This document shows, in pieces, positions 1 to 53,201 of a DNA stretch of 53,201 bases. Positions within the stretch are counted from its first letter, which is position 1. Each line of letters opens with the position of its first letter. The DNA is from an uncultured Bacteroidota bacterium (GTDB taxonomy: Bacteria; Bacteroidota; Bacteroidia; JABEUT01): positions 1 to 53,201 of the forward strand of contig CAIWVW010000101.1 in the NCBI GenBank assembly GCA_903916255.1, written 5' to 3'. The position numbers and the translations under genes were made by a program. The notes under the pieces were generated by a model. That model worked only from the letters and a program-made list of their open reading frames with translations, was not told the DNA's origin and made no database searches.

Positions 1-2
1 AC

Positions 3-737
3 CTCATTCCATTTTTGGTAATCGCTTCTGCGGGAACTACAGATGTGGGTGCGGTTGACCCATTGGAAAGCATTGGTAAGATTGCAAAAAAACATAACCT
101 ATGGTATCATATTGACGGGGCTTACGGAGGTTTCTTCATATTGACAGATTATGGAAAGCAAGCACTGAAAGGCATTGAATTATCAGATTCGGTAGTATTG
201 GACCCACACAAAGGTTTGTTCTTACCATACGGACTTGGAATGGTACTAGTAAGGAATAGGCAGGCTTTAATGGATTCCCAATACTATAAGGCAAATTACA
301 TGCAGGATGCATTAAGCGCCGATGAAGAATTATCTCCGGCAGATTTATCTCCTGAACTTACCAAGCACTTTCGTGGATTGAGATTGTGGCTGCCTCTGCA
401 ATTACTAGGATTAAAGCCATTCCGTGCCTGTTTGGAAGAGAAAATAATGCTGGCAAGATATTTCTATTCCGAAGTAAAAAAGATGGGTTTTGAAATGGGC
501 CCCTATCCTGATTTATCGGTGGCATCGTATCGTTTCATACCAAAAACAGGCGATGCAAATGCTTTCAATAAAAGGATGATGGAAGAAATGGTAAAAGACG
601 GAAGAGTTTTTATTTCCTCTACCATGTTGGAAGACCGCTTTATGCTAAGGCTTGCTGTGTTGAGTTTCCGCACGCATCTTTCAACAATAAATATTTTGTT
701 GGAGCAGTTAAGGGAGAAGACGAAAGACAAATTGTAG
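3..737 (+). CDS. PLP-dependent (aromatic-L-amino-acid type) decarboxylase, 3' part
   Basis: This is the C-terminal part of a group II pyridoxal-phosphate decarboxylase; the reading frame is open to the left edge, so the true start lies outside the window. Visible family motifs are ASAGTTDVGAVDPL, the PLP-aspartate segment HIDGAYGG, and the Schiff-base lysine in LDPHKGLFLPYG. The family decarboxylates aromatic amino acids such as tyrosine, tryptophan or DOPA, or in some members glutamate; the substrate cannot be read from this part. The end, with RLAVLSFRTHL, is typical and complete. The next gene starts 11 bp downstream in the same direction, so the two may share a transcript. The family call is firm and the substrate unknown. 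Confidence 0.9.
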   Translation, partial: LIPFLVIASAGTTDVGAVDPLESIGKIAKKHNLWYHIDGAYGGFFILTDYGKQALKGIELSDSVVLDPHKGLFLPYGLGMVLVRNRQALMDSQYYKANYMQDALSADEELSPADLSPELTKHFRGLRLWLPLQLLGLKPFRACLEEKIMLARYFYSEVKKMGFEMGPYPDLSVASYRFIPKTGDANAFNKRMMEEMVKDGRVFISSTMLEDRFMLRLAVLSFRTHLSTINILLEQLREKTKDKL

Positions 738-747
738 TAAAGATTCA

Positions 748-1233
748 ATGAGAAATTATTTAACACTTATTTTATTTGTGATTTTAGTTTCTTGCTCAAA
801 CTCCAATCCGCCAATTTATTATAAGTGTAATGGTGTTATAATTACAAGACTCGATGAAATAAACGGAGAAGCCGAATCTCATTTTTTTTATGGTTATTAT
901 GATGGTAAGACTCCATACCCAAAGTCATTTATTAAAAGCACTTACCACGGTTTTGATGCTGAAATGGACGGGTATTTAATATTTCTACCTAATAATAAAG
1001 TCGAATTTGTAGGGAAAGATGGCTGGTTTGAAAAGATTGGGAATGACACTAATCTAAATATTAAGGAATTTCAGGTTAATGGTTCTTTTGACAATGGTAT
1101 GTTTATCACGTGGCACGATAGTATTCAAAATAAATATGGAAACATAGAATATTTTACAAGTTATGATAGTTCAGATGAAAAAGCTGACAATGTAAAGAAC
1201 CATTCCTTTATAAAGGCAGAATACACAAGATAG
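748..1233 (+). CDS. small lipoprotein of unknown function
   Basis: I do not recognise this 161-residue protein. It starts with a short basic stretch, a hydrophobic core and the lipobox LVSC at residues 13-16, so it should be exported and lipidated on the cysteine. The mature part is rich in Tyr, Asn, Asp and Lys with several aromatic clusters (FFYGYYDGK, EYFTSYDSS), consistent with a small beta-rich envelope protein. It follows the decarboxylase by 11 bp and is convergent with rodA, whose stop lies about 20 bp beyond. It is more A/T-rich than the flanking genes. No catalytic motif is visible. Confidence 0.7.
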   Translation: MRNYLTLILFVILVSCSNSNPPIYYKCNGVIITRLDEINGEAESHFFYGYYDGKTPYPKSFIKSTYHGFDAEMDGYLIFLPNNKVEFVGKDGWFEKIGNDTNLNIKEFQVNGSFDNGMFITWHDSIQNKYGNIEYFTSYDSSDEKADNVKNHSFIKAEYTR

Positions 1234-1253
1234 TAAGAGGTTTGGTAATTCTT

Positions 1254-2516
1254 TTACCTCAATATCTGCAACCTGTCCGCATCCAACCTCAGGAAGATAA
1301 ACATCAGCAGTGTAAACGCCCAGAAAGAAGAGCCGCCGTAACTAATAAATGGCAGAGGTATCCCGATTACGGGTACTAACCCAAGGTTCATACCCACATT
1401 AATTGCGACGTGAATAAAGAATATGGACGCTACTCCATACCCATAAATACGGCTGAAAGGAGAGCGCTGTCGTTCCGCTAAAAATATCAAACGTATAATT
1501 AAAATGAAGTAGAGGATTACAATAAATGTAGCGCCTACAAAGCCCCATTCCTCGCAGGGTGTAACAAAAATAAAATCGGTGGCATGGGCGGGCACATAAT
1601 TCAATTTAGCCTGAGTACCCTGCAAATAACCTTTGCCAACAGTGCCACCCGAAGCAATTGCTATTTCCGCCTGGTGGAGGTTATAGCCCTCCTTGCTGTT
1701 ATTTACATTCTGTTGCAGGAAAACCTGTATCCGTTTCTTTTGGTGAGGTTCTAAATGATTAAATCCATAATCGGTGCCAAACACAATGGCCAAACATAAA
1801 GCTAATATCCCACCCACTTTGGAGAGGTCTTTCACTTTGCGGCTTGTGAAAATGAGGAATGCAATTAAGGCAAGGCTTATCAAAACGATAGAAATTACAA
1901 GTTTACTCCCGACTAATGCCAAAATAAAAAGCGTGATTAACATAAAGCCTCCCAGCAATATATTGCCTGATAAACCTTCCCTGTATAAGACAAAAATAAA
2001 TGCGGTATATGTAACGGCAACGCCTGTTTCATTTTGAATTACGATTAGCAGCATGGGGAAAATTACCATGACAGCCGCAATCATCCTGATTTTTTTTACG
2101 TCTGTTTTCTTTTCATTGCTTAAATATTTTGCAAGCCCAAGGTTTATGGCGAAAATGCCAAGCTCCGCGGGCTGTATGCCAATTTCACCAATGCGGAACC
2201 AGGAGTGGCTGCCGGCAATATTCCTGCCGATAAAACGCACCGCCAAATCTGCAAAAACAAAAATGCCATACAGCGGATAAGCGAAAACAGAAAAGAAACT
2301 GGCATCGGAAACCATGATTAAAAAGGCCATTACAAATCCGGTAATTATCCATACGAATTGTTTGCCGTAGCGTTGCGAAAAATCAAATATACTGGGGTGT
2401 ACAGGGTTTAATACCGCTGAATAAATATTAATCCAGCCAATAAAAACAATGCACAGGTAAATACCAATTGTGAACCAGTCGATGTGCGGGATAATATTAC
2501 TGCGGCGGTCACTCAT
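1254..2516 (-). CDS. rodA: rod-shape peptidoglycan polymerase RodA (SEDS family)
   Basis: RodA is the SEDS glycosyltransferase that polymerises lipid II along the side wall, working with the transpeptidase PBP2. The protein is a multi-pass membrane protein of about 420 residues with the SEDS signature near the C-terminus (GIPLPFISYGGSS) and the conserved HATDFIFVTPCEEWGF segment. The open frame extends upstream to 2603, but that extension is only a basic low-complexity read-through of the mrdA tail. The ATG at 2516 (MSDRRSNIIPHIDW) fits family length and overlaps the mrdA stop by 8 bp, indicating translational coupling. It is the last gene of the purH-mreBCD-mrdA-rodA run. Confidence 0.95.
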   Translation of the reverse strand: MSDRRSNIIPHIDWFTIGIYLCIVFIGWINIYSAVLNPVHPSIFDFSQRYGKQFVWIITGFVMAFLIMVSDASFFSVFAYPLYGIFVFADLAVRFIGRNIAGSHSWFRIGEIGIQPAELGIFAINLGLAKYLSNEKKTDVKKIRMIAAVMVIFPMLLIVIQNETGVAVTYTAFIFVLYREGLSGNILLGGFMLITLFILALVGSKLVISIVLISLALIAFLIFTSRKVKDLSKVGGILALCLAIVFGTDYGFNHLEPHQKKRIQVFLQQNVNNSKEGYNLHQAEIAIASGGTVGKGYLQGTQAKLNYVPAHATDFIFVTPCEEWGFVGATFIVILYFILIIRLIFLAERQRSPFSRIYGYGVASIFFIHVAINVGMNLGLVPVIGIPLPFISYGGSSFWAFTLLMFIFLRLDADRLQILR

Positions 2517-4419
2517 CTTTATGCTTATGCCTTTTGATGGTTGCCGTTTTCTGTTCAGTAACTTTTCCCTTTTTCTTTTTAGGCGCAGTCTTTTCTTCCG
2601 CAAGATATTGAATGGTATTGCCTTGCATCATTTTTGTTTCGATGTCTTTTCTCCTGATGGTATCATTCAAATATTTTTCAATCATTAAACTGGCTATTGG
2701 CGCAGCCCAATCTGCCCCCCATCCACCACGCTCAATCACCACACTCACGGCAATGCGCGGATGGTCCTTAGGTGCAAAAGCAATAAACAATGAATTATTT
2801 CTTCCATTCGGGTTTTGGGCGGTACCTGTTTTCCCACACATAATTATCCCCGGAATTTTACTGCCGGCAGCTGTTCCGTCGTTCACCACATCGCACATAC
2901 CATCGGCAACAATGTCAAAATATTTTGCATCAATGGGTACAAAGTGCTTGGTTGCATATTTTTTTATAGTCGGTTTATCTCCGATAGATTTGATAATATG
3001 CGGCAGGTAATAATACCCCCTATTACCAATAATAGCAGCCTGATTAGCCATTTGCAAAGGAGTTACACCCAATTCTCCCTGACCAATTGCGAGTGAAATA
3101 ATAGTGGCCCCTTTCCAATGCCCGCGCCCATGATATTTGTCGTAATAATTTTGTGTAGGCAAGGAACCGCGCAATGCGCTTGGCAAATCTATATCCGGCC
3201 GGATGCCAATGCCAAAGCTGGTTACGTATCTCCTCCATGAATTAAAAGCATCTTCGGTAGAGTTATATTTTTTGTTATTCATGATGCTCATGAAAACATT
3301 ACAGAAATAGGTGTTGCAGGAAAGAGCAATCGCTTTTTCCAGTTGCAGTGTTCCATGCTTCGCATCGCACCCTACAGATATATTTCCCAAATGGAAAGCC
3401 CCGGGGCAATTGTAGGCAGTGTTTTCATTCAGCACGCCTTCCTGCTGCCCGATAAGGGCTTCAATGGTTTTGAATGTAGAACCGGGCGGGTACATTGCCA
3501 TCAGTGCACGGTTGAATAAAGGCACATCAATACTATCATGTAAAAGCTTTACATAATTTTTACCACGCACACTACCCACCATCAGGTTCGGGTCATACGA
3601 AGGGCTTGATACCAGCGCCAATATTTCGCCTGTCTCCGGATCAATGGCTACAATGCTGCCTGCCTTATTCTGCATTAATTGTTCACCATACTCCTGCAAT
3701 TCCGCATCAATACTGCAAGTCAGGTTAGCACCTGTTTGTGGGAGTGTATCAAACTTTCCACTTTTGTAATCGCCCACCTCTTTATTCATTGCATCGAACA
3801 TCATAATCTTAACGCCTTTTGTGCCGCGCAAATCGCTTTCGTAAGATTCCTCTATCCCGCTGATACCAATATAATCGCCCTCTTTATAATTCGGATTCCG
3901 GTCGCATAATGCTTTGTTCACTTCACCGATATACCCTAAAATATGCGGTGCCACTTTCATCGGGTACCGCCTTACTGTGCGCACCTGCGAGGTGAACCCG
4001 TGATATTTATAAAGCTTCTCCTGGAAGGCAGCATAAATCTCCGGCGTTACCTCTTTCATGAATACTGATGCGTGATACGCCGTATTTTGAATGGTCGCTT
4101 TTTTTATACCGGAAATAAAATCGGCTTTTGTAATTCCCAAATCACTGCAAAAGGAATCGGTATCAAAATCCTTGACAAGGGAAGGTGTTACAAGTATGTC
4201 ATAAGCCGCTTCATTTGTCACAAGTAAGCGTCCTTTGCGGTCATAAATACATCCCCGCGGGGGATATTGAGTGATATGCCTGAAGGTTTCATTACTCGCA
4301 TCCAGCTTAAGTGTTTCATCTATCACCTGCATGTAAAACATGCGGATGATAAAAGCTATGCACGCAACAAGAAAGATGCCGCCAATGATATATTTTCGGT
4401 CAGCAAAAAGGCTATTCAT
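2509..4419 (-). CDS. mrdA: penicillin-binding protein 2 (transpeptidase)
   Basis: PBP2 is the class B transpeptidase that cross-links peptidoglycan during elongation, anchored by one N-terminal membrane helix (about residues 10-30). The dimerisation domain covers about residues 40-230 and includes the conserved PPRGCIYDRKGRLL segment. The transpeptidase domain shows all three active-site motifs: S314-x-x-K317 in PPGSTFKT, SCN at 367-369, and KTG at 530-532. The last 30 residues are a Lys-rich tail (KKKKGK). The start overlaps mreD by 4 bp (ATGA) and the end overlaps rodA by 8 bp. Length (636) is normal for the family. Confidence 0.96.
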   Translation of the reverse strand: MNSLFADRKYIIGGIFLVACIAFIIRMFYMQVIDETLKLDASNETFRHITQYPPRGCIYDRKGRLLVTNEAAYDILVTPSLVKDFDTDSFCSDLGITKADFISGIKKATIQNTAYHASVFMKEVTPEIYAAFQEKLYKYHGFTSQVRTVRRYPMKVAPHILGYIGEVNKALCDRNPNYKEGDYIGISGIEESYESDLRGTKGVKIMMFDAMNKEVGDYKSGKFDTLPQTGANLTCSIDAELQEYGEQLMQNKAGSIVAIDPETGEILALVSSPSYDPNLMVGSVRGKNYVKLLHDSIDVPLFNRALMAMYPPGSTFKTIEALIGQQEGVLNENTAYNCPGAFHLGNISVGCDAKHGTLQLEKAIALSCNTYFCNVFMSIMNNKKYNSTEDAFNSWRRYVTSFGIGIRPDIDLPSALRGSLPTQNYYDKYHGRGHWKGATIISLAIGQGELGVTPLQMANQAAIIGNRGYYYLPHIIKSIGDKPTIKKYATKHFVPIDAKYFDIVADGMCDVVNDGTAAGSKIPGIIMCGKTGTAQNPNGRNNSLFIAFAPKDHPRIAVSVVIERGGWGADWAAPIASLMIEKYLNDTIRRKDIETKMMQGNTIQYLAEEKTAPKKKKGKVTEQKTATIKRHKHKDE

Positions 4420-4928
4420 GATGCGTTTCGGAATAAAATACTTTGTGTTACAAGGAGCAAAATAAGCGTGGTGACTCCACTTAAAATAACTTTAAGAAGC
4501 GTGGTGAAAAAACCGTGGAAGGACAGCATCTCCAAATAGAATAATACAAGGTGATGGAGGAAAACCAATACCCCCGCATAGCTCACCATCCAACGAATCC
4601 CCATAGAGCCGACCGTTGCCGAAGCATCTGCATTATAATCTCCCGCCGGCGAATAAAACCGCAGAATGGATGGCCTGCAAAAAGCCATAAAAGTACAGGC
4701 TGCCGCATTCATCCCCATGGTATTGTAAAACATATCTATAATTAATCCGGTGGCAAATGCAATAAACAATACAAGCGTTTTATCCATTCGCAAAGGCAGC
4801 ATCAAAATGGCGCCTACAAAGACAAAAGGATTGAAATAGATACCCATATCCAAATGCCTGATAATAGTAACCTGCAGCAGGATGAAAAACAGGAAACGAA
4901 GGATATTTTTGCCTGCTTCAATTATCAT
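4416..4928 (-). CDS. mreD: rod-shape-determining membrane protein MreD
   Basis: MreD is a small polytopic inner-membrane protein of the elongasome, linking MreC, PBP2 and RodA. This 170-residue protein has four to five hydrophobic segments and few charges (for example FLFFILLQVTIIRHLDMGIYF, a typical MreD opening followed by NPFVFVGAIL). MreD sequences diverge strongly, so the call rests mainly on size, topology and position between mreC and mrdA. It overlaps both neighbours by 4 bp in ATGA arrangements, so the three genes are translationally coupled. Confidence 0.9.
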   Translation of the reverse strand: MIIEAGKNILRFLFFILLQVTIIRHLDMGIYFNPFVFVGAILMLPLRMDKTLVLFIAFATGLIIDMFYNTMGMNAAACTFMAFCRPSILRFYSPAGDYNADASATVGSMGIRWMVSYAGVLVFLHHLVLFYLEMLSFHGFFTTLLKVILSGVTTLILLLVTQSILFRNAS

Positions 4929-5773
4929 TTCACCTTTTCATTTAATGAATTCTCCGCATCTGTTTCCAACGAGGTTTTTTCTGTTTTCTTCAAATCACTT
5001 ACCACATAAACATATCGCAGGTTCTTAAAATCAGTAGAGAGCTTTACATGCACCACATAAAAATATAGTTCCGGAATAGATTTGAAATCATCCACAGTCC
5101 CTACCATAACCCCTTTCGGGAAAACATTGGAAAACCCGCTGGTAGAAATGGTATCACCTATTTTTACTTTTTCACTCATTGGGATTTGCGTAAGCGTGGC
5201 AAAGCGGTAATCCATTTTGTCGCCCCATGCCAATGTGCCAAAAGTCCCGCTCTTTTTAAACATGGCGCTCACTAATGCTTTCTTATGCAGCAATGACATC
5301 ACAACCGAATAATGCGGGGAAACTTTTGCCACTACCCCTACAATTCCTGAAGGGCTGATTACTCCCATACCCTCCCCAATGCCAATATCAGAGCCTGCGT
5401 TAAGGGTCAGGTAATTATTCGGGAGGTTTGTTGAATTATCAATCACTTCGGCGAGGATGAAATTAAATTGCTGCCCGAACGGGTTAGTTTTTGGTATTTT
5501 TTTATGGTTAGATGTATCTTTTATATCCGTTGCAAGATTTAACAAATGTGTATTCTCTTCCGCCAATTGCTGGTTCACTTTCTTCAGGCTGAAATAGGAA
5601 GTAACGCCTGAATATGCTGTATATACAGTTCCTGATATCCGGTTGGATGAATTGAAAAACCCAGACTGATGGTAGTAGTTATTGGTAAAAACAAAAGCTA
5701 AAGAAGTTATTTCTAAAATAACAAAGAGTACGAAAAAATAAAACCTCCGCAGAAATGCAATTATACCAGACAT
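4925..5773 (-). CDS. mreC: rod-shape-determining protein MreC
   Basis: MreC is the bitopic periplasmic scaffold of the elongasome. The 282-residue protein has one N-terminal membrane helix (about residues 10-30), a short coiled coil (about 60-85, KKVNQQLAEENTHLLNLA) and then the two beta-barrel lobes with the characteristic NYLTLNAGSDIGIGEGMG and SPSGIVGVVAKVSPHYS segments. The C-terminal 20 residues are charged and variable, as usual. It lies 49 bp downstream of mreB, with a stuttered TAGCTATTAGCTG word in the spacer, and overlaps mreD by 4 bp. Confidence 0.95.
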   Translation of the reverse strand: MSGIIAFLRRFYFFVLFVILEITSLAFVFTNNYYHQSGFFNSSNRISGTVYTAYSGVTSYFSLKKVNQQLAEENTHLLNLATDIKDTSNHKKIPKTNPFGQQFNFILAEVIDNSTNLPNNYLTLNAGSDIGIGEGMGVISPSGIVGVVAKVSPHYSVVMSLLHKKALVSAMFKKSGTFGTLAWGDKMDYRFATLTQIPMSEKVKIGDTISTSGFSNVFPKGVMVGTVDDFKSIPELYFYVVHVKLSTDFKNLRYVYVVSDLKKTEKTSLETDAENSLNEKVK

Positions 5774-5822
5774 GGAATTTAGCTGTTCGCTATTAGCTGG
5801 TAGCTATTAGCTGTTTGTATCT
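5774..5822. repeat. stuttered spacer between mreB and mreC
   Basis: The 49-bp spacer contains the word GCTATTAGCTG twice (5789-5799 and 5803-5813) plus a partial copy (TTAGCTGTTCGC). It is one of several operon junctions in this window with a repeated short word. No function is evident. Confidence 0.6.
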
Positions 5823-6848
5823 TCAGGATTTGAGCAGGAATGGGAAACGGTGAATATTTTTAAGCGCAATACCGGCGCCACGTGCAACTGCCCGTAAAGG
5901 GTCTTCAGCAATATGGACAGGTAATTTGGTCCTGGCGGAAATACGTTTGTCAAGCCCGCGAAGCATAGAGCCACCGCCTGCCAGATAAATTCCCGTGCGG
6001 TAAATATCCGCTGAAAGTTCGGGCGGGGTTTTTTCCAGCGCCTGCAAAATCGCTTCTTCAATTTTCGAAATGGATTTATCCACCGCATGTGCAATTTCCG
6101 AATAGGAAACCTGTATTTCTTTTGGGATACCGGTCATCAAATCGCGTCCATGCACAGGATAGTCCGGCGGAGGGTTTTCCAATTCTGAAATAGCGGCACC
6201 CACTTCTATCTTCACGCGCTCTGCAGTCCTTTCACCAATCAGCATATTGTGCTGGCGGCGCATGTATTCTTCAATATCGGCAGTAAACTCATCACCAGCT
6301 ACACGGATAGAATTATCGCAAACAATACCACCTAACGCTATAACAGCGATGTCAGTTGTACCGCCTCCAATATCCACAATCAGGTTGCCCATTGGCTCTT
6401 CTACATCAATACCGATACCAATTGCGGCAGCCATAGGTTCATGCAGTAAATACACTTCTTTACCTCCCGCGTGCTCGGCAGAATCCCTAACTGCACGTTG
6501 TTCCACAGGGGTGATACCGGAAGGGATACAGATAACCATGCGCAGGGAAGGCGTGAACCACCTTCTGCCGGAGTGAATCATGCGGATTAATTCACGTATC
6601 ATGTGCTCGGCAGCATTGAAATCAGCTATTACACCATCTTTCAGCGGACGGATAGTTTTTATGTTTTCGTGCGTTTTGCCATGCATTTGTTGCGCAATGC
6701 GCCCAATGGCGATAACCTTCCCGGTCATCCTGTCCATAGCCACAATAGAAGGCTCGTCCACAACCACTTTATCATTATGAATGATAATAGTGTTGGCCGT
6801 TCCCAAGTCAATGGCTATGTCTTGTTGCAGAAAACTGAATAATCCCAT
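5823..6848 (-). CDS. mreB: actin-like cell-shape protein MreB
   Basis: MreB forms membrane-bound actin-like filaments that organise side-wall synthesis. The 341-residue protein carries the actin-fold nucleotide motifs: phosphate 1 DLGTANT (14-20), phosphate 2 VDIGGGTTDIAVIALGG, and the adenosine motif LAGGGSMLRGLD. The N-terminus MGLFSFLQQD resembles the usual membrane-interacting start. The gene begins only 27 bp after purH ends, in the same direction, so it may be co-transcribed with purH. The downstream order mreC-mreD-mrdA-rodA is the standard elongasome operon. Confidence 0.97.
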   Translation of the reverse strand: MGLFSFLQQDIAIDLGTANTIIIHNDKVVVDEPSIVAMDRMTGKVIAIGRIAQQMHGKTHENIKTIRPLKDGVIADFNAAEHMIRELIRMIHSGRRWFTPSLRMVICIPSGITPVEQRAVRDSAEHAGGKEVYLLHEPMAAAIGIGIDVEEPMGNLIVDIGGGTTDIAVIALGGIVCDNSIRVAGDEFTADIEEYMRRQHNMLIGERTAERVKIEVGAAISELENPPPDYPVHGRDLMTGIPKEIQVSYSEIAHAVDKSISKIEEAILQALEKTPPELSADIYRTGIYLAGGGSMLRGLDKRISARTKLPVHIAEDPLRAVARGAGIALKNIHRFPFLLKS

Positions 6849-6875
6849 GAGTTAAATAATTAGTTGGGGTTGAAA

Positions 6876-8378
6876 TCAATGTTTAAAATGGCGTGTTCCG
6901 GTTAAAACCATAGACATATTGTTTCCATCGCAAAATGCTATAGACTTCTCATCATTTATGGAACCGCCCGGGTGAATTACGGATGTTACCCCCGCATTGT
7001 GTGCAATCTCCACACAGTCAGGGAAAGGGAAAAATGCATCGGAAGCCATTACGCTCCCATGCAAATCAAAACCAAAGGCTGCGGCTTTTTCAATGGCTTG
7101 TTTCAGTGCATCCACACGGGATGTCTGACCTGTTCCGGCAGCTAATAATTGCTTGTTTTTAGCCAATACAATGGTGTTTGATTTAAGATGTTTCACAATT
7201 TTATTGGCAAATTCCAGGTCGGTATATTCCTGTTCTGTAGGAGCGAGTTTAGTTACCTGGCGCATATCAGCAATCAGGTCGGTTTTCCAATCCCTGTCCT
7301 GCTCCACTACTCCATTCAGCAACGAACGGAAATTTTTTTCAGGAAATTTAAACGAATGCGATTGCAATAGCATCCTGTTCTTTTTAGTCTTCAAAATATC
7401 CAATGCTGCCGAGTCAAACGAAGGAGCAATCAGCACTTCGAAGAACAGTGTATTAATTTCCTTTGCGGTAGCTTCATCAATGTTCGCATTGGTGATTAGA
7501 ATACCACCAAAAGCTGATATGGGGTCGCCTGCAAGTGCATCTTTCCATGCATCCAACAAGTTTTTGCGGGATGCAATGCCACAGGCGTTGTTATGCTTGA
7601 TTACAGCAAAAGTAATTTCATTAAATTCAGAAATCAAATTGAATGCGGCATCAATATCAAGCAGGTTATTGTATGAAAGTTCCTTGCCATGAATTTGTGT
7701 AAATACCTCATCAAGGTTTCCATAGAAATTAGCCTTTTGATGCGGATTTTCACCATAGCGTAATACTTTGGCCCCACTTACTTTTTTACTAAAACTTGCC
7801 CCATTCCCCATGAAATACGCATTTATCTGGGTGTCGTAATGTGAACTTACTTCAAACGCACGCTTTGCAAGCTCTTTGCGGAGTTCTATAGTTGATTCCC
7901 CATCGTGATTGGAAAGGATATCGAGTAGTTTTCCATATTCGTCTTTCGATGGAATAACTGTAACATGCTGGTAATTTTTGGCAGCAGCACGAATGAGTGA
8001 AATACCGCCAATATCAATCTTTTCAATGATTTCATCATCAGGTTTGCCTTCAGCAACCGTCTTTTCAAAAGGGTATAAGTCAACCACCACATAATCGAAG
8101 GGTGGAATTTCATATTTATCCAGTTCTGCGAGGTCAGAGGCTAAATCTTTCCTGCCTAATATACCGCCAAACACACGCGGATGAAGGGTTTTTACCCTAC
8201 CCCCCAGTATAGATGGGAAGGAAGTAATGTCCTCAACGGGAACAACATTGATTCCTAAACCTTCAATAAATTTTTGGGTCCCCCCGGTGCTGAAAATGGT
8301 AATCCCACATTTATCAAACTGGCGAACAATAGGTTCCAGTCCCTCTTTATCAAATACCGATACAAGTGCGTTCTTCAT
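6876..8378 (-). CDS. purH: bifunctional AICAR transformylase / IMP cyclohydrolase
   Basis: PurH catalyses the last two steps of purine synthesis, AICAR to FAICAR to IMP, in the cytoplasm. The 500-residue protein has an N-terminal MGS-like IMP cyclohydrolase domain (STGGT at 30-34, DIGGISLIRAAAKN at 122-135) and a C-terminal transformylase domain with RYGENPHQ, the catalytic pair K261-H262 in KHNNACG, and the terminal FPFPDCVEIAHNAG and HPGGSINDE segments. Length and motifs are complete. It is the first gene of the minus-strand run that continues into mreB, with a TAATTTTG-type -7 box upstream (plus-strand CAAAATTA at 8416-8423). Confidence 0.97.
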   Translation of the reverse strand: MKNALVSVFDKEGLEPIVRQFDKCGITIFSTGGTQKFIEGLGINVVPVEDITSFPSILGGRVKTLHPRVFGGILGRKDLASDLAELDKYEIPPFDYVVVDLYPFEKTVAEGKPDDEIIEKIDIGGISLIRAAAKNYQHVTVIPSKDEYGKLLDILSNHDGESTIELRKELAKRAFEVSSHYDTQINAYFMGNGASFSKKVSGAKVLRYGENPHQKANFYGNLDEVFTQIHGKELSYNNLLDIDAAFNLISEFNEITFAVIKHNNACGIASRKNLLDAWKDALAGDPISAFGGILITNANIDEATAKEINTLFFEVLIAPSFDSAALDILKTKKNRMLLQSHSFKFPEKNFRSLLNGVVEQDRDWKTDLIADMRQVTKLAPTEQEYTDLEFANKIVKHLKSNTIVLAKNKQLLAAGTGQTSRVDALKQAIEKAAAFGFDLHGSVMASDAFFPFPDCVEIAHNAGVTSVIHPGGSINDEKSIAFCDGNNMSMVLTGTRHFKH

Positions 8379-8718
8379 TTTTTAGTCTTCAATTCCGCAA
8401 TTTTTCTGCGTCTCGCAAAATTATCTCTTTTTCGCATCACTTAAGGACTTCTCAAAACTTATTTTTTCAATAGGTGTTTATAACTCTGCAAATGCAGGAT
8501 ATGCAACACTTACAGGAGGTTTCTAATTGTTCCTTAAAATACCTTTACAATCCTTGTCCATTCATACATCATTTTACACTTTTTGGCACCCCCATATTTG
8601 CACTTTATTGGCAAATTCCTGCCATATAATAAGTCAAACCCGCCGTACAATAAGTCTCGCTCGCAAAAGCTGTGTGATTGATTAATTTTGGTGATGCATA
8701 CACTAAAAATCAAACACT
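8379..8718. other. divergent intergenic region purH / T9SS cargo gene
   Basis: These 340 bp lie between two divergently transcribed genes. On the minus strand a TAnnTTTG box (complement of 8416-8423) could serve purH. On the plus strand TAATTTTG at 8683-8690 lies 28 bp before the ATG at 8719. Neither has a clear TTG at the right distance. The word AATAAGTC occurs twice (about 8629 and 8650). I see no coding sequence or RNA gene. Confidence 0.4.
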
Positions 8719-9885
8719 ATGAAAAAATTACTTTCGCTCTTAATCGCTTTGCCTGTATGTGTTTTGTCTCTGGCACAGGTCCCGAAATATGATACCGGAG
8801 TTATCAATACAAATGGTGTAAGCGCATTATACACTGCAGATGGAACACAAAATTTCAAATCAACAGGGCTGCCAGCCTATTTTGTTCCCTACCCCGGCGA
8901 TGTCACAAGTATTTTTTGCGGCGCTCTTTGGGTAGGTGGAATGGATGCAGGGCATCAACTGCATATTGCCGCACAAACATATCACCAGAATGGAACCGAT
9001 TTTTGGCCCGGACCGATGATGGATAGCCTTAATTACTCCACTCACCAGGATACACTTTGGAACCATGCCTGGTTGATTTACAAATCTACTATCGACAGTT
9101 TCAGAGAAGGAAAATTCGGTTCAAACATTCCCGCTTCGATATTAAACTGGCCGGGGAACGGAAATATATCCCTGGGCGAAATGGCAAAACTTGCCCCGTA
9201 TGTAGATTCCGACCACAATGGTTATTATGACCCTTCGGGCGGAGATTACCCACTTATACGCGGCGATGAAGCTTTGTACACCATTTTTAATGACGACCGT
9301 GGCCCTGCACATACTGAAACAGGTGGTAAAAAATTAGGAATAGAGGTACACCTGATGGCATACCAATTTAAGAGTGCCGACACCACTGTAAATGAAACCA
9401 CCTTTTTGCACTACGATATTTTCAATCTTTCTAAAAATAATTATGACAGCGTTTACTATGGCAACTGGATAGATATGGATGTAGGCAATGGGGGGCAAAA
9501 CTTAATTGGGTGTGATTCAGCGAATAATTTTTGGTACACATACGACGGGCAGGCATATAATGCTAACGGTGATGGAAATTTTGCAGGAGAATTGGGATAC
9601 CTGAATGCGCCAGCCGCTCAGTCACTGGCCTATATGTGCGATACCATGACCCATTTCATGTATTACAACTATGGCTTCTCGGATACGATGGGCACCCCTA
9701 CTACTCCCTTATGGTACTATTTCTATATGGAAAATGTATGGGGAGACAGCACCCATGCTACCTATGGAGGGAATGGTTTTGGTGGAAGCACAAAATCAAA
9801 TTATATGTTTTCAGGAAACCCGGATAGTTCAACCGAATGGTCTGAAATTACGCAAGAGATGTGCAGGGAGATAGGAAAGGAATAA
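8719..9885 (+). CDS. secreted T9SS cargo protein, N-terminal part of a frameshifted gene
   Basis: This frame encodes a secretory protein with a signal peptide (MKKLLSLLIALPVCVLSLAQ) and a long extracellular domain rich in Asn, Gly, Tyr and Asp (YVDSDHNGYYDPSGGDYP, DMDVGNGGQN). I recognise the general style of large Bacteroidota surface proteins but not an enzymatic function. The frame ends prematurely at 9885. Sense continues in the -1 frame, where GDRKGISSTGP and a type IX secretion sorting domain follow (9861-10343). A single missing G in the run at about 9858-9861 would join the two parts into one protein of about 540 residues. Either this is a real mutation or a sequencing or assembly error. 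Confidence 0.8.
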   Translation: MKKLLSLLIALPVCVLSLAQVPKYDTGVINTNGVSALYTADGTQNFKSTGLPAYFVPYPGDVTSIFCGALWVGGMDAGHQLHIAAQTYHQNGTDFWPGPMMDSLNYSTHQDTLWNHAWLIYKSTIDSFREGKFGSNIPASILNWPGNGNISLGEMAKLAPYVDSDHNGYYDPSGGDYPLIRGDEALYTIFNDDRGPAHTETGGKKLGIEVHLMAYQFKSADTTVNETTFLHYDIFNLSKNNYDSVYYGNWIDMDVGNGGQNLIGCDSANNFWYTYDGQAYNANGDGNFAGELGYLNAPAAQSLAYMCDTMTHFMYYNYGFSDTMGTPTTPLWYYFYMENVWGDSTHATYGGNGFGGSTKSNYMFSGNPDSSTEWSEITQEMCREIGKE

Positions 9886-10343
9886 GCAGTACCGGCCCTT
9901 CCACATTAAATTCAGGAGGTGTAAAATCACTTGACTTAGCGCTTGTATTTTCACGGGGAGATTCAGGGTATGGCAATGTTTACCCTGTTACCATGCTTCC
10001 GTCAAGGGTAAGTGATGTAAGGAATTTTTACAATTCGCAATCCTATGGCTGTGATGAAACCATGTTGGCAGTGTCCACAATAAAATCAACCATTGCGGCA
10101 ACCAGTATTTTGGTTTACCCTAACCCAAGCAGCGGCATTTTTAAGATGGAATTGTCTGGAATTATCAATGAGCCTTCTGTTGAGGTTTATAATGTACTTG
10201 GTGAAAAAGTGTTCTCAAAGTTCCCGATTGACAATCCAAAATTCAGTATTGATTTAAGCAACCAGACCTCCGGAGTTTATTTCTATAGGGTTTTAACCAA
10301 AAATGTTAGTCTGGTTGGAGAAGGAAAGATAATTAAACAATAA
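9861..10343 (+). CDS. C-terminal part of the frameshifted T9SS cargo protein (class A sorting domain)
   Basis: This segment continues the protein begun at 8719 in another frame. From about 10106 it carries a typical class A type IX secretion sorting domain: VYPNPSSGIFKMEL, then VEVYNVLGEKVF, then LSNQTSGVYFYRVL and a final Lys-rich strand ending GKIIKQ. Such domains direct export across the outer membrane by the Por/Spr machinery and are then removed. The ATG at 9861 is not a credible independent start: it falls inside conserved sequence and there is no signal peptide, so by itself this part would not be secreted. Confidence 0.8.
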   Translation: MQGDRKGISSTGPSTLNSGGVKSLDLALVFSRGDSGYGNVYPVTMLPSRVSDVRNFYNSQSYGCDETMLAVSTIKSTIAATSILVYPNPSSGIFKMELSGIINEPSVEVYNVLGEKVFSKFPIDNPKFSIDLSNQTSGVYFYRVLTKNVSLVGEGKIIKQ

Positions 10344-10378
10344 TGGCTTCCTGCTTCATCAGCACAGAAGCCATTTTA
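10343..10378. terminator. hairpin between convergent genes
   Basis: The inverted repeat AATGGCTTC (10343-10351) / GAAGCCATT (10368-10376) surrounds a 16-nt loop and is followed by a short T run. It sits between the convergent ends of the T9SS cargo gene and the OmpA-like lipoprotein, so it could serve both. The T tract is short, so efficiency is uncertain. Confidence 0.55.
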
Positions 10379-10386
10379 CAGCTTTC

Positions 10387-11169
10387 TTATTGGTTCAGCA
10401 GTTTGAAAAGCTCTGTTAAATCAGGTGTTAGAATAATTTCTGTTCTGCGGTTTTTAGCCCTTCCCTCCGGCGTGGTGTTTTCAGCTACAGGGTAATATTT
10501 AGACCTCCCGGAAGCAATAATAGTGTGTGGGTCTACACCATAATCTTTAACAAGGATTCGGGCTATAGCTGTGGAACGTGCCACGCTTAGAGCCCAATTG
10601 TCCTCATATTTCCCTGTAATGGGGACAGTGTCGGTATGTCCTTCTATATCTATTGTGATGTTCGGTGTATTAATCAATACTGCCGCAAGGGTTTGCAACG
10701 CTTGTTTTCCTTCAGGGTCAACCACTGCACTTCCGGACGCAAAAAGAAGCTTCTCCTGAAGTGAAACATACAGTTTGCCATCTTTCAGATACACGCTTAA
10801 CTCATCCGGCTTAAAATTAATCAATGCATCGGCAACCGTTTTCTTCAGTTTATTCATCACATCTTTTTGGGCTTGTATAAGCCCTTCAAGGTTCTTTAAC
10901 CGGGCAGCTTGTTCGGCAATAGTCATGTTTGAATTTGCAACGGTAGATTGGTAGCTTGCCGAAAGGTCTTTTATGGAATTCTTTAAATCCATCGTATCTT
11001 TTTCCAATGTCGCCACATCTGCATTGCAATTTTTCAGTTTTGTATGTGTTCCAACACTGTCGCGTTGCAATTCTTTAACCCTGCCTTGTTCACTTAGCAA
11101 CTCCCGCTTAGGAACGCAAGCGGCAAAAAGCAGAATAACACCAGTTAAAATGCCAATGTATTTTTTCAT
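10387..11169 (-). CDS. OmpA-family peptidoglycan-binding lipoprotein
   Basis: This 260-residue protein should tether the outer membrane to peptidoglycan. It begins with a lipoprotein signal (lipobox FAAC, Cys18), followed by a long helical region of about 90 residues likely to form a coiled coil (KELQRDS through NKLKKTV). The C-terminal OmpA/MotB domain has DIEGHTDTVPITG, NWALSVARSTAIARIL and NRRTEIILTPD, which contain the residues that bind diaminopimelate. It resembles Bacteroidota lipoproteins often annotated as MotB-like or flagellar-motor-like, but no flagellar genes are present and the helix is not a stator membrane segment. Confidence 0.85.
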   Translation of the reverse strand: MKKYIGILTGVILLFAACVPKRELLSEQGRVKELQRDSVGTHTKLKNCNADVATLEKDTMDLKNSIKDLSASYQSTVANSNMTIAEQAARLKNLEGLIQAQKDVMNKLKKTVADALINFKPDELSVYLKDGKLYVSLQEKLLFASGSAVVDPEGKQALQTLAAVLINTPNITIDIEGHTDTVPITGKYEDNWALSVARSTAIARILVKDYGVDPHTIIASGRSKYYPVAENTTPEGRAKNRRTEIILTPDLTELFKLLNQ

Positions 11170-11396
11170 AATTTTCGGTATTAAAGGTTTGTATTTTGGC
11201 CTCTTTTTATCATCTAAACTAAAAACTATTATACCTATTCTGCCAATATTTTCGGTGAAATGGTGCTATCCTGTGTTGAAGAATTGAAATTACGGGTCGA
11301 AATTTAGCCCTGCTTGCAAAATGATTAGATTTATTTTGAGCCCACAGACCGGTAAATAATTCGTAATTTCGTACATCACAGTCAATACTTTCCAAC

Positions 11397-12158
11397 TTGA
11401 AAATTACATTTCTCGGAACCGGCACATCGCAGGGAGTACCGCTAATAGCTTGCGATTGCGATGTATGCCGTTCAACCGACGAAAAAGACAAGCGCCTGCG
11501 TTCATCCCTTCTTATTGAAGATGGGGAAAAGGTGTTTGTAATTGACACCGGGCCTGACTTCCGTCAACAGATGCTACGTGAAGATGTGAAGCGTTTAGAT
11601 GCTGTTATTTTCACCCATGAACACCGCGACCACATTGCAGGGTTGGATGATATTCGGGCTTTTAATTTTACCATGAAACAAGCCATTGATGTTTATGCAG
11701 ATGATAACGTGGAAAAGGCTTTGAGAAGGTCTTTGTGGTATATTTTTTCAACCGATAAATACCCCGGAATTCCGGAAGTGAATATGCATCATATCAACGG
11801 GGAGCCCTTTACCATCGGGCAAACCAAATTTATTCCCATTAAGGTTATGCATCATCTGTTGCCGGTGTGGGGATTCCGCATAAATAATTTTACTTATATA
11901 ACCGATGCCAATTCAATTCCTGAAAGTGAAAAAGAAAAAATTTTCGGTTCGGAGGTATTGGTGCTGAATGCTCTCCGCCGTGAAAAACATATCTCACATT
12001 TTACCCTTTATGAAGCCATAGAAATGGTAAATGAACTAAAACCTAAAGTAGCTTACCTAACTCACATTAGCCATCAATTAGGCAAACATGCCGATATAGA
12101 AAAGGAGTTGCCCGCTAACATACATTTGGCGTATGACGGGTTAAAATTATTTTTATAA
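11397..12158 (+). CDS. PhnP-like metallo-beta-lactamase-fold hydrolase
   Basis: The 253-residue protein has the metallo-beta-lactamase fold with the dinuclear metal motif HEHRDH at 74-79 and a further His pair (MHHLLPVWGF). The N-terminal LGTGTSQGVP and the cysteine set C19, C21, C24 match the PhnP-like subfamily of cyclic phosphodiesterases, which bind a structural zinc. It acts in the cytoplasm; the physiological substrate is not clear. The start is a TTG at 11397, chosen because the first beta strand (KITFLGTGTS) begins immediately and no ATG precedes it in frame. It is convergent with the large T9SS gene, 4 bp away. Confidence 0.88.
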   Translation: MKITFLGTGTSQGVPLIACDCDVCRSTDEKDKRLRSSLLIEDGEKVFVIDTGPDFRQQMLREDVKRLDAVIFTHEHRDHIAGLDDIRAFNFTMKQAIDVYADDNVEKALRRSLWYIFSTDKYPGIPEVNMHHINGEPFTIGQTKFIPIKVMHHLLPVWGFRINNFTYITDANSIPESEKEKIFGSEVLVLNALRREKHISHFTLYEAIEMVNELKPKVAYLTHISHQLGKHADIEKELPANIHLAYDGLKLFL

Positions 12159-12162
12159 ATAG

Positions 12163-14952
12163 CTATCTTATTAACTGAATGAATCCTTTAAGTTCAACAG
12201 GTACAATACCCGTAAGCCGGATTTCATTTACGGTGCATATATAATAGTAAACGCCATCAGGGCAGGGCTCGTTCGAGTGTTCATCAGTACCGTTCCAATT
12301 TATTTTCGGGTTGGTGGTATGGAACATTACTTGTCCCCAGCGGTTATAAATATTAATATCTATGCTTTGAACATAGCGGAAAGGCTCTAACGGAGTAAAC
12401 AGTGAGTTTATACCTCCGTTGCCGGGGGTAAACACATTGGGCAAAACATAAATCGGGCAATTGTCCACGCAAATGGTGTTTAAGGGGCTTGCTTGTCCTG
12501 CTGAGTCATATGCTATAACGGCATAGCAGCCAGCAACAGATGCCAAATCGCTATTAACATAAAAAGTGGCGCTGGAATCTAACGTAGCTATCGAGTACAT
12601 GTCGCCGTTTTCAACGGGAGTATAAAATACCTGGTATTTTACAACCTTATTGGCATTTGGGCAGAGTGTATTTGGATTGGTCCAAATAATGGAGTCTTCG
12701 TATAGCACACATTTTGCACTTACAGACAAAGAAGGTGCACAGGGTGCAATGGTATCATAAGGGGTACCACACATAGTTTCGGAAGAATCATAAAGCGGAT
12801 GCATGATAACTGCTGAACCATAATGGCTGCTCGATTTAACGTAATAGCAATATTGTGTGCCATTATGCAGGCCCGTATCTAAATAACTGGTATGCCCTGC
12901 CACCTCACCAATAAAATTATAGGCAGGTGAAACCAATGGATTCTGGCGGTAAACAAAAAATGTATCGTTCGTCCAGGGTACTGCCGATGACCAGCCTAAT
13001 TTCATGCTTTTGTCTTCCCGCTGTAACCGCAAATAGATAGATGATGCCGTTCCGGATGAACCTAAGTAGGTTAACTTGTTTGATGTGGCATTGGTATAAT
13101 AGAATAAAATCCGGTAATTAAAACTGCTGTCCTGCGTATCTATTCCGGTATCGGTATATGTCGTATCTAAACTTTTATCATTATAAACTGCGGACGTAAA
13201 AGATTTTAGTACTTTGAAATTCAAGCCATGCATTCCGGAACCACGCTCCAGCGTATATTGATAAGGAGGAGGGAATTGAATAGTATCTAGGTCGGTGGAA
13301 TCGGCTAATGGTTTCATCCAACGGACGAACATTTGCCCATTTAAGGGGTCTGTTTTAGTAACACTCACATTCGTAATTGTAGGTACACTCAATGTTATGT
13401 ACACGCATGTATCATCAGAAGCAATGCTTTGAGAGCCATCAGGCAGGGGGTAGGTGGCATCCACAATATAACTATAATGTACATTGGGAGAAAGTCCGGC
13501 GCCTCCATTGCTGTCGCAATAAGTAGTATTATTTATTCCAACATTGGTAGCAATAAGTGTAAAACCTGTAGTGGGCGGAACACCGGTTGTACAGGGGTCT
13601 GGTACCCAATTCACACAACCTGTTGCCCTGTAAATGTTATATCCGGTTGCTTGCGGGCAAGGACTTGCACCCCAATTTAAGCATACCGTGGTGCCTTCAA
13701 CTGTAGCTGTAAGATTTGGCGGAGGTGGCCCTATTACTTTTATAAATGAAGTTCCGTAGCTGCTGAAGAACGCAGAGTCGCCGTTTTTTTGAAGAATTTT
13801 TTCAGTTGCTGTTATTAGTACCTGATAAGGGTTTTCACGCACTTCGGCGCAGGTAGTTTGCCAGTTAAAAATAGGGTTTACGCTTGTGCTGGGGGGCGTA
13901 TAGCCGGTTAAGGTAGCGGGAGGATTCAATGAAAAAGGTTCTCCTGCATCGGTAATAAAAATAGGCTTTCCAGCTACATCCGATGCATGAAAGTCAAGTT
14001 TTATATTGGAGCCGGCTATCACGCAGGTGCTGGTGGTTGAAACCGTTGGCGGTGTAGTAATACAGGTAGTATCAATAATTACTTCCAATTCTAACTCTGT
14101 AGTGTCAATGGGTATAATCACTTTTTCTCCTTCAATACTTGTCCTCCTCCAGGTAACCATTAATATTACAAAGTTCCATTTGCCTGCCTGATAGCTTTCC
14201 GGGCACCATGTAAGCGTTCCTGTGGTATCATTAACCCTTGCTCCCGGATTAATGTTGCCCGGTACAATTTCACGATACCATTGTAGGCTGTTTCCAAGGG
14301 AATATGCAATACTATCGCTGGCATCCGATGGAGGGGTAGGGATATATGCACCGGGATTGTAAGTGTAGCATTGCCCTGCGCAACCATATTGGCAAACCGG
14401 TGAGTTTGTAATTATTGGCGTATTTACACAGCCCGCTAAAGGGCTAATGGTGATAGTATGGAATAGGAAAAAATCAACATTTACGGAGTTTATAATATTG
14501 TTTATTTGAGCCATCCTGTCGGGGTCGTCGGTAGCAAGGGTATAATTACCGGGACCTGGATACGTATGCGTACCAGTATAAATATTCAGTTTTCTGGCGT
14601 TTGCTAAAGCCTGAGGAGGTCCACCATTAGGCGGGCTTAAATCATAGTTGCAAAGTGGTTCTCCGTTTGGGTAATAATCCCCCGGAATCAGGTAGTTCGA
14701 TTGCCCGTTAACCCTGTAAAGTATTTCACTTGTTCCATCGCCCCAGTATATCCGCATGGTATCCCTGTCGGCTGTGGTGTTAGCGGTATTGGTATATGTA
14801 AATATGCTTGCCTCGTAGGTGGTTCCACCCATGCATTTTAAGGAGATATAACCGCCTACTTCGTGCGTTGCAAAAGCAAAACAGGAGATAAATAGGAATA
14901 AAAATATTCCAAGTACTTTTTTCACGATTTTTCCGGTTATAGTGCTGTTCAT
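12163..14952 (-). CDS. large gliding-motility-type surface protein with class B T9SS sorting domain
   Basis: This 929-residue secreted protein has a signal peptide (about residues 1-28) and then extracellular beta-sandwich regions, including segments like fibronectin type III repeats (NLTATVEGTTVCLNWGAS, VSVTKTDPLNGQMFVRWMK). The last 90 residues are a class B type IX sorting domain: LPNVFTPGNGGINSLF, INIYNRWGQVMFHT, WNGTDEHSNEPCPDGVYYY and a final KGFIQLIR. Class B domains are common on gliding-associated and SprB-like adhesins. Many Cys residues suggest disulphides or a rigid extracellular array. The exact role is unknown; surface adhesion is plausible. Confidence 0.9.
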   Translation of the reverse strand: MNSTITGKIVKKVLGIFLFLFISCFAFATHEVGGYISLKCMGGTTYEASIFTYTNTANTTADRDTMRIYWGDGTSEILYRVNGQSNYLIPGDYYPNGEPLCNYDLSPPNGGPPQALANARKLNIYTGTHTYPGPGNYTLATDDPDRMAQINNIINSVNVDFFLFHTITISPLAGCVNTPIITNSPVCQYGCAGQCYTYNPGAYIPTPPSDASDSIAYSLGNSLQWYREIVPGNINPGARVNDTTGTLTWCPESYQAGKWNFVILMVTWRRTSIEGEKVIIPIDTTELELEVIIDTTCITTPPTVSTTSTCVIAGSNIKLDFHASDVAGKPIFITDAGEPFSLNPPATLTGYTPPSTSVNPIFNWQTTCAEVRENPYQVLITATEKILQKNGDSAFFSSYGTSFIKVIGPPPPNLTATVEGTTVCLNWGASPCPQATGYNIYRATGCVNWVPDPCTTGVPPTTGFTLIATNVGINNTTYCDSNGGAGLSPNVHYSYIVDATYPLPDGSQSIASDDTCVYITLSVPTITNVSVTKTDPLNGQMFVRWMKPLADSTDLDTIQFPPPYQYTLERGSGMHGLNFKVLKSFTSAVYNDKSLDTTYTDTGIDTQDSSFNYRILFYYTNATSNKLTYLGSSGTASSIYLRLQREDKSMKLGWSSAVPWTNDTFFVYRQNPLVSPAYNFIGEVAGHTSYLDTGLHNGTQYCYYVKSSSHYGSAVIMHPLYDSSETMCGTPYDTIAPCAPSLSVSAKCVLYEDSIIWTNPNTLCPNANKVVKYQVFYTPVENGDMYSIATLDSSATFYVNSDLASVAGCYAVIAYDSAGQASPLNTICVDNCPIYVLPNVFTPGNGGINSLFTPLEPFRYVQSIDINIYNRWGQVMFHTTNPKINWNGTDEHSNEPCPDGVYYYICTVNEIRLTGIVPVELKGFIQLIR

Positions 14953-15056
14953 CCCCTTTGACTGTTAAAACCAGGAAAAGTTAAATTTATTATTATGTAA
15001 TTACATTCTTATTTTTGAAACAAGCCCGATGTAATTAAAAATATGAGTGAATTTTA

Positions 15057-15263
15057 TTACTTCAACTGCCCCTTTGAATCGTCAGCTTCTTTACCGGTGT
15101 TGTCCTTATCTGCACCGCCCTTTGAGGCATCTTTGAATTCTTTTATTCCTTGTCCTAGGCCCTTCATTAATTCTGGTATTTTCTTTCCGCCGAAAAGTAA
15201 CAACACTACGGCAAGTATCAATATAATTTCACCCGGTTTAATAGCTTCTAAAAAAAGTAACAT
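15057..15263 (-). CDS. tatA: twin-arginine translocase subunit TatA/E
   Basis: TatA forms the pore-like assembly of the twin-arginine pathway in the inner membrane. The 68-residue protein has the standard layout: a short N-terminal helix, the membrane helix [18 protein letters not shown] with the FGGKKIPEL hinge, an amphipathic helix ([14 protein letters not shown]) and a charged disordered tail. A -7 box (TATCTTTG on the minus strand, 15287-15294) lies about 24 bp upstream of the start. The pathway is relevant here because ActB of the nearby respiratory operon has a twin-arginine signal. Confidence 0.93.
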
Positions 15264-15286
15264 GGTTTTATTTTTAAAAATTACCT

Positions 15287-15294
15287 CAAAGATA
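15287..15294 (-). promoter_or_regulatory. possible -7 box for tatA
   Basis: The minus strand reads TATCTTTG, matching the Bacteroidota -7 consensus TAnnTTTG, 24 bp before the tatA start. No TTG sits at the expected distance, so support is partial. Confidence 0.35.
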
Positions 15295-15361
15295 CTACTT
15301 TTCCGTTGAATTGCAGCATGACATTTTAAGTATCAGCCGAAAAAATCCTGATTTGGACAGA

Positions 15362-16702
15362 TTAGCTTGTTTTTCTTGAATCTTTAAACCCTGTGAAAAT
15401 AAGGCCCGCCATTATGCACAAAGCACACCCGAACATTCCGCTTAAACGGAGGCCGAAATCATGGCCAGGGTCTTTGCCGTATATGGTGAGCATTGCAAAT
15501 ATTGCCAAGCCGAATGTTTGGCCTACTTTTATCGAAAAAAAGTTGACGGCAAAATAAGTTCCTTCCCTGTTATCGCCTGTTGCAGCTGTATTTTCGGCTG
15601 CAATACGAGCCAGCAAAGCATTGGGCAATATGCCCAGCGTAGCGACCGGAAATGCCGCAATTCCCAAAAAAATATAAAGCTGAACAACGGGTGGAATTGG
15701 CAATTTACCTATTAAGGCAATACCGGCAAATACTAAACCAAGGACAAGGAATGAAAACACCAGCAGTTTTTTTTCACCCATGCGCTTGGCTAAAATATTT
15801 ACGATGGGGAAACATAGCAACGCCAGCAAAAATAAATAGCCCACAAATTTTGGCCCCTGAGAATCGTCAATATGGCATAAAACAGTTAAAAAGTAGAGCA
15901 GTCCATTGGTAATAATATTCAGAGCCATGGCATAAGAGAATACCGCCACAATAAAGTAAATAAAATTGCGGCTTGAAAGGCTTTGCTTTAATGCTTTAAA
16001 CAGGGGTGTGGTGGATGGCACGGAATGGCAGTATTTTTTTTCGTTTACGACCAAAACAGGTATCAACATTACAATTCCGCCTACAATAGCTAATAAAACC
16101 ACCGCATATTGAACGCAGGCTTCTCTTCCGGGTATATTTAACAGACGGGAAAATAAATCGGCCAGGTTATTGACGAAAGAAGATATTATAGCGCCCAGAA
16201 TAAACCCTGCCTGCTGAAAAGTGGATAGTTTAATTTTATCTTCATTGGTGGCGGCCAATTCCGGAAGGAGTGAGTTGTAAGGAATAATATAAGTGGTAGC
16301 GGCCATAAAGAATAGGGTAAGAAAACAAGCCAGCCAAAGAACATTTGTTCTGCTGACAGCATTAATTGGCGGGAAGAATACCATTGCGCAACATATTACG
16401 GTAGGAATAATACTGAACATCATAAACGGAATCCTTCTTCCTCGCTTGCTTTTCCATGAATCGCTTGTTTTTCCAATAAAAGGGTCATATATAGCATCGG
16501 TAAGGCGGCCACCGGCTGTAATAAGCGCCATAAGGGTAAATATCCCCAAAAAAGTGCGTTGGGTTATGAGTACATGCAAGCCTGAATGAATAGGAGGTAG
16601 GTAAAAATAAACCAGCATTACTCCGATAAGGTTTACCATAATAGACCACCCCATCATGCCGGTGGCATAAAGTATTTGCCTGCTTAGCGGAAAAGTATTC
16701 AA
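15362..16702 (-). CDS. MFS sugar/cation symporter, GPH-like
   Basis: This 446-residue protein has about twelve membrane helices and the loop motif TDAIYDPFIGKTSDSWKSKR followed by GRRIPFM, typical of glycoside-pentoside-hexuronide cation symporters within the major facilitator superfamily. It should import a sugar or related solute with a cation across the inner membrane; the substrate cannot be deduced. Its start overlaps the stop of the upstream envelope protein by 4 bp (ATGA), so the two are translationally coupled and probably share a pathway. No glycoside hydrolase is adjacent. Confidence 0.88.
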   Translation of the reverse strand: MNTFPLSRQILYATGMMGWSIMVNLIGVMLVYFYLPPIHSGLHVLITQRTFLGIFTLMALITAGGRLTDAIYDPFIGKTSDSWKSKRGRRIPFMMFSIIPTVICCAMVFFPPINAVSRTNVLWLACFLTLFFMAATTYIIPYNSLLPELAATNEDKIKLSTFQQAGFILGAIISSFVNNLADLFSRLLNIPGREACVQYAVVLLAIVGGIVMLIPVLVVNEKKYCHSVPSTTPLFKALKQSLSSRNFIYFIVAVFSYAMALNIITNGLLYFLTVLCHIDDSQGPKFVGYLFLLALLCFPIVNILAKRMGEKKLLVFSFLVLGLVFAGIALIGKLPIPPVVQLYIFLGIAAFPVATLGILPNALLARIAAENTAATGDNREGTYFAVNFFSIKVGQTFGLAIFAMLTIYGKDPGHDFGLRLSGMFGCALCIMAGLIFTGFKDSRKTS

Positions 16703-17655
16703 TGGGTAGGCTTCTTAGCCGGTTTAATTTTGTGGTCTATGGTATAAGTTAATGCTATTGTAACGTAAGCAATTGGCTTTGAGGGTACATTTGGGACGGC
16801 ATATAAAGGGACATCATAATTAATCCCGGGTTCACACTCAAAGTTACCTACTTTATAATCAACGCTGAAGGCAAGCAAATAATCCAATGTGCCAAAGGAA
16901 GAATTATTTTTCAGGGTATCCTTTTTAGGTGACTGTTCATTATTATTTGCATTGGCTTGGGCATGCGTATAACTATTCCTTGTGCCGAAATCAATGCTAC
17001 CTTCAGGCTCAAGTGTAAGGGAAGATTTTTTTCCAAGAGTGATTTTGAAATCGTGTAAAACCTCCGGCGAAATAATAATATCATTCGGGGTTTTTACTTT
17101 TGAAGTCCTTTTATAAATATCATAATCCACCGACAGTTTCCCTTCTGTTTCTCCAATCCATTGTTCGATATATGTTTCAATGGTATTAGAAATATCAACG
17201 CTGGCAAGTATTTGGGGCGGATGACTTCCTAAAAAGAAGTGCTCCCAGTTAAAATTCAGGGTAGTATTATCTGCCAAATCAATATTCCATCCCGGGTCAA
17301 CTGCAAAGGCATTATATTTTGATCCGCCACCAATAATATATTGGTCCAGTAATTCGCAATAAAAACCTTTTGGGGCAGTGTAGGTAAAATTTGGTTGAAT
17401 ATAGGGTAACTTTAAATCGGAATGAACACCATGGTATTGCTGGTCACTGCCATAATTAACACCAAATGCATACGACCTTATACTATCAGCATCGGCAGTA
17501 TCTTTCGCGTCCGTTTTTTTTAAAGTATCTTCTTTAGGTGAAACTGGATTGATTGAAAACTTACTTACGTCAGGATTTGAAATGTGATTTCCTCCGAAAC
17601 TTTTAACAGTGAAAAATAAAACCGTAAAAACCAGTACGCCACATATCTTCTTCAT
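16699..17655 (-). CDS. secreted or outer-membrane protein of unknown function, coupled to an MFS symporter
   Basis: I do not recognise the family with certainty. The 318-residue protein has an N-terminal signal peptide (about residues 1-21), a linker rich in Lys, Asp and Thr, and then alternating hydrophobic/polar stretches with many aromatic residues (NFTYTAPKGFYCELLDQY, DYLLAFSVDYKVGNFECEPG), as expected for a small beta-barrel. It resembles Bacteroidota proteins modelled as TorF-like or hypothetical outer-membrane barrels. The last bases overlap the start of the MFS gene, suggesting an outer/inner membrane uptake pair. A CAAAAGTA (-7 box on the minus strand) occurs at 17684-17691. Confidence 0.7.
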   Translation of the reverse strand: MKKICGVLVFTVLFFTVKSFGGNHISNPDVSKFSINPVSPKEDTLKKTDAKDTADADSIRSYAFGVNYGSDQQYHGVHSDLKLPYIQPNFTYTAPKGFYCELLDQYIIGGGSKYNAFAVDPGWNIDLADNTTLNFNWEHFFLGSHPPQILASVDISNTIETYIEQWIGETEGKLSVDYDIYKRTSKVKTPNDIIISPEVLHDFKITLGKKSSLTLEPEGSIDFGTRNSYTHAQANANNNEQSPKKDTLKNNSSFGTLDYLLAFSVDYKVGNFECEPGINYDVPLYAVPNVPSKPIAYVTIALTYTIDHKIKPAKKPTH

Positions 17656-17972
17656 AGGGGGGTGTTGTTTACAACTATAGATGCAAAAGTACGTATTAAA
17701 GTTTAATGAGGAAAAGTATTTATTTCCTTCATCTGTTCTTCATAATTGACAGAGTATTCCGCCTTTCAGCGCAGGGGAAATAATTTTTCCTTAAAATAAA
17801 CTCTGTACAAAATGTGAAGTCTGAATTATATAACGGGATGTAAAATTTATTAATATAATATAAATTAAAACTTGCTGAATTTATTTTAATATAGAATTCG
17901 TCACCCAATAAAACCTGCTGATATAAATCATCTGAAAAAATGCAAAAAATCATTACATAACTGCTGCAAATC
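17656..17972. other. A/T-rich intergenic region
   Basis: These 317 bp separate a minus-strand operon from a plus-strand gene. Apart from a possible minus-strand -7 box at 17684-17691 I see only A/T-rich sequence, with short runs such as TTAATATAATATAAATTAA near 17850, and no RNA gene or coding sequence that I can support. Confidence 0.35.
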
Positions 17973-18311
17973 ATGTTTAATTTATCCCGTATAATATTCC
18001 TTTGCGTTATCAAACTGATAACAACTATGCACATCACTTTAAACATTCAAAGTATTCTGCAATTTGCATTTATCATTGTAATGGTTGCACCCTTGCCTAT
18101 ATTGTTGCTGGCATCCCCTATCCGTTACGTAAATGAAAAAATTACCAATAAAAAGTACTACTATGCTGTAAAGAGGCATTTCAAAAATCCGGCTACCGTC
18201 AGCGCCGAACAACTGCAGGATATTTTCCCAAACAAGAAACTGGATGAACTGCATCAGATAGTATACACGCTTCAGGAAAATAAAACATACGAATCATACA
18301 AAAATAATTAA
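17973..18311 (+). CDS. small membrane protein of unknown function
   Basis: This 112-residue protein has one or two N-terminal hydrophobic segments (residues about 5-18 and 28-51, the latter FAFIIVMVAPLPILLLASPI) followed by a basic cytoplasmic-looking tail (VKRHFKNPATVSAEQLQDIF). An alternative start at Met19 would leave a single membrane helix and is as likely. I recognise no family. It is followed closely by a strong terminator, which supports it being a transcribed gene. Confidence 0.55.
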   Translation: MFNLSRIIFLCVIKLITTMHITLNIQSILQFAFIIVMVAPLPILLLASPIRYVNEKITNKKYYYAVKRHFKNPATVSAEQLQDIFPNKKLDELHQIVYTLQENKTYESYKNN

Positions 18312-18331
18312 CTGTACTCCACCCCTAACTA

Positions 18332-18361
18332 AAAAAATCGCGGCATTGCCGCGATTTTTTT
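18332..18361. terminator. bidirectional rho-independent terminator
   Basis: A perfect 7-bp G/C-rich stem TCGCGGC / GCCGCGA with the 3-nt loop ATT is flanked by seven A residues on the left and six T residues on the right. It should stop transcription from the small membrane protein gene and could work in both directions. Confidence 0.85.
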
Positions 18362-18386
18362 AGTTACCACCTTTCCAAATAAGTTT

Positions 18387-18394
18387 TAAGTTTG
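18387..18394 (+). promoter_or_regulatory. possible -7 box for polysaccharide deacetylase
   Basis: TAAGTTTG matches TAnnTTTG and lies 22 bp before the ATG at 18417, just after the terminator. No TTG is seen at the usual distance upstream. Confidence 0.4.
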
Positions 18395-18416
18395 TACAAA
18401 GTAGTTATACTATAAA

Positions 18417-19046
18417 ATGTACAGGTCGCGAATACCCACACTTGCTAAAATCTTTCTTCCGGAAATAATTTGCCGCCTAGATACGCATGGAAAAAAAATC
18501 GTTTACCTTACATTTGACGATGGTCCTATTCCGGAATCAACACCATATATTATAGACACGCTTAAAACGTACAGAATAAAAGCAACCTTTTTCTGCGTAG
18601 GAGAAAATGCGAAAAAACACTCGGAATTGTATAAATATATAACAGATGAAGGCCATTTTGTTGGAAATCATACGTTCAATCATATAAAGGGATGGAAAAC
18701 TTCATTAGATAAGTATGTTAACAACGTCAGCCAATGCGCAGAATACATTTCTTCAAACCTTTTTCGGCCTCCTTACGGTAAAATAACACCGGGTCAGTAT
18801 AATGAACTTAAAAATCAATACAAATTAATTTTTTGGGATGTGCTTTTGCCGGACTATGATGTAACTATCTCTGCCGAAAAATGCATGGATATCCTAAAGA
18901 GAAAAGTAAGACCAGGCTCTATACTGGTATTTCATGATAATCTCAAAGCAAAAAATAAATTAACAACATTATTGCCGGGGGCACTTGACTTTTTACTGCA
19001 ACAGGGGTATGAAATTCAGCCTGTTACAAATAATATTTTGAAATAG
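18417..19046 (+). CDS. polysaccharide deacetylase (NodB homology, CE4)
   Basis: This 209-residue enzyme belongs to carbohydrate esterase family 4, which removes N-acetyl groups from chitin oligomers, peptidoglycan or other polysaccharides using a divalent metal. All catalytic motifs are visible: TFDDGP (32-37, base and metal Asp), HTFNH (85-89, metal His pair), RPPYG (117-121), WDVLLPDYD (140-148) and VFHD (171-174). There is no signal peptide, so it may act in the cytoplasm or depend on other routes. It stands alone between a terminator and the respiratory operon. Confidence 0.93.
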   Translation: MYRSRIPTLAKIFLPEIICRLDTHGKKIVYLTFDDGPIPESTPYIIDTLKTYRIKATFFCVGENAKKHSELYKYITDEGHFVGNHTFNHIKGWKTSLDKYVNNVSQCAEYISSNLFRPPYGKITPGQYNELKNQYKLIFWDVLLPDYDVTISAEKCMDILKRKVRPGSILVFHDNLKAKNKLTTLLPGALDFLLQQGYEIQPVTNNILK

Positions 19047-19089
19047 GTTCCGGCGGTTGATAAATCAAAACAAATTCCTGACAAATTTT

Positions 19090-19121
19090 TTGTTGTGTGA
19101 TTCAATTTTCTTTTACTTTTG
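19090..19121 (+). promoter_or_regulatory. consensus promoter of the act-cox operon
   Basis: TTG at 19093-19095 (with a second TTG at 19090-19092) and TACTTTTG at 19114-19121 are separated by 18 bp (or 21 bp). This fits the Bacteroidota housekeeping promoter TTG-N17-23-TAnnTTTG. The predicted transcription start is about 30 nt before the actA ATG at 19157. Confidence 0.7.
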
Positions 19122-19156
19122 GCGGCGATTAAAAGAAAAATATACACCTCCTAAAC

Positions 19157-20437
19157 ATGAACAAGCTGATTACAAAGCTCCAAAAGTCGTTGGCAGCTTT
19201 TCTCGCCTTTGTCTTTGCGCTGGTATTTACAACTATAACCTATGCTGCCGATGCTCCTTCAGCAGCCAATATTGCTGAAGGCGGTAAGCTTTTCCATGCG
19301 AATTGCGCCACTTGCCATAGCTTAGGCTCTAATAAAGTTACCGGCCCCGGATTGCAGGGAGTAACTGACAGAGTTCCTGCTCCTTATCAGGATTGGATGT
19401 TTAAGTGGATAAAGAACAATGCAGCTTTAAGGAAGAGTGGCGATGCATATGCAAATAAGGTTTATGCCGATAATAATGGTGTAGCAATGACTGTATTTGA
19501 TGGCACATTAACCGACGACCAGATAAAGAATATTATTGCATACGTAGCCAACCCACCCAAAGAAGTTGCTCAAACCACAGGAGGCGAAACATCAACAACC
19601 GGCTCAGCTAAAACGGAAAGCGGTGTAAGCGATAAATGGATTGTATTGTTGATAATTGGTGTTTTGCTAATCATTATTACTGTATTGCGCACCGTTCGTA
19701 AATCCTTACTTACAGTTGCCAATGAAAAGAAGGGCATTCCCACAGTAGATATGGGATTCTGGAAAGGAACAATACATTGGATTAAAACGCACAAAGTTCA
19801 TTTTGCAGTTATTAATATATTCCTGTTTGCTTGCTTTGTTACCTATGGCTGGGAGTATTTGTGGGGCATTGATGTAACACCTGGCTACCATCCTTCACAA
19901 CCAATTAACTTCCGCCACGATGTGCATGCCGGACAAAATGGTATTGCGTGTATCTATTGCCACTCTGGCGCTGAAAAGGGAAAGGTTGCAGGAATACCTA
20001 CTTTAAATGTATGTATGAACTGCCACAAAGGAATTCAAGGTTCAAACCCGGATTTCCAAAAGGAAATTGCTAAGGTATACGATGCAGTTGGTTGGGACCC
20101 TCAAAAAGCTGCATACACCAAGGCTCCGCATCCGGTTAAATGGAACCGCGTTCACGTATTACCCGACTTTGCATACTTCAATCACTCGCAGCACGTATCT
20201 GTTGGTAAATTAGATTGCAAAAACTGTCACGGAGATGTTGCTTCCTTCACCACCGACCAGCAATTTGCCCCATTGACTATGGGATGGTGTATAGATTGCC
20301 ATCGCCAAACCCCGGTTCAAATGCAAGGTAATGGCTATTACACTAAATTACACGAAGCCCTTATGAAACAAGATACATCCCGCAAGGTTACGGAAGCTGA
20401 AATGGGCGGTTTGGAATGTGGAAAATGTCATTACTAA
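19157..20437 (+). CDS. actA: alternative complex III subunit A, multiheme cytochrome c with fused monoheme domain
   Basis: ActA carries electrons from the iron-sulphur subunit of alternative complex III toward the oxidase. After a signal peptide (about 1-30) there is a monoheme cytochrome c domain with C50ATCH, then a Gly/Thr-rich linker, a membrane helix (about 161-178), a second one (about 217-232) and a five-heme domain: CIYCH 265, CMNCH 286, CKNCH 354, CIDCH 378 and CGKCH 421. That gives six CxxCH motifs, against the five usually quoted for ActA, so the monoheme domain is an addition. It heads the operon, with actB 75 bp downstream. Confidence 0.93.
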   Translation: MNKLITKLQKSLAAFLAFVFALVFTTITYAADAPSAANIAEGGKLFHANCATCHSLGSNKVTGPGLQGVTDRVPAPYQDWMFKWIKNNAALRKSGDAYANKVYADNNGVAMTVFDGTLTDDQIKNIIAYVANPPKEVAQTTGGETSTTGSAKTESGVSDKWIVLLIIGVLLIIITVLRTVRKSLLTVANEKKGIPTVDMGFWKGTIHWIKTHKVHFAVINIFLFACFVTYGWEYLWGIDVTPGYHPSQPINFRHDVHAGQNGIACIYCHSGAEKGKVAGIPTLNVCMNCHKGIQGSNPDFQKEIAKVYDAVGWDPQKAAYTKAPHPVKWNRVHVLPDFAYFNHSQHVSVGKLDCKNCHGDVASFTTDQQFAPLTMGWCIDCHRQTPVQMQGNGYYTKLHEALMKQDTSRKVTEAEMGGLECGKCHY

Positions 20438-20512
20438 TATAGTAAATGGTGAATTGTAAATTGTAAAAGAAAACAACTGACAACTGATTACTGACAACTG
20501 AATACTAATACT
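20438..20512. repeat. stuttered spacer between actA and actB
   Basis: The 75-bp gap consists of repeated words: GAATTGTAAATTGTAAAAG and then TGACAACTGATTACTGACAACTGA. It is one of a set of simple repeated spacers at operon junctions in this window. No terminator or promoter is evident within it. Confidence 0.6.
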
Positions 20513-23500
20513 ATGGCGAATCAAAAAAAATATTGGAAAGGACTTGAAGAACTGAATGAAAGTCCTGCTTTTATAAAGGCAAGAGACAAGGAGTTTGCCA
20601 AAGAAATGCCTATTGAAGAATTTTTGGGAAGAGAAGCAATCACTACTTCAAACACTTCACGCCGCGATTTTTTAAAGTACCTTGGATTTACTGTTGCTGC
20701 TGCTTCACTGGCTGCCTGCGAATCTCCGGTTGTAAAAACTATTCCCTATATTATTAAGCCTGAAGAAGTAACTCCGGGCATTGACAACTGGTATGCCTCC
20801 ACGTTCTTTAATGGTGAAGACTATTGCAGTGTATTAATAAAGACCAGAGATGGTCGCCCAATTAAAATTGAAGGCAATAAAAACTCAAACGTAACGAAAG
20901 GCGCAACCAATGCACGTGTTCAGGCATCCGTTCTTTCCTTATATAATAATCATCGCGCCAAGTCTCCTTTTGCACATGGAAAAGAATCGACCTGGGAAAT
21001 TGTGGATAAAGAAATTGGCGATAAACTTACCGCTGCCGCTGCAAAAGGTGAAACCGCAAAGGGTAACATTGCCATTTTATCATCTACTATCATCAGCCCA
21101 TCTACACATGAAGTAATAGCAAAGTTCATTGAAAAGTATCCTACCGCTAAGCACGTAACGTGGGATGCTGTATCATTCTCCGGAATGAGAAAGGCAAATG
21201 AAATGAGTTTCGGAAAGGCAGCATTGCCTTCTTATTCATTCGATAAAGCAAGTGTAATTGTAAGTATTGCCGCTGACTTTCTTACCAACTGGCTCTCGCC
21301 GATTGAATTCTCTAAACAATACGGAGCCGGAAGAAAAGTAAGTGAAGAGAAAAAGGATATGTCCAGACATATTCAGTTGGAAAGCATAATGTCGGTTACC
21401 GGTGCAAATGCCGATACACGGATTCAAATCAAACCATCTGAAGAAGGCGCTGTTGCTTACGCTTTATATTCTGCTGTAGCTAAATTGGCCGGAACATCTG
21501 CCGGCAGTGCCCCGTCTACACCGTATGATGCAGTTATTTCTAAAATAGCTTCTGAGTTATGGGCCAATAAGGGCAAATCTCTTGTAGTGGCCGGTGCGAA
21601 TGACATTGCAGTTCAGTCAGTAGTTAATATGATTAATAAAACCCTCGGTAATTATGGTTCTACCATTAATATGGATAGGAACTGTAATCTTCGCCAGGGT
21701 AGTGATGAAGAATTTGCCGCTCTCGTTTCTGATATGAAAGCAGGAAAAGTGGATGTTCTCATTACCTACGGTGCTAACCCATCTTATAACGCTTCTGCTG
21801 CTTTAGGCTTTAAAGAAGCATATGCAAAAGTTGCCTGCAAAGTATCATTTGCTCCATACATGAATGAAACAGCATCTGATTCTGATTATCTCTGTCCTGA
21901 TAACAATTATCTGGAATCATGGAACGACGCAAACCCATATACTGGTTCTTATAGCCTTGCACAACCTGCTATTGCACCTTTATTCTGCAAACCAAGAAAT
22001 GAAGGTACACGTTGCGCTCAGGAAACATTATTAAAATGGGCCGGAAACGATGTTACCGATTACTATACTTTCATACAAAACTACTGGAAGAAAAATGTAC
22101 TTCCGGAAGTATCGGATGAGGGAGGAGATTACCAGTTTATCAATCTCTGGAACACCACCTTGCAGAATGGTGTTGTAGAAAAAGCAATTGTTATTAATGA
22201 TGCTGCACCTATGGATGTTGCCGGAATTAACATTTCCGAAATAGTGGCTAAATTACCGTCTGCATCTAAAGGTGGATTAGAAGTTGTATTATACCAAAAA
22301 ACAGGTATCGGAAGTGGGTTGCAAGCCAACAATCCATGGCTGCAAGAATTGCCCGACCCAATTACCAAAGTTACCTGGGACAATTACATTACCATGAACC
22401 CTGCCGAAATGAAAGAAAAGGGTTTCAGCATGCTGGAAGAAGATAATCATGTTGCCAGTGTTGCCACATTAAAGGTAAATGGTTCAAGTATTGAATTACC
22501 TGTGTTCCCTCAACCTGGACAAGCCAGAGGTACCGTTGGCGTTGCTATTGGTTATGGAAGAACCAAAGCCGGAAAGGTTGCTGAAGGTCTCGGCGCAAAC
22601 GTTTTCCCATGGGTACAGTGGAGCAATAACACGTTCCAGTATTATGTTACCGGGGCTGAAATTGCTTCGGCTAACAAAACCTATGAAATTGGCGCTACAC
22701 AAACGCACAATACTATGATAGGTAGGCCTATCATCAAAGAAACTACACTTGAAGAATGGAAAAAGAATCCTGCTTCTAATAATGAAGAAGAAAAGATAAA
22801 GACCATTGACGGAATGAAATCATTAAAAGATGTGAATCTTTGGGATGATTTCGATGTAAAGTCACCGGTTAACCTCACTAATAACGCCGATAACCAGGGC
22901 TTACGCTGGAAAATGGCCATTGACCTTAATTCCTGTATCGGTTGCGGTTCATGCGTGGTAAGTTGCTCCGCAGAAAATAATGTGCCCGTAGTGGGGAAGA
23001 GCGAGGTTATCCTCGTTCGTGAAATGCACTGGATACGTATCGACAGATATTACAGTACTGACCTTACATTGGAACAAGCTAAAAAGGATGACATGACCTT
23101 ATCAAACCAGCAATATGGTATGATGATTCCTTCGGCAGACAATCCTGAAATTGCATTCCAGCCTGTTATGTGCCAGCATTGCAATCATGCTCCTTGTGAA
23201 ACAGTTTGCCCGGTTATTGCAACCAGTCACGGTTCTGAAGGTATCAACCAAATGGTATATAACCGCTGCGTTGGAACAAAATATTGCGCCAACAACTGTC
23301 CTTATAAAGTTCGTCGTTTCAATTGGTTCAACTACTATAGAGATGAAAAATTCTTGGCAGTTAACCCTGCACAGGAAAGCAATGAACTTGGAAGAATGGT
23401 ATTAAACCCTGATGTAGTGGTACGTTCCAGAGGGGTAATGGAAAAATGCTCTTTCTGTTTACAACGTATTCAAGGCGGCAAGTTGAAAGCCAAGTTGGAA

Positions 23501-23716
23501 AGCCGTCCTGTTAAAGATGGCGAAATTACACCTGCTTGCGCTCAATCATGCCCAACCAATGCGTTAGTATTCGGTAACGTGAACGACCAGGAAAGCGAAG
23601 TAGCCAAGCTTATTAAAAATGAAAGAAACTACTTATTGCTGGCTGATTTAGATACCCAGCCAAATGTGTTCTACATGACGAAGATTAGAAATAAAGACAA
23701 AGCTATTTTGGAATAA
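20513..23716 (+). CDS. actB: alternative complex III subunit B (TAT-exported molybdopterin-oxidoreductase-like Fe-S protein)
   Basis: ActB is the large periplasm-facing subunit of alternative complex III. It has a twin-arginine signal (SRRDFLK, 49-55) with a lipobox ending at Cys69 (LAAC), so it is probably both Tat-exported and lipidated. The central region is homologous to molybdopterin oxidoreductases but in this family binds no molybdenum. The C-terminal quarter is a ferredoxin-like domain with cysteine clusters CIGCGSCVVSC (about 808), CQHCNHAPCETVCPV (about 887), CVGTKYCANNCPY (about 919), CSFCLQRI (about 979) and CAQSCP (about 1009). The family carries three 4Fe-4S and one 3Fe-4S cluster. 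Confidence 0.95.
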   Translation: MANQKKYWKGLEELNESPAFIKARDKEFAKEMPIEEFLGREAITTSNTSRRDFLKYLGFTVAAASLAACESPVVKTIPYIIKPEEVTPGIDNWYASTFFNGEDYCSVLIKTRDGRPIKIEGNKNSNVTKGATNARVQASVLSLYNNHRAKSPFAHGKESTWEIVDKEIGDKLTAAAAKGETAKGNIAILSSTIISPSTHEVIAKFIEKYPTAKHVTWDAVSFSGMRKANEMSFGKAALPSYSFDKASVIVSIAADFLTNWLSPIEFSKQYGAGRKVSEEKKDMSRHIQLESIMSVTGANADTRIQIKPSEEGAVAYALYSAVAKLAGTSAGSAPSTPYDAVISKIASELWANKGKSLVVAGANDIAVQSVVNMINKTLGNYGSTINMDRNCNLRQGSDEEFAALVSDMKAGKVDVLITYGANPSYNASAALGFKEAYAKVACKVSFAPYMNETASDSDYLCPDNNYLESWNDANPYTGSYSLAQPAIAPLFCKPRNEGTRCAQETLLKWAGNDVTDYYTFIQNYWKKNVLPEVSDEGGDYQFINLWNTTLQNGVVEKAIVINDAAPMDVAGINISEIVAKLPSASKGGLEVVLYQKTGIGSGLQANNPWLQELPDPITKVTWDNYITMNPAEMKEKGFSMLEEDNHVASVATLKVNGSSIELPVFPQPGQARGTVGVAIGYGRTKAGKVAEGLGANVFPWVQWSNNTFQYYVTGAEIASANKTYEIGATQTHNTMIGRPIIKETTLEEWKKNPASNNEEEKIKTIDGMKSLKDVNLWDDFDVKSPVNLTNNADNQGLRWKMAIDLNSCIGCGSCVVSCSAENNVPVVGKSEVILVREMHWIRIDRYYSTDLTLEQAKKDDMTLSNQQYGMMIPSADNPEIAFQPVMCQHCNHAPCETVCPVIATSHGSEGINQMVYNRCVGTKYCANNCPYKVRRFNWFNYYRDEKFLAVNPAQESNELGRMVLNPDVVVRSRGVMEKCSFCLQRIQGGKLKAKLESRPVKDGEITPACAQSCPTNALVFGNVNDQESEVAKLIKNERNYLLLADLDTQPNVFYMTKIRNKDKAILE

Positions 23717-23753
23717 TTCACAATTGACAATTTACCATTAACAATTAAGAATA

Positions 23754-25184
23754 ATGCATCAGGATTCAATTATCAGGGAACCATTACTACTAGGTAAAAA
23801 AACCTATCATCAGGTTACCGAAGACGTTGCCCGTCCGGTAGAAGGCAAAGCCAATAAATATTGGTGGGCACTATTTTTCCTTGCCGTTATTGCATGGATG
23901 TGGGGTATCGGCTGTATGGCTTATACCGTTGGAAGAGGTATTGGCGTATGGAACCTGAACAGAACCATTGATTGGGGTTGGGATATTACCAACTTTGTAT
24001 GGTGGATTGGTATTGGTCACGCAGGAACACTTATTTCTGCGGTATTGTGCTTGTTCCGCCAACGCTGGAGATTAACCATTAACCGTTCAGCAGAAGCTAT
24101 GACCATTTTTGCCGTTATGTGCGCCGCTATTTTCCCTGTTCTTCACATGGGTCGCCCGTGGCTGGCGTATTTTGTATTTCCATTGCCAAACCAATTCGGC
24201 TCGCTTTGGGTTAACTTCAACTCACCATTGCTTTGGGACGTATTTGCAATCTCGACATATTTCACTGTATCAATAGTATTTTGGTACTTGGGTCTTATTC
24301 CTGATTTTGCCATGATTCGCGACCGTGCAAAAACCAAGAGCCGCAAAATCCTTTATACTTTATTCAGCTTTGGATGGAGTGGCAGGGCAAAAGACTGGCA
24401 ACGTTTTGAAGAGGTAACTCTTGTGTTGGCCGGTATCTGTACGCCACTTGTATTCTCCGTTCACTCAATAGTAAGTAGTGACTTCGCCACGGGTGTGGTA
24501 AGAGGATGGCACTCTACCGTATATCCACCTTACTTCGTTGCCGGTGCCATTTTCTCCGGTATGGCTATGGTGCTTACACTGGTTATTGTGGGCAGAAAAG
24601 TATTGAACCTTGAAGAGTATATTACTTACCAGCACATTGAAACCATGAACAAGGTTATGCTTACTATGGGTTCGGTAGTTGGTATAGCATATTTTGCAGA
24701 GTTTTTCCAAGCTTGGTATTCCGGCGACCCAAATGAAAGTTTCATCTACTTATCATGGAACAATGCCAAAGGAGTTTACGGATGGGCTTTTTGGGCTTTG
24801 ATAATATGTAATAATATTTTACCGCAGATATTATGGATAAAGAGTATGCGTAGAAACCTCTACATCACCTTTATACTTTCAATCGTAATCAACATCGGTA
24901 TGTGGTTCGAGCGTTTTGATATTATTGTAACTGACCTTTACCGCGATTATCTCCCATCCGATTGGACGTACTATTCACCAAGCTGGGTTGAAGTTGGAAT
25001 TTTTGTTGGTACAATTGGAATGTTCTTTACCTTCTTCCTGCTTTTTGCCAGATGGTTCCCATTTATTGCACAGGCTGAATTGAAAACAACTTTGAAAGCC
25101 ACCGGTGATTTGTTCCATAACCCACCGCGCCACCCAAAGTCATCAGATTTTAAGGAAACCGCATCAGTTGAAGCCGTTCATTGA
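23754..25184 (+). CDS. actC: alternative complex III subunit C (NrfD-like quinol-binding membrane protein)
   Basis: ActC is an NrfD/PsrC-type integral membrane subunit with about ten helices that contributes the quinol site of alternative complex III. The 476-residue protein begins with a cytoplasmic REPLLLGKKTYHQVTEDVAR segment typical of ActC, followed by hydrophobic helices with His and Asp residues in membrane-edge positions (WWIGIGHAGTLISA, FPVLHMGRPWLAYF). It lies between actB and actD; the 37-bp spacer upstream is another stuttered one (ACAATTGACAATTTACCATT). Confidence 0.94.
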   Translation: MHQDSIIREPLLLGKKTYHQVTEDVARPVEGKANKYWWALFFLAVIAWMWGIGCMAYTVGRGIGVWNLNRTIDWGWDITNFVWWIGIGHAGTLISAVLCLFRQRWRLTINRSAEAMTIFAVMCAAIFPVLHMGRPWLAYFVFPLPNQFGSLWVNFNSPLLWDVFAISTYFTVSIVFWYLGLIPDFAMIRDRAKTKSRKILYTLFSFGWSGRAKDWQRFEEVTLVLAGICTPLVFSVHSIVSSDFATGVVRGWHSTVYPPYFVAGAIFSGMAMVLTLVIVGRKVLNLEEYITYQHIETMNKVMLTMGSVVGIAYFAEFFQAWYSGDPNESFIYLSWNNAKGVYGWAFWALIICNNILPQILWIKSMRRNLYITFILSIVINIGMWFERFDIIVTDLYRDYLPSDWTYYSPSWVEVGIFVGTIGMFFTFFLLFARWFPFIAQAELKTTLKATGDLFHNPPRHPKSSDFKETASVEAVH

Positions 25185-25211
25185 TAAATAGAATAAAAAA
25201 ACGAAACAATC

Positions 25212-25754
25212 ATGAGTAAAGTTTTTGTACACGCATTATACGACGACGACGATAAGTTGAAAAACGGGGCAAGAAAAGTACGTGCCCTCGGATACGGAAT
25301 TAAAGAAGTATTCTCTCCGTTTCCTGTTCACGGAATCGATAAAATCATGGGGCTGAACCGCACCCGCATTTCTATCTGCTGCTTTATTTATGGCGTTACC
25401 GGATTCAGTTTGGCATTTACCATGATTTGGTATATGCTCATTCATGACTGGCCGGTTGATATAGGTGGAAAGCCAAACTATACTTGGTATCATAACATCC
25501 CGTCATGGATACCTGTATTATTCGAATCGACAGTATTTTGCGCGGCACACGGCATGGCTATCACATTCCTGTTAAGAAGTTGGTTGTTTCCCGGTGTAAG
25601 CCCTAAAAACCCTGACCCTCGCACTACCGATGACCATTTTTTGATGATAACTACCGCTTACACAGAACAAGAAGCTGCTGACCAGGTGAATGCTGCTAAA
25701 GCAACAGGCGCTGTGGAAGTAAAACAAGTTGCAAGTAACGATAGTCATCATTAA
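25212..25754 (+). CDS. actD: alternative complex III subunit D (DUF3341)
   Basis: ActD is a small membrane subunit of alternative complex III. The 180-residue protein has a cytoplasmic N-terminal domain (VHALYDDDDKLKNGARKVRA, VFSPFPVHGIDKIMGL) and two hydrophobic helices (about 56-78 and 95-120), the standard DUF3341 arrangement. The C-terminal segment is an alpha/beta-like stretch ending in a short His pair. It is 27 bp after actC and 22 bp before actE. Confidence 0.93.
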   Translation: MSKVFVHALYDDDDKLKNGARKVRALGYGIKEVFSPFPVHGIDKIMGLNRTRISICCFIYGVTGFSLAFTMIWYMLIHDWPVDIGGKPNYTWYHNIPSWIPVLFESTVFCAAHGMAITFLLRSWLFPGVSPKNPDPRTTDDHFLMITTAYTEQEAADQVNAAKATGAVEVKQVASNDSHH

Positions 25755-25776
25755 GGATTAATAATAAGTAATAATC

Positions 25777-26409
25777 ATGAAGAAAAAAGTTTTTTTATTA
25801 GCTCTTAGCTCTTCACTCTTAACGGTTGGGTTGCTTACTTCCTGCCACAGGAATAACCCCGACAGTTCAGGTGTGGAATACATGCCTGATATGTATCGTT
25901 CACCTTCATACGAGGATAATTCGTTCAATCCATTGTTTGCAGACAGCATGACAGACCGTGTTCCTGTAAAGGGAACCGTTCCGGTCGGATTTACTCCTGA
26001 CCCGTTTCCAAATACTCCGGAAGGATGGACCAATGCAGCCCAATATTGGAAAGACCCATTTCCTGCAACACCTGAAATTGAAGCGCAAGGCAAAGCCGTT
26101 TTCGATATATACTGCGTGCATTGCCATGGCCCGAAAGGTATGGGTGATGGGAAAGTAGCCGATAAGCTGCCCGGCCCGCCACCACCTTATTCCGGCCCGG
26201 CACTTAGGAATATTACGGAAGGCGAAATGTATCAAACTCTGGAATATGGAAAAGGCTTAATGGGTTCGCATGCCGGACAATTAACTGTAGCGCAACGTTG
26301 CAAGGTTATTCGGTATGTGCAAACACTTCAGAAATTAGGTCAACCTGCCGCTGCGGATTCTTCAAAAACCGCTGCTGCCCCAGCCAAAGATTCAGTTAAA
26401 AAAGGATAA
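25777..26409 (+). CDS. actE: alternative complex III subunit E (monoheme cytochrome c lipoprotein)
   Basis: ActE is the membrane-anchored monoheme cytochrome of alternative complex III. The 210-residue protein has a lipoprotein signal with lipobox LTSC (Cys23), a linker containing YMPDMYRSPSYE typical of ActE, and a class I cytochrome c fold with the heme motif CVHCH (113-117) followed by GPKGMGDGK. A distal Met ligand is plausible in the KGLMGSHAGQL segment. The C-terminus is Ala/Lys-rich. It lies between actD and actF. Confidence 0.93.
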   Translation: MKKKVFLLALSSSLLTVGLLTSCHRNNPDSSGVEYMPDMYRSPSYEDNSFNPLFADSMTDRVPVKGTVPVGFTPDPFPNTPEGWTNAAQYWKDPFPATPEIEAQGKAVFDIYCVHCHGPKGMGDGKVADKLPGPPPPYSGPALRNITEGEMYQTLEYGKGLMGSHAGQLTVAQRCKVIRYVQTLQKLGQPAAADSSKTAAAPAKDSVKKG

Positions 26410-26435
26410 TAAAAATATAACAAAGAGATATTGCT

Positions 26436-27647
26436 ATGAGTCAGTACACACTATCAAGTAAAACAAGAACTGCAACCTTTGTCCTTATGGGCATAGGGAT
26501 ACTTGCTCTTGCTTACGGCGCCATTAATAAGGATATTTCCGGCACCCGTTTTTGGGCGAATATTTTGCTGGAAGGTTTATTCTTCACCTTTATTGCGCTG
26601 GGTGCCTCCTTCTTTATGTCGCTGCAATATGTTGCACAGGCAGGTTGGTCAGCTGTTTTAAAACGCATATTCGAAGCGGTAACTACATTCCTTCCTTTCG
26701 GATTGATTGCCATTTTCGCGGTTTTAATTTCAAGTGTAATAGGAGGCCATAATGATTCTGCAGATATCGTTTATAAATGGATGCAAAAAAGTGCTACCAT
26801 TCCGGGAAGCCCAAATTTTGACGAAATGCTTGTTAAAAAAGGCCTCTATCTTAATATTCCATTCGTACTAATTCGCACTATTATTTGTGCGGGGTTATGG
26901 GTGTACATGGTTCGTCAAATTCGTAAACGTTCCATTGAAATGGATTTGACCAACGATTTTCTTCCAATGCACTATAAGAACGTAAAGGCCGCAGGTTGGT
27001 TTATCGTATTCTTCGGTATTACAGAACAATTAATGGCATGGGATTGGGTGATGGCCATCGACCATGACTGGCACAGTACACTCTTCGGATGGTATTTATT
27101 CGATGACATGTGGCTCACAGGAATCATCTGCATTATTCTTTTAACATTACATGTCCGCAAAAAAGGACTTTTGAAAGAGGTAAATGAAAACCACATGCAC
27201 AACCTTGGATTATGGATGTTCTCACTCAGCGTATTATGGGGATACCTTTGGTTCTTCCAGTTTATGTTTTACTGGTATACCAATATTCCGGATGAAGTAG
27301 TTTACTTTCAGGCTCGTATTATGCACTACCGTTTGCCATTCTGGATTATGTTTTGTGTAAACCTTTTGGTGCCGCTACTCATTTTGATGACCCGGGATAC
27401 CAAACGGAACAGCAAGTATCTGACTATTATCGGATGCATTATTCTGATAACACACTGGATAGATGCATACATATGGGTAATGCCCGGAACGTTGGGTGTT
27501 TCTCCAGCCTTTGGATTATATGAAATTGGGCTTTTACTCGGTTTTGTAGGACTGTTCCTTTTTGTAGTTCTGACCAACCTTGCCAAAGTGCCCGTATCTG
27601 TTAAAAACCACCCGTATCTCGAAGAAAGTCTTCACCATCATTTATAA
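26436..27647 (+). CDS. actF: alternative complex III subunit F (quinol:cytochrome c oxidoreductase membrane subunit)
   Basis: ActF is the second large membrane subunit of alternative complex III, related to ActC in its helices. The 403-residue protein has about ten hydrophobic segments and the conserved LMAWDWVMAIDHDWHSTLFGW and LWGYLWFFQFMFYWYTNIPDEV regions, which match the Bacteroidota quinol:cytochrome c oxidoreductase family. The gene ends with ESLHHHL and is followed 35 bp later by coxB, so the complex and the terminal oxidase form one operon. Confidence 0.93.
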   Translation: MSQYTLSSKTRTATFVLMGIGILALAYGAINKDISGTRFWANILLEGLFFTFIALGASFFMSLQYVAQAGWSAVLKRIFEAVTTFLPFGLIAIFAVLISSVIGGHNDSADIVYKWMQKSATIPGSPNFDEMLVKKGLYLNIPFVLIRTIICAGLWVYMVRQIRKRSIEMDLTNDFLPMHYKNVKAAGWFIVFFGITEQLMAWDWVMAIDHDWHSTLFGWYLFDDMWLTGIICIILLTLHVRKKGLLKEVNENHMHNLGLWMFSLSVLWGYLWFFQFMFYWYTNIPDEVVYFQARIMHYRLPFWIMFCVNLLVPLLILMTRDTKRNSKYLTIIGCIILITHWIDAYIWVMPGTLGVSPAFGLYEIGLLLGFVGLFLFVVLTNLAKVPVSVKNHPYLEESLHHHL

Positions 27648-27682
27648 GTCGATTAAGCAATAAAGAATAAATTAATAATGTT

Positions 27683-28702
27683 ATGATTAAACTGCTCGTA
27701 TACCTTGCCATTGCTTTAGCTATTATCCTGATTGTCCAGTTAATGCGCATTTACCAGCTTTCCTCGGAAGTAAAAGGAAAACACATTGGAAAGGCTGACG
27801 ATGATGATAACCGGTCACAAGGCCTTCTGATGTTGTTGTTTGTATTGGCTTTATTCGCCGGCCTTATTTGGCTGCTTTTTGATGTGAGAGGTAAAATGCT
27901 GCCTCCTGCAGCTTCAGATGTGGGCACTATTTCAGACAATGTATATATGTTCAACTGGATAATTATTTTTATCGTATTCTTTGCAACTTCTTTTTTACTT
28001 TTCTATTTTCCTTTCCGATACAAAAAGCAAAAAGAATCGAAAGCTTATTTTTACCCGCATAATGATAAACTGGAATTGATTTGGACCGTTGTGCCATCTA
28101 TTGCTTTAGCGGTAATTATTATTTATGGATTAAGTTTATGGGGAAAAATGACAGGCACCCCTGACCCAAAATCAATGGTAATACAGGTTTATGCAAAGCA
28201 ATTCGACTGGACGGTTCGCTATTCAGGAGCAGATAACAAACTTGGAAGAACTGATTACAGGCTTATTGATGATGCATCTAACAATACCGTTGGAATGGAT
28301 TCTAAAGATACTGCCGGATGGGATGATTTTATGGTAAGAGGAGAATTTCATATTCCGGTAAATGTTCCGATTTTATTTAAATGCAATGCACGTGAAGTAA
28401 TGCATGGCGTTTACTTCCCGCACTTCCGCGACCAGATTAACTGTGTTCCCGGTATCACTACAGAATTACACTTTACGGCAACCATTACAACAGATTCGAT
28501 GCGGAAAATAACGCACGATACTGCCTTTGATTATGTTCTTTTATGTAACCGCGTATGCGGCTCAGGACACTACAATATGCCTATGAAAGTTGTTGTTGAC
28601 AGCCCCGACGAATTTAAAGCATGGATGGCAAAACAGCATCCGTTCTTCGCCGACTTGTACAATGCATATCATAAACAAGCTGTTCCTACAGCCATGAAAT
28701 AA
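27683..28702 (+). CDS. coxB: cytochrome c oxidase subunit II
   Basis: Subunit II receives electrons from cytochrome c at the binuclear CuA centre. The periplasmic cupredoxin domain has the copper ligands in MHGVYFPHF and in CNRVCGSGHYNM (two Cys, His and Met in the normal spacing). The 339-residue protein has four hydrophobic N-terminal helices (about 3-20, 46-66, 90-112 and 135-153) rather than the usual two; the extra pair is separated by an acidic loop, KADDDDNRSQ. It lies between actF and coxA. Confidence 0.95.
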   Translation: MIKLLVYLAIALAIILIVQLMRIYQLSSEVKGKHIGKADDDDNRSQGLLMLLFVLALFAGLIWLLFDVRGKMLPPAASDVGTISDNVYMFNWIIIFIVFFATSFLLFYFPFRYKKQKESKAYFYPHNDKLELIWTVVPSIALAVIIIYGLSLWGKMTGTPDPKSMVIQVYAKQFDWTVRYSGADNKLGRTDYRLIDDASNNTVGMDSKDTAGWDDFMVRGEFHIPVNVPILFKCNAREVMHGVYFPHFRDQINCVPGITTELHFTATITTDSMRKITHDTAFDYVLLCNRVCGSGHYNMPMKVVVDSPDEFKAWMAKQHPFFADLYNAYHKQAVPTAMK

Positions 28703-28748
28703 TGTTGCGGAATATTAATAAATTTGAAATACTAAACAGTAGATAGAT

Positions 28749-30572
28749 ATGGAAAACCACGCTCACGCTGACACACACGACACTGCTCACCATGCGGGCC
28801 ATGTTCACCACCATGAACATGCTAAGTTGTCATTCATTGAGAAGTATGTATTCAGCATGGACCATAAAACAATTAGCAAGCAATTCTTGTTCACTGCAAT
28901 GTTTATGGCTTTGGCCGCTGCTATTATGAGTACCTTGTTCAGGTTGCAATTGGCATGGCCTGGCCATTCGTTTCCTGTAATGCACTATTTCCTGGGTGAC
29001 CGCTGGGCCAAAGGCGGAATTCTTGACCCTAATATGTATCTTGGTTTGGTTACTATTCACGGAACCATCATGGTGTTCTTCCTTTTAACAGGTGGATTGA
29101 GCGGAACCTTTGCGAACCTTCTTATTCCACTTCAGGTAGGTGCGCGCGATATGGCATCTCCTATGTTGAATATGCTTTCTTATTGGTTCTTTCTTATCGC
29201 TTCTATTATAATGATGATTTCATTGTACGTTGAAACAGGGCCAGCTTCTGCCGGATGGACCATCTATCCTCCTTTAAGCGCGCTTCCTCAGGCTATTCCG
29301 GGTTCAGGTGCAGGTATGACCTTGTGGCTGTGCTCTATCTCTTTATTTGTTGTTTCTTCGCTTCTGGGCGGTTTGAATTATATCGTTACAGTATTGAACC
29401 TACGTACCAAAGGGATGAAAATGACCCGTATGCCACTTACTATTTGGGCTCTTTTAATTACCGCTGTTCTTGGTGTACTTTCTTTCCCGGTACTTTTCGG
29501 TGCTGCCATCTTATTGATATTTGACAGAAGCTTTGGAACCAGTTTTTACCTTTCCGATATATATATTGGCGGACAAGCTTTGTCTCAAACGGGCGGAAGT
29601 CCTGTATTGTTTGAACACTTATTCTGGTTCTTGGGCCACCCGGAAGTATATATCGTTATTATGCCGGCCTTTGGTATTATTTCAGAAATCATGTCGGTAA
29701 ATTCGCGTAAGCCTATTTTCGGTTACCGCGCCATGATTGGCTCTATGCTTGCTATCGCATTTTTGGCGTTTATCGTTTGGGGTCACCACATGTTTGTGAG
29801 TGGTATGAATCCATTTCTTGGTTCGGTATTTGTGTTCACTACACTCTTAATTGCAATTCCGTCCGCTATTAAAGCCTTCAACTACATTACCACGTTGTGG
29901 AAAGGGAACATCATTTTCAATCCGCAAATGTTGTTTGTAATAGGAGCCGTTTCCACCTTTATTTCCGGAGGTCTTACAGGTATTATCCTTGCCGATTCAG
30001 CGCTTGACGTAGCTGTTCACGGAACATATTTTGTGGTAGCCCACTTCCATATAGTAATGGGCCTTTCTGCTGTACTTGCCATGTTTGGCGGAGTTTATCA
30101 CTGGTTCCCAAAAATGTTTGGCCGTTTCATGAACAAGAAAATGGGGTACTGGCATTTCTGGCTCACATTTATTTGCGCTTACGGCGTATTCCTCCCAATG
30201 CACTTTGTAGGATTGGCAGGTGTTCCAAGAAGATATTTCAATAACGACCTCTATCCGGCATTTGAAAAACTGCAACACCTGAATATTATTATTACAGTAT
30301 TTGCAATTATCGGCGTATTGTCACAGTTCATATTCTTCTTCAATTTTTTCTACAGCATGTTCAAAGGGCCTAAATCAGAACAAAACCCCTGGAATGCCAA
30401 TACGTTGGAATGGACAACCCCTATTGTTCCGGAACACGGCAACTGGCCGGGAGCATTGCCTGAAGTTCACCGTTGGGCCTATGATTACAGCAAACCCGGC
30501 AAGGGCGTTGATTTTATTCCTCAAACCGTTCCTATGGAAGAAGGCGAGATGGATGAAGGCGAACATGTGTAA
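28749..30572 (+). CDS. coxA: cytochrome c oxidase subunit I
   Basis: Subunit I holds heme a and the heme a3-CuB site where O2 is reduced and protons are pumped. The protein shows the His-Tyr crosslink region GHPEVY, the CuB His pair WGHHMF, and the heme ligand region VVAHFHIVMG, as expected for an A-type heme-copper oxidase. The N-terminus is His-rich (ten His among residues 4-24), which is unusual, and the last 20 residues are acidic. It is the last gene of the operon; a terminator follows within 25 bp, so subunit III and assembly factors must be encoded elsewhere. Confidence 0.96.
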   Translation: MENHAHADTHDTAHHAGHVHHHEHAKLSFIEKYVFSMDHKTISKQFLFTAMFMALAAAIMSTLFRLQLAWPGHSFPVMHYFLGDRWAKGGILDPNMYLGLVTIHGTIMVFFLLTGGLSGTFANLLIPLQVGARDMASPMLNMLSYWFFLIASIIMMISLYVETGPASAGWTIYPPLSALPQAIPGSGAGMTLWLCSISLFVVSSLLGGLNYIVTVLNLRTKGMKMTRMPLTIWALLITAVLGVLSFPVLFGAAILLIFDRSFGTSFYLSDIYIGGQALSQTGGSPVLFEHLFWFLGHPEVYIVIMPAFGIISEIMSVNSRKPIFGYRAMIGSMLAIAFLAFIVWGHHMFVSGMNPFLGSVFVFTTLLIAIPSAIKAFNYITTLWKGNIIFNPQMLFVIGAVSTFISGGLTGIILADSALDVAVHGTYFVVAHFHIVMGLSAVLAMFGGVYHWFPKMFGRFMNKKMGYWHFWLTFICAYGVFLPMHFVGLAGVPRRYFNNDLYPAFEKLQHLNIIITVFAIIGVLSQFIFFFNFFYSMFKGPKSEQNPWNANTLEWTTPIVPEHGNWPGALPEVHRWAYDYSKPGKGVDFIPQTVPMEEGEMDEGEHV

Positions 30573-30594
30573 TGCCCATCGGCTTTAAAAAATT

Positions 30595-30625
30595 AAAACC
30601 CCGGCGGAAATGTCGGGGTTTTTTT
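30595..30625 (+). terminator. rho-independent terminator of the act-cox operon
   Basis: AAAACCCCG (30595-30603) pairs with CGGGGTTTT (30614-30622) across a short loop, and seven T residues end at 30625. It lies 23 bp past the coxA stop and separates the oxidase operon from nuoA. Confidence 0.85.
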
Positions 30626-30672
30626 GTGTTGTGAAAATTAGCTGATTTATTTTTCCGCTTCCCAAATATGCT

Positions 30673-30680
30673 TAACTTTG
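30673..30680 (+). promoter_or_regulatory. possible -7 box for nuoABCD
   Basis: TAACTTTG matches TAnnTTTG and lies 22 bp before the nuoA ATG. No TTG is present 17-23 bp upstream, so this is a partial match, but a promoter is expected here because a terminator precedes it. Confidence 0.45.
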
Positions 30681-30702
30681 CGATGTAATTAATATTAATA
30701 AC

Positions 30703-31077
30703 ATGTATTCAGCCAACGGACCTATTGATTATCTTCCCATCATAATTACTGTGCTGGTAGCAGGAGGCTTTGTGGTAACCACTATGTTTGTGTCCAATAT
30801 ACTTGGGCCAAAGCGTAAAAACAAAACCAAACTCGACCCTTTTGAATGTGGTATCGAATCGCAGGGGAACGCACGTATTCCGTTTTCGGTTAAATATTTT
30901 CTGGCGGCTATATTATTCGTGCTTTTTGATGTTGAAGTAATTTTCCTTTATCCCTGGGCCGTTGACTTCCGAACATTAGGAATGGCTGGCCTTTGGGAGA
31001 TGCTTTCATATATGGCTGTAATCTTAATCGGGTTTTTCTACATCCTGAAAAAAGGTGCGCTTAAGTGGGACCATTGA
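30703..31077 (+). CDS. nuoA: NADH-quinone oxidoreductase subunit A
   Basis: NuoA is a three-helix membrane subunit of complex I near the quinone site. The 124-residue protein has the conserved loop KTKLDPFECGIESQGNARIP, with the quinone-site cysteine, followed by FSVKYFLAAILFVLFDVEVIFLYPWA, divided here across two helices. Length and topology are normal. It begins the nuoABCD run after the oxidase terminator. Confidence 0.96.
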   Translation: MYSANGPIDYLPIIITVLVAGGFVVTTMFVSNILGPKRKNKTKLDPFECGIESQGNARIPFSVKYFLAAILFVLFDVEVIFLYPWAVDFRTLGMAGLWEMLSYMAVILIGFFYILKKGALKWDH

Positions 31078-31084
31078 TTAAAAC

Positions 31085-31120
31085 AGTTTATAAAGTAAAA
31101 AGTTTATAAAGTAAAAAGTA
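31085..31120. repeat. 16-bp tandem repeat between nuoA and nuoB
   Basis: The unit AGTTTATAAAGTAAAA occurs at 31085-31100 and again at 31101-31116, followed by AGTA. It sits directly before the nuoB ATG (31123), inside an operon where no promoter is needed. Confidence 0.75.
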
Positions 31121-31122
31121 TT

Positions 31123-31686
31123 ATGGACACAGAAGTTATAGAAAAAAACGATATACAACTGGCCTCTTCTCCTCCTGGAATTGAAGGTCCCGGATTCTTT
31201 GCTACACGTTTGGATAAAGTAATTGGGCTGGCCCGTGCAAATTCCATTTGGCCCTTGCCTTTTGCTACATCCTGCTGCGGAATTGAATTCATGGCTACTA
31301 TGGCTGCTCACTATGATATGGGCCGTTTTGGAGCAGAGCGTTTAAGCTTCTCGCCACGTCAGGCTGACCTTTTAATGGTGATGGGAACCATTGCCAAAAA
31401 GATGGGCCCGATTTTAAAACAAGTATATAGCCAAATGGCAGAACCGCGCTGGGTGCTCTCCATGGGTGCTTGCGCTTCCAGCGGCGGCATATTTGATACA
31501 TATAGCGTATTACAGGGCATTGACCGTATTATTCCGGTAGATGTTTATGTGCCCGGTTGCCCTCCGCGCCCTGAACAGGTTTTGGATGGTATTGTAAGGA
31601 TTCAGGAATTGATAAAGAATGAATCGCTGCGCAGAAGGAACCAGCCCGAATACAAGGATATGCTTGCCAAATACGGAATTGAATAA
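31123..31686 (+). CDS. nuoB: NADH-quinone oxidoreductase subunit B
   Basis: NuoB holds cluster N2, the last iron-sulphur centre before quinone in complex I. The 187-residue protein shows the four ligand cysteines: the adjacent pair C51-C52 in [10 protein letters not shown]117 in [10 protein letters not shown] and C146 in [10 protein letters not shown]. The central [15 protein letters not shown] is also typical. It is preceded by a tandem repeat and followed by nuoC after only 3 bp. Confidence 0.97.
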
Positions 31687-31689
31687 ATT

Positions 31690-32199
31690 ATGGAAGAGCA
31701 AGAATTATTGACTTCAGTAGATGCCAAGCTGAAAGCGGAATTTGGTGATGCCATTATTTCCGCTGAAATGATGCGTGAATTCCCGGTTTTTACCATTAAG
31801 AAAGATAAAATTGTAGACGTAATAAAATTCCTTTACGATGACCCTGAAATGGAATTCCGCTTTCTCACAGACCTTTGCGGCATCCATTTCCCCGATAACA
31901 AAGGGCAGGAATTAGGTGTAGTATACCACTTGCATAATATGCCGAAGAATTGGAGAATCCGCTTGCGCATATTCTTCAGCGTGAATGATGCAGTAGTGCC
32001 TACCTTAACCACTGTATTCTCTGCGGCTAACTGGCAGGAAAGGGAAACGTATGACTTCTACGGAATCGTGTTTAAGGGGCACCCCAATATGATTCGTATT
32101 ATGAATGTTGATGATATGACAGGCTTCCCGTTAAGAAAGGAATTTCCGCTGGAGGACCAGAACCGTGAAGATAAAAACGACAGTATGTTTGGTAGATAA
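31690..32199 (+). CDS. nuoC: NADH-quinone oxidoreductase subunit C
   Basis: NuoC is the 30-kDa peripheral subunit of complex I. The 169-residue protein has the signature WQERETYDFYGIVFKGHPN and ends with the usual LRKEFPLEDQ segment. It is separate from nuoD, not fused as in enterobacteria. It follows nuoB closely and nuoD starts 9 bp after its stop. Confidence 0.96.
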   Translation: MEEQELLTSVDAKLKAEFGDAIISAEMMREFPVFTIKKDKIVDVIKFLYDDPEMEFRFLTDLCGIHFPDNKGQELGVVYHLHNMPKNWRIRLRIFFSVNDAVVPTLTTVFSAANWQERETYDFYGIVFKGHPNMIRIMNVDDMTGFPLRKEFPLEDQNREDKNDSMFGR

Positions 32200-32207
32200 T
32201 AGTACAT

Positions 32208-33443
32208 ATGCCTACAAATAAAAAAGACATTGCAGAAACTCCGGTGATTAATGCTGAAAAGCTGGAGGAAAAAGAGTATACCACACTCAACCTTGGCCCT
32301 TCGCACCCTGCTACGCACGGGGTGTTCCAGAATATATTGACAATGGACGGGGAAATTATTGTTGACTCGATACCAACAGTGGGTTACATTCACCGCGCTT
32401 TTGAAAAACTGGCTGAACACCGCCCCTATAATCAGATTACGCCTATTACCGACCGCCTTAATTATTGCTCATCGCCAATTAACAATATGGGTTGGCACAT
32501 GACGGTTGAAAAATTGATTGAAGCCAAGTTGCCCAAGCGTGTCGAATACATGCGCATCATCATTATGGAACTTTCGCGTATAGCCGACCATTTGGTTTGC
32601 AACAGCGTAATTGGCGTGGATAGTGGTGCTTTAACCGGTTTTGTATATGTATTTGAAGAACGCGAAAAAATTTACGAAATATTTGAAGCTATTTGCGGAG
32701 CACGGCTTACTACCAACATTGGCCGCATTGGAGGATTTGAAAGGGATTTCCCGGATGCTGCATGGGCCAAGATTCACAAATTTATAGAGGAGTTTCCTAA
32801 AGTATTAAAAGAGTTTGAAAAACTGTTGGTTCGTAACCGCATCTTTATGGACCGCACCATTGGCGCAGGTTCCATCAGTGCTGAAAGAGCTTTAAATTAT
32901 GGCTTCACAGGTCCTAACCTTCGCGCTGCGGGTGTAGATTATGATGTTCGTGCCATGAACCCGTATTCCAGTTATGAAGATTTTGAATTTACGATACCTG
33001 TCGGCACCCATGGTGATACTTACGACCGCTTTATGGTGCGTGAAGATGAAATTTGGCAAAGTTTCAGCATTATAAAACAGGCTATAGCCAAAATTGAAAA
33101 ACTGCCCGCTGGCGTGTTTCATGCCGATATACCGAGTTTTTACCTGCCTCCTAAAGAGGAAGTGTATAACAATATGGAAGCGCTTATTTACCACTTTAAA
33201 ATTGTGATGGGCGAAACAGATGTACCTAAAGGTGAGGTTTATCATGCGGTGGAAGGCGGAAACGGCGAACTGGGCTTTTACCTTGTCAGCGATGGTGGCA
33301 GAACCCCATACCGTCTGCATTTCCGCAGGCCATGTTTTATTTGCTATCAGGCATATCCTGAAATGATTCGCGGACACTTGCTTTCAGATGCTATTGTTAC
33401 CATGAGCAGCCTGAATGTGATTGCCGGAGAACTGGACGCCTGA
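32208..33443 (+). CDS. nuoD: NADH-quinone oxidoreductase subunit D
   Basis: NuoD is the 49-kDa subunit that forms the quinone cavity with NuoB. The 411-residue protein has the typical LGPSHPATHGV near the start, GYIHRAFEKLAEHRPYNQ, and the end motif RPPCF-like HFRRPCFICYQAYPEM; the final SSLNVIAGELDA is intact. Normally nuoE follows in Bacteroidota; here the run ends and a repeat-rich accessory region begins 30 bp later, so the rest of complex I must be elsewhere. Confidence 0.97.
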   Translation: MPTNKKDIAETPVINAEKLEEKEYTTLNLGPSHPATHGVFQNILTMDGEIIVDSIPTVGYIHRAFEKLAEHRPYNQITPITDRLNYCSSPINNMGWHMTVEKLIEAKLPKRVEYMRIIIMELSRIADHLVCNSVIGVDSGALTGFVYVFEEREKIYEIFEAICGARLTTNIGRIGGFERDFPDAAWAKIHKFIEEFPKVLKEFEKLLVRNRIFMDRTIGAGSISAERALNYGFTGPNLRAAGVDYDVRAMNPYSSYEDFEFTIPVGTHGDTYDRFMVREDEIWQSFSIIKQAIAKIEKLPAGVFHADIPSFYLPPKEEVYNNMEALIYHFKIVMGETDVPKGEVYHAVEGGNGELGFYLVSDGGRTPYRLHFRRPCFICYQAYPEMIRGHLLSDAIVTMSSLNVIAGELDA

Positions 33444-33872
33444 TTCAAACAATTTCCTTAAAATTTTGTGCATTTTTTGTTCCTCCGAAATGTCCAGGTT
33501 TTATGCGTATTTGAAAACTGTGACAATGTTACTCTAAGCCAATACGGGCATAGGTTTGAGGTTATGTCACAGTGAACTTGAATTTTTGTGACATTTTTGA
33601 TGAAAGGCAAATGGGTGGTAAATGCAGGTCATTGACTTTTGGGGAAAAAGACATTTTAATACAGGTCGGAGCCCGACAGGCAAATATTAAAGGCAGTGTA
33701 ATTAAAAATTACAAATTAATAGGCACTGATTGCAAATCAGCACCTACGGGGGCCTGATATGCCAATCCACTAAATAGCGGTACCGCATTAGGTCGGAGCC
33801 CGAGCCGGATAGGCTATTATAAAAGTCATTGACTTTTGAAGAAAGCAACAAACTTTACCCTTAATTTACGGA
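33444..33872. other. repeat-rich gap after nuoD
   Basis: The 429-bp gap has no supported gene. It contains the palindromic element at 33676-33751, the 13-mer GGTCGGAGCCCGA twice (33664-33676 and 33791-33803), and the 14-mer GTCATTGACTTTTG twice (33628-33641 and 33825-33838). A TGTGACA / TGTCACA word also repeats between about 33520 and 33595. A 61-codon open frame at 33572-33757 runs through these repeats and is not credible. Confidence 0.6.
33676..33751 (+). repeat. palindromic repeat element, copy 1
   Basis: Core GGCACTGATTGCAAATCAG plus CACCTACGGGGG, preceded by AATATTAAAGGCAGTGTAA and ATTACAAATTAATA. The core folds as GGCACTGATT / AATCAGCACC with a GCA loop. Other copies are at 34109-34142, 34517-34595 and 37245-37277 (reverse). 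Confidence 0.8.
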
Positions 33873-34106
33873 ATGAAGAAAAAGAAAAAAGCCCCCAATA
33901 AGGATTTACAGAAACTGGCTAAGCGCATTAAAACATTACGCTTAAACCAGGGATATACCAATTTAGAGCACTTTGCTTTTGACCACTTTATTGCCCGAAC
34001 ACAGTATGCACGCTATGAACAAGGGGAAGATTTGCGCTTTACAAGCCTGCTTAAGTTGACAAGGGCCTTTGGGATTAGTTTAGAGGAATTCTTTGAAGGG
34101 TTTTAA
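33873..34106 (+). CDS. small XRE-family helix-turn-helix regulator
   Basis: The 77-residue protein is a single Cro/CI-type DNA-binding domain. After a basic N-terminus (KKKKKAPNK) the five-helix fold can be followed: LAKRIKTLRLNQGYTNLEHFA, then FIARTQYARYEQGEDLR, which contains the recognition helix, and TSLLKLTRAFGISLEEFF. It stands alone in the accessory region, with repeats on both sides, and could regulate itself or a neighbouring module. The start follows a GTCATTGACTTTTG copy, a possible operator, which is inference. Confidence 0.85.
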   Translation: MKKKKKAPNKDLQKLAKRIKTLRLNQGYTNLEHFAFDHFIARTQYARYEQGEDLRFTSLLKLTRAFGISLEEFFEGF

Positions 34107-34108
34107 TA

Positions 34109-34142
34109 AGGCACTTATTGCAAATCAGCGCCTACTGGGGGG
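34109..34142 (+). repeat. palindromic repeat element, copy 2
   Basis: GGCACTTATTGCAAATCAGC then GCCTACTGGGGGG. It starts 2 bp after the stop codon of the XRE gene and lacks the longer upstream part of copies 1 and 3. Confidence 0.75.
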
Positions 34143-34179
34143 ATTAAGAACGTACCGAATTTTTATTTATTTTTGCATT

Positions 34180-34374
34180 ATGACCACTGCACTAAATAAA
34201 GTTTTATCGAAAATAAGCCACCTGCCCGAAATGGAACAGGATGCAATTGCCTATATGTTGAAAGAGGAACTGGAGTGGCAGAAATCTTATAGTAAATCAC
34301 AAAAGGTACTTTCAACGCTTGCATCGGAAGCATTGGCGGAATATGCCAAGGGCAAAACCCAACCGTTGGTGTGA
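34180..34374 (+). pseudogene. truncated antitoxin of a RelE/ParE-type toxin-antitoxin locus
   Basis: The frame gives a 64-residue acidic helical protein (SHLPEMEQDAIAYMLKEELE, LASEALAEYAKGKTQPLV). From memory, intact antitoxins of this family run through EALAEYRAGKTQPL and continue a few residues (often DPDxL). Here the frame stops one codon after KTQPL, and the next in-phase sense is the tail of the cognate toxin (34368-34448). The ATG at 34180 is preferred to the longer frame from 34093, because the extension is repeat sequence. A TATTTTTG box at 34168-34175 is only 4 bp upstream. Confidence 0.7.
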
Positions 34375-34448
34375 AAGAAGGTAATACACTTATTTGGTTT
34401 TGGATATGCTCCCACAGCGAGTACAATAAATTAGTTGCCTCTTTATAG
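34368..34448 (+). pseudogene. remnant C-terminus of the cognate RelE/ParE-like toxin
   Basis: Reading from 34368 in the frame that is +1 to the antitoxin gives GVKEGNTLIWFWICSHSEYN then KLVASL and a TAG at 34446. This matches the C-terminal strand of the toxins normally paired with this antitoxin (typical wording ALGVKEGNxIxWFWIGSHxEY). Only the last 26 codons remain, so the toxin is dead. The deletion joint is at about 34366-34370. The family match is from memory. Confidence 0.65.
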
Positions 34449-34516
34449 GTCCGAGCCGGAATACTAACCACGGAGACACGGAGGGCACGGATTTGCACAA
34501 AGGCAGGATAAACCGG

Positions 34517-34595
34517 ACTGGCAAATAGTAAAGGCAGGGTAAACAAAGATTACAAATTATAAGGCACTGATTGCAAAGCAGCGCCTACGGGGGGG
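34517..34595 (+). repeat. palindromic repeat element, copy 3
   Basis: Nearly the same extended unit as copy 1: GGCAAATAGTAAAGGCAGGG, then ATTACAAATTATAAGGCACT and GATTGCAAAGCAGCGCCTACGG, divided here. Its terminal G run touches the stop codon of the DUF262 gene at 34596. Confidence 0.8.
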
Positions 34596-35597
34596 TTATT
34601 TAAGTATTTGCTTTATAAATATTTCAGCTCTTTTAACTCTTGCTTGTCTGCTATTTGTTCCAGTGTACATATATGCATAGTAAGTTGCAAATTCATTAGT
34701 GTCCTTTGGAGTATATTTACTAGCAAGCACATTCTTTTCCATCTCAATAAGTTTAGGTTTAATTTTTTCAAAATCAATGTATTTCGCGCGTGAAAGCTCA
34801 ACAACTAAAGTGAAAAAATTAGATTTCCTATACCAAATAGAATCTGGGTCAAGACCAAGCAATTTTATACCATCAAGCACAGAAATAATAATTTCTCTTA
34901 TTAAATCCTTATTGTGATATTCATCATTGAAAGAAGCAATATAAGTTTCAATTTCTTTATCTCCTGTAAAATATCCACCGGTTTCAATCGTTGCCATTGT
35001 TAAAAGAATAAAATGCAAGTCAGACATTCGTGACATTTCTGAATCACTAAATATTGGGATATGTTCAGTGTCGATGCTTTTTAGTATCTCCTTCGCTGTA
35101 GATATAAACTCGCCATCATATACAGCATTATGAATTTCCACCTGCTCAAGGCTAAATTTAGTTTGATTAATACGCTTAAATATTTCTCGAATAATTTCGG
35201 AAGAAATATCCTCAAGATCACGAATTACAACTTTGTAATTAACAAATTCAGCTTGCTCTTCAGGGCTCAATTTTTTGTACTTCGGAACAAGTTTTCCAAA
35301 AATTTTTGACTCTTCGGGCTCATCAATATATTGAATAATTGTGCTTAATCTTTGTTGCCCATCCACAACTACCTCTTGAGTTTCTATCTTCTCAATATCA
35401 ATCCCGGATTGAGCCGTATATATTTCGGGAAATGGTAATCCTTTCAAAATAGTTTCAATGAATGCCTCTTTATGTGAAGGAGTCCAAACAAATTTTCTTT
35501 GAAAATCCGGTTGTAGAATAAGTGATTTTTCTTTAATTCGTTTGTACAAGTCTCCAATTTTTTTATTACTTGGGCTTGATGGTAATTGTTTAGCCAT
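34596..35597 (-). CDS. stand-alone DUF262 (ParB/Srx-like NTPase) domain protein
   Basis: The 333-residue protein is a DUF262 domain without the HNH/DUF1524 nuclease half found in GmrSD-type type IV restriction enzymes. Visible motifs are QPDFQRKFVW (29-38), LKGLPFPEIY (51-60) and the NTP-binding VVDGQQRLSTI (77-87). In GmrS-like proteins this domain binds and hydrolyses nucleotides and controls the nuclease. The ATG is one nucleotide after the stop of the nucleotidyltransferase gene, so the pair is co-translated. Codon use is A/T-rich compared with nuo and typA, suggesting recent acquisition. A defence role is inference. Confidence 0.85.
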   Translation of the reverse strand: MAKQLPSSPSNKKIGDLYKRIKEKSLILQPDFQRKFVWTPSHKEAFIETILKGLPFPEIYTAQSGIDIEKIETQEVVVDGQQRLSTIIQYIDEPEESKIFGKLVPKYKKLSPEEQAEFVNYKVVIRDLEDISSEIIREIFKRINQTKFSLEQVEIHNAVYDGEFISTAKEILKSIDTEHIPIFSDSEMSRMSDLHFILLTMATIETGGYFTGDKEIETYIASFNDEYHNKDLIREIIISVLDGIKLLGLDPDSIWYRKSNFFTLVVELSRAKYIDFEKIKPKLIEMEKNVLASKYTPKDTNEFATYYAYMYTGTNSRQARVKRAEIFIKQILK

Positions 35598-35598
35598 A

Positions 35599-36204
35599 TT
35601 AATTAATATTGATTGAATTTATAGTATCTTCAATACTTGTTGTGTAATATTTTGAAAGATAATCATAGTTCTTAAATAGGCCTGCATTGACCTTATAATT
35701 TCCTACTTCAGATCTACCGTAAGATAAGGAATTGAAAAAATCAAACCATTCAGTTTTCAATAAACTAATTTGAAAAGAGAGAGGTAGTTTGTCGGGCCGC
35801 ATCCAACCTTTTACAAGATAGCGAAGAAATTCGTTATAAACTTTTAATTCTGTTTTATTTATGGTTCTGTAAAACCGATCAAGTTGATACTGATAGTCCG
35901 TAATTTTTAAATAGAATTCTTCAAAGAGCTTCTCATTTACGATTACAACATCGATATCAGAATCATAGCTGAACAAACTCATTTTATGATAACTAAAACC
36001 AAGTTTAGCTGACCCAACAATAAAAACCTCATGAAAACCAACTTTAAATTTATCCGCAATTTTCTTCCTGAATTCATAATATTCATTTTCTCTTTCTCTA
36101 AAAACAAATGGGATTCCATGAAACAAATATTTCTGTGCAAAAATATGTTGCTGTTCTGAACTTCTAGCTAAAACCAAAATATCTATGAATTCATCACGTG
36201 TCAT
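35599..36204 (-). CDS. minimal nucleotidyltransferase-like protein, partner of DUF262
   Basis: This 201-residue protein shows the core of the DNA polymerase beta-type nucleotidyltransferase fold: a helix turn with VGSAKLG (63-69) followed by DSDIDVVIV (81-89), where D83 and D85 would bind metal. The region after it is helical and rich in Tyr, Phe and Lys with no recognisable second domain. Similar minimal transferases occur in MNT/HEPN modules and as CD-NTase relatives; I cannot assign it to either. It precedes the DUF262 gene by 1 nt and has a good promoter 42 bp upstream. A/T-rich like its partner. Confidence 0.75.
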   Translation of the reverse strand: MTRDEFIDILVLARSSEQQHIFAQKYLFHGIPFVFRERENEYYEFRKKIADKFKVGFHEVFIVGSAKLGFSYHKMSLFSYDSDIDVVIVNEKLFEEFYLKITDYQYQLDRFYRTINKTELKVYNEFLRYLVKGWMRPDKLPLSFQISLLKTEWFDFFNSLSYGRSEVGNYKVNAGLFKNYDYLSKYYTTSIEDTINSININ

Positions 36205-36245
36205 TTTGGAATATTAAGAGTATAAAAGTACAGTTTTAAGATTTC

Positions 36246-36274
36246 CAAATATAGGGATTTTGATTGTTAAACAA
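36246..36274 (-). promoter_or_regulatory. consensus promoter of the nucleotidyltransferase-DUF262 operon
   Basis: On the minus strand TTG (36274-36272) and TATATTTG (36253-36246) are separated by 18 bp, the same spacing as the act-cox promoter. The predicted start lies about 35 nt before the ATG at 36204. Confidence 0.65.
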
Positions 36275-36341
36275 AAAAGCAGTATAGCTTTTATGAAAAA
36301 TAAGTTTGCTAGTATAATCAGGAAATGCAACTTTGAGGGTA

Positions 36342-36536
36342 CTCCCGTACGCGAAATTGCACTTCGTGGGCAAGTAACCTTTTAAGTTGCACTTATATAT
36401 TTATAGGAAACCCCGGCGGGGTTCAGAACAATGGTAATTCGCGTGAGGGATAGCAGCGTAAAGCACGCAGCCTAAAGCAGAGCGAAGCGCTTTAGTGGAG
36501 GCTCCCGAAATTACTTCGGGACAGGCTCCCGCTAAA
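36342..36536. repeat. long intergenic repeat R1, copy 1
   Basis: It shares CACTTCG(T/C)GGGCAAGTAACC, TTTTAAGTTGCACTTATAT, GCGTGAGGGATAGCAGCG (36441-36458) and GAAATTACTTCGGGACAGGC with 37312-37467. It contains small hairpins such as CCCGAA / TTCGGG and AACCCCG / GGGGTT. Copy 1 is longer, with an extra block around 36471-36500. Confidence 0.75.
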
Positions 36537-36572
36537 GTGCGGGACAAGTTTTGCAGCGTATAGCCTACTATA

Positions 36573-36842
36573 TCAAGGAAACTCTTTATAAAATATGCTG
36601 CGGTGGCAGAACCGGGTAACCCATACTTTATTACCGCGAATAACCAAACCGAGCCGGTAATCGTTTGCTACTTTAACCCTGTATAAGGTTTTGTAGTCTC
36701 TTAATTTCTTCAGTTGTTGAATTTGCGCTGTGGTTTTCGCTTCAGAAATATTACGGAATGCGCTATAAATGGCATTCAATGTATGCTTGTCGGAATGAGT
36801 AATTAAATCGCGGTAAAAACTGCCTTTAACAATCAACTCCAT
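36573..36842 (-). CDS. RelE/ParE-family toxin
   Basis: The 89-residue protein matches small RelE-type mRNA interferases or ParE-type toxins: an N-terminal helix pair (FYRDLITHSDKHTLNAIYSA), the central QLKKLRDYKTLYRVKVANDYRLG strand region, here split, and a C-terminal VWVTRFCHRSIFYKEFP. The ATG at 36842 (MELIVKGSF) is chosen over an upstream GTG-type start at 36872 because it begins the first beta strand and gives the usual 17-bp overlap with the antitoxin gene. It probably cleaves translated mRNA when the antitoxin is degraded. Confidence 0.8.
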   Translation of the reverse strand: MELIVKGSFYRDLITHSDKHTLNAIYSAFRNISEAKTTAQIQQLKKLRDYKTLYRVKVANDYRLGLVIRGNKVWVTRFCHRSIFYKEFP

Positions 36843-37035
36843 GCTTGCGGAAATAGGTGTAAACCTTTTCAAGCGGCACGTCCTCGCTTTTCATTCCTTC
36901 CTTAATCCACTTTGCCAGTAGCTTGTCTTCCATCTCTTCATCAGTCAGCACTCTCGATTTCAGGTGCAACTTTTTAAAGAGTTCTGCAACCACACTCTCA
37001 TCCTTATCAGGTACATTTACAATGATGGTCTTCAT
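36826..37035 (-). CDS. antitoxin paired with the RelE-type toxin
   Basis: The 69-residue protein lies upstream of, and overlaps by 17 bp, the RelE-like toxin gene, the standard order of a type II module. It has an N-terminal beta strand (KTIIVNVPDKDESVVAELFKK) and an acidic helical remainder with EEMEDKLLAKWIKEG, fitting antitoxins that dimerise at the N-terminus and mask the toxin with the C-terminus. A TATCTTTG -7 box (minus strand, 37068-37061) lies 26 bp upstream. The module is intact. Confidence 0.78.
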   Translation of the reverse strand: MKTIIVNVPDKDESVVAELFKKLHLKSRVLTDEEMEDKLLAKWIKEGMKSEDVPLEKVYTYFRKHGVDC

Positions 37036-37072
37036 TTCAGAATTAATTGCTTATTCAATACAAAGATAAACA

Positions 37073-37244
37073 AAATGAGTTAAAAGTGAAAAGTTAAACA
37101 GCCCGAATGTAGAGTAATGAATATTGAATGTAGATTTAAGAAGTGAGAGACAGTGCATTTCACTTCGTCATTCTTAAATCGGTGTTCGATATTCGTAAAT
37201 CGTCTTAGGCTTCCACCTCCGCTACTTGCTTCTCCTTGCGTTTG
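37073..37244. repeat. 172-bp duplication of the typA 3' end, copy A
   Basis: It aligns without gaps to 37469-37640 with 8 differences. Its right part (37207-37244) encodes, on the minus strand, [11 protein letters not shown] plus a TAA stop, the end of TypA. It stops exactly where palindromic copy 4 begins. Confidence 0.85.
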
Positions 37245-37277
37245 CCCCCGTAGGCGCTGATTTGCAATCAGTGCCTT
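37245..37277 (-). repeat. palindromic repeat element, copy 4 (reverse)
   Basis: On the minus strand AAGGCACTGATTGCAAATCA and GCGCCTACGGGGG, split here. The G run ends exactly at the boundary of the typA duplication copy A. Upstream on the minus strand, AGTACAAATTAATAAGGCAC matches the other copies. Confidence 0.8.
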
Positions 37278-37311
37278 ATTAATTTGTACTCTTTGATTAC
37301 CCGCAGTACAG

Positions 37312-37467
37312 CTCCCCCGTACCCGCAAAGTCGCACTTCGCGGGCAAGTAACCTTTTAAGTTGCACTTATATTTATTGGAAACCCCGGCAAAAATGGTAA
37401 TTTGCGTGAGGGATAGCAGCGGAAAGCCCGCAGCTTGCGAGGCTCCTGAAATTACTTCGGGACAGGC
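37312..37467. repeat. long intergenic repeat R1, copy 2
   Basis: Matches 36342-36536 over its ends and core, with the conserved GCGTGAGGGATAGCAGCG at 37404-37421. It is directly followed by typA duplication copy B. Confidence 0.75.
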
Positions 37468-37468
37468 C

Positions 37469-37640
37469 AAATGAGTTAAAAGGGAAAAGTTAAACAGCCC
37501 GAATATAGAATAATGAATATTGAATGTAGATTTAAGAAGTGAGAGACAGTGCATTTCACTTCGTCATTCTTAAATCGGTGTTCGATATTCGTAAATCGTC
37601 TTACGCTTCCACTTCCGCCACCTGTTTCTCCTTGCGTTTG
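37469..37640. repeat. 172-bp duplication of the typA 3' end, copy B (within and beyond typA)
   Basis: This copy includes the present 3' end of typA (from 37601) and 132 bp beyond its stop. It matches 37073-37244 except at 8 positions. Confidence 0.85.
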
Positions 37641-39418
37641 CGCTCGTTCTCATCTAAAATGATTTTACGCATACGTATGCTCTTGGGGGTAACCTCTACA
37701 TACTCATCTTCCTGTATGTATTCGAGGGCCTCTTCAAGGGAGAAAACAATTTTAGGGGCGAGTGCAACGGCGGTATCGCTGCCGCTGGCACGCATATTGG
37801 TAAGCTGTTTTGCTTTACAAATGTTAATCACCAGGTCGTCGGGGCGTATGTGTTCGCCAATAATCTGTCCGGCATACATTTCTTCTCCGGGCTCTACAAA
37901 AAAGCGTCCGCGGTCCTGTAGTTTATCAATAGAGTAAGCCGTACCAACGCCTCTTTCCATGGCAATCAGCACACCTGCAATACGTCCGGGTATGTTGCCT
38001 TTGTAAGGCTGGTATTTATCGAAACGGTGGGCAATAATGGCCTCTCCGGCGGTGGCGGTAAGCATTTGGTTACGCAAACCGATAATTCCGCGCGATGGGA
38101 TGCTGAATTCCAAGTGCTGGTAATCGCCTTTAGGCTCCATAACCTGCAATTCGCCCTTGTGCTGGGTAACAATGTGTATGGCTTTGCTTGATGCTTCCTC
38201 AGGGCAGTCAACGGTCAATATTTCATAAGGCTCGCATTTCACGCCTTCAATTTCTTTTACAATAACTTTAGGCTGGCCCACTTGCAACTCATAGCCCTCA
38301 CGGCGCATGGTTTCAATAAGGATAGATAGGTGCAAAATACCGCGTCCGAAAACGAGCAACGCATCCGGCGAAGAGGTTTCCTCCACACGCAGGGCAAGGT
38401 TCTTTTCGGTTTCGCGGAAGAGACGCTCGCGCACGTGGCGGGAGGTTACAAACTTGCCTTCCTTGCCAAAAAACGGTGAGTTGTTAATGGTGAATAACAT
38501 ATTCATGGTAGGCTCATCCACGTTGATGGTAGGGAGCCCTTCCGGTGTTTCAAAGTCAGCAATGGTATCGCCGATGTCAAATTTTTCAATTCCGAATACA
38601 GCACAAATATCGCCTGCTTTTACTGAGTCTGTACGTTTACGGCCAAGTCCTTCAAAGGTGTAGAGTTCTTTTACACGGGCTTTGTCAATCTTTCCATCAC
38701 GACGAACAATAGAGATTGGCTGGCCTTCTTTAATCTCGCCTCTGAAAACCCTTCCTACCGCATTTTTGCCGGTATAAGAAGAATAGTCAATAGATGTGAT
38801 TTGCATTTGCAGGGTTCCTTCGTGCATAGGGGCAGCCGGGAAATATTCAATAATTTTATCTAACAACGGGCTGATGTCGGTGGTAGGTTTTTTCCAATCG
38901 TCGGACATCCAACCGTTTTTGGAAGAACCATATATGGTAGGGAAACCCAATTGGGCCTCGGTAGCATCTAGCTTGCAGAACAAATCAAATACGGCTTCGT
39001 TGGTTTCTTCGGGGGTACAGTTTGGCTTGTCAACTTTATTTACAACAACAATGGCTTTCAGTCCGCGTTCTAAGGCTTTGGTAAGCACGAAACGGGTTTG
39101 AGGCATAGGGCCCTCAAAAGCATCAACTAATAAGAGAACTCCGTCGGCCATGTTCAATACACGTTCTACTTCTCCGCCAAAATCGCTGTGGCCAGGGGTA
39201 TCGATTATGTTGATTTTAACGCCTTTATAGTTAACAGAAGCGTTTTTGGAGAAAATGGTGATACCGCGTTCGCGTTCCAAATCGTTGCTGTCCATAATCA
39301 GTTCGCCCGATTCCTGGTTGTCGCGGAAGAGGCTGCATTGTTTTAATATCTTGTCTACCAGCGTTGTTTTACCGTGATCGACGTGGGCAATAATAGCGAT
39401 GTTTCTGATTGAATTCAT
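37601..39418 (-). CDS. typA: ribosome-associated GTPase TypA/BipA
   Basis: TypA is a translational GTPase that aids ribosome assembly and stress or cold adaptation. The 605-residue protein has G1 [10 protein letters not shown] (11-20), G3 [12 protein letters not shown] and G4 NKVD, followed by the EF-G-like domains and the family-specific C-terminal domain that ends [12 protein letters not shown] possible -7 box (minus strand TACCTTTG, 39448-39441) lies 22 bp upstream of the start. The last 12 codons, including stop, are repeated 396 bp downstream. Confidence 0.97.
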
Positions 39419-39711
39419 GTGGTTTTTTTACAAAAGTTTGCAAAGGTACGATTAATTATGGTGTAAATGGTATTATAACCATTAATTAACTGTGAAATCG
39501 GGTTATTCTTGTCCGTTATTCATTTTATTTGGCGGGCACGGCTGATGAACGAGCCCCGTCCGAACGATTCATCCGGGCGGGCGTCGGGCTTTTTGTTGCA
39601 AGTCCGCAGGCATAACAGCCATGAAATGCCTTTACGGGCTTTCCACTTCAATTCCTGCCCGAAAAGAATTGGCAGGTTCTCACCTTTTCACTTTCTACTT
39701 TTACCTTTTAC
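39419..39711. other. intergenic region typA / SPOR-like gene
   Basis: The 293 bp hold a possible -7 box for typA (39441-39448) and a G/C-rich block at about 39535-39676 whose composition differs from its surroundings; it looks like a dispersed repeat but has no second copy here. The last 30 bp are pyrimidine-rich (CACCTTTTCACTTTCTAC), another stuttered word. An open frame at 39509-39715 is not credible. Confidence 0.4.
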
Positions 39712-40725
39712 CTAATTGGTGGCTACTACCTGCAATGCCTCTTTTATGGTAATTTTCTGGCCGTCTTTATAGGCAACTACAAACGGCCCTTTTAAACCAT
39801 TACCCATAATTCTATTGCGATAATCTAATGCCGGTTGCAGTGTATGGAACGCTCCTATATAATAACGTGAAATACCATTTTTAGTAATAATATATAACTT
39901 GTCGCGGATGCCATTAATAATTACGGAATCTACTTCCAGCCTTTGTGCCGAAGCCATAATTTGTACGCGGTACCAAAGGCCATTGAGTTTCGTTGTATCC
40001 GGCTTAGCAGCTACTACAGGAGTTTTCACAACAGGGGCTTTAGGGGCAGGCTTTGCAACTGCTTTGGGTTTACCTGCAATTACTACTGGTGTAGCTTTCA
40101 CTTCAACAGGCTTAGCTATTGGTGTACTATCTACTTTTGCTACCGGCACAGGTTGCGCCACCTGAGCAGGTGAAGTTTGAGTTACTATAGGAGTGGATGC
40201 TGCTATACTATCCTTTACAAGCGCAGCTGCCGGAGCAGGTGCAACTGCAACAGGTGTTTCCGGAGCATTCTGTACAGTTATAGTATAAGGTTTAAAATAG
40301 GCAGCTACCGCCCCTGCCGAGGTTACATAAATAAAATCTGCCGTAAGGGTATAATTACCCATTGCCGTAGCGGGTACTTTTAAACGATAGGAAACGGTAA
40401 AACCAGGGTCTGAAGGCATGCTTTCCCATGCAAAGTGGATAGCAGTATCGCTAACTATATAAAAACGGGCTCCATTATCGTCGGTTTCAATAGCCGAAAA
40501 ACCGGAAGGAAGAAACTCATCTAAACGGGCTACCCCACCCCGATAACTTTTATCGATAAAAATGTTGACAGTTACGGTACTTCCGGGAGTAATTAAGGCC
40601 GGAACTATAAAGCGGCTAAGCTTTATACCCTGTTCTTCTTCCTGCGCATTTGCAGAGAAAGAGAAAAGAAAAATGAAACCAAAAATGCCAGCGATGGCAG
40701 TTATCAGAGTAGAGATTTTTTTCAT
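39712..40725 (-). CDS. secreted SPOR-like domain protein with Pro/Ala/Lys linker
   Basis: The 337-residue protein has a signal peptide ending FSANAQ (about residue 27), a beta-sandwich region (residues about 35-155, with VTVNIFIDKSYRG and VSYRLKVPATAMGNYTL), a long low-complexity Pro/Ala/Val/Lys linker (about 155-250) and a C-terminal region that resembles a SPOR peptidoglycan-binding domain (WYRVQIMASAQRLEVDS, GISRYYIGAFHTLQPALDY). It probably lies in the periplasm or at the surface and binds the cell wall. The SPOR assignment is by fold-like pattern only. Confidence 0.75.
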   Translation of the reverse strand: MKKISTLITAIAGIFGFIFLFSFSANAQEEEQGIKLSRFIVPALITPGSTVTVNIFIDKSYRGGVARLDEFLPSGFSAIETDDNGARFYIVSDTAIHFAWESMPSDPGFTVSYRLKVPATAMGNYTLTADFIYVTSAGAVAAYFKPYTITVQNAPETPVAVAPAPAAALVKDSIAASTPIVTQTSPAQVAQPVPVAKVDSTPIAKPVEVKATPVVIAGKPKAVAKPAPKAPVVKTPVVAAKPDTTKLNGLWYRVQIMASAQRLEVDSVIINGIRDKLYIITKNGISRYYIGAFHTLQPALDYRNRIMGNGLKGPFVVAYKDGQKITIKEALQVVATN

Positions 40726-40896
40726 AGGCTGGGGCGAGAAATTTGTTTATATTTTCAAAAATGAATATCAAATGTACAATTTTTTCCCCGATTGACCCTA
40801 TTAGAAAGAATCTATCTGGTATAGAGAGCCTATCTGAATTACCCTAAATGTTCTGAAAAAAGTGCATTTCTCAACTTTTAACTCTCAATTACTTTC

Positions 40897-40904
40897 TACA
40901 TTTG
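40897..40904 (+). promoter_or_regulatory. possible -7 box for kbl
   Basis: TACATTTG matches TAnnTTTG 20 bp before the ATG at 40925. It lies inside the upstream extension of the frame that opens at a GTG at 40862, which supports the shorter start. Confidence 0.4.
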
Positions 40905-40924
40905 CTGTCCAATTAAAAACTACT

Positions 40925-42118
40925 ATGTTAAACCAAGATTTTTACACCAGCCTTCAGGCAGAATTAAAAAATATTGAAGAAGCGGGGCTTTACAAACGCG
41001 AACGCATTATTACCAGCCCGCAGGGAGCGGATATTAAAGTAAGTACCGGAGCCGAAGTGGTAAACTTTTGCGCCAATAATTACTTAGGACTTTCATCGCA
41101 TCCGAAGGTAATTGCTGCCGCCAAAAATATTTTAGATACACATGGCTATGGTATGTCGTCAGTACGCTTTATTTGTGGCACGCAGGATATTCATAAAACG
41201 CTGGAAGAAAAAATTTCTAAATTTTTGGGAACAGAGGATACTATCCTGTATGCTGCTTGTTTTGATGCAAATGGCGGCGTTTTTGAACCTTTGCTTGGCG
41301 AACAGGATGCCATTATTTCTGATGAATTGAACCACGCTTCTATTATCGATGGTGTTAGATTGTGCAAAGCCAAACGCTACCGCTACAAAAACTCTGACAT
41401 GGAGGATTTGGAAGCACAATTGAAAGCCGCTTCCGGCGATAGGTTCAAGATGATTGTAACCGATGGGGTTTTCTCCATGGACGGATATATTGCCAAACTG
41501 GATGAGATAGTAAAACTGGCTGAAAAATATAATGCCCTTGTAATGGTGGATGATAGCCACGCTGTTGGTTTTGTAGGAAAAACAGGCCGGGGCACCCATG
41601 AGTATAACAACGTAATTGGAAAGATTGATATTATTACCGGTACACTCGGAAAGGCTCTCGGTGGCGCTATGGGCGGCTACACCAGCGGCAAAAAAGAAGT
41701 AATTGATATGCTTCGCCAACGTTCAAGGCCATATCTATTTTCCAATTCACTTTCACCGGTAATTACGGGCGCAAGTATTGCTGTGCTTGATTTATTAAGC
41801 AGTACTACAGAGTTACAGGAAAGGGTAATGAACAACGCACTCTATTTCCGTGAAGGAATGACCAAAGCCGGATTTGATATTAAACCGGGTGTACATCCGA
41901 TTGTACCGGTTATGTTATATGATGCCAAACTCTCGCAAACGATGGCAAGTAAACTTTTGGAAGAAGGCATTTATGTTATCGGGTTCTTCTACCCGGTTGT
42001 ACCAAAAGATAAAGCCCGCATACGAGTGCAGGTTTCCGCCGGGCATACCAAAGCCCATTTAGATAAGGCTATTGCGGCTTTTACAAAGATTGGGAAGGAG
42101 TTGGGGGTGATTAAGTGA
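40925..42118 (+). CDS. kbl: glycine C-acetyltransferase (2-amino-3-ketobutyrate CoA ligase)
   Basis: Kbl cleaves 2-amino-3-oxobutyrate with CoA to glycine and acetyl-CoA, the second step of threonine catabolism. The 397-residue protein is an alpha-oxoamine synthase: [56 protein letters not shown] and the PLP lysine in [17 protein letters not shown]. It could also be a relative such as serine palmitoyltransferase, but these motifs fit Kbl best. No threonine dehydrogenase gene is adjacent. Start chosen at 40925 on family length. Confidence 0.93.
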
Positions 42119-42189
42119 AAAATGAAAAGTGAAAAACGAAAAATAAAATACCTCACCGCTAAATTTTTCATTTTTAGCTTTTCATTATT
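42118..42189. repeat. A-rich inverted repeat covering the start of the serine hydrolase gene
   Basis: Arms at 42118-42144 and 42163-42189 are 27 bp and match at 23 positions; the loop is 18 bp. The left arm is the stuttered AAAAATGAAAAGTGAAAAAC word. The right arm encodes the hydrophobic core of the signal peptide of the following gene. Confidence 0.7.
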
Positions 42190-43249
42190 CATTTTCGTTG
42201 GTTGCAAAAACCACTATCTCCTGAAAGGGATGAGTGATACCTATCTCAAATTCAGAAATGATGCGGGTATTGACCGCTACCATATTTTTAAGAACCGATA
42301 TGTAGCTACCGGAACTCCGCAACCATGGCGCATTGCAAAGAATTACGATAAATCAATTATTCCTGATACATCGGCCGCATTTTTAAAGAAAACCGGGACA
42401 ATTGCCTACCTCATCATTAAAAATGATTCCATTTATTATGAAAAATATTTTGAAGGCTTTTCAGATACATCGCACACCAATTCCTGGTCTATGGCGAAGA
42501 GTATTACAAGTTTGTTGATTGGAGCCGCTATTGAAGAAGGAAAAATAAAAAGCGTAGATGAAAAAGTGAGTGATTTCCTCCCTTCTTTTAATAAAGGATT
42601 AGACACATTACTTAAGATAAAAGATTTGCTCACCATGAGTTCAGGTATACCATTTGGCGAGAGTTATGTAAACCCCGCCGGTTACCCGGCTAAAGCGCTT
42701 TATGGCAGCAATATCACATGGCTCACCTTGCGATATCATTGCACGGAAAAACCCGGAACTAAATTTATTTACCAAAGCGGCAACACCGAATTACTGGGAC
42801 ATATTCTGACCAAAGCAACCGGAAAAACGGTGAGCGAATACGCTTCAGAAAAACTTTGGAAGCCGCTTGGGGCGGAATATCCGGCATTTTGGAGCACAGA
42901 CCATAAAGACGGAATGGAAAAAACTTTTTGCTGTTTTAATTCCAATGCGCGTGATTTTGCAAGGATAGGAATGATGATGCTTGACTCCGGAAAATGGAAC
43001 GGAAAAGAAATTATTCCAAAAGACTACTTCATTCAATCAACCACACCTCAAACCATACGGTATTATGGCTACCAATGGTGGATAGGCCGAATGGGAACAC
43101 ACAAATTATTTTGGGCTGAAGGATATGATGGACAATTCATCATTGTTATACCCGATGAAAAAATGGTGGTGGTCCGTTTAGGAAAAAGGAATGCAAACGG
43201 AGACGGAGATATGTATGTGGGGACGGCGTTGGGGATGTATGGGGAATAA
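42122..43249 (+). CDS. serine hydrolase lipoprotein (class C beta-lactamase / NylB-like family)
   Basis: The 375-residue protein is a penicillin-binding-fold hydrolase of the COG1680 type. The nucleophile motif is S123-M-A-K126, the second motif is Y217-Q-S-G-N-T, and the C-terminal LFWAEGYDGQFIIV replaces KTG with an HxG-like or similar loop. These enzymes cleave amide or ester bonds; a role in cell-wall or oligomer metabolism is possible. The signal peptide ends at the lipobox FVGC (Cys28). Its N-terminus lies in an A-rich inverted repeat. It starts 4 bp after the kbl stop. Confidence 0.85.
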   Translation: MKSEKRKIKYLTAKFFIFSFSLFIFVGCKNHYLLKGMSDTYLKFRNDAGIDRYHIFKNRYVATGTPQPWRIAKNYDKSIIPDTSAAFLKKTGTIAYLIIKNDSIYYEKYFEGFSDTSHTNSWSMAKSITSLLIGAAIEEGKIKSVDEKVSDFLPSFNKGLDTLLKIKDLLTMSSGIPFGESYVNPAGYPAKALYGSNITWLTLRYHCTEKPGTKFIYQSGNTELLGHILTKATGKTVSEYASEKLWKPLGAEYPAFWSTDHKDGMEKTFCCFNSNARDFARIGMMMLDSGKWNGKEIIPKDYFIQSTTPQTIRYYGYQWWIGRMGTHKLFWAEGYDGQFIIVIPDEKMVVVRLGKRNANGDGDMYVGTALGMYGE

Positions 43250-43262
43250 AATTTCTTTTTTC

Positions 43263-43318
43263 TCGCAAAGACACAAAGAGCGCTAAGAAAAACTTTCAAC
43301 TTTTAACTTTCAACTCCC
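43263..43318. repeat. stuttered spacer between convergent genes
   Basis: CGCAAAGACACAAAGAGCGC and then ACTTTCAACTTTTAACTTTC are simple repeated words typical of Bacteroidota intergenic DNA. They lie between the serine hydrolase and recQ stops. Confidence 0.5.
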
Positions 43319-45535
43319 TTAGTGCCCCATCTCCGCAATAAACTTAATCCTCATCAGGCGTAAGTCCGTTTCGGAATAATCGTTTTCGCCAAGTTCTTTC
43401 AGGGCATCTTCTACGGAGTCTGATTCCGATTCGCGGAAGTAATCATACACTTCTTCCTGACGTTCTTTATCGAGCACTTCATTTACAAAATAGCTGATGT
43501 CAACTTTGGTTCCGGAAGAAACGATGCTTTCAATTTCTTCAATAAGCGCAGGGAGTGTAAGGCCTTTGGCACGGGCCATATTTTCAAGGTTTACCTTGCG
43601 GTCGATACTTTGTATAATATAGACCTTCAAGCCTGATTTGTTTACAACCGATTTTACAATAATATCCTGGGGGCGTTCGATTTCGTTATCTTCAACATAT
43701 TTTGCAATCAGCTCGACAAATGGTTTGCCGAACTTTTCCGCTTTATTCACGCCAACACCTGTAATTTTAGAAAGCTCTTCTATATTTACAGGATAGTGTG
43801 TTGCCATTTCTTCCAACGATGTTTCCTGGAAAACTACAAACGGAGGCAATTTCAATTTTGCAGCCGTAGATTTTACCAAATCCTTCAATAATGAATACAT
43901 GGTAGAATCAAGCGCATTACCACCTTTTCCACCTGCTCCTGCCATTACTATGTCTTCTTCATCATCATTAGCATCGCCAGTATAGTCATGGTCCTTAGTA
44001 AGCATAAGTGAATGCGGTTTCTTCAAAAATGCCCTTCCGCTATCACTCAGTTTAAGCACGCCATATGTTTCAATATCTTTAATAACGTAATCCAATACCA
44101 AGGCCTGCCTTACAATAGCATTCCAGAATTTTTCTTCTTTGCCATTGTCATTTCCTTCTCCAAAGTTCTCCAGCTTATCATGCTTATAGGCTTTTACCGA
44201 TGAACTGAGGTTGCCCGTAATTATGTCAACAATATGTTTCGCTTTGAATTTTTCCTTGGTTTCTTTAATCACCTCTAACAGCAGTTCCATATCATCCTGC
44301 CCTTCGAATGCGGTTTTTGGGTTAAGGCAGTTATCGCAAGCGCCGCAATTTGGTGTATCGTATGTTTCACCGAAATAGTGCAGCAGCATTTTACGCCTGC
44401 ATACCGATGATTCTGCGAATGCAATGGTTTCCTGTATAAGTTGTTTGCCAATTTCCTGTTCCGAAACGGGTTTATCTTTCAGGAATTTCTCTAATTTCTT
44501 TACGTCGTCATAACTATAATAGGTAATGCACTTGCCTTCTCCCCCATCACGGCCGGAACGGCCTGTTTCCTGGTAATAACTTTCAAGGCTCTTTGGGATA
44601 TCGTAATGCAATACATAACGGATATCCGGTTTGTCGATACCCATACCGAATGCAATAGTTGCAACCATCACATCCACTTCTTCCATCAGGAATTTATCCT
44701 GTGTCTGGTCGCGGGTGGGCTTATCCATCCCTGCATGATATGGCAATGCTTTAATTCCATTCACCTGTAGAGTTGATGCAATTTCTTCTACCTTTTTACG
44801 GCTGAGACAATATATAATGCCTGATTTACCCGTATGCTGGCGAACGAAACGTATAATTTCCTTTACGGTATCAACCTTGGGGCGAACCTCATAGTAGAGG
44901 TTAGAACGGTTAAATGATGATTTGAACACTTTGGCGCCCTGAATTTCAAGGTTCTTTATAATATCTTCCTGCACTTTTGGCGTTGCAGTAGCTGTAAGCG
45001 CAATAATAGGTACCCTGCCTATCGATTCTATAAGTGGTCGCAAGCGGCGATATTCCGGACGGAAATCATGGCCCCATTCCGAGATACAATGCACTTCATC
45101 GATGGCGAAGAAAGAAATATTCACTTTTTTGAAGAAGGCCACATTGGCTTCCTTAGATAATGATTCAGGGGCAACATAGAGTAACTTGGTGGCTCCGCTT
45201 ATAACTTCTTCCTTTACTTTGGCAATTTGCGGTTTAGACAGCGATGAATTCAAAAAGTGGGCAATCCCTTTTTCTGTTCCGAAGGTGCGTAAAATATCAA
45301 CCTGGTTTTTCATCAGTGCAATAAGCGGGGAAACAACTATAGCCGTTCCTTCACTAAGCAATGCAGGCATCTGGTAGCACAATGACTTGCCACCGCCGGT
45401 AGGCATTATAACGAAAGTATCCTTGCCTTCCAGCACGTTTTCAATAATCTCTTCCTGCCTGTCCTTAAACTTGGAAAACCCGAAAAATTTCTTTAAATAA
45501 TCTGTAAGTTCGTTTTCTTTAACTTTTCTGCCCAT
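43319..45535 (-). CDS. recQ: ATP-dependent DNA helicase RecQ
   Basis: RecQ unwinds DNA in recombination and repair. The 738-residue protein has the Walker A motif MPTGGGKS (44-51), DEVH at 146-149 followed by CISEWGHDFRPEY, the helicase motif QETGRSGRDG, the zinc region CRRKMLLHYF through CGACDNC, a winged-helix region and an HRDC domain (about 560-630, ITGVGVNKAEKFG). Beyond HRDC there is a further helical domain of about 110 residues, common in Bacteroidota RecQ and absent from the E. coli protein (about 610 residues). Confidence 0.96.
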   Translation of the reverse strand: MGRKVKENELTDYLKKFFGFSKFKDRQEEIIENVLEGKDTFVIMPTGGGKSLCYQMPALLSEGTAIVVSPLIALMKNQVDILRTFGTEKGIAHFLNSSLSKPQIAKVKEEVISGATKLLYVAPESLSKEANVAFFKKVNISFFAIDEVHCISEWGHDFRPEYRRLRPLIESIGRVPIIALTATATPKVQEDIIKNLEIQGAKVFKSSFNRSNLYYEVRPKVDTVKEIIRFVRQHTGKSGIIYCLSRKKVEEIASTLQVNGIKALPYHAGMDKPTRDQTQDKFLMEEVDVMVATIAFGMGIDKPDIRYVLHYDIPKSLESYYQETGRSGRDGGEGKCITYYSYDDVKKLEKFLKDKPVSEQEIGKQLIQETIAFAESSVCRRKMLLHYFGETYDTPNCGACDNCLNPKTAFEGQDDMELLLEVIKETKEKFKAKHIVDIITGNLSSSVKAYKHDKLENFGEGNDNGKEEKFWNAIVRQALVLDYVIKDIETYGVLKLSDSGRAFLKKPHSLMLTKDHDYTGDANDDEEDIVMAGAGGKGGNALDSTMYSLLKDLVKSTAAKLKLPPFVVFQETSLEEMATHYPVNIEELSKITGVGVNKAEKFGKPFVELIAKYVEDNEIERPQDIIVKSVVNKSGLKVYIIQSIDRKVNLENMARAKGLTLPALIEEIESIVSSGTKVDISYFVNEVLDKERQEEVYDYFRESESDSVEDALKELGENDYSETDLRLMRIKFIAEMGH

Positions 45536-45808
45536 TAAATAGCTTTTTTATAATCACAGGGTAAATATAATATTTTCCTGCAATACAAGATATGCTATTT
45601 CTTATTAAAAATATTTTTGGGTTACAGCGTTTGCCCTTTCGTTTTATATTTACTATATTGCCACAGAGGGGGTACAGGGTCTTTTTGTGCTGTTAAATTT
45701 CGTTAAAAAACTTTTCGCGTAACTTTACACAGTACTTTTACTTTTCTATTTTGTAAGGAAAGAGTTTTATATTTTTGAAAACTCTACCGGAATCTTCTTT
45801 TTCGATTA
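45536..45808. other. divergent intergenic region recQ / porin
   Basis: The 273 bp are A/T-rich. A TTG at 45751-45753 and TATTTTTG at 45770-45777 are 16 bp apart, slightly short of the usual spacing, and could drive the porin gene (ATG 45809). I see nothing else. Confidence 0.4.
45751..45777 (+). promoter_or_regulatory. possible promoter for the putative porin
   Basis: TTG-N16-TATTTTTG, 31 bp before the ATG at 45809. The spacing is 1-2 bp short of the consensus. Confidence 0.45.
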
Positions 45809-47737
45809 ATGAAAGTCAGGCTATCTCTATTTTTTTGTTTTTTAATGCTGCTGGCAGCCAGGCCCGCCCTGGCCGATAAAAACGACACGGCAAGGGCAAA
45901 ATACAAAACCCCGCTTACCTACTCTTTCAACGAATCTTTTTTAATGCCCGGCAATATATGGGCGCAGTATGGCTGGCAGAATATGCACACCACCGACACT
46001 ACGCTTAATAATTTTGAATTTTACACCACCCACTATAACCTGGGCAATACGGGGTTACCTTATGTGCCTGTGTTATTCAGCGATGCGTTGCAACCGATGG
46101 GCTTCTTTTACGGGCAGGATTATATCCACAATAATTTTTATGCCGATTCTTCAGTACGGTATTTTAACACAAGGGCGCCTTTTACCCAATTTTATTACGT
46201 TTCCGACCCGCAGATTCACCAGTTTTTCCAGTTTACACATGCCCAGAATTTCGGGAAAAATCTGGATGTAGCCATAGGTTTTAAACGGATACGTTCCGAA
46301 GGGAATTACCTGAACCAAAGTACTAACATGAACCAGGTAACGGTTGATGCCAATTACCACAAGGGCAATTACCGGGCCTATGCTGATGTTATTTACGAGG
46401 TGCACAAATTCCAGCAAAATGGCGGGATGGTTGCCGATTCTGATTTGGCGAGCCCATATTATAGCGAACGGCAGGCAGTACCGGTAAATCTTAACTATGC
46501 CACTTCTGAAATTTTTGAACAGTCGGTGCACCTGCAACAGTACTACTTCTTAGGGTTCCGCAATTCCGATTCACTGAAGGAAAACCCTTTATTCTATATA
46601 GGTCATTCTTTTAAAATTGCCGGACACTCGAATGTATTTACCGATAACAGCACTGCTGATTCAGCGTTTTTCCAAACTAATAAGCTACGCCTGTTTAATT
46701 CTCCTTTAACCTACGATTCCACCCGTTACACCGAAATTAATAATGACCTCTCTATTGGTTCGGGCAAAGGATGGACGAAGATTATGCGCTGGGATGCAGG
46801 CATTAGAGACCAATGGGTTTATTTCCGTAATTACATAGGCTCCTACACTAATACTATTTATGGCGAACAACTTTCCTATATGTATAATTACCAGGATACC
46901 ATATATAACAACCTTATAGCACATGCCCGCATTTTTAATGCTTACGACAGCGGCAAAATTATTTTTGACGCATCGGGACAATACATTGTAGCCGGCAATC
47001 AACAGGGTGATGAACAGGCTGTGGTGCAATTAGGGTTTAAGATTGACTCCTCCCGCTTTTTGAAACTATCGGGTACTTACTCTTACCAATTGCCGCCTTT
47101 TATCTATCAATTATATCAGGGCAATAACATACAATGGATGCGAAACCTTGCCAACACAACTACATCAAACCTATCTGTTAATTATTATGACCGGAAATGG
47201 AAATTAGGCATAACGCTATCGGCTACCCAACTAACCGACATGGTTTATTTTGATACTTCGGCCTTGCCTGTCCAATACTTCCACACATTTATGGTGTATT
47301 GCGCCGGAATAATCAAAGATTTCAATTTCCACAAGTTTCATTTGAGCACTTCGGAAAAACTGCAATATGTGGCAGATTCAGTTCCGATGCGGCTTCCGCG
47401 TATAGTAACCGAGAACTCCCTCTATTTCGAAAGCTACCTTTTCCATCATGCGCTGCTGTTACGATTGGGCGCCGACGTATATTACAATACCTCTTATTAT
47501 GGCTATGCCTATATGCCGGTTACCGACCAATATTATTTGGAAAACTCCACAAAACTTGGCAACTACATATATGTCGACCCATTTGTTTCCTTCCGCATTA
47601 AAACATTCCGCATGTTTATAAAACTGGAAAATGCTACCGAAGGATTTAATAATAACTACAACTATTACTATGCGCTGCATTATCCCATGCCCGACCGCAC
47701 GCTGCGCTTCGGTATTAACTGGGATTTCTGGAATTAA
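45809..47737 (+). CDS. putative outer-membrane porin (Bacteroidota Porin_10-like)
   Basis: This 642-residue protein has a signal peptide (ending LAARPALA, about residue 22) and long amphipathic beta-strand patterns with many Tyr, Phe and Asn residues, ending in an aromatic C-terminal strand (RTLRFGINWDFWN) typical of outer-membrane barrels. Segments such as TRAPFTQFYYVSDPQIHQFF and QFTHAQNFGKNLDVAIGFKR are characteristic of the putative porin family seen throughout Bacteroidota. It likely forms a channel or surface barrel; the substrate is unknown. It is followed by the first copy of a palindromic element. Confidence 0.88.
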   Translation: MKVRLSLFFCFLMLLAARPALADKNDTARAKYKTPLTYSFNESFLMPGNIWAQYGWQNMHTTDTTLNNFEFYTTHYNLGNTGLPYVPVLFSDALQPMGFFYGQDYIHNNFYADSSVRYFNTRAPFTQFYYVSDPQIHQFFQFTHAQNFGKNLDVAIGFKRIRSEGNYLNQSTNMNQVTVDANYHKGNYRAYADVIYEVHKFQQNGGMVADSDLASPYYSERQAVPVNLNYATSEIFEQSVHLQQYYFLGFRNSDSLKENPLFYIGHSFKIAGHSNVFTDNSTADSAFFQTNKLRLFNSPLTYDSTRYTEINNDLSIGSGKGWTKIMRWDAGIRDQWVYFRNYIGSYTNTIYGEQLSYMYNYQDTIYNNLIAHARIFNAYDSGKIIFDASGQYIVAGNQQGDEQAVVQLGFKIDSSRFLKLSGTYSYQLPPFIYQLYQGNNIQWMRNLANTTTSNLSVNYYDRKWKLGITLSATQLTDMVYFDTSALPVQYFHTFMVYCAGIIKDFNFHKFHLSTSEKLQYVADSVPMRLPRIVTENSLYFESYLFHHALLLRLGADVYYNTSYYGYAYMPVTDQYYLENSTKLGNYIYVDPFVSFRIKTFRMFIKLENATEGFNNNYNYYYALHYPMPDRTLRFGINWDFWN

Positions 47738-47745
47738 AGACATTA

Positions 47746-47837
47746 GAACGCTGATGACGCCGATTGCTTATGATTGAAAATGATTTTAGTATTTTAATAT
47801 CCGCGTTAATCATAAGCAATCTGCGTCATTCGCGTTC
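47746..47837 (+). repeat. palindromic element B, copy 1
   Basis: Arms of 30 bp (47746-47775 and 47808-47837, 3 mismatches) flank a 32-bp loop (47776-47807). The loop of the second copy (51311-51404) is its reverse complement with 3 differences, so the two elements are in opposite orientation. Confidence 0.85.
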
Positions 47838-47864
47838 CATTATATTCATTAAAATCACTCAGTC

Positions 47865-49121
47865 TTGAAAATTGCAATTATAGGAACAGGAATAGCAGGC
47901 ATGGCTTGCGGGCATTATTTAAAAGGTAAAGCCGAAATTTTCTTTTACGAGAAGAACGATTATGCAGGCGGGCACACCAATACCATTACTGTTGATGAAG
48001 ATGGTAGAGAGGTGAACATTGACACAGGTTTCATGGTGTTCAACCATGTAACATACCCTAATCTTATCAAGTTATTTGCCGAATTAAATGTTCCCTCATA
48101 TAAGACGGATATGTCGTTCAGTGTGCAATACAAACCTGCCAATCTGGAATTTTGCGGTTCGGGTATTAACGGACTTTTTGCACAACGGAAAAATATATTT
48201 AATGTTCGCCATATACGGATGCTGAAACAGATTGCCCGTTTCAATGATGAGGCCGTTAAAGATTTGGATAATACAACCTATGTCCACCACTCCATAAAGG
48301 AATATATTGCTGCAAAAGGTTTTGGCGATGATATGTTGCAGCGATATCTTATTCCTATGAGCGCTGCCGTATGGTCCACGCCGATGGATAAAATGCTCGA
48401 TTTTCATGCGCAGACATTAATCCGGTTCTTTTATAATCACGGATTTCTTGGGTTGAATACCCAACACCAATGGTACACCGTTACCAATGGAAGTAAGACA
48501 TACAGGGACATTATCATGAAGCCATTTCAAACTAATTTACGCTTGAATGACCCGGTAACACGAGTAAAAAGGGAAAAGGGAAAAGGGTATGTGTATACTA
48601 AGAGCGGTGAAGTCGAGGAGTACGATAAAGTAATTATCGCCACTCACGGTGTTGAAGCATTGGCTTTGCTGGATGAACCGACACATCTTGAAAAAAACCT
48701 GTTGAGTAATTTCAAATACCAAAAGAATAGAACGGTTCTACATACCGATGCTTCGGTAATGCCTAAAACAAAAAAAGCATGGTCAAGCTGGAACTACAGG
48801 ATGGAAGAGAAAAATGGAAAATTGTTTGCCTCCACCATATATTGGATGAACAGCCTGCAAAAAATATCTGATAAACGAAATTATTTCGTCTCTCTAAATG
48901 ACCCTAGAAATATTGATGAAAAGAAAATATTGAAGGTGATAGATTACGAACACCCGCTCTTTGATTTGCATACCGCCAAAGCCCAACCCGATTTACCCAA
49001 ACTGAATGAAAAAGGGCCTGTTTATTTTTGCGGCAGCTATTTTAGATACGGGTTTCATGAAGATGCGCTGTGGTCGGCGGTGGGGTTGTGTGAGGGACTT
49101 TCTCTTGCCCCAAACCTCTAA
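47865..49121 (+). CDS. NAD/FAD-binding amine oxidase-like protein (COG2907)
   Basis: The 418-residue protein starts with a Rossmann dinucleotide motif (IAIIGTGIAGMACGHYL) and has GGHTNTITVDEDGREVNIDTGFMVFN, typical of the COG2907 flavin amine-oxidase family. These proteins are found beside DUF1365 and cyclopropane fatty acid synthase genes and probably modify membrane fatty acids. The start is a TTG at 47865, the only codon ahead of the Rossmann strand. The last codons (LAPNL) and stop lie inside the left arm of a hairpin repeat. Confidence 0.88.
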   Translation: MKIAIIGTGIAGMACGHYLKGKAEIFFYEKNDYAGGHTNTITVDEDGREVNIDTGFMVFNHVTYPNLIKLFAELNVPSYKTDMSFSVQYKPANLEFCGSGINGLFAQRKNIFNVRHIRMLKQIARFNDEAVKDLDNTTYVHHSIKEYIAAKGFGDDMLQRYLIPMSAAVWSTPMDKMLDFHAQTLIRFFYNHGFLGLNTQHQWYTVTNGSKTYRDIIMKPFQTNLRLNDPVTRVKREKGKGYVYTKSGEVEEYDKVIIATHGVEALALLDEPTHLEKNLLSNFKYQKNRTVLHTDASVMPKTKKAWSSWNYRMEEKNGKLFASTIYWMNSLQKISDKRNYFVSLNDPRNIDEKKILKVIDYEHPLFDLHTAKAQPDLPKLNEKGPVYFCGSYFRYGFHEDALWSAVGLCEGLSLAPNL

Positions 49122-49168
49122 AGGGGCTTTGAGTAGGGCTATTCAAAGCCCCTTTAGGGGTTTGGGGC
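49107..49168. repeat. hairpin repeat overlapping the stop of the FAD protein gene
   Basis: The 26-bp arms (49107-49132 and 49143-49168) match with one mismatch around a 10-nt loop. The left arm contains CCCCAAACCTCTAAAGGGG. It is likely a REP-like element and may also end or stabilise the mRNA. Confidence 0.8.
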
Positions 49169-49250
49169 TGATTCAATCTATAATTTCATTGCTTACGTAC
49201 CTATATTACCAAAAGAATAGATAGCTTTGTGGTATAGAGAAAGCAAATCC

Positions 49251-50063
49251 ATGAATTCCTGCCTGTATTTATCGAACGTAATGCATAACCGCATGGAGCC
49301 TAAAAAACACAGGTTCCATTACCGGATTTTTATGTTTTATATTGATTTGGATGAGCTGGATACTATTGCAAAAAAGTTTTTGCTCATCAGCCGCAACCGT
49401 TTTAATTTCTTCAATTTCAGGGACTCCGACCACCTGCAACTTCCCGCCGATAATCCGGACAAAACAAAAACCACCAAGGAACAATTGTTGGGTTACTTAG
49501 CTTCGCAAGGCATAAATCCGGCAAAGCCAAAGATTTTTTTGCTGACACACTTGCGCACGCTCGGGCATTTATTTAATCCCGTTTCGTTCTATTTTATATA
49601 TGACGATGGCAAGCCTTTGTGCTGCGTTCCTGAATTAGGCAATACCTTTGGAGAGATGAAACTTTTCCTCTTAAATACGGAAACACTAAAGGAGAACAAG
49701 TTTTTATTACGGGCAAAGAAGTATTTTTACGTTTCACCATTTATCGACCACGACGTGTACTTTGATTTTCAACTTGCTATACCAAATGATAAACTGAATA
49801 TCCGCATTGACGATTACCGCCCTGTTGCAGGTGGCGAGGACCATCGGTTTTTTATTTCCACCTTGACAGGGGAGAAGAAAGAATTAACCAATTTGCGTTT
49901 ATTTTTATATTCTGTACGATTTCCGTTTATCACCATAAAGGTAATTTGGCTGATACATTTCCAGGCATTACTTTTGTGGTTGAAGAAAATACATTTCCAC
50001 AAAAAAGGAGAGTTCCCCGAACTGCAAAAGGATGTTTTACGTAAATACCCCCAAACACGTTAG
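49251..50063 (+). CDS. DUF1365 family protein
   Basis: The 270-residue protein begins MNSCLYLSNVMHNRMEPKKH and has FHYRIFMFYIDLDEL, LLTHLRTLGHLFNPVSFYFIY and the CVPELGNTFGE segment characteristic of DUF1365. Its biochemical role is unknown, but it is almost always next to COG2907 and cyclopropane fatty acid synthase genes and is assumed to act on membrane lipids. The ATG at 49251 is preferred to the TTG at 49227 from the family start. The CFA gene follows 3 bp after its stop. Confidence 0.88.
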   Translation: MNSCLYLSNVMHNRMEPKKHRFHYRIFMFYIDLDELDTIAKKFLLISRNRFNFFNFRDSDHLQLPADNPDKTKTTKEQLLGYLASQGINPAKPKIFLLTHLRTLGHLFNPVSFYFIYDDGKPLCCVPELGNTFGEMKLFLLNTETLKENKFLLRAKKYFYVSPFIDHDVYFDFQLAIPNDKLNIRIDDYRPVAGGEDHRFFISTLTGEKKELTNLRLFLYSVRFPFITIKVIWLIHFQALLLWLKKIHFHKKGEFPELQKDVLRKYPQTR

Positions 50064-50066
50064 AGT

Positions 50067-51302
50067 ATGCAGACAATAGCTATAGCCCATAAAAGAACCC
50101 GCTACGAAACCATAGTGCTTTCCTTGCTCTCAAAAATGAGCAAGGGGAGGATTGATATTTACCTTCCATCGGGCGAACATGTGCGCATTGGCGATGGCGC
50201 CGGGAATATTCACGCTGCGGTAACTATTACCGATACCCGCTTCTTTGAAATGTGCGTTTTATATGGCGATATCGGCTTCGGCGAATCCTATATGAATGGC
50301 TATTGGGAAACGGATAGTATAACAAATGTAATTAAATGGTTTTTATTAAATATTGATTCCGCGCCAACAGTTTCGGGTAGTAAAATGAAAGCGGGGATTG
50401 TGAATATTTTAAAACTTGTAAACCGCATAAAGCATAGCTTCCGTAAAAATGATTTGACTACCGCAAAGACTAATATTGCCGAGCATTACGACCTGAATAA
50501 CGATTTTTTCAAATTGTTCCTGGACCCGACAATGACGTATTCCAGTGCTTACTTTGAAGATGCTGAAACAGAACTGTCTAAAGCGCAGGTTGCCAAGTAT
50601 GAATCCCTGTGCAAAAGCATGAAAATAAAACCCGGCGACCATGTGCTGGAAATAGGCTCCGGATGGGGAGGAAACGCTATTCACCTTGCTAAGAACCACG
50701 ATTGTAAAGTTACTACGGTTACCATTTCCGAAGAGCAGTTTAAATTTGCAAAAGAACGCATTGCGCAAGAAAACCTTTCAGATAAAATTGAAGTAAAGCT
50801 GATGGACTACCGTCTGGTAAACGGACAATTCGACAAAATTATTTCCATTGAAATGCTGGAAGCTGTTGGGCATGAATTCTTCGATGTGTTTTTTAAAAAA
50901 TGCCACGACCTTTTGAAACCAAAAGGGGTGTTGGGATTTCAGGTTATCACCTGCCCTGACTCCCGCTACGATTCATTACGCAAAGGCGTCGACTGGATTC
51001 AGAAACACATTTTCCCCGGTTCGTTATTACCATCGGTGGCAGCATTAAATTCATCCATCAACCGCACAGGCGAAATGACCTTAATGAACTTGAAAGAAAT
51101 GGGTTTGCACTACGCGCAAACACTCCGGCTGTGGAGGAAGCGTTTCAATGAAAACCTTGATGAAATAAGGGCGTTGGGGTTTGATGAAAAGTTTATCCGC
51201 AAATGGAACTATTATTTCAGCTATTGCGAAGCAGCCTTTGATATGAGAAACATTAGCGTAATGCAAATGGTATATACGAGACCGAATAATCTTGACTTTT
51301 AA
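50067..51302 (+). CDS. cfa: cyclopropane-fatty-acyl-phospholipid synthase family methyltransferase
   Basis: The enzyme transfers a methyl or methylene group from S-adenosylmethionine to unsaturated fatty acyl chains in membrane phospholipids. The 411-residue protein has the CFA-type TMTYSSAYF segment, the SAM-binding motif GDHVLEIGSGWGGNAIHLA, and a C-terminal MQMVYTRP. It is the last gene of the lipid cassette with the COG2907 and DUF1365 genes. Whether it makes cyclopropanes or methylated chains cannot be told. Palindromic element B copy 2 follows 9 bp after the stop. Confidence 0.93.
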   Translation: MQTIAIAHKRTRYETIVLSLLSKMSKGRIDIYLPSGEHVRIGDGAGNIHAAVTITDTRFFEMCVLYGDIGFGESYMNGYWETDSITNVIKWFLLNIDSAPTVSGSKMKAGIVNILKLVNRIKHSFRKNDLTTAKTNIAEHYDLNNDFFKLFLDPTMTYSSAYFEDAETELSKAQVAKYESLCKSMKIKPGDHVLEIGSGWGGNAIHLAKNHDCKVTTVTISEEQFKFAKERIAQENLSDKIEVKLMDYRLVNGQFDKIISIEMLEAVGHEFFDVFFKKCHDLLKPKGVLGFQVITCPDSRYDSLRKGVDWIQKHIFPGSLLPSVAALNSSINRTGEMTLMNLKEMGLHYAQTLRLWRKRFNENLDEIRALGFDEKFIRKWNYYFSYCEAAFDMRNISVMQMVYTRPNNLDF

Positions 51303-51310
51303 AATACAAT

Positions 51311-51404
51311 GGAACGAGGATGACGCGGATTGCTTATGATTAACGAGGATAATAAAATACAAAAATCATTTTCAATCATAAGCAATCCGCGTCATCCGCG
51401 TTCC
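51311..51404 (-). repeat. palindromic element B, copy 2
   Basis: Arms of 31 bp (51311-51341 and 51374-51404, 1 mismatch) flank a 32-bp loop that is the reverse complement of the loop in copy 1. It lies 16 bp before the bcp start. Confidence 0.85.
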
Positions 51405-51419
51405 ATATAATATCTAATT

Positions 51420-51902
51420 ATGGCATTTAAAATAACTAACCTACCCAACTCCAATATCCTGAAAGCGGGAACCAAAGCACCTGATTTTTCCGTTCCCGAC
51501 CAGGATGGAAACCTTGTTTCTTTAAAAGATTACAAGGGTAAAAAAGTAATCCTCTATTTCTATCCGAAGGACGATACCCCGGGGTGTACGGCGGAAGCCT
51601 GCGACCTGCGTGATAACCGCCCGCTGATTATGAAAAAGAATTACGAGATTTTGGGAGTAAGTGCCGATTCTGTTAAGTCGCACAAAAAATTTGCGACAAA
51701 ATTCAACCTCACATTCAAACTGCTTGCCGACACAGAGAAAGATATCATAAATAAATATGGAGTTTGGGGCGAAAAGATGCTGTTTGGAAGGAAATATATG
51801 GGCATACACCGTGTTACTTTCTTAATAGACGAAAAAGGGATAATTGAGCAGGTAATCACCGAGGTGGACACTAAAAACCATGCCCAACAAATAGTAGGTT
51901 GA
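51420..51902 (+). CDS. bcp: thioredoxin-dependent peroxiredoxin Bcp
   Basis: Bcp reduces hydrogen peroxide and organic hydroperoxides with thioredoxin. The 160-residue protein has the peroxidatic Cys56 in PKDDTPGCTAEACDLRD and a second Cys61 as resolving residue, the typical PrxQ arrangement. The start and length fit the family. The gene lies directly after palindromic element B and just upstream of clpX. Confidence 0.95.
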   Translation: MAFKITNLPNSNILKAGTKAPDFSVPDQDGNLVSLKDYKGKKVILYFYPKDDTPGCTAEACDLRDNRPLIMKKNYEILGVSADSVKSHKKFATKFNLTFKLLADTEKDIINKYGVWGEKMLFGRKYMGIHRVTFLIDEKGIIEQVITEVDTKNHAQQIVG

Positions 51903-51933
51903 CATTTATCATTAAAAATTGAGGGTTATTTCG

Positions 51934-51941
51934 TAGCTTTG
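51934..51941 (+). promoter_or_regulatory. possible -7 box for clpX
   Basis: TAGCTTTG matches TAnnTTTG 28 bp before the clpX ATG. A TTG at 51919-51921 is too close (12 bp), so the match is partial. Confidence 0.4.
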
Positions 51942-51969
51942 CAAAAGGAAGCGCGTTTCATTAAAACAC

Positions 51970-53201
51970 ATGGCAGAAAAAGAAATTATAAAATGTTCCT
52001 TTTGCGGAAAGGACAAAAAGGATGTCTTCGTAATGATTGGAGGCCTTAACGGCCATATTTGCGACCAATGTGCAGCCCAGGCCCAGCGCATTGTAGATGA
52101 GGAATTAAAGCACCGCAACGACGGCAAAAAAATACAGCTGGTAAAACCTACCGAGATAAAGAAAATGCTGGATGAACATATTATTGACCAGGACGAAGCA
52201 AAAAAGGTGATGTCGGTGGCTGTATACAACCACTATAAAAGGATATTGCAAAAAGGCATTAAGCAGGAGGCGGATGAGGTGGAACTTGAAAAGTCGAACA
52301 TTCTGCTTGTTGGCGAAACCGGAACCGGGAAAACTTTATTGGCTCAAACCATTGCCAAAATATTAAACGTGCCTTTCTGCATTGCAGATGCTACTGCTTT
52401 TACCGAGGCCGGATATGTAGGCGAAGATGTGGAAAACGTATTGGTGAGACTATTGCAGGTTGCAAACTATGATGTTGCTGCAGCTGAAAAAGGAATAGTA
52501 TTTATTGACGAAATAGATAAAATAGCCCGCAAAGAAGGCGACAGCCCCTCCATTACCCGCGATGTGGGCGGAGAAGGTGTGCAACAGGCATTACTTAAAA
52601 TGCTGGAAGGCGCAACAGTAAATGTTCCACCGCAAGGCGGACGCAAGCATCCGGAACAAAAAATGATTTCGGTAAACACTAAGGATATACTCTTCATTTG
52701 CGGAGGTGCATTTAGCGGAATAGATAAAAAGATAGCCCGCCGTGTGCAGGCCCATGCAATGGGATATGCCACCCCAACCGACCAGGAAGAAATTGACCGC
52801 GACAACCTGTTACAATATATCTCTCCGGAAGATTTACGGAGTTTTGGGCTCATACCTGAATTGATTGGCCGTATACCTGTAATAACATACCTGAACCCGT
52901 TGAGTAAAGAGAGCCTTAAATTAGTTCTTACCGACCCAAAAAATGCCCTTATAAAACAATATACCAAGCTGTTTAAAATAGATGATGTGAAGCTGGTTTG
53001 GGATAAATCGGTGTATGATTTGATTGTGGAAAAGGCAATCGAATATAAGCTGGGCGCAAGGGGGTTAAGGGCCATTTGCGAAGCTATCCTTACAGACGCC
53101 ATGTTTGAAACTCCATCAAATGATGTAAAGGAGTTGCACATTACTCTGCGTTATGCCAAAGAAAAGATGTCGCGCTCTGCCGCATTAAACAGGCTGAAAG
53201 C
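51970..53201 (+). CDS. clpX: ATP-dependent protease ATP-binding subunit ClpX, 5' part
   Basis: ClpX unfolds substrates and feeds them to ClpP. The frame is open from the ATG at 51970 to the right edge, so the 3' end is missing (about 410 codons seen). The N-terminal zinc domain has C9, C12, C31 and C34; the AAA+ domain has Walker A GETGTGKT, the pore loop GYVGEDVEN, Walker [12 protein letters not shown] and the arginine-region [12 protein letters not shown]. The ClpP-contact IGF loop region seems to read MGY instead, as in other Bacteroidota ClpX. No clpP is in view. Confidence 0.96.

Follow-up and report, generated by a model that had tools for sequence, protein, structure and literature searches.

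Several described defence systems are built around a DUF262 protein, and they differ in the partner that accompanies it. In the type IV or phosphorothioate-dependent enzymes GmrSD, BrxU and SspE, a DUF262 domain with the motif DGQQR is combined with a DUF1524/HNH nuclease, and in those parts of a 2025 survey on which we draw, single-gene nuclease and GmrS1/GmrSD2 architectures predominate among the 20 commonest enterobacterial DUF262 clusters (PMC12373910). PD-T4-2 is a two-gene operon in which a short, stand-alone DUF262 protein is followed by a HEPN protein (Vassallo et al. 2022, PMC9519451; domains in PMC10952713), Menshen (NsnABC) joins the DUF262 protein NsnA to an OLD nuclease (PMC10952713), and in the candidate defence operon PtuXYZ a short DUF262 protein without DUF1524, PtuX, is encoded with a toxin-like, RNA-acting partner, the BECR RNase PtuZ, alongside a P-loop ATPase (PMC11980606). 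Small nucleotidyltransferases (NTases) of the DNA polymerase beta type also occur beside a second gene, which is an AbiEi/MenA antitoxin in MenAT and AbiE and a HEPN protein in MNT/HEPN, the latter discussed as NTase-containing toxin-antitoxin dyads (PMC3710099).

The locus described here combines elements of both groups in an arrangement for which we found no published description in the open-access literature; one may exist elsewhere. In the window, by which we mean the whole 53,201-nt stretch of DNA analysed, from an uncultured Bacteroidota bacterium, a small NTase-like gene abuts a gene for a stand-alone DUF262 protein. The layout recalls PD-T4-2, but the partner is an NTase encoded upstream rather than a HEPN protein encoded downstream, and the PD-T4-2_B profile does not match it. 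Unlike Menshen, the pair consists of two genes only, with no NsnB or NsnC homologue; unlike GmrSD, BrxU and SspE, it has no DUF1524/HNH nuclease in either gene; and unlike PtuXYZ, it contains an NTase. The partner of that NTase is a DUF262 protein, whereas in MenAT/AbiE it is an antitoxin and in MNT/HEPN a HEPN protein. With the nuclease, the HEPN partner and NsnB/NsnC absent, membership in GmrSD, PD-T4-2 and Menshen, respectively, was rejected. Judged from sequence comparison, the pair is probably a candidate defence system of the DUF262-based kind in which the type of partner is new.

An AT-rich two-gene operon in the window

The pair is encoded on the minus strand. Its neighbours in the window are housekeeping genes, nuo and typA, and not a defence island, which counts against a defence role. 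The locus comprises the following features.

34513 to 34593, no strand assigned: intergenic repeat of a dispersed kind, bordering the cassette on its 3' side and found again at 33672-33752 (86%) and, in inverted orientation, at 37244-37302 (93%)
34596 to 35597, minus strand: DUF262/GmrSD_N (ParB/Srx-like NTPase) gene, 333 aa, DGQQR at residues 79-83, predicted sensor/regulator
35598 to 35598, minus strand: gap between the NTase and DUF262 genes, 1 nt, operon-like spacing
35599 to 36204, minus strand: nucleotidyltransferase-like (NTase) gene, 201 aa, GS-x17-DxD core, predicted effector
36246 to 36275, minus strand: predicted promoter, a consensus match only, TTTG-N18-TATATTTG, with 41 nt between its end and the NTase ATG
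36344 to 36471, no strand assigned: intergenic repeat of a dispersed kind, bordering the cassette on its 5' side and found again at 37316-37434 (85%)

The reading frames, their strand and coordinates, and the single nucleotide between them all agree with the original prediction, which had also proposed a consensus promoter ahead of the pair; the element found there fits the Bacteroidota promoter consensus, with TTTG at -33 and TAnnTTTG at -7. The further claim that the pair is richer in A and T than the flanking nuo and typA genes is borne out by GC content, which is 0.295 in the NTase gene and 0.319 in the DUF262 gene versus 0.411 in the window, and by GC3, which is 0.24 and 0.23 versus 0.43 in nuoD and 0.50 in typA. 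Both genes are under purifying selection, with pN of 0.15-0.19 and pS of 0.67-0.88 when compared with their 72-75% identical homologues in L005 and L006.

On either side, the AT-rich stretch is bordered by dispersed repeats, some copies of which are direct and others inverted. The genes typA and nuoD are each conserved in comparable relatives of the genus but are not syntenic with each other there, and because this neighbourhood is not kept, no clean empty insertion site can be drawn within the genus. The NTase was not found in any of the ten other genomes of the genus, several of which are incomplete.

Three further observations concern the surrounding DNA. Short matches to the dispersed repeats of the window also occur between the genes of relatives. 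Directly upstream of the NTase promoter, overlapping ORFs of 69 and 99 aa (36573-37035, minus strand) resemble a RelBE-type toxin-antitoxin operon by eye, with no Pfam match at 0.01. A lone Cro/C1-type HTH regulator (PF01381, E = 1.1e-6) is encoded on the plus strand at 33873-34106, between nuoD and the cassette.

The upstream protein has a nucleotidyltransferase-like core

The NTase signature from which the first gene had been recognized, VGSAKLGF...YDSDIDVVIV, is present at residues 63-89 and supplies the hGS...DhD core of the DNA-polymerase-beta superfamily between two strands. All 18 aligned homologues, whose identity falls as low as 18%, share eight of its residues without exception (G64, S65, G69, F70, S71, S82, D83 and D85). 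An AlphaFold2 model of the 201-residue protein has a mean pLDDT of 88.9 and a pTM of 0.86, with predicted strands at 60-63 and 83-89 that flank the GS turn and DxD motif and block pLDDT values of 92, 85 and 95 over residues 61-90, so the fold prediction around residues 60-90 that had been suggested as a check returns a confident core.

In a single-sequence scan, the window protein taken alone is below threshold for Pfam NTP_transf_2 (E = 0.14), a family matched by 7 of the 18 aligned homologues (best E 8e-4), and in PHROGs the NTase family (16 of 18 members) corresponds to phrog_32008, listed as of unknown function. Foldseek gave no significant match in PDB or BFVD (all E > 0.2; all PDB matches > 0.6), though about half of the weak PDB matches are NTases, namely poly(A) polymerases, TUTs, pol lambda, cGAS and CdnC, and we therefore call the protein nucleotidyltransferase-like. 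This composition of the weak matches to the model is suggestive only, and the word nucleotidyltransferase draws on the motif, the predicted core fold and the weak but consistent family matches taken together.

No credible sequence match to the NTase was found in PADLOC 2.0, NCBIfam 20.0 or PDB. Membership in AbiE/MenAT was rejected, with no match to AbiEii or MenT profiles or to an AbiEi-type antitoxin in Pfam, NCBIfam or PADLOC, as was membership in MNT/HEPN, with no MNT-specific Pfam match above threshold, no HEPN neighbour and a sub-threshold NTP_transf_2 match. CBASS was likewise set aside, with no CD-NTase profile match in PADLOC and no gene with an effector domain in the operon.

The third catalytic carboxylate of the pol-beta fold is not clearly conserved. 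D138, within GWMRPD in the window and GWxRPD in subfamily I, is conserved in subfamily I and absent from subfamily II, which leaves room for members that are inactive or that rely on another residue. If the first protein were instead an inactive NTase-fold binding subunit of a DUF262 complex, serving for example in DNA or nucleotide recognition, then the missing carboxylate in subfamily II and the lack of a significant match to NTase structures would both be accommodated, but the invariance of the GS and of both DxD aspartates in 18 of 18 aligned members speaks against it, and we consider such a role unlikely.

A DUF262 protein without a nuclease

The downstream protein matches Pfam GmrSD_N/DUF262 (PF03235) with E = 1.4e-22 and contains the motif VVDGQQRLSTI, and the original prediction of a DUF262 protein lacking an HNH/DUF1524 nuclease holds: no nuclease domain was found, with no Pfam match to DUF1524 or HNH in either window protein. 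Within the DUF262 alignment D79, G80, Q82 and R83 are invariant and Q81 nearly so, and conservation extends past the NTPase domain to K258 and to R320 and R323 at the C terminus. In PADLOC the best match is NsnA of Menshen (8.2e-34), which scores higher than PD-T4-2_A (2.6e-24). The predicted structure, which is of moderate confidence only (mean pLDDT 80.3, pTM 0.53), matches BrxU (probability 1.00), the ParB-like protein Noc (0.98) and SspE (0.96) in Foldseek.

In two homologues, in L029 (6547-8058) and L150 (7483-9042), the DUF262 protein continues at its C terminus for about 150 aa more, a part that is without Pfam match and by eye recalls a B3/EcoRII-N-like DNA-binding domain; GmrSD_N is the sole domain match in both, and no nuclease was found.

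The pair is conserved, rare and mobile

We identified 26 non-redundant NTase-DUF262 pairs (24 in the main survey, together with L146 and L147/L150), and in every one of them the NTase gene is directly upstream of the DUF262 gene and abuts it. The pairs were sought by NTase-first searches, by nucleotide searches in which a plasmid or viral copy of the pair was compared with E. coli genomes, and by a DUF262-first scan of viral contigs; all three routes arrive at the same units. Adjacency, proposed at the outset as a check on the pair, is thus near-universal within the NTase family. Among the pairs, the NTase of L024 is split by a frameshift, and L027 and L028 are near-identical. L039 is cut at a contig end and was not judged, and L003 and L012 are weak matches that the NTase profile did not confirm.

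The carriers include Bacteroidota, Ignavibacterium, a 6.2-kb Cronobacter plasmid (L004), E. coli prophages and IMG/VR contigs. Copies in Ignavibacterium and Flavobacterium have nonsynonymous differences of only 2.3% in the NTase and 4.6% in the DUF262 protein, and the occurrence of near-identical proteins in such distant lineages indicates recent horizontal transfer between them. The NTase family is rare, being present in 6 of the 395 genomes sampled in the class, of which 2 have distant relatives only. INPHARED phage records gave no NTase match, so the known phage-related carriers are prophages and viral contigs rather than isolated phages.

Five distant NTase relatives (L009, L010, L011, L018 and L148/L154; profile E 1e-17 to 1e-24) are encoded without a DUF262 gene. 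In four of the five, from unrelated genomes or plasmids, a gene with a GT51 transglycosylase domain is directly upstream (L010:792-2076, L011:1207-2533, L018:5337-6591 and L154:5448-6795, the L011 GT51 gene being assigned by eye). The GT51/NTase pair is preceded in L154 by an HD-CE/HATPase gene and a PrrC/RloC-like AAA_13 gene, and DUF4365, PLD-like and TIR genes are near it in L018. The combination of GT51 with a distant NTase is a candidate for a second conflict operon.

Surroundings of the pair in other genomes

Two diverged NTase-DUF262 subfamilies occupy the same interval of the P2 gene order, between gpA and the portal gene gpQ: subfamily I in the E. coli 1500 prophage, at 3286-4880 of NZ_CP040269, and subfamily II in the IMG/VR contigs L014 and L016. 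E. coli ETEC1738 has a subfamily II pair as well. This interval is an experimentally supported hotspot of anti-phage defence that also carries non-defence cargo, including partition and toxin genes (PMC9122126). Elsewhere, L036 has an operon-like series of C5 methylase, NTase, DUF262 and SRA/HNH nuclease genes, beyond which PDDEXK and helicase genes lie on the opposite strand, L150 has C5 methylases on either side of the pair together with a BsaWI-like ORF, and L005 has an N6/N4 methylase near it. In L151 an IS91/integrase unit is present on each side of the pair, and an OLD-family nuclease is encoded about 4.8 kb off, so not adjacent to it; in L013, L015, L019 and L022/L037 it is found in other prophages or phage-like contigs. 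The association with defence contexts comprises the P2 hotspot in three loci and restriction-modification (R-M) or OLD neighbours in four.

Since the pair travels together among unrelated bacteria, plasmids and prophages, often beside anti-phage genes, it is probably an undescribed anti-virus system. The original prediction had raised the possibility of an undescribed defence module of these two genes, and adjacency, horizontal spread, the P2 hotspot and the R-M and OLD neighbours support it to the point where we consider the pair very probably a mobile two-gene anti-phage or conflict module.

Sister operons and the roles of the two proteins

The DUF262 proteins next in similarity to those of the pair, on viral contigs, have a HEPN gene directly downstream, which is the PD-T4-2 arrangement. 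In the sample surveyed, the 24 NTase-linked DUF262 genes have no HEPN gene and the 20 HEPN-linked ones have no NTase gene, the 20 being those kept in the tree, of which 11 were recognized by a HEPN profile made for this analysis and 9 by the RNxxAH motif only. Pfam support for HEPN, where checked, was strong in L079 (2.6e-12), marginal in L056 (0.011) and absent in L051. In the DUF262 tree, which we used instead of a bit-score gap because that gap is partly circular (the profile was built from NTase-linked rows), the HEPN-linked proteins are the nearest neighbours of the NTase-linked ones. The latter separate into two groups, each of them supported (SH-aLRT 98 and 100), and the branching of the HEPN-linked group between these two is unresolved. 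With a p-AU of 0.485 for one clade of all NTase-linked proteins, monophyly is neither shown nor rejected. As a separate observation, the DUF262 gene of L055 (5929-8021) overlaps the next ORF, which encodes a RelA/SpoT synthetase domain (PF04607, E = 3.6e-12) and is a further candidate effector partner.

These operons give the impression of a single, sensor-like DUF262 core whose partners can be exchanged, and the published systems agree with it: DNA nucleases accompany DUF262 in GmrSD, BrxU and SspE, HEPN in PD-T4-2, an OLD nuclease in Menshen and a BECR RNase in PtuXYZ. Sister operons with HEPN in place of the NTase make the NTase more likely to be the exchangeable effector and DUF262 the sensor or regulator. 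The original prediction had the NTase signalling to or modifying DUF262, for which we found no support, and these HEPN-bearing operons favour the NTase as effector; we incline somewhat towards an NTase effector gated by DUF262.

Gene order gives some weight to the opposite assignment, since the effector genes of the sister operons are downstream of DUF262, whereas the NTase is upstream, a place often taken by an antitoxin. The roles would then be those of a toxin-antitoxin system in which DUF262 is toxic and the NTase silences it by AMPylation or otherwise, as MNT does with HEPN. The upstream position of the NTase in all pairs, the one-to-one pairing, the discussion of MNT/HEPN as toxin-antitoxin dyads (PMC3710099) and the conservation of DUF262 beyond its NTPase domain (R320, R323 and K258) are consistent with this. 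DUF262, however, has no recognisable effector domain and its best folds are BrxU, SspE and ParB-like proteins, related DUF262 proteins pair with HEPN or RelA/SpoT proteins that themselves look like effectors, and an MNT-specific Pfam match above threshold was not found, so that a reversal of roles seems doubtful to us.

Remaining alternatives and a proposed mechanism

The frequency of the pair on prophages, its presence on a small plasmid and the partition and toxin genes held by the P2 gpA-gpQ locus (PMC9122126) would also suit a selfish addiction module or maintenance factor of prophages and plasmids with no part in defence, its chromosomal copies being remnants, but chromosomal copies also lie beside R-M and OLD genes and purifying selection is evident, which leaves this reading improbable. 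CBASS-like signalling, in which a nucleotide second messenger made by the NTase activates the DUF262 NTPase, could appeal to the GS...DxD core common to CD-NTases and to CdnC and cGAS among the weak Foldseek matches, yet it is a poor prospect given PDB E-values all above 0.6, the absent PADLOC CD-NTase match, an NTase of about 200 aa without the larger CD-NTase body, a DUF262 protein without a nuclease and no Cap2, Cap3 or HORMA genes, and because there is no third, separate gene for a killing effector, the pair is not CBASS-like by the available evidence.

We favour DUF262 sensing, an NTase effector and defence by growth arrest, a combination to which we give a rough probability of 0.55, and from sequence and predicted structure we infer the following scheme. 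DUF262, a ParB/Srx-type NTPase akin to the regulatory half of GmrSD, BrxU and SspE, would sense infection, the candidate triggers being DNA that is foreign or carries modifications and an altered nucleotide state. Binding or hydrolysis of NTP by DUF262 would then release or activate the partner pol-beta-type NTase, which would attach nucleotides to a molecule of the host or the phage, tRNA or another RNA being the most plausible target. Modification of the target would lead to growth arrest ahead of phage release, so that defence would probably be abortive.

RelA/SpoT-type toxins act on RNA or tRNA. HEPN proteins act on RNA (PMC3710099), and MenT, an NTase toxin of another family, extends tRNA acceptor stems (PMC10435456). 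It is because these proteins act on RNA or tRNA that such a target is suggested for the NTase, and by analogy alone we offer it as a tentative proposal.

The chances are about even that a DUF262 sensor with a pol-beta NTase effector represents a widespread undescribed anti-phage family and that DUF262 is a general sensor platform. If this is the case, then the effectors of DUF262 would be interchangeable, with a DNA nuclease in GmrSD, a HEPN RNase in PD-T4-2, a RelA/SpoT-like synthetase and an NTase as the known or candidate forms. Stand-alone DUF262 proteins are common, and the NTase-DUF262 pair supplies a fixed, compact 1.6-kb unit with mutable catalytic motifs. Natural copies in E. coli prophages sit where defence systems were already cloned, which opens the idea of swappable effectors to direct test. 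Should RNA be the substrate of the NTase, the pair would link sensing of the type IV restriction kind to defence by translation arrest.
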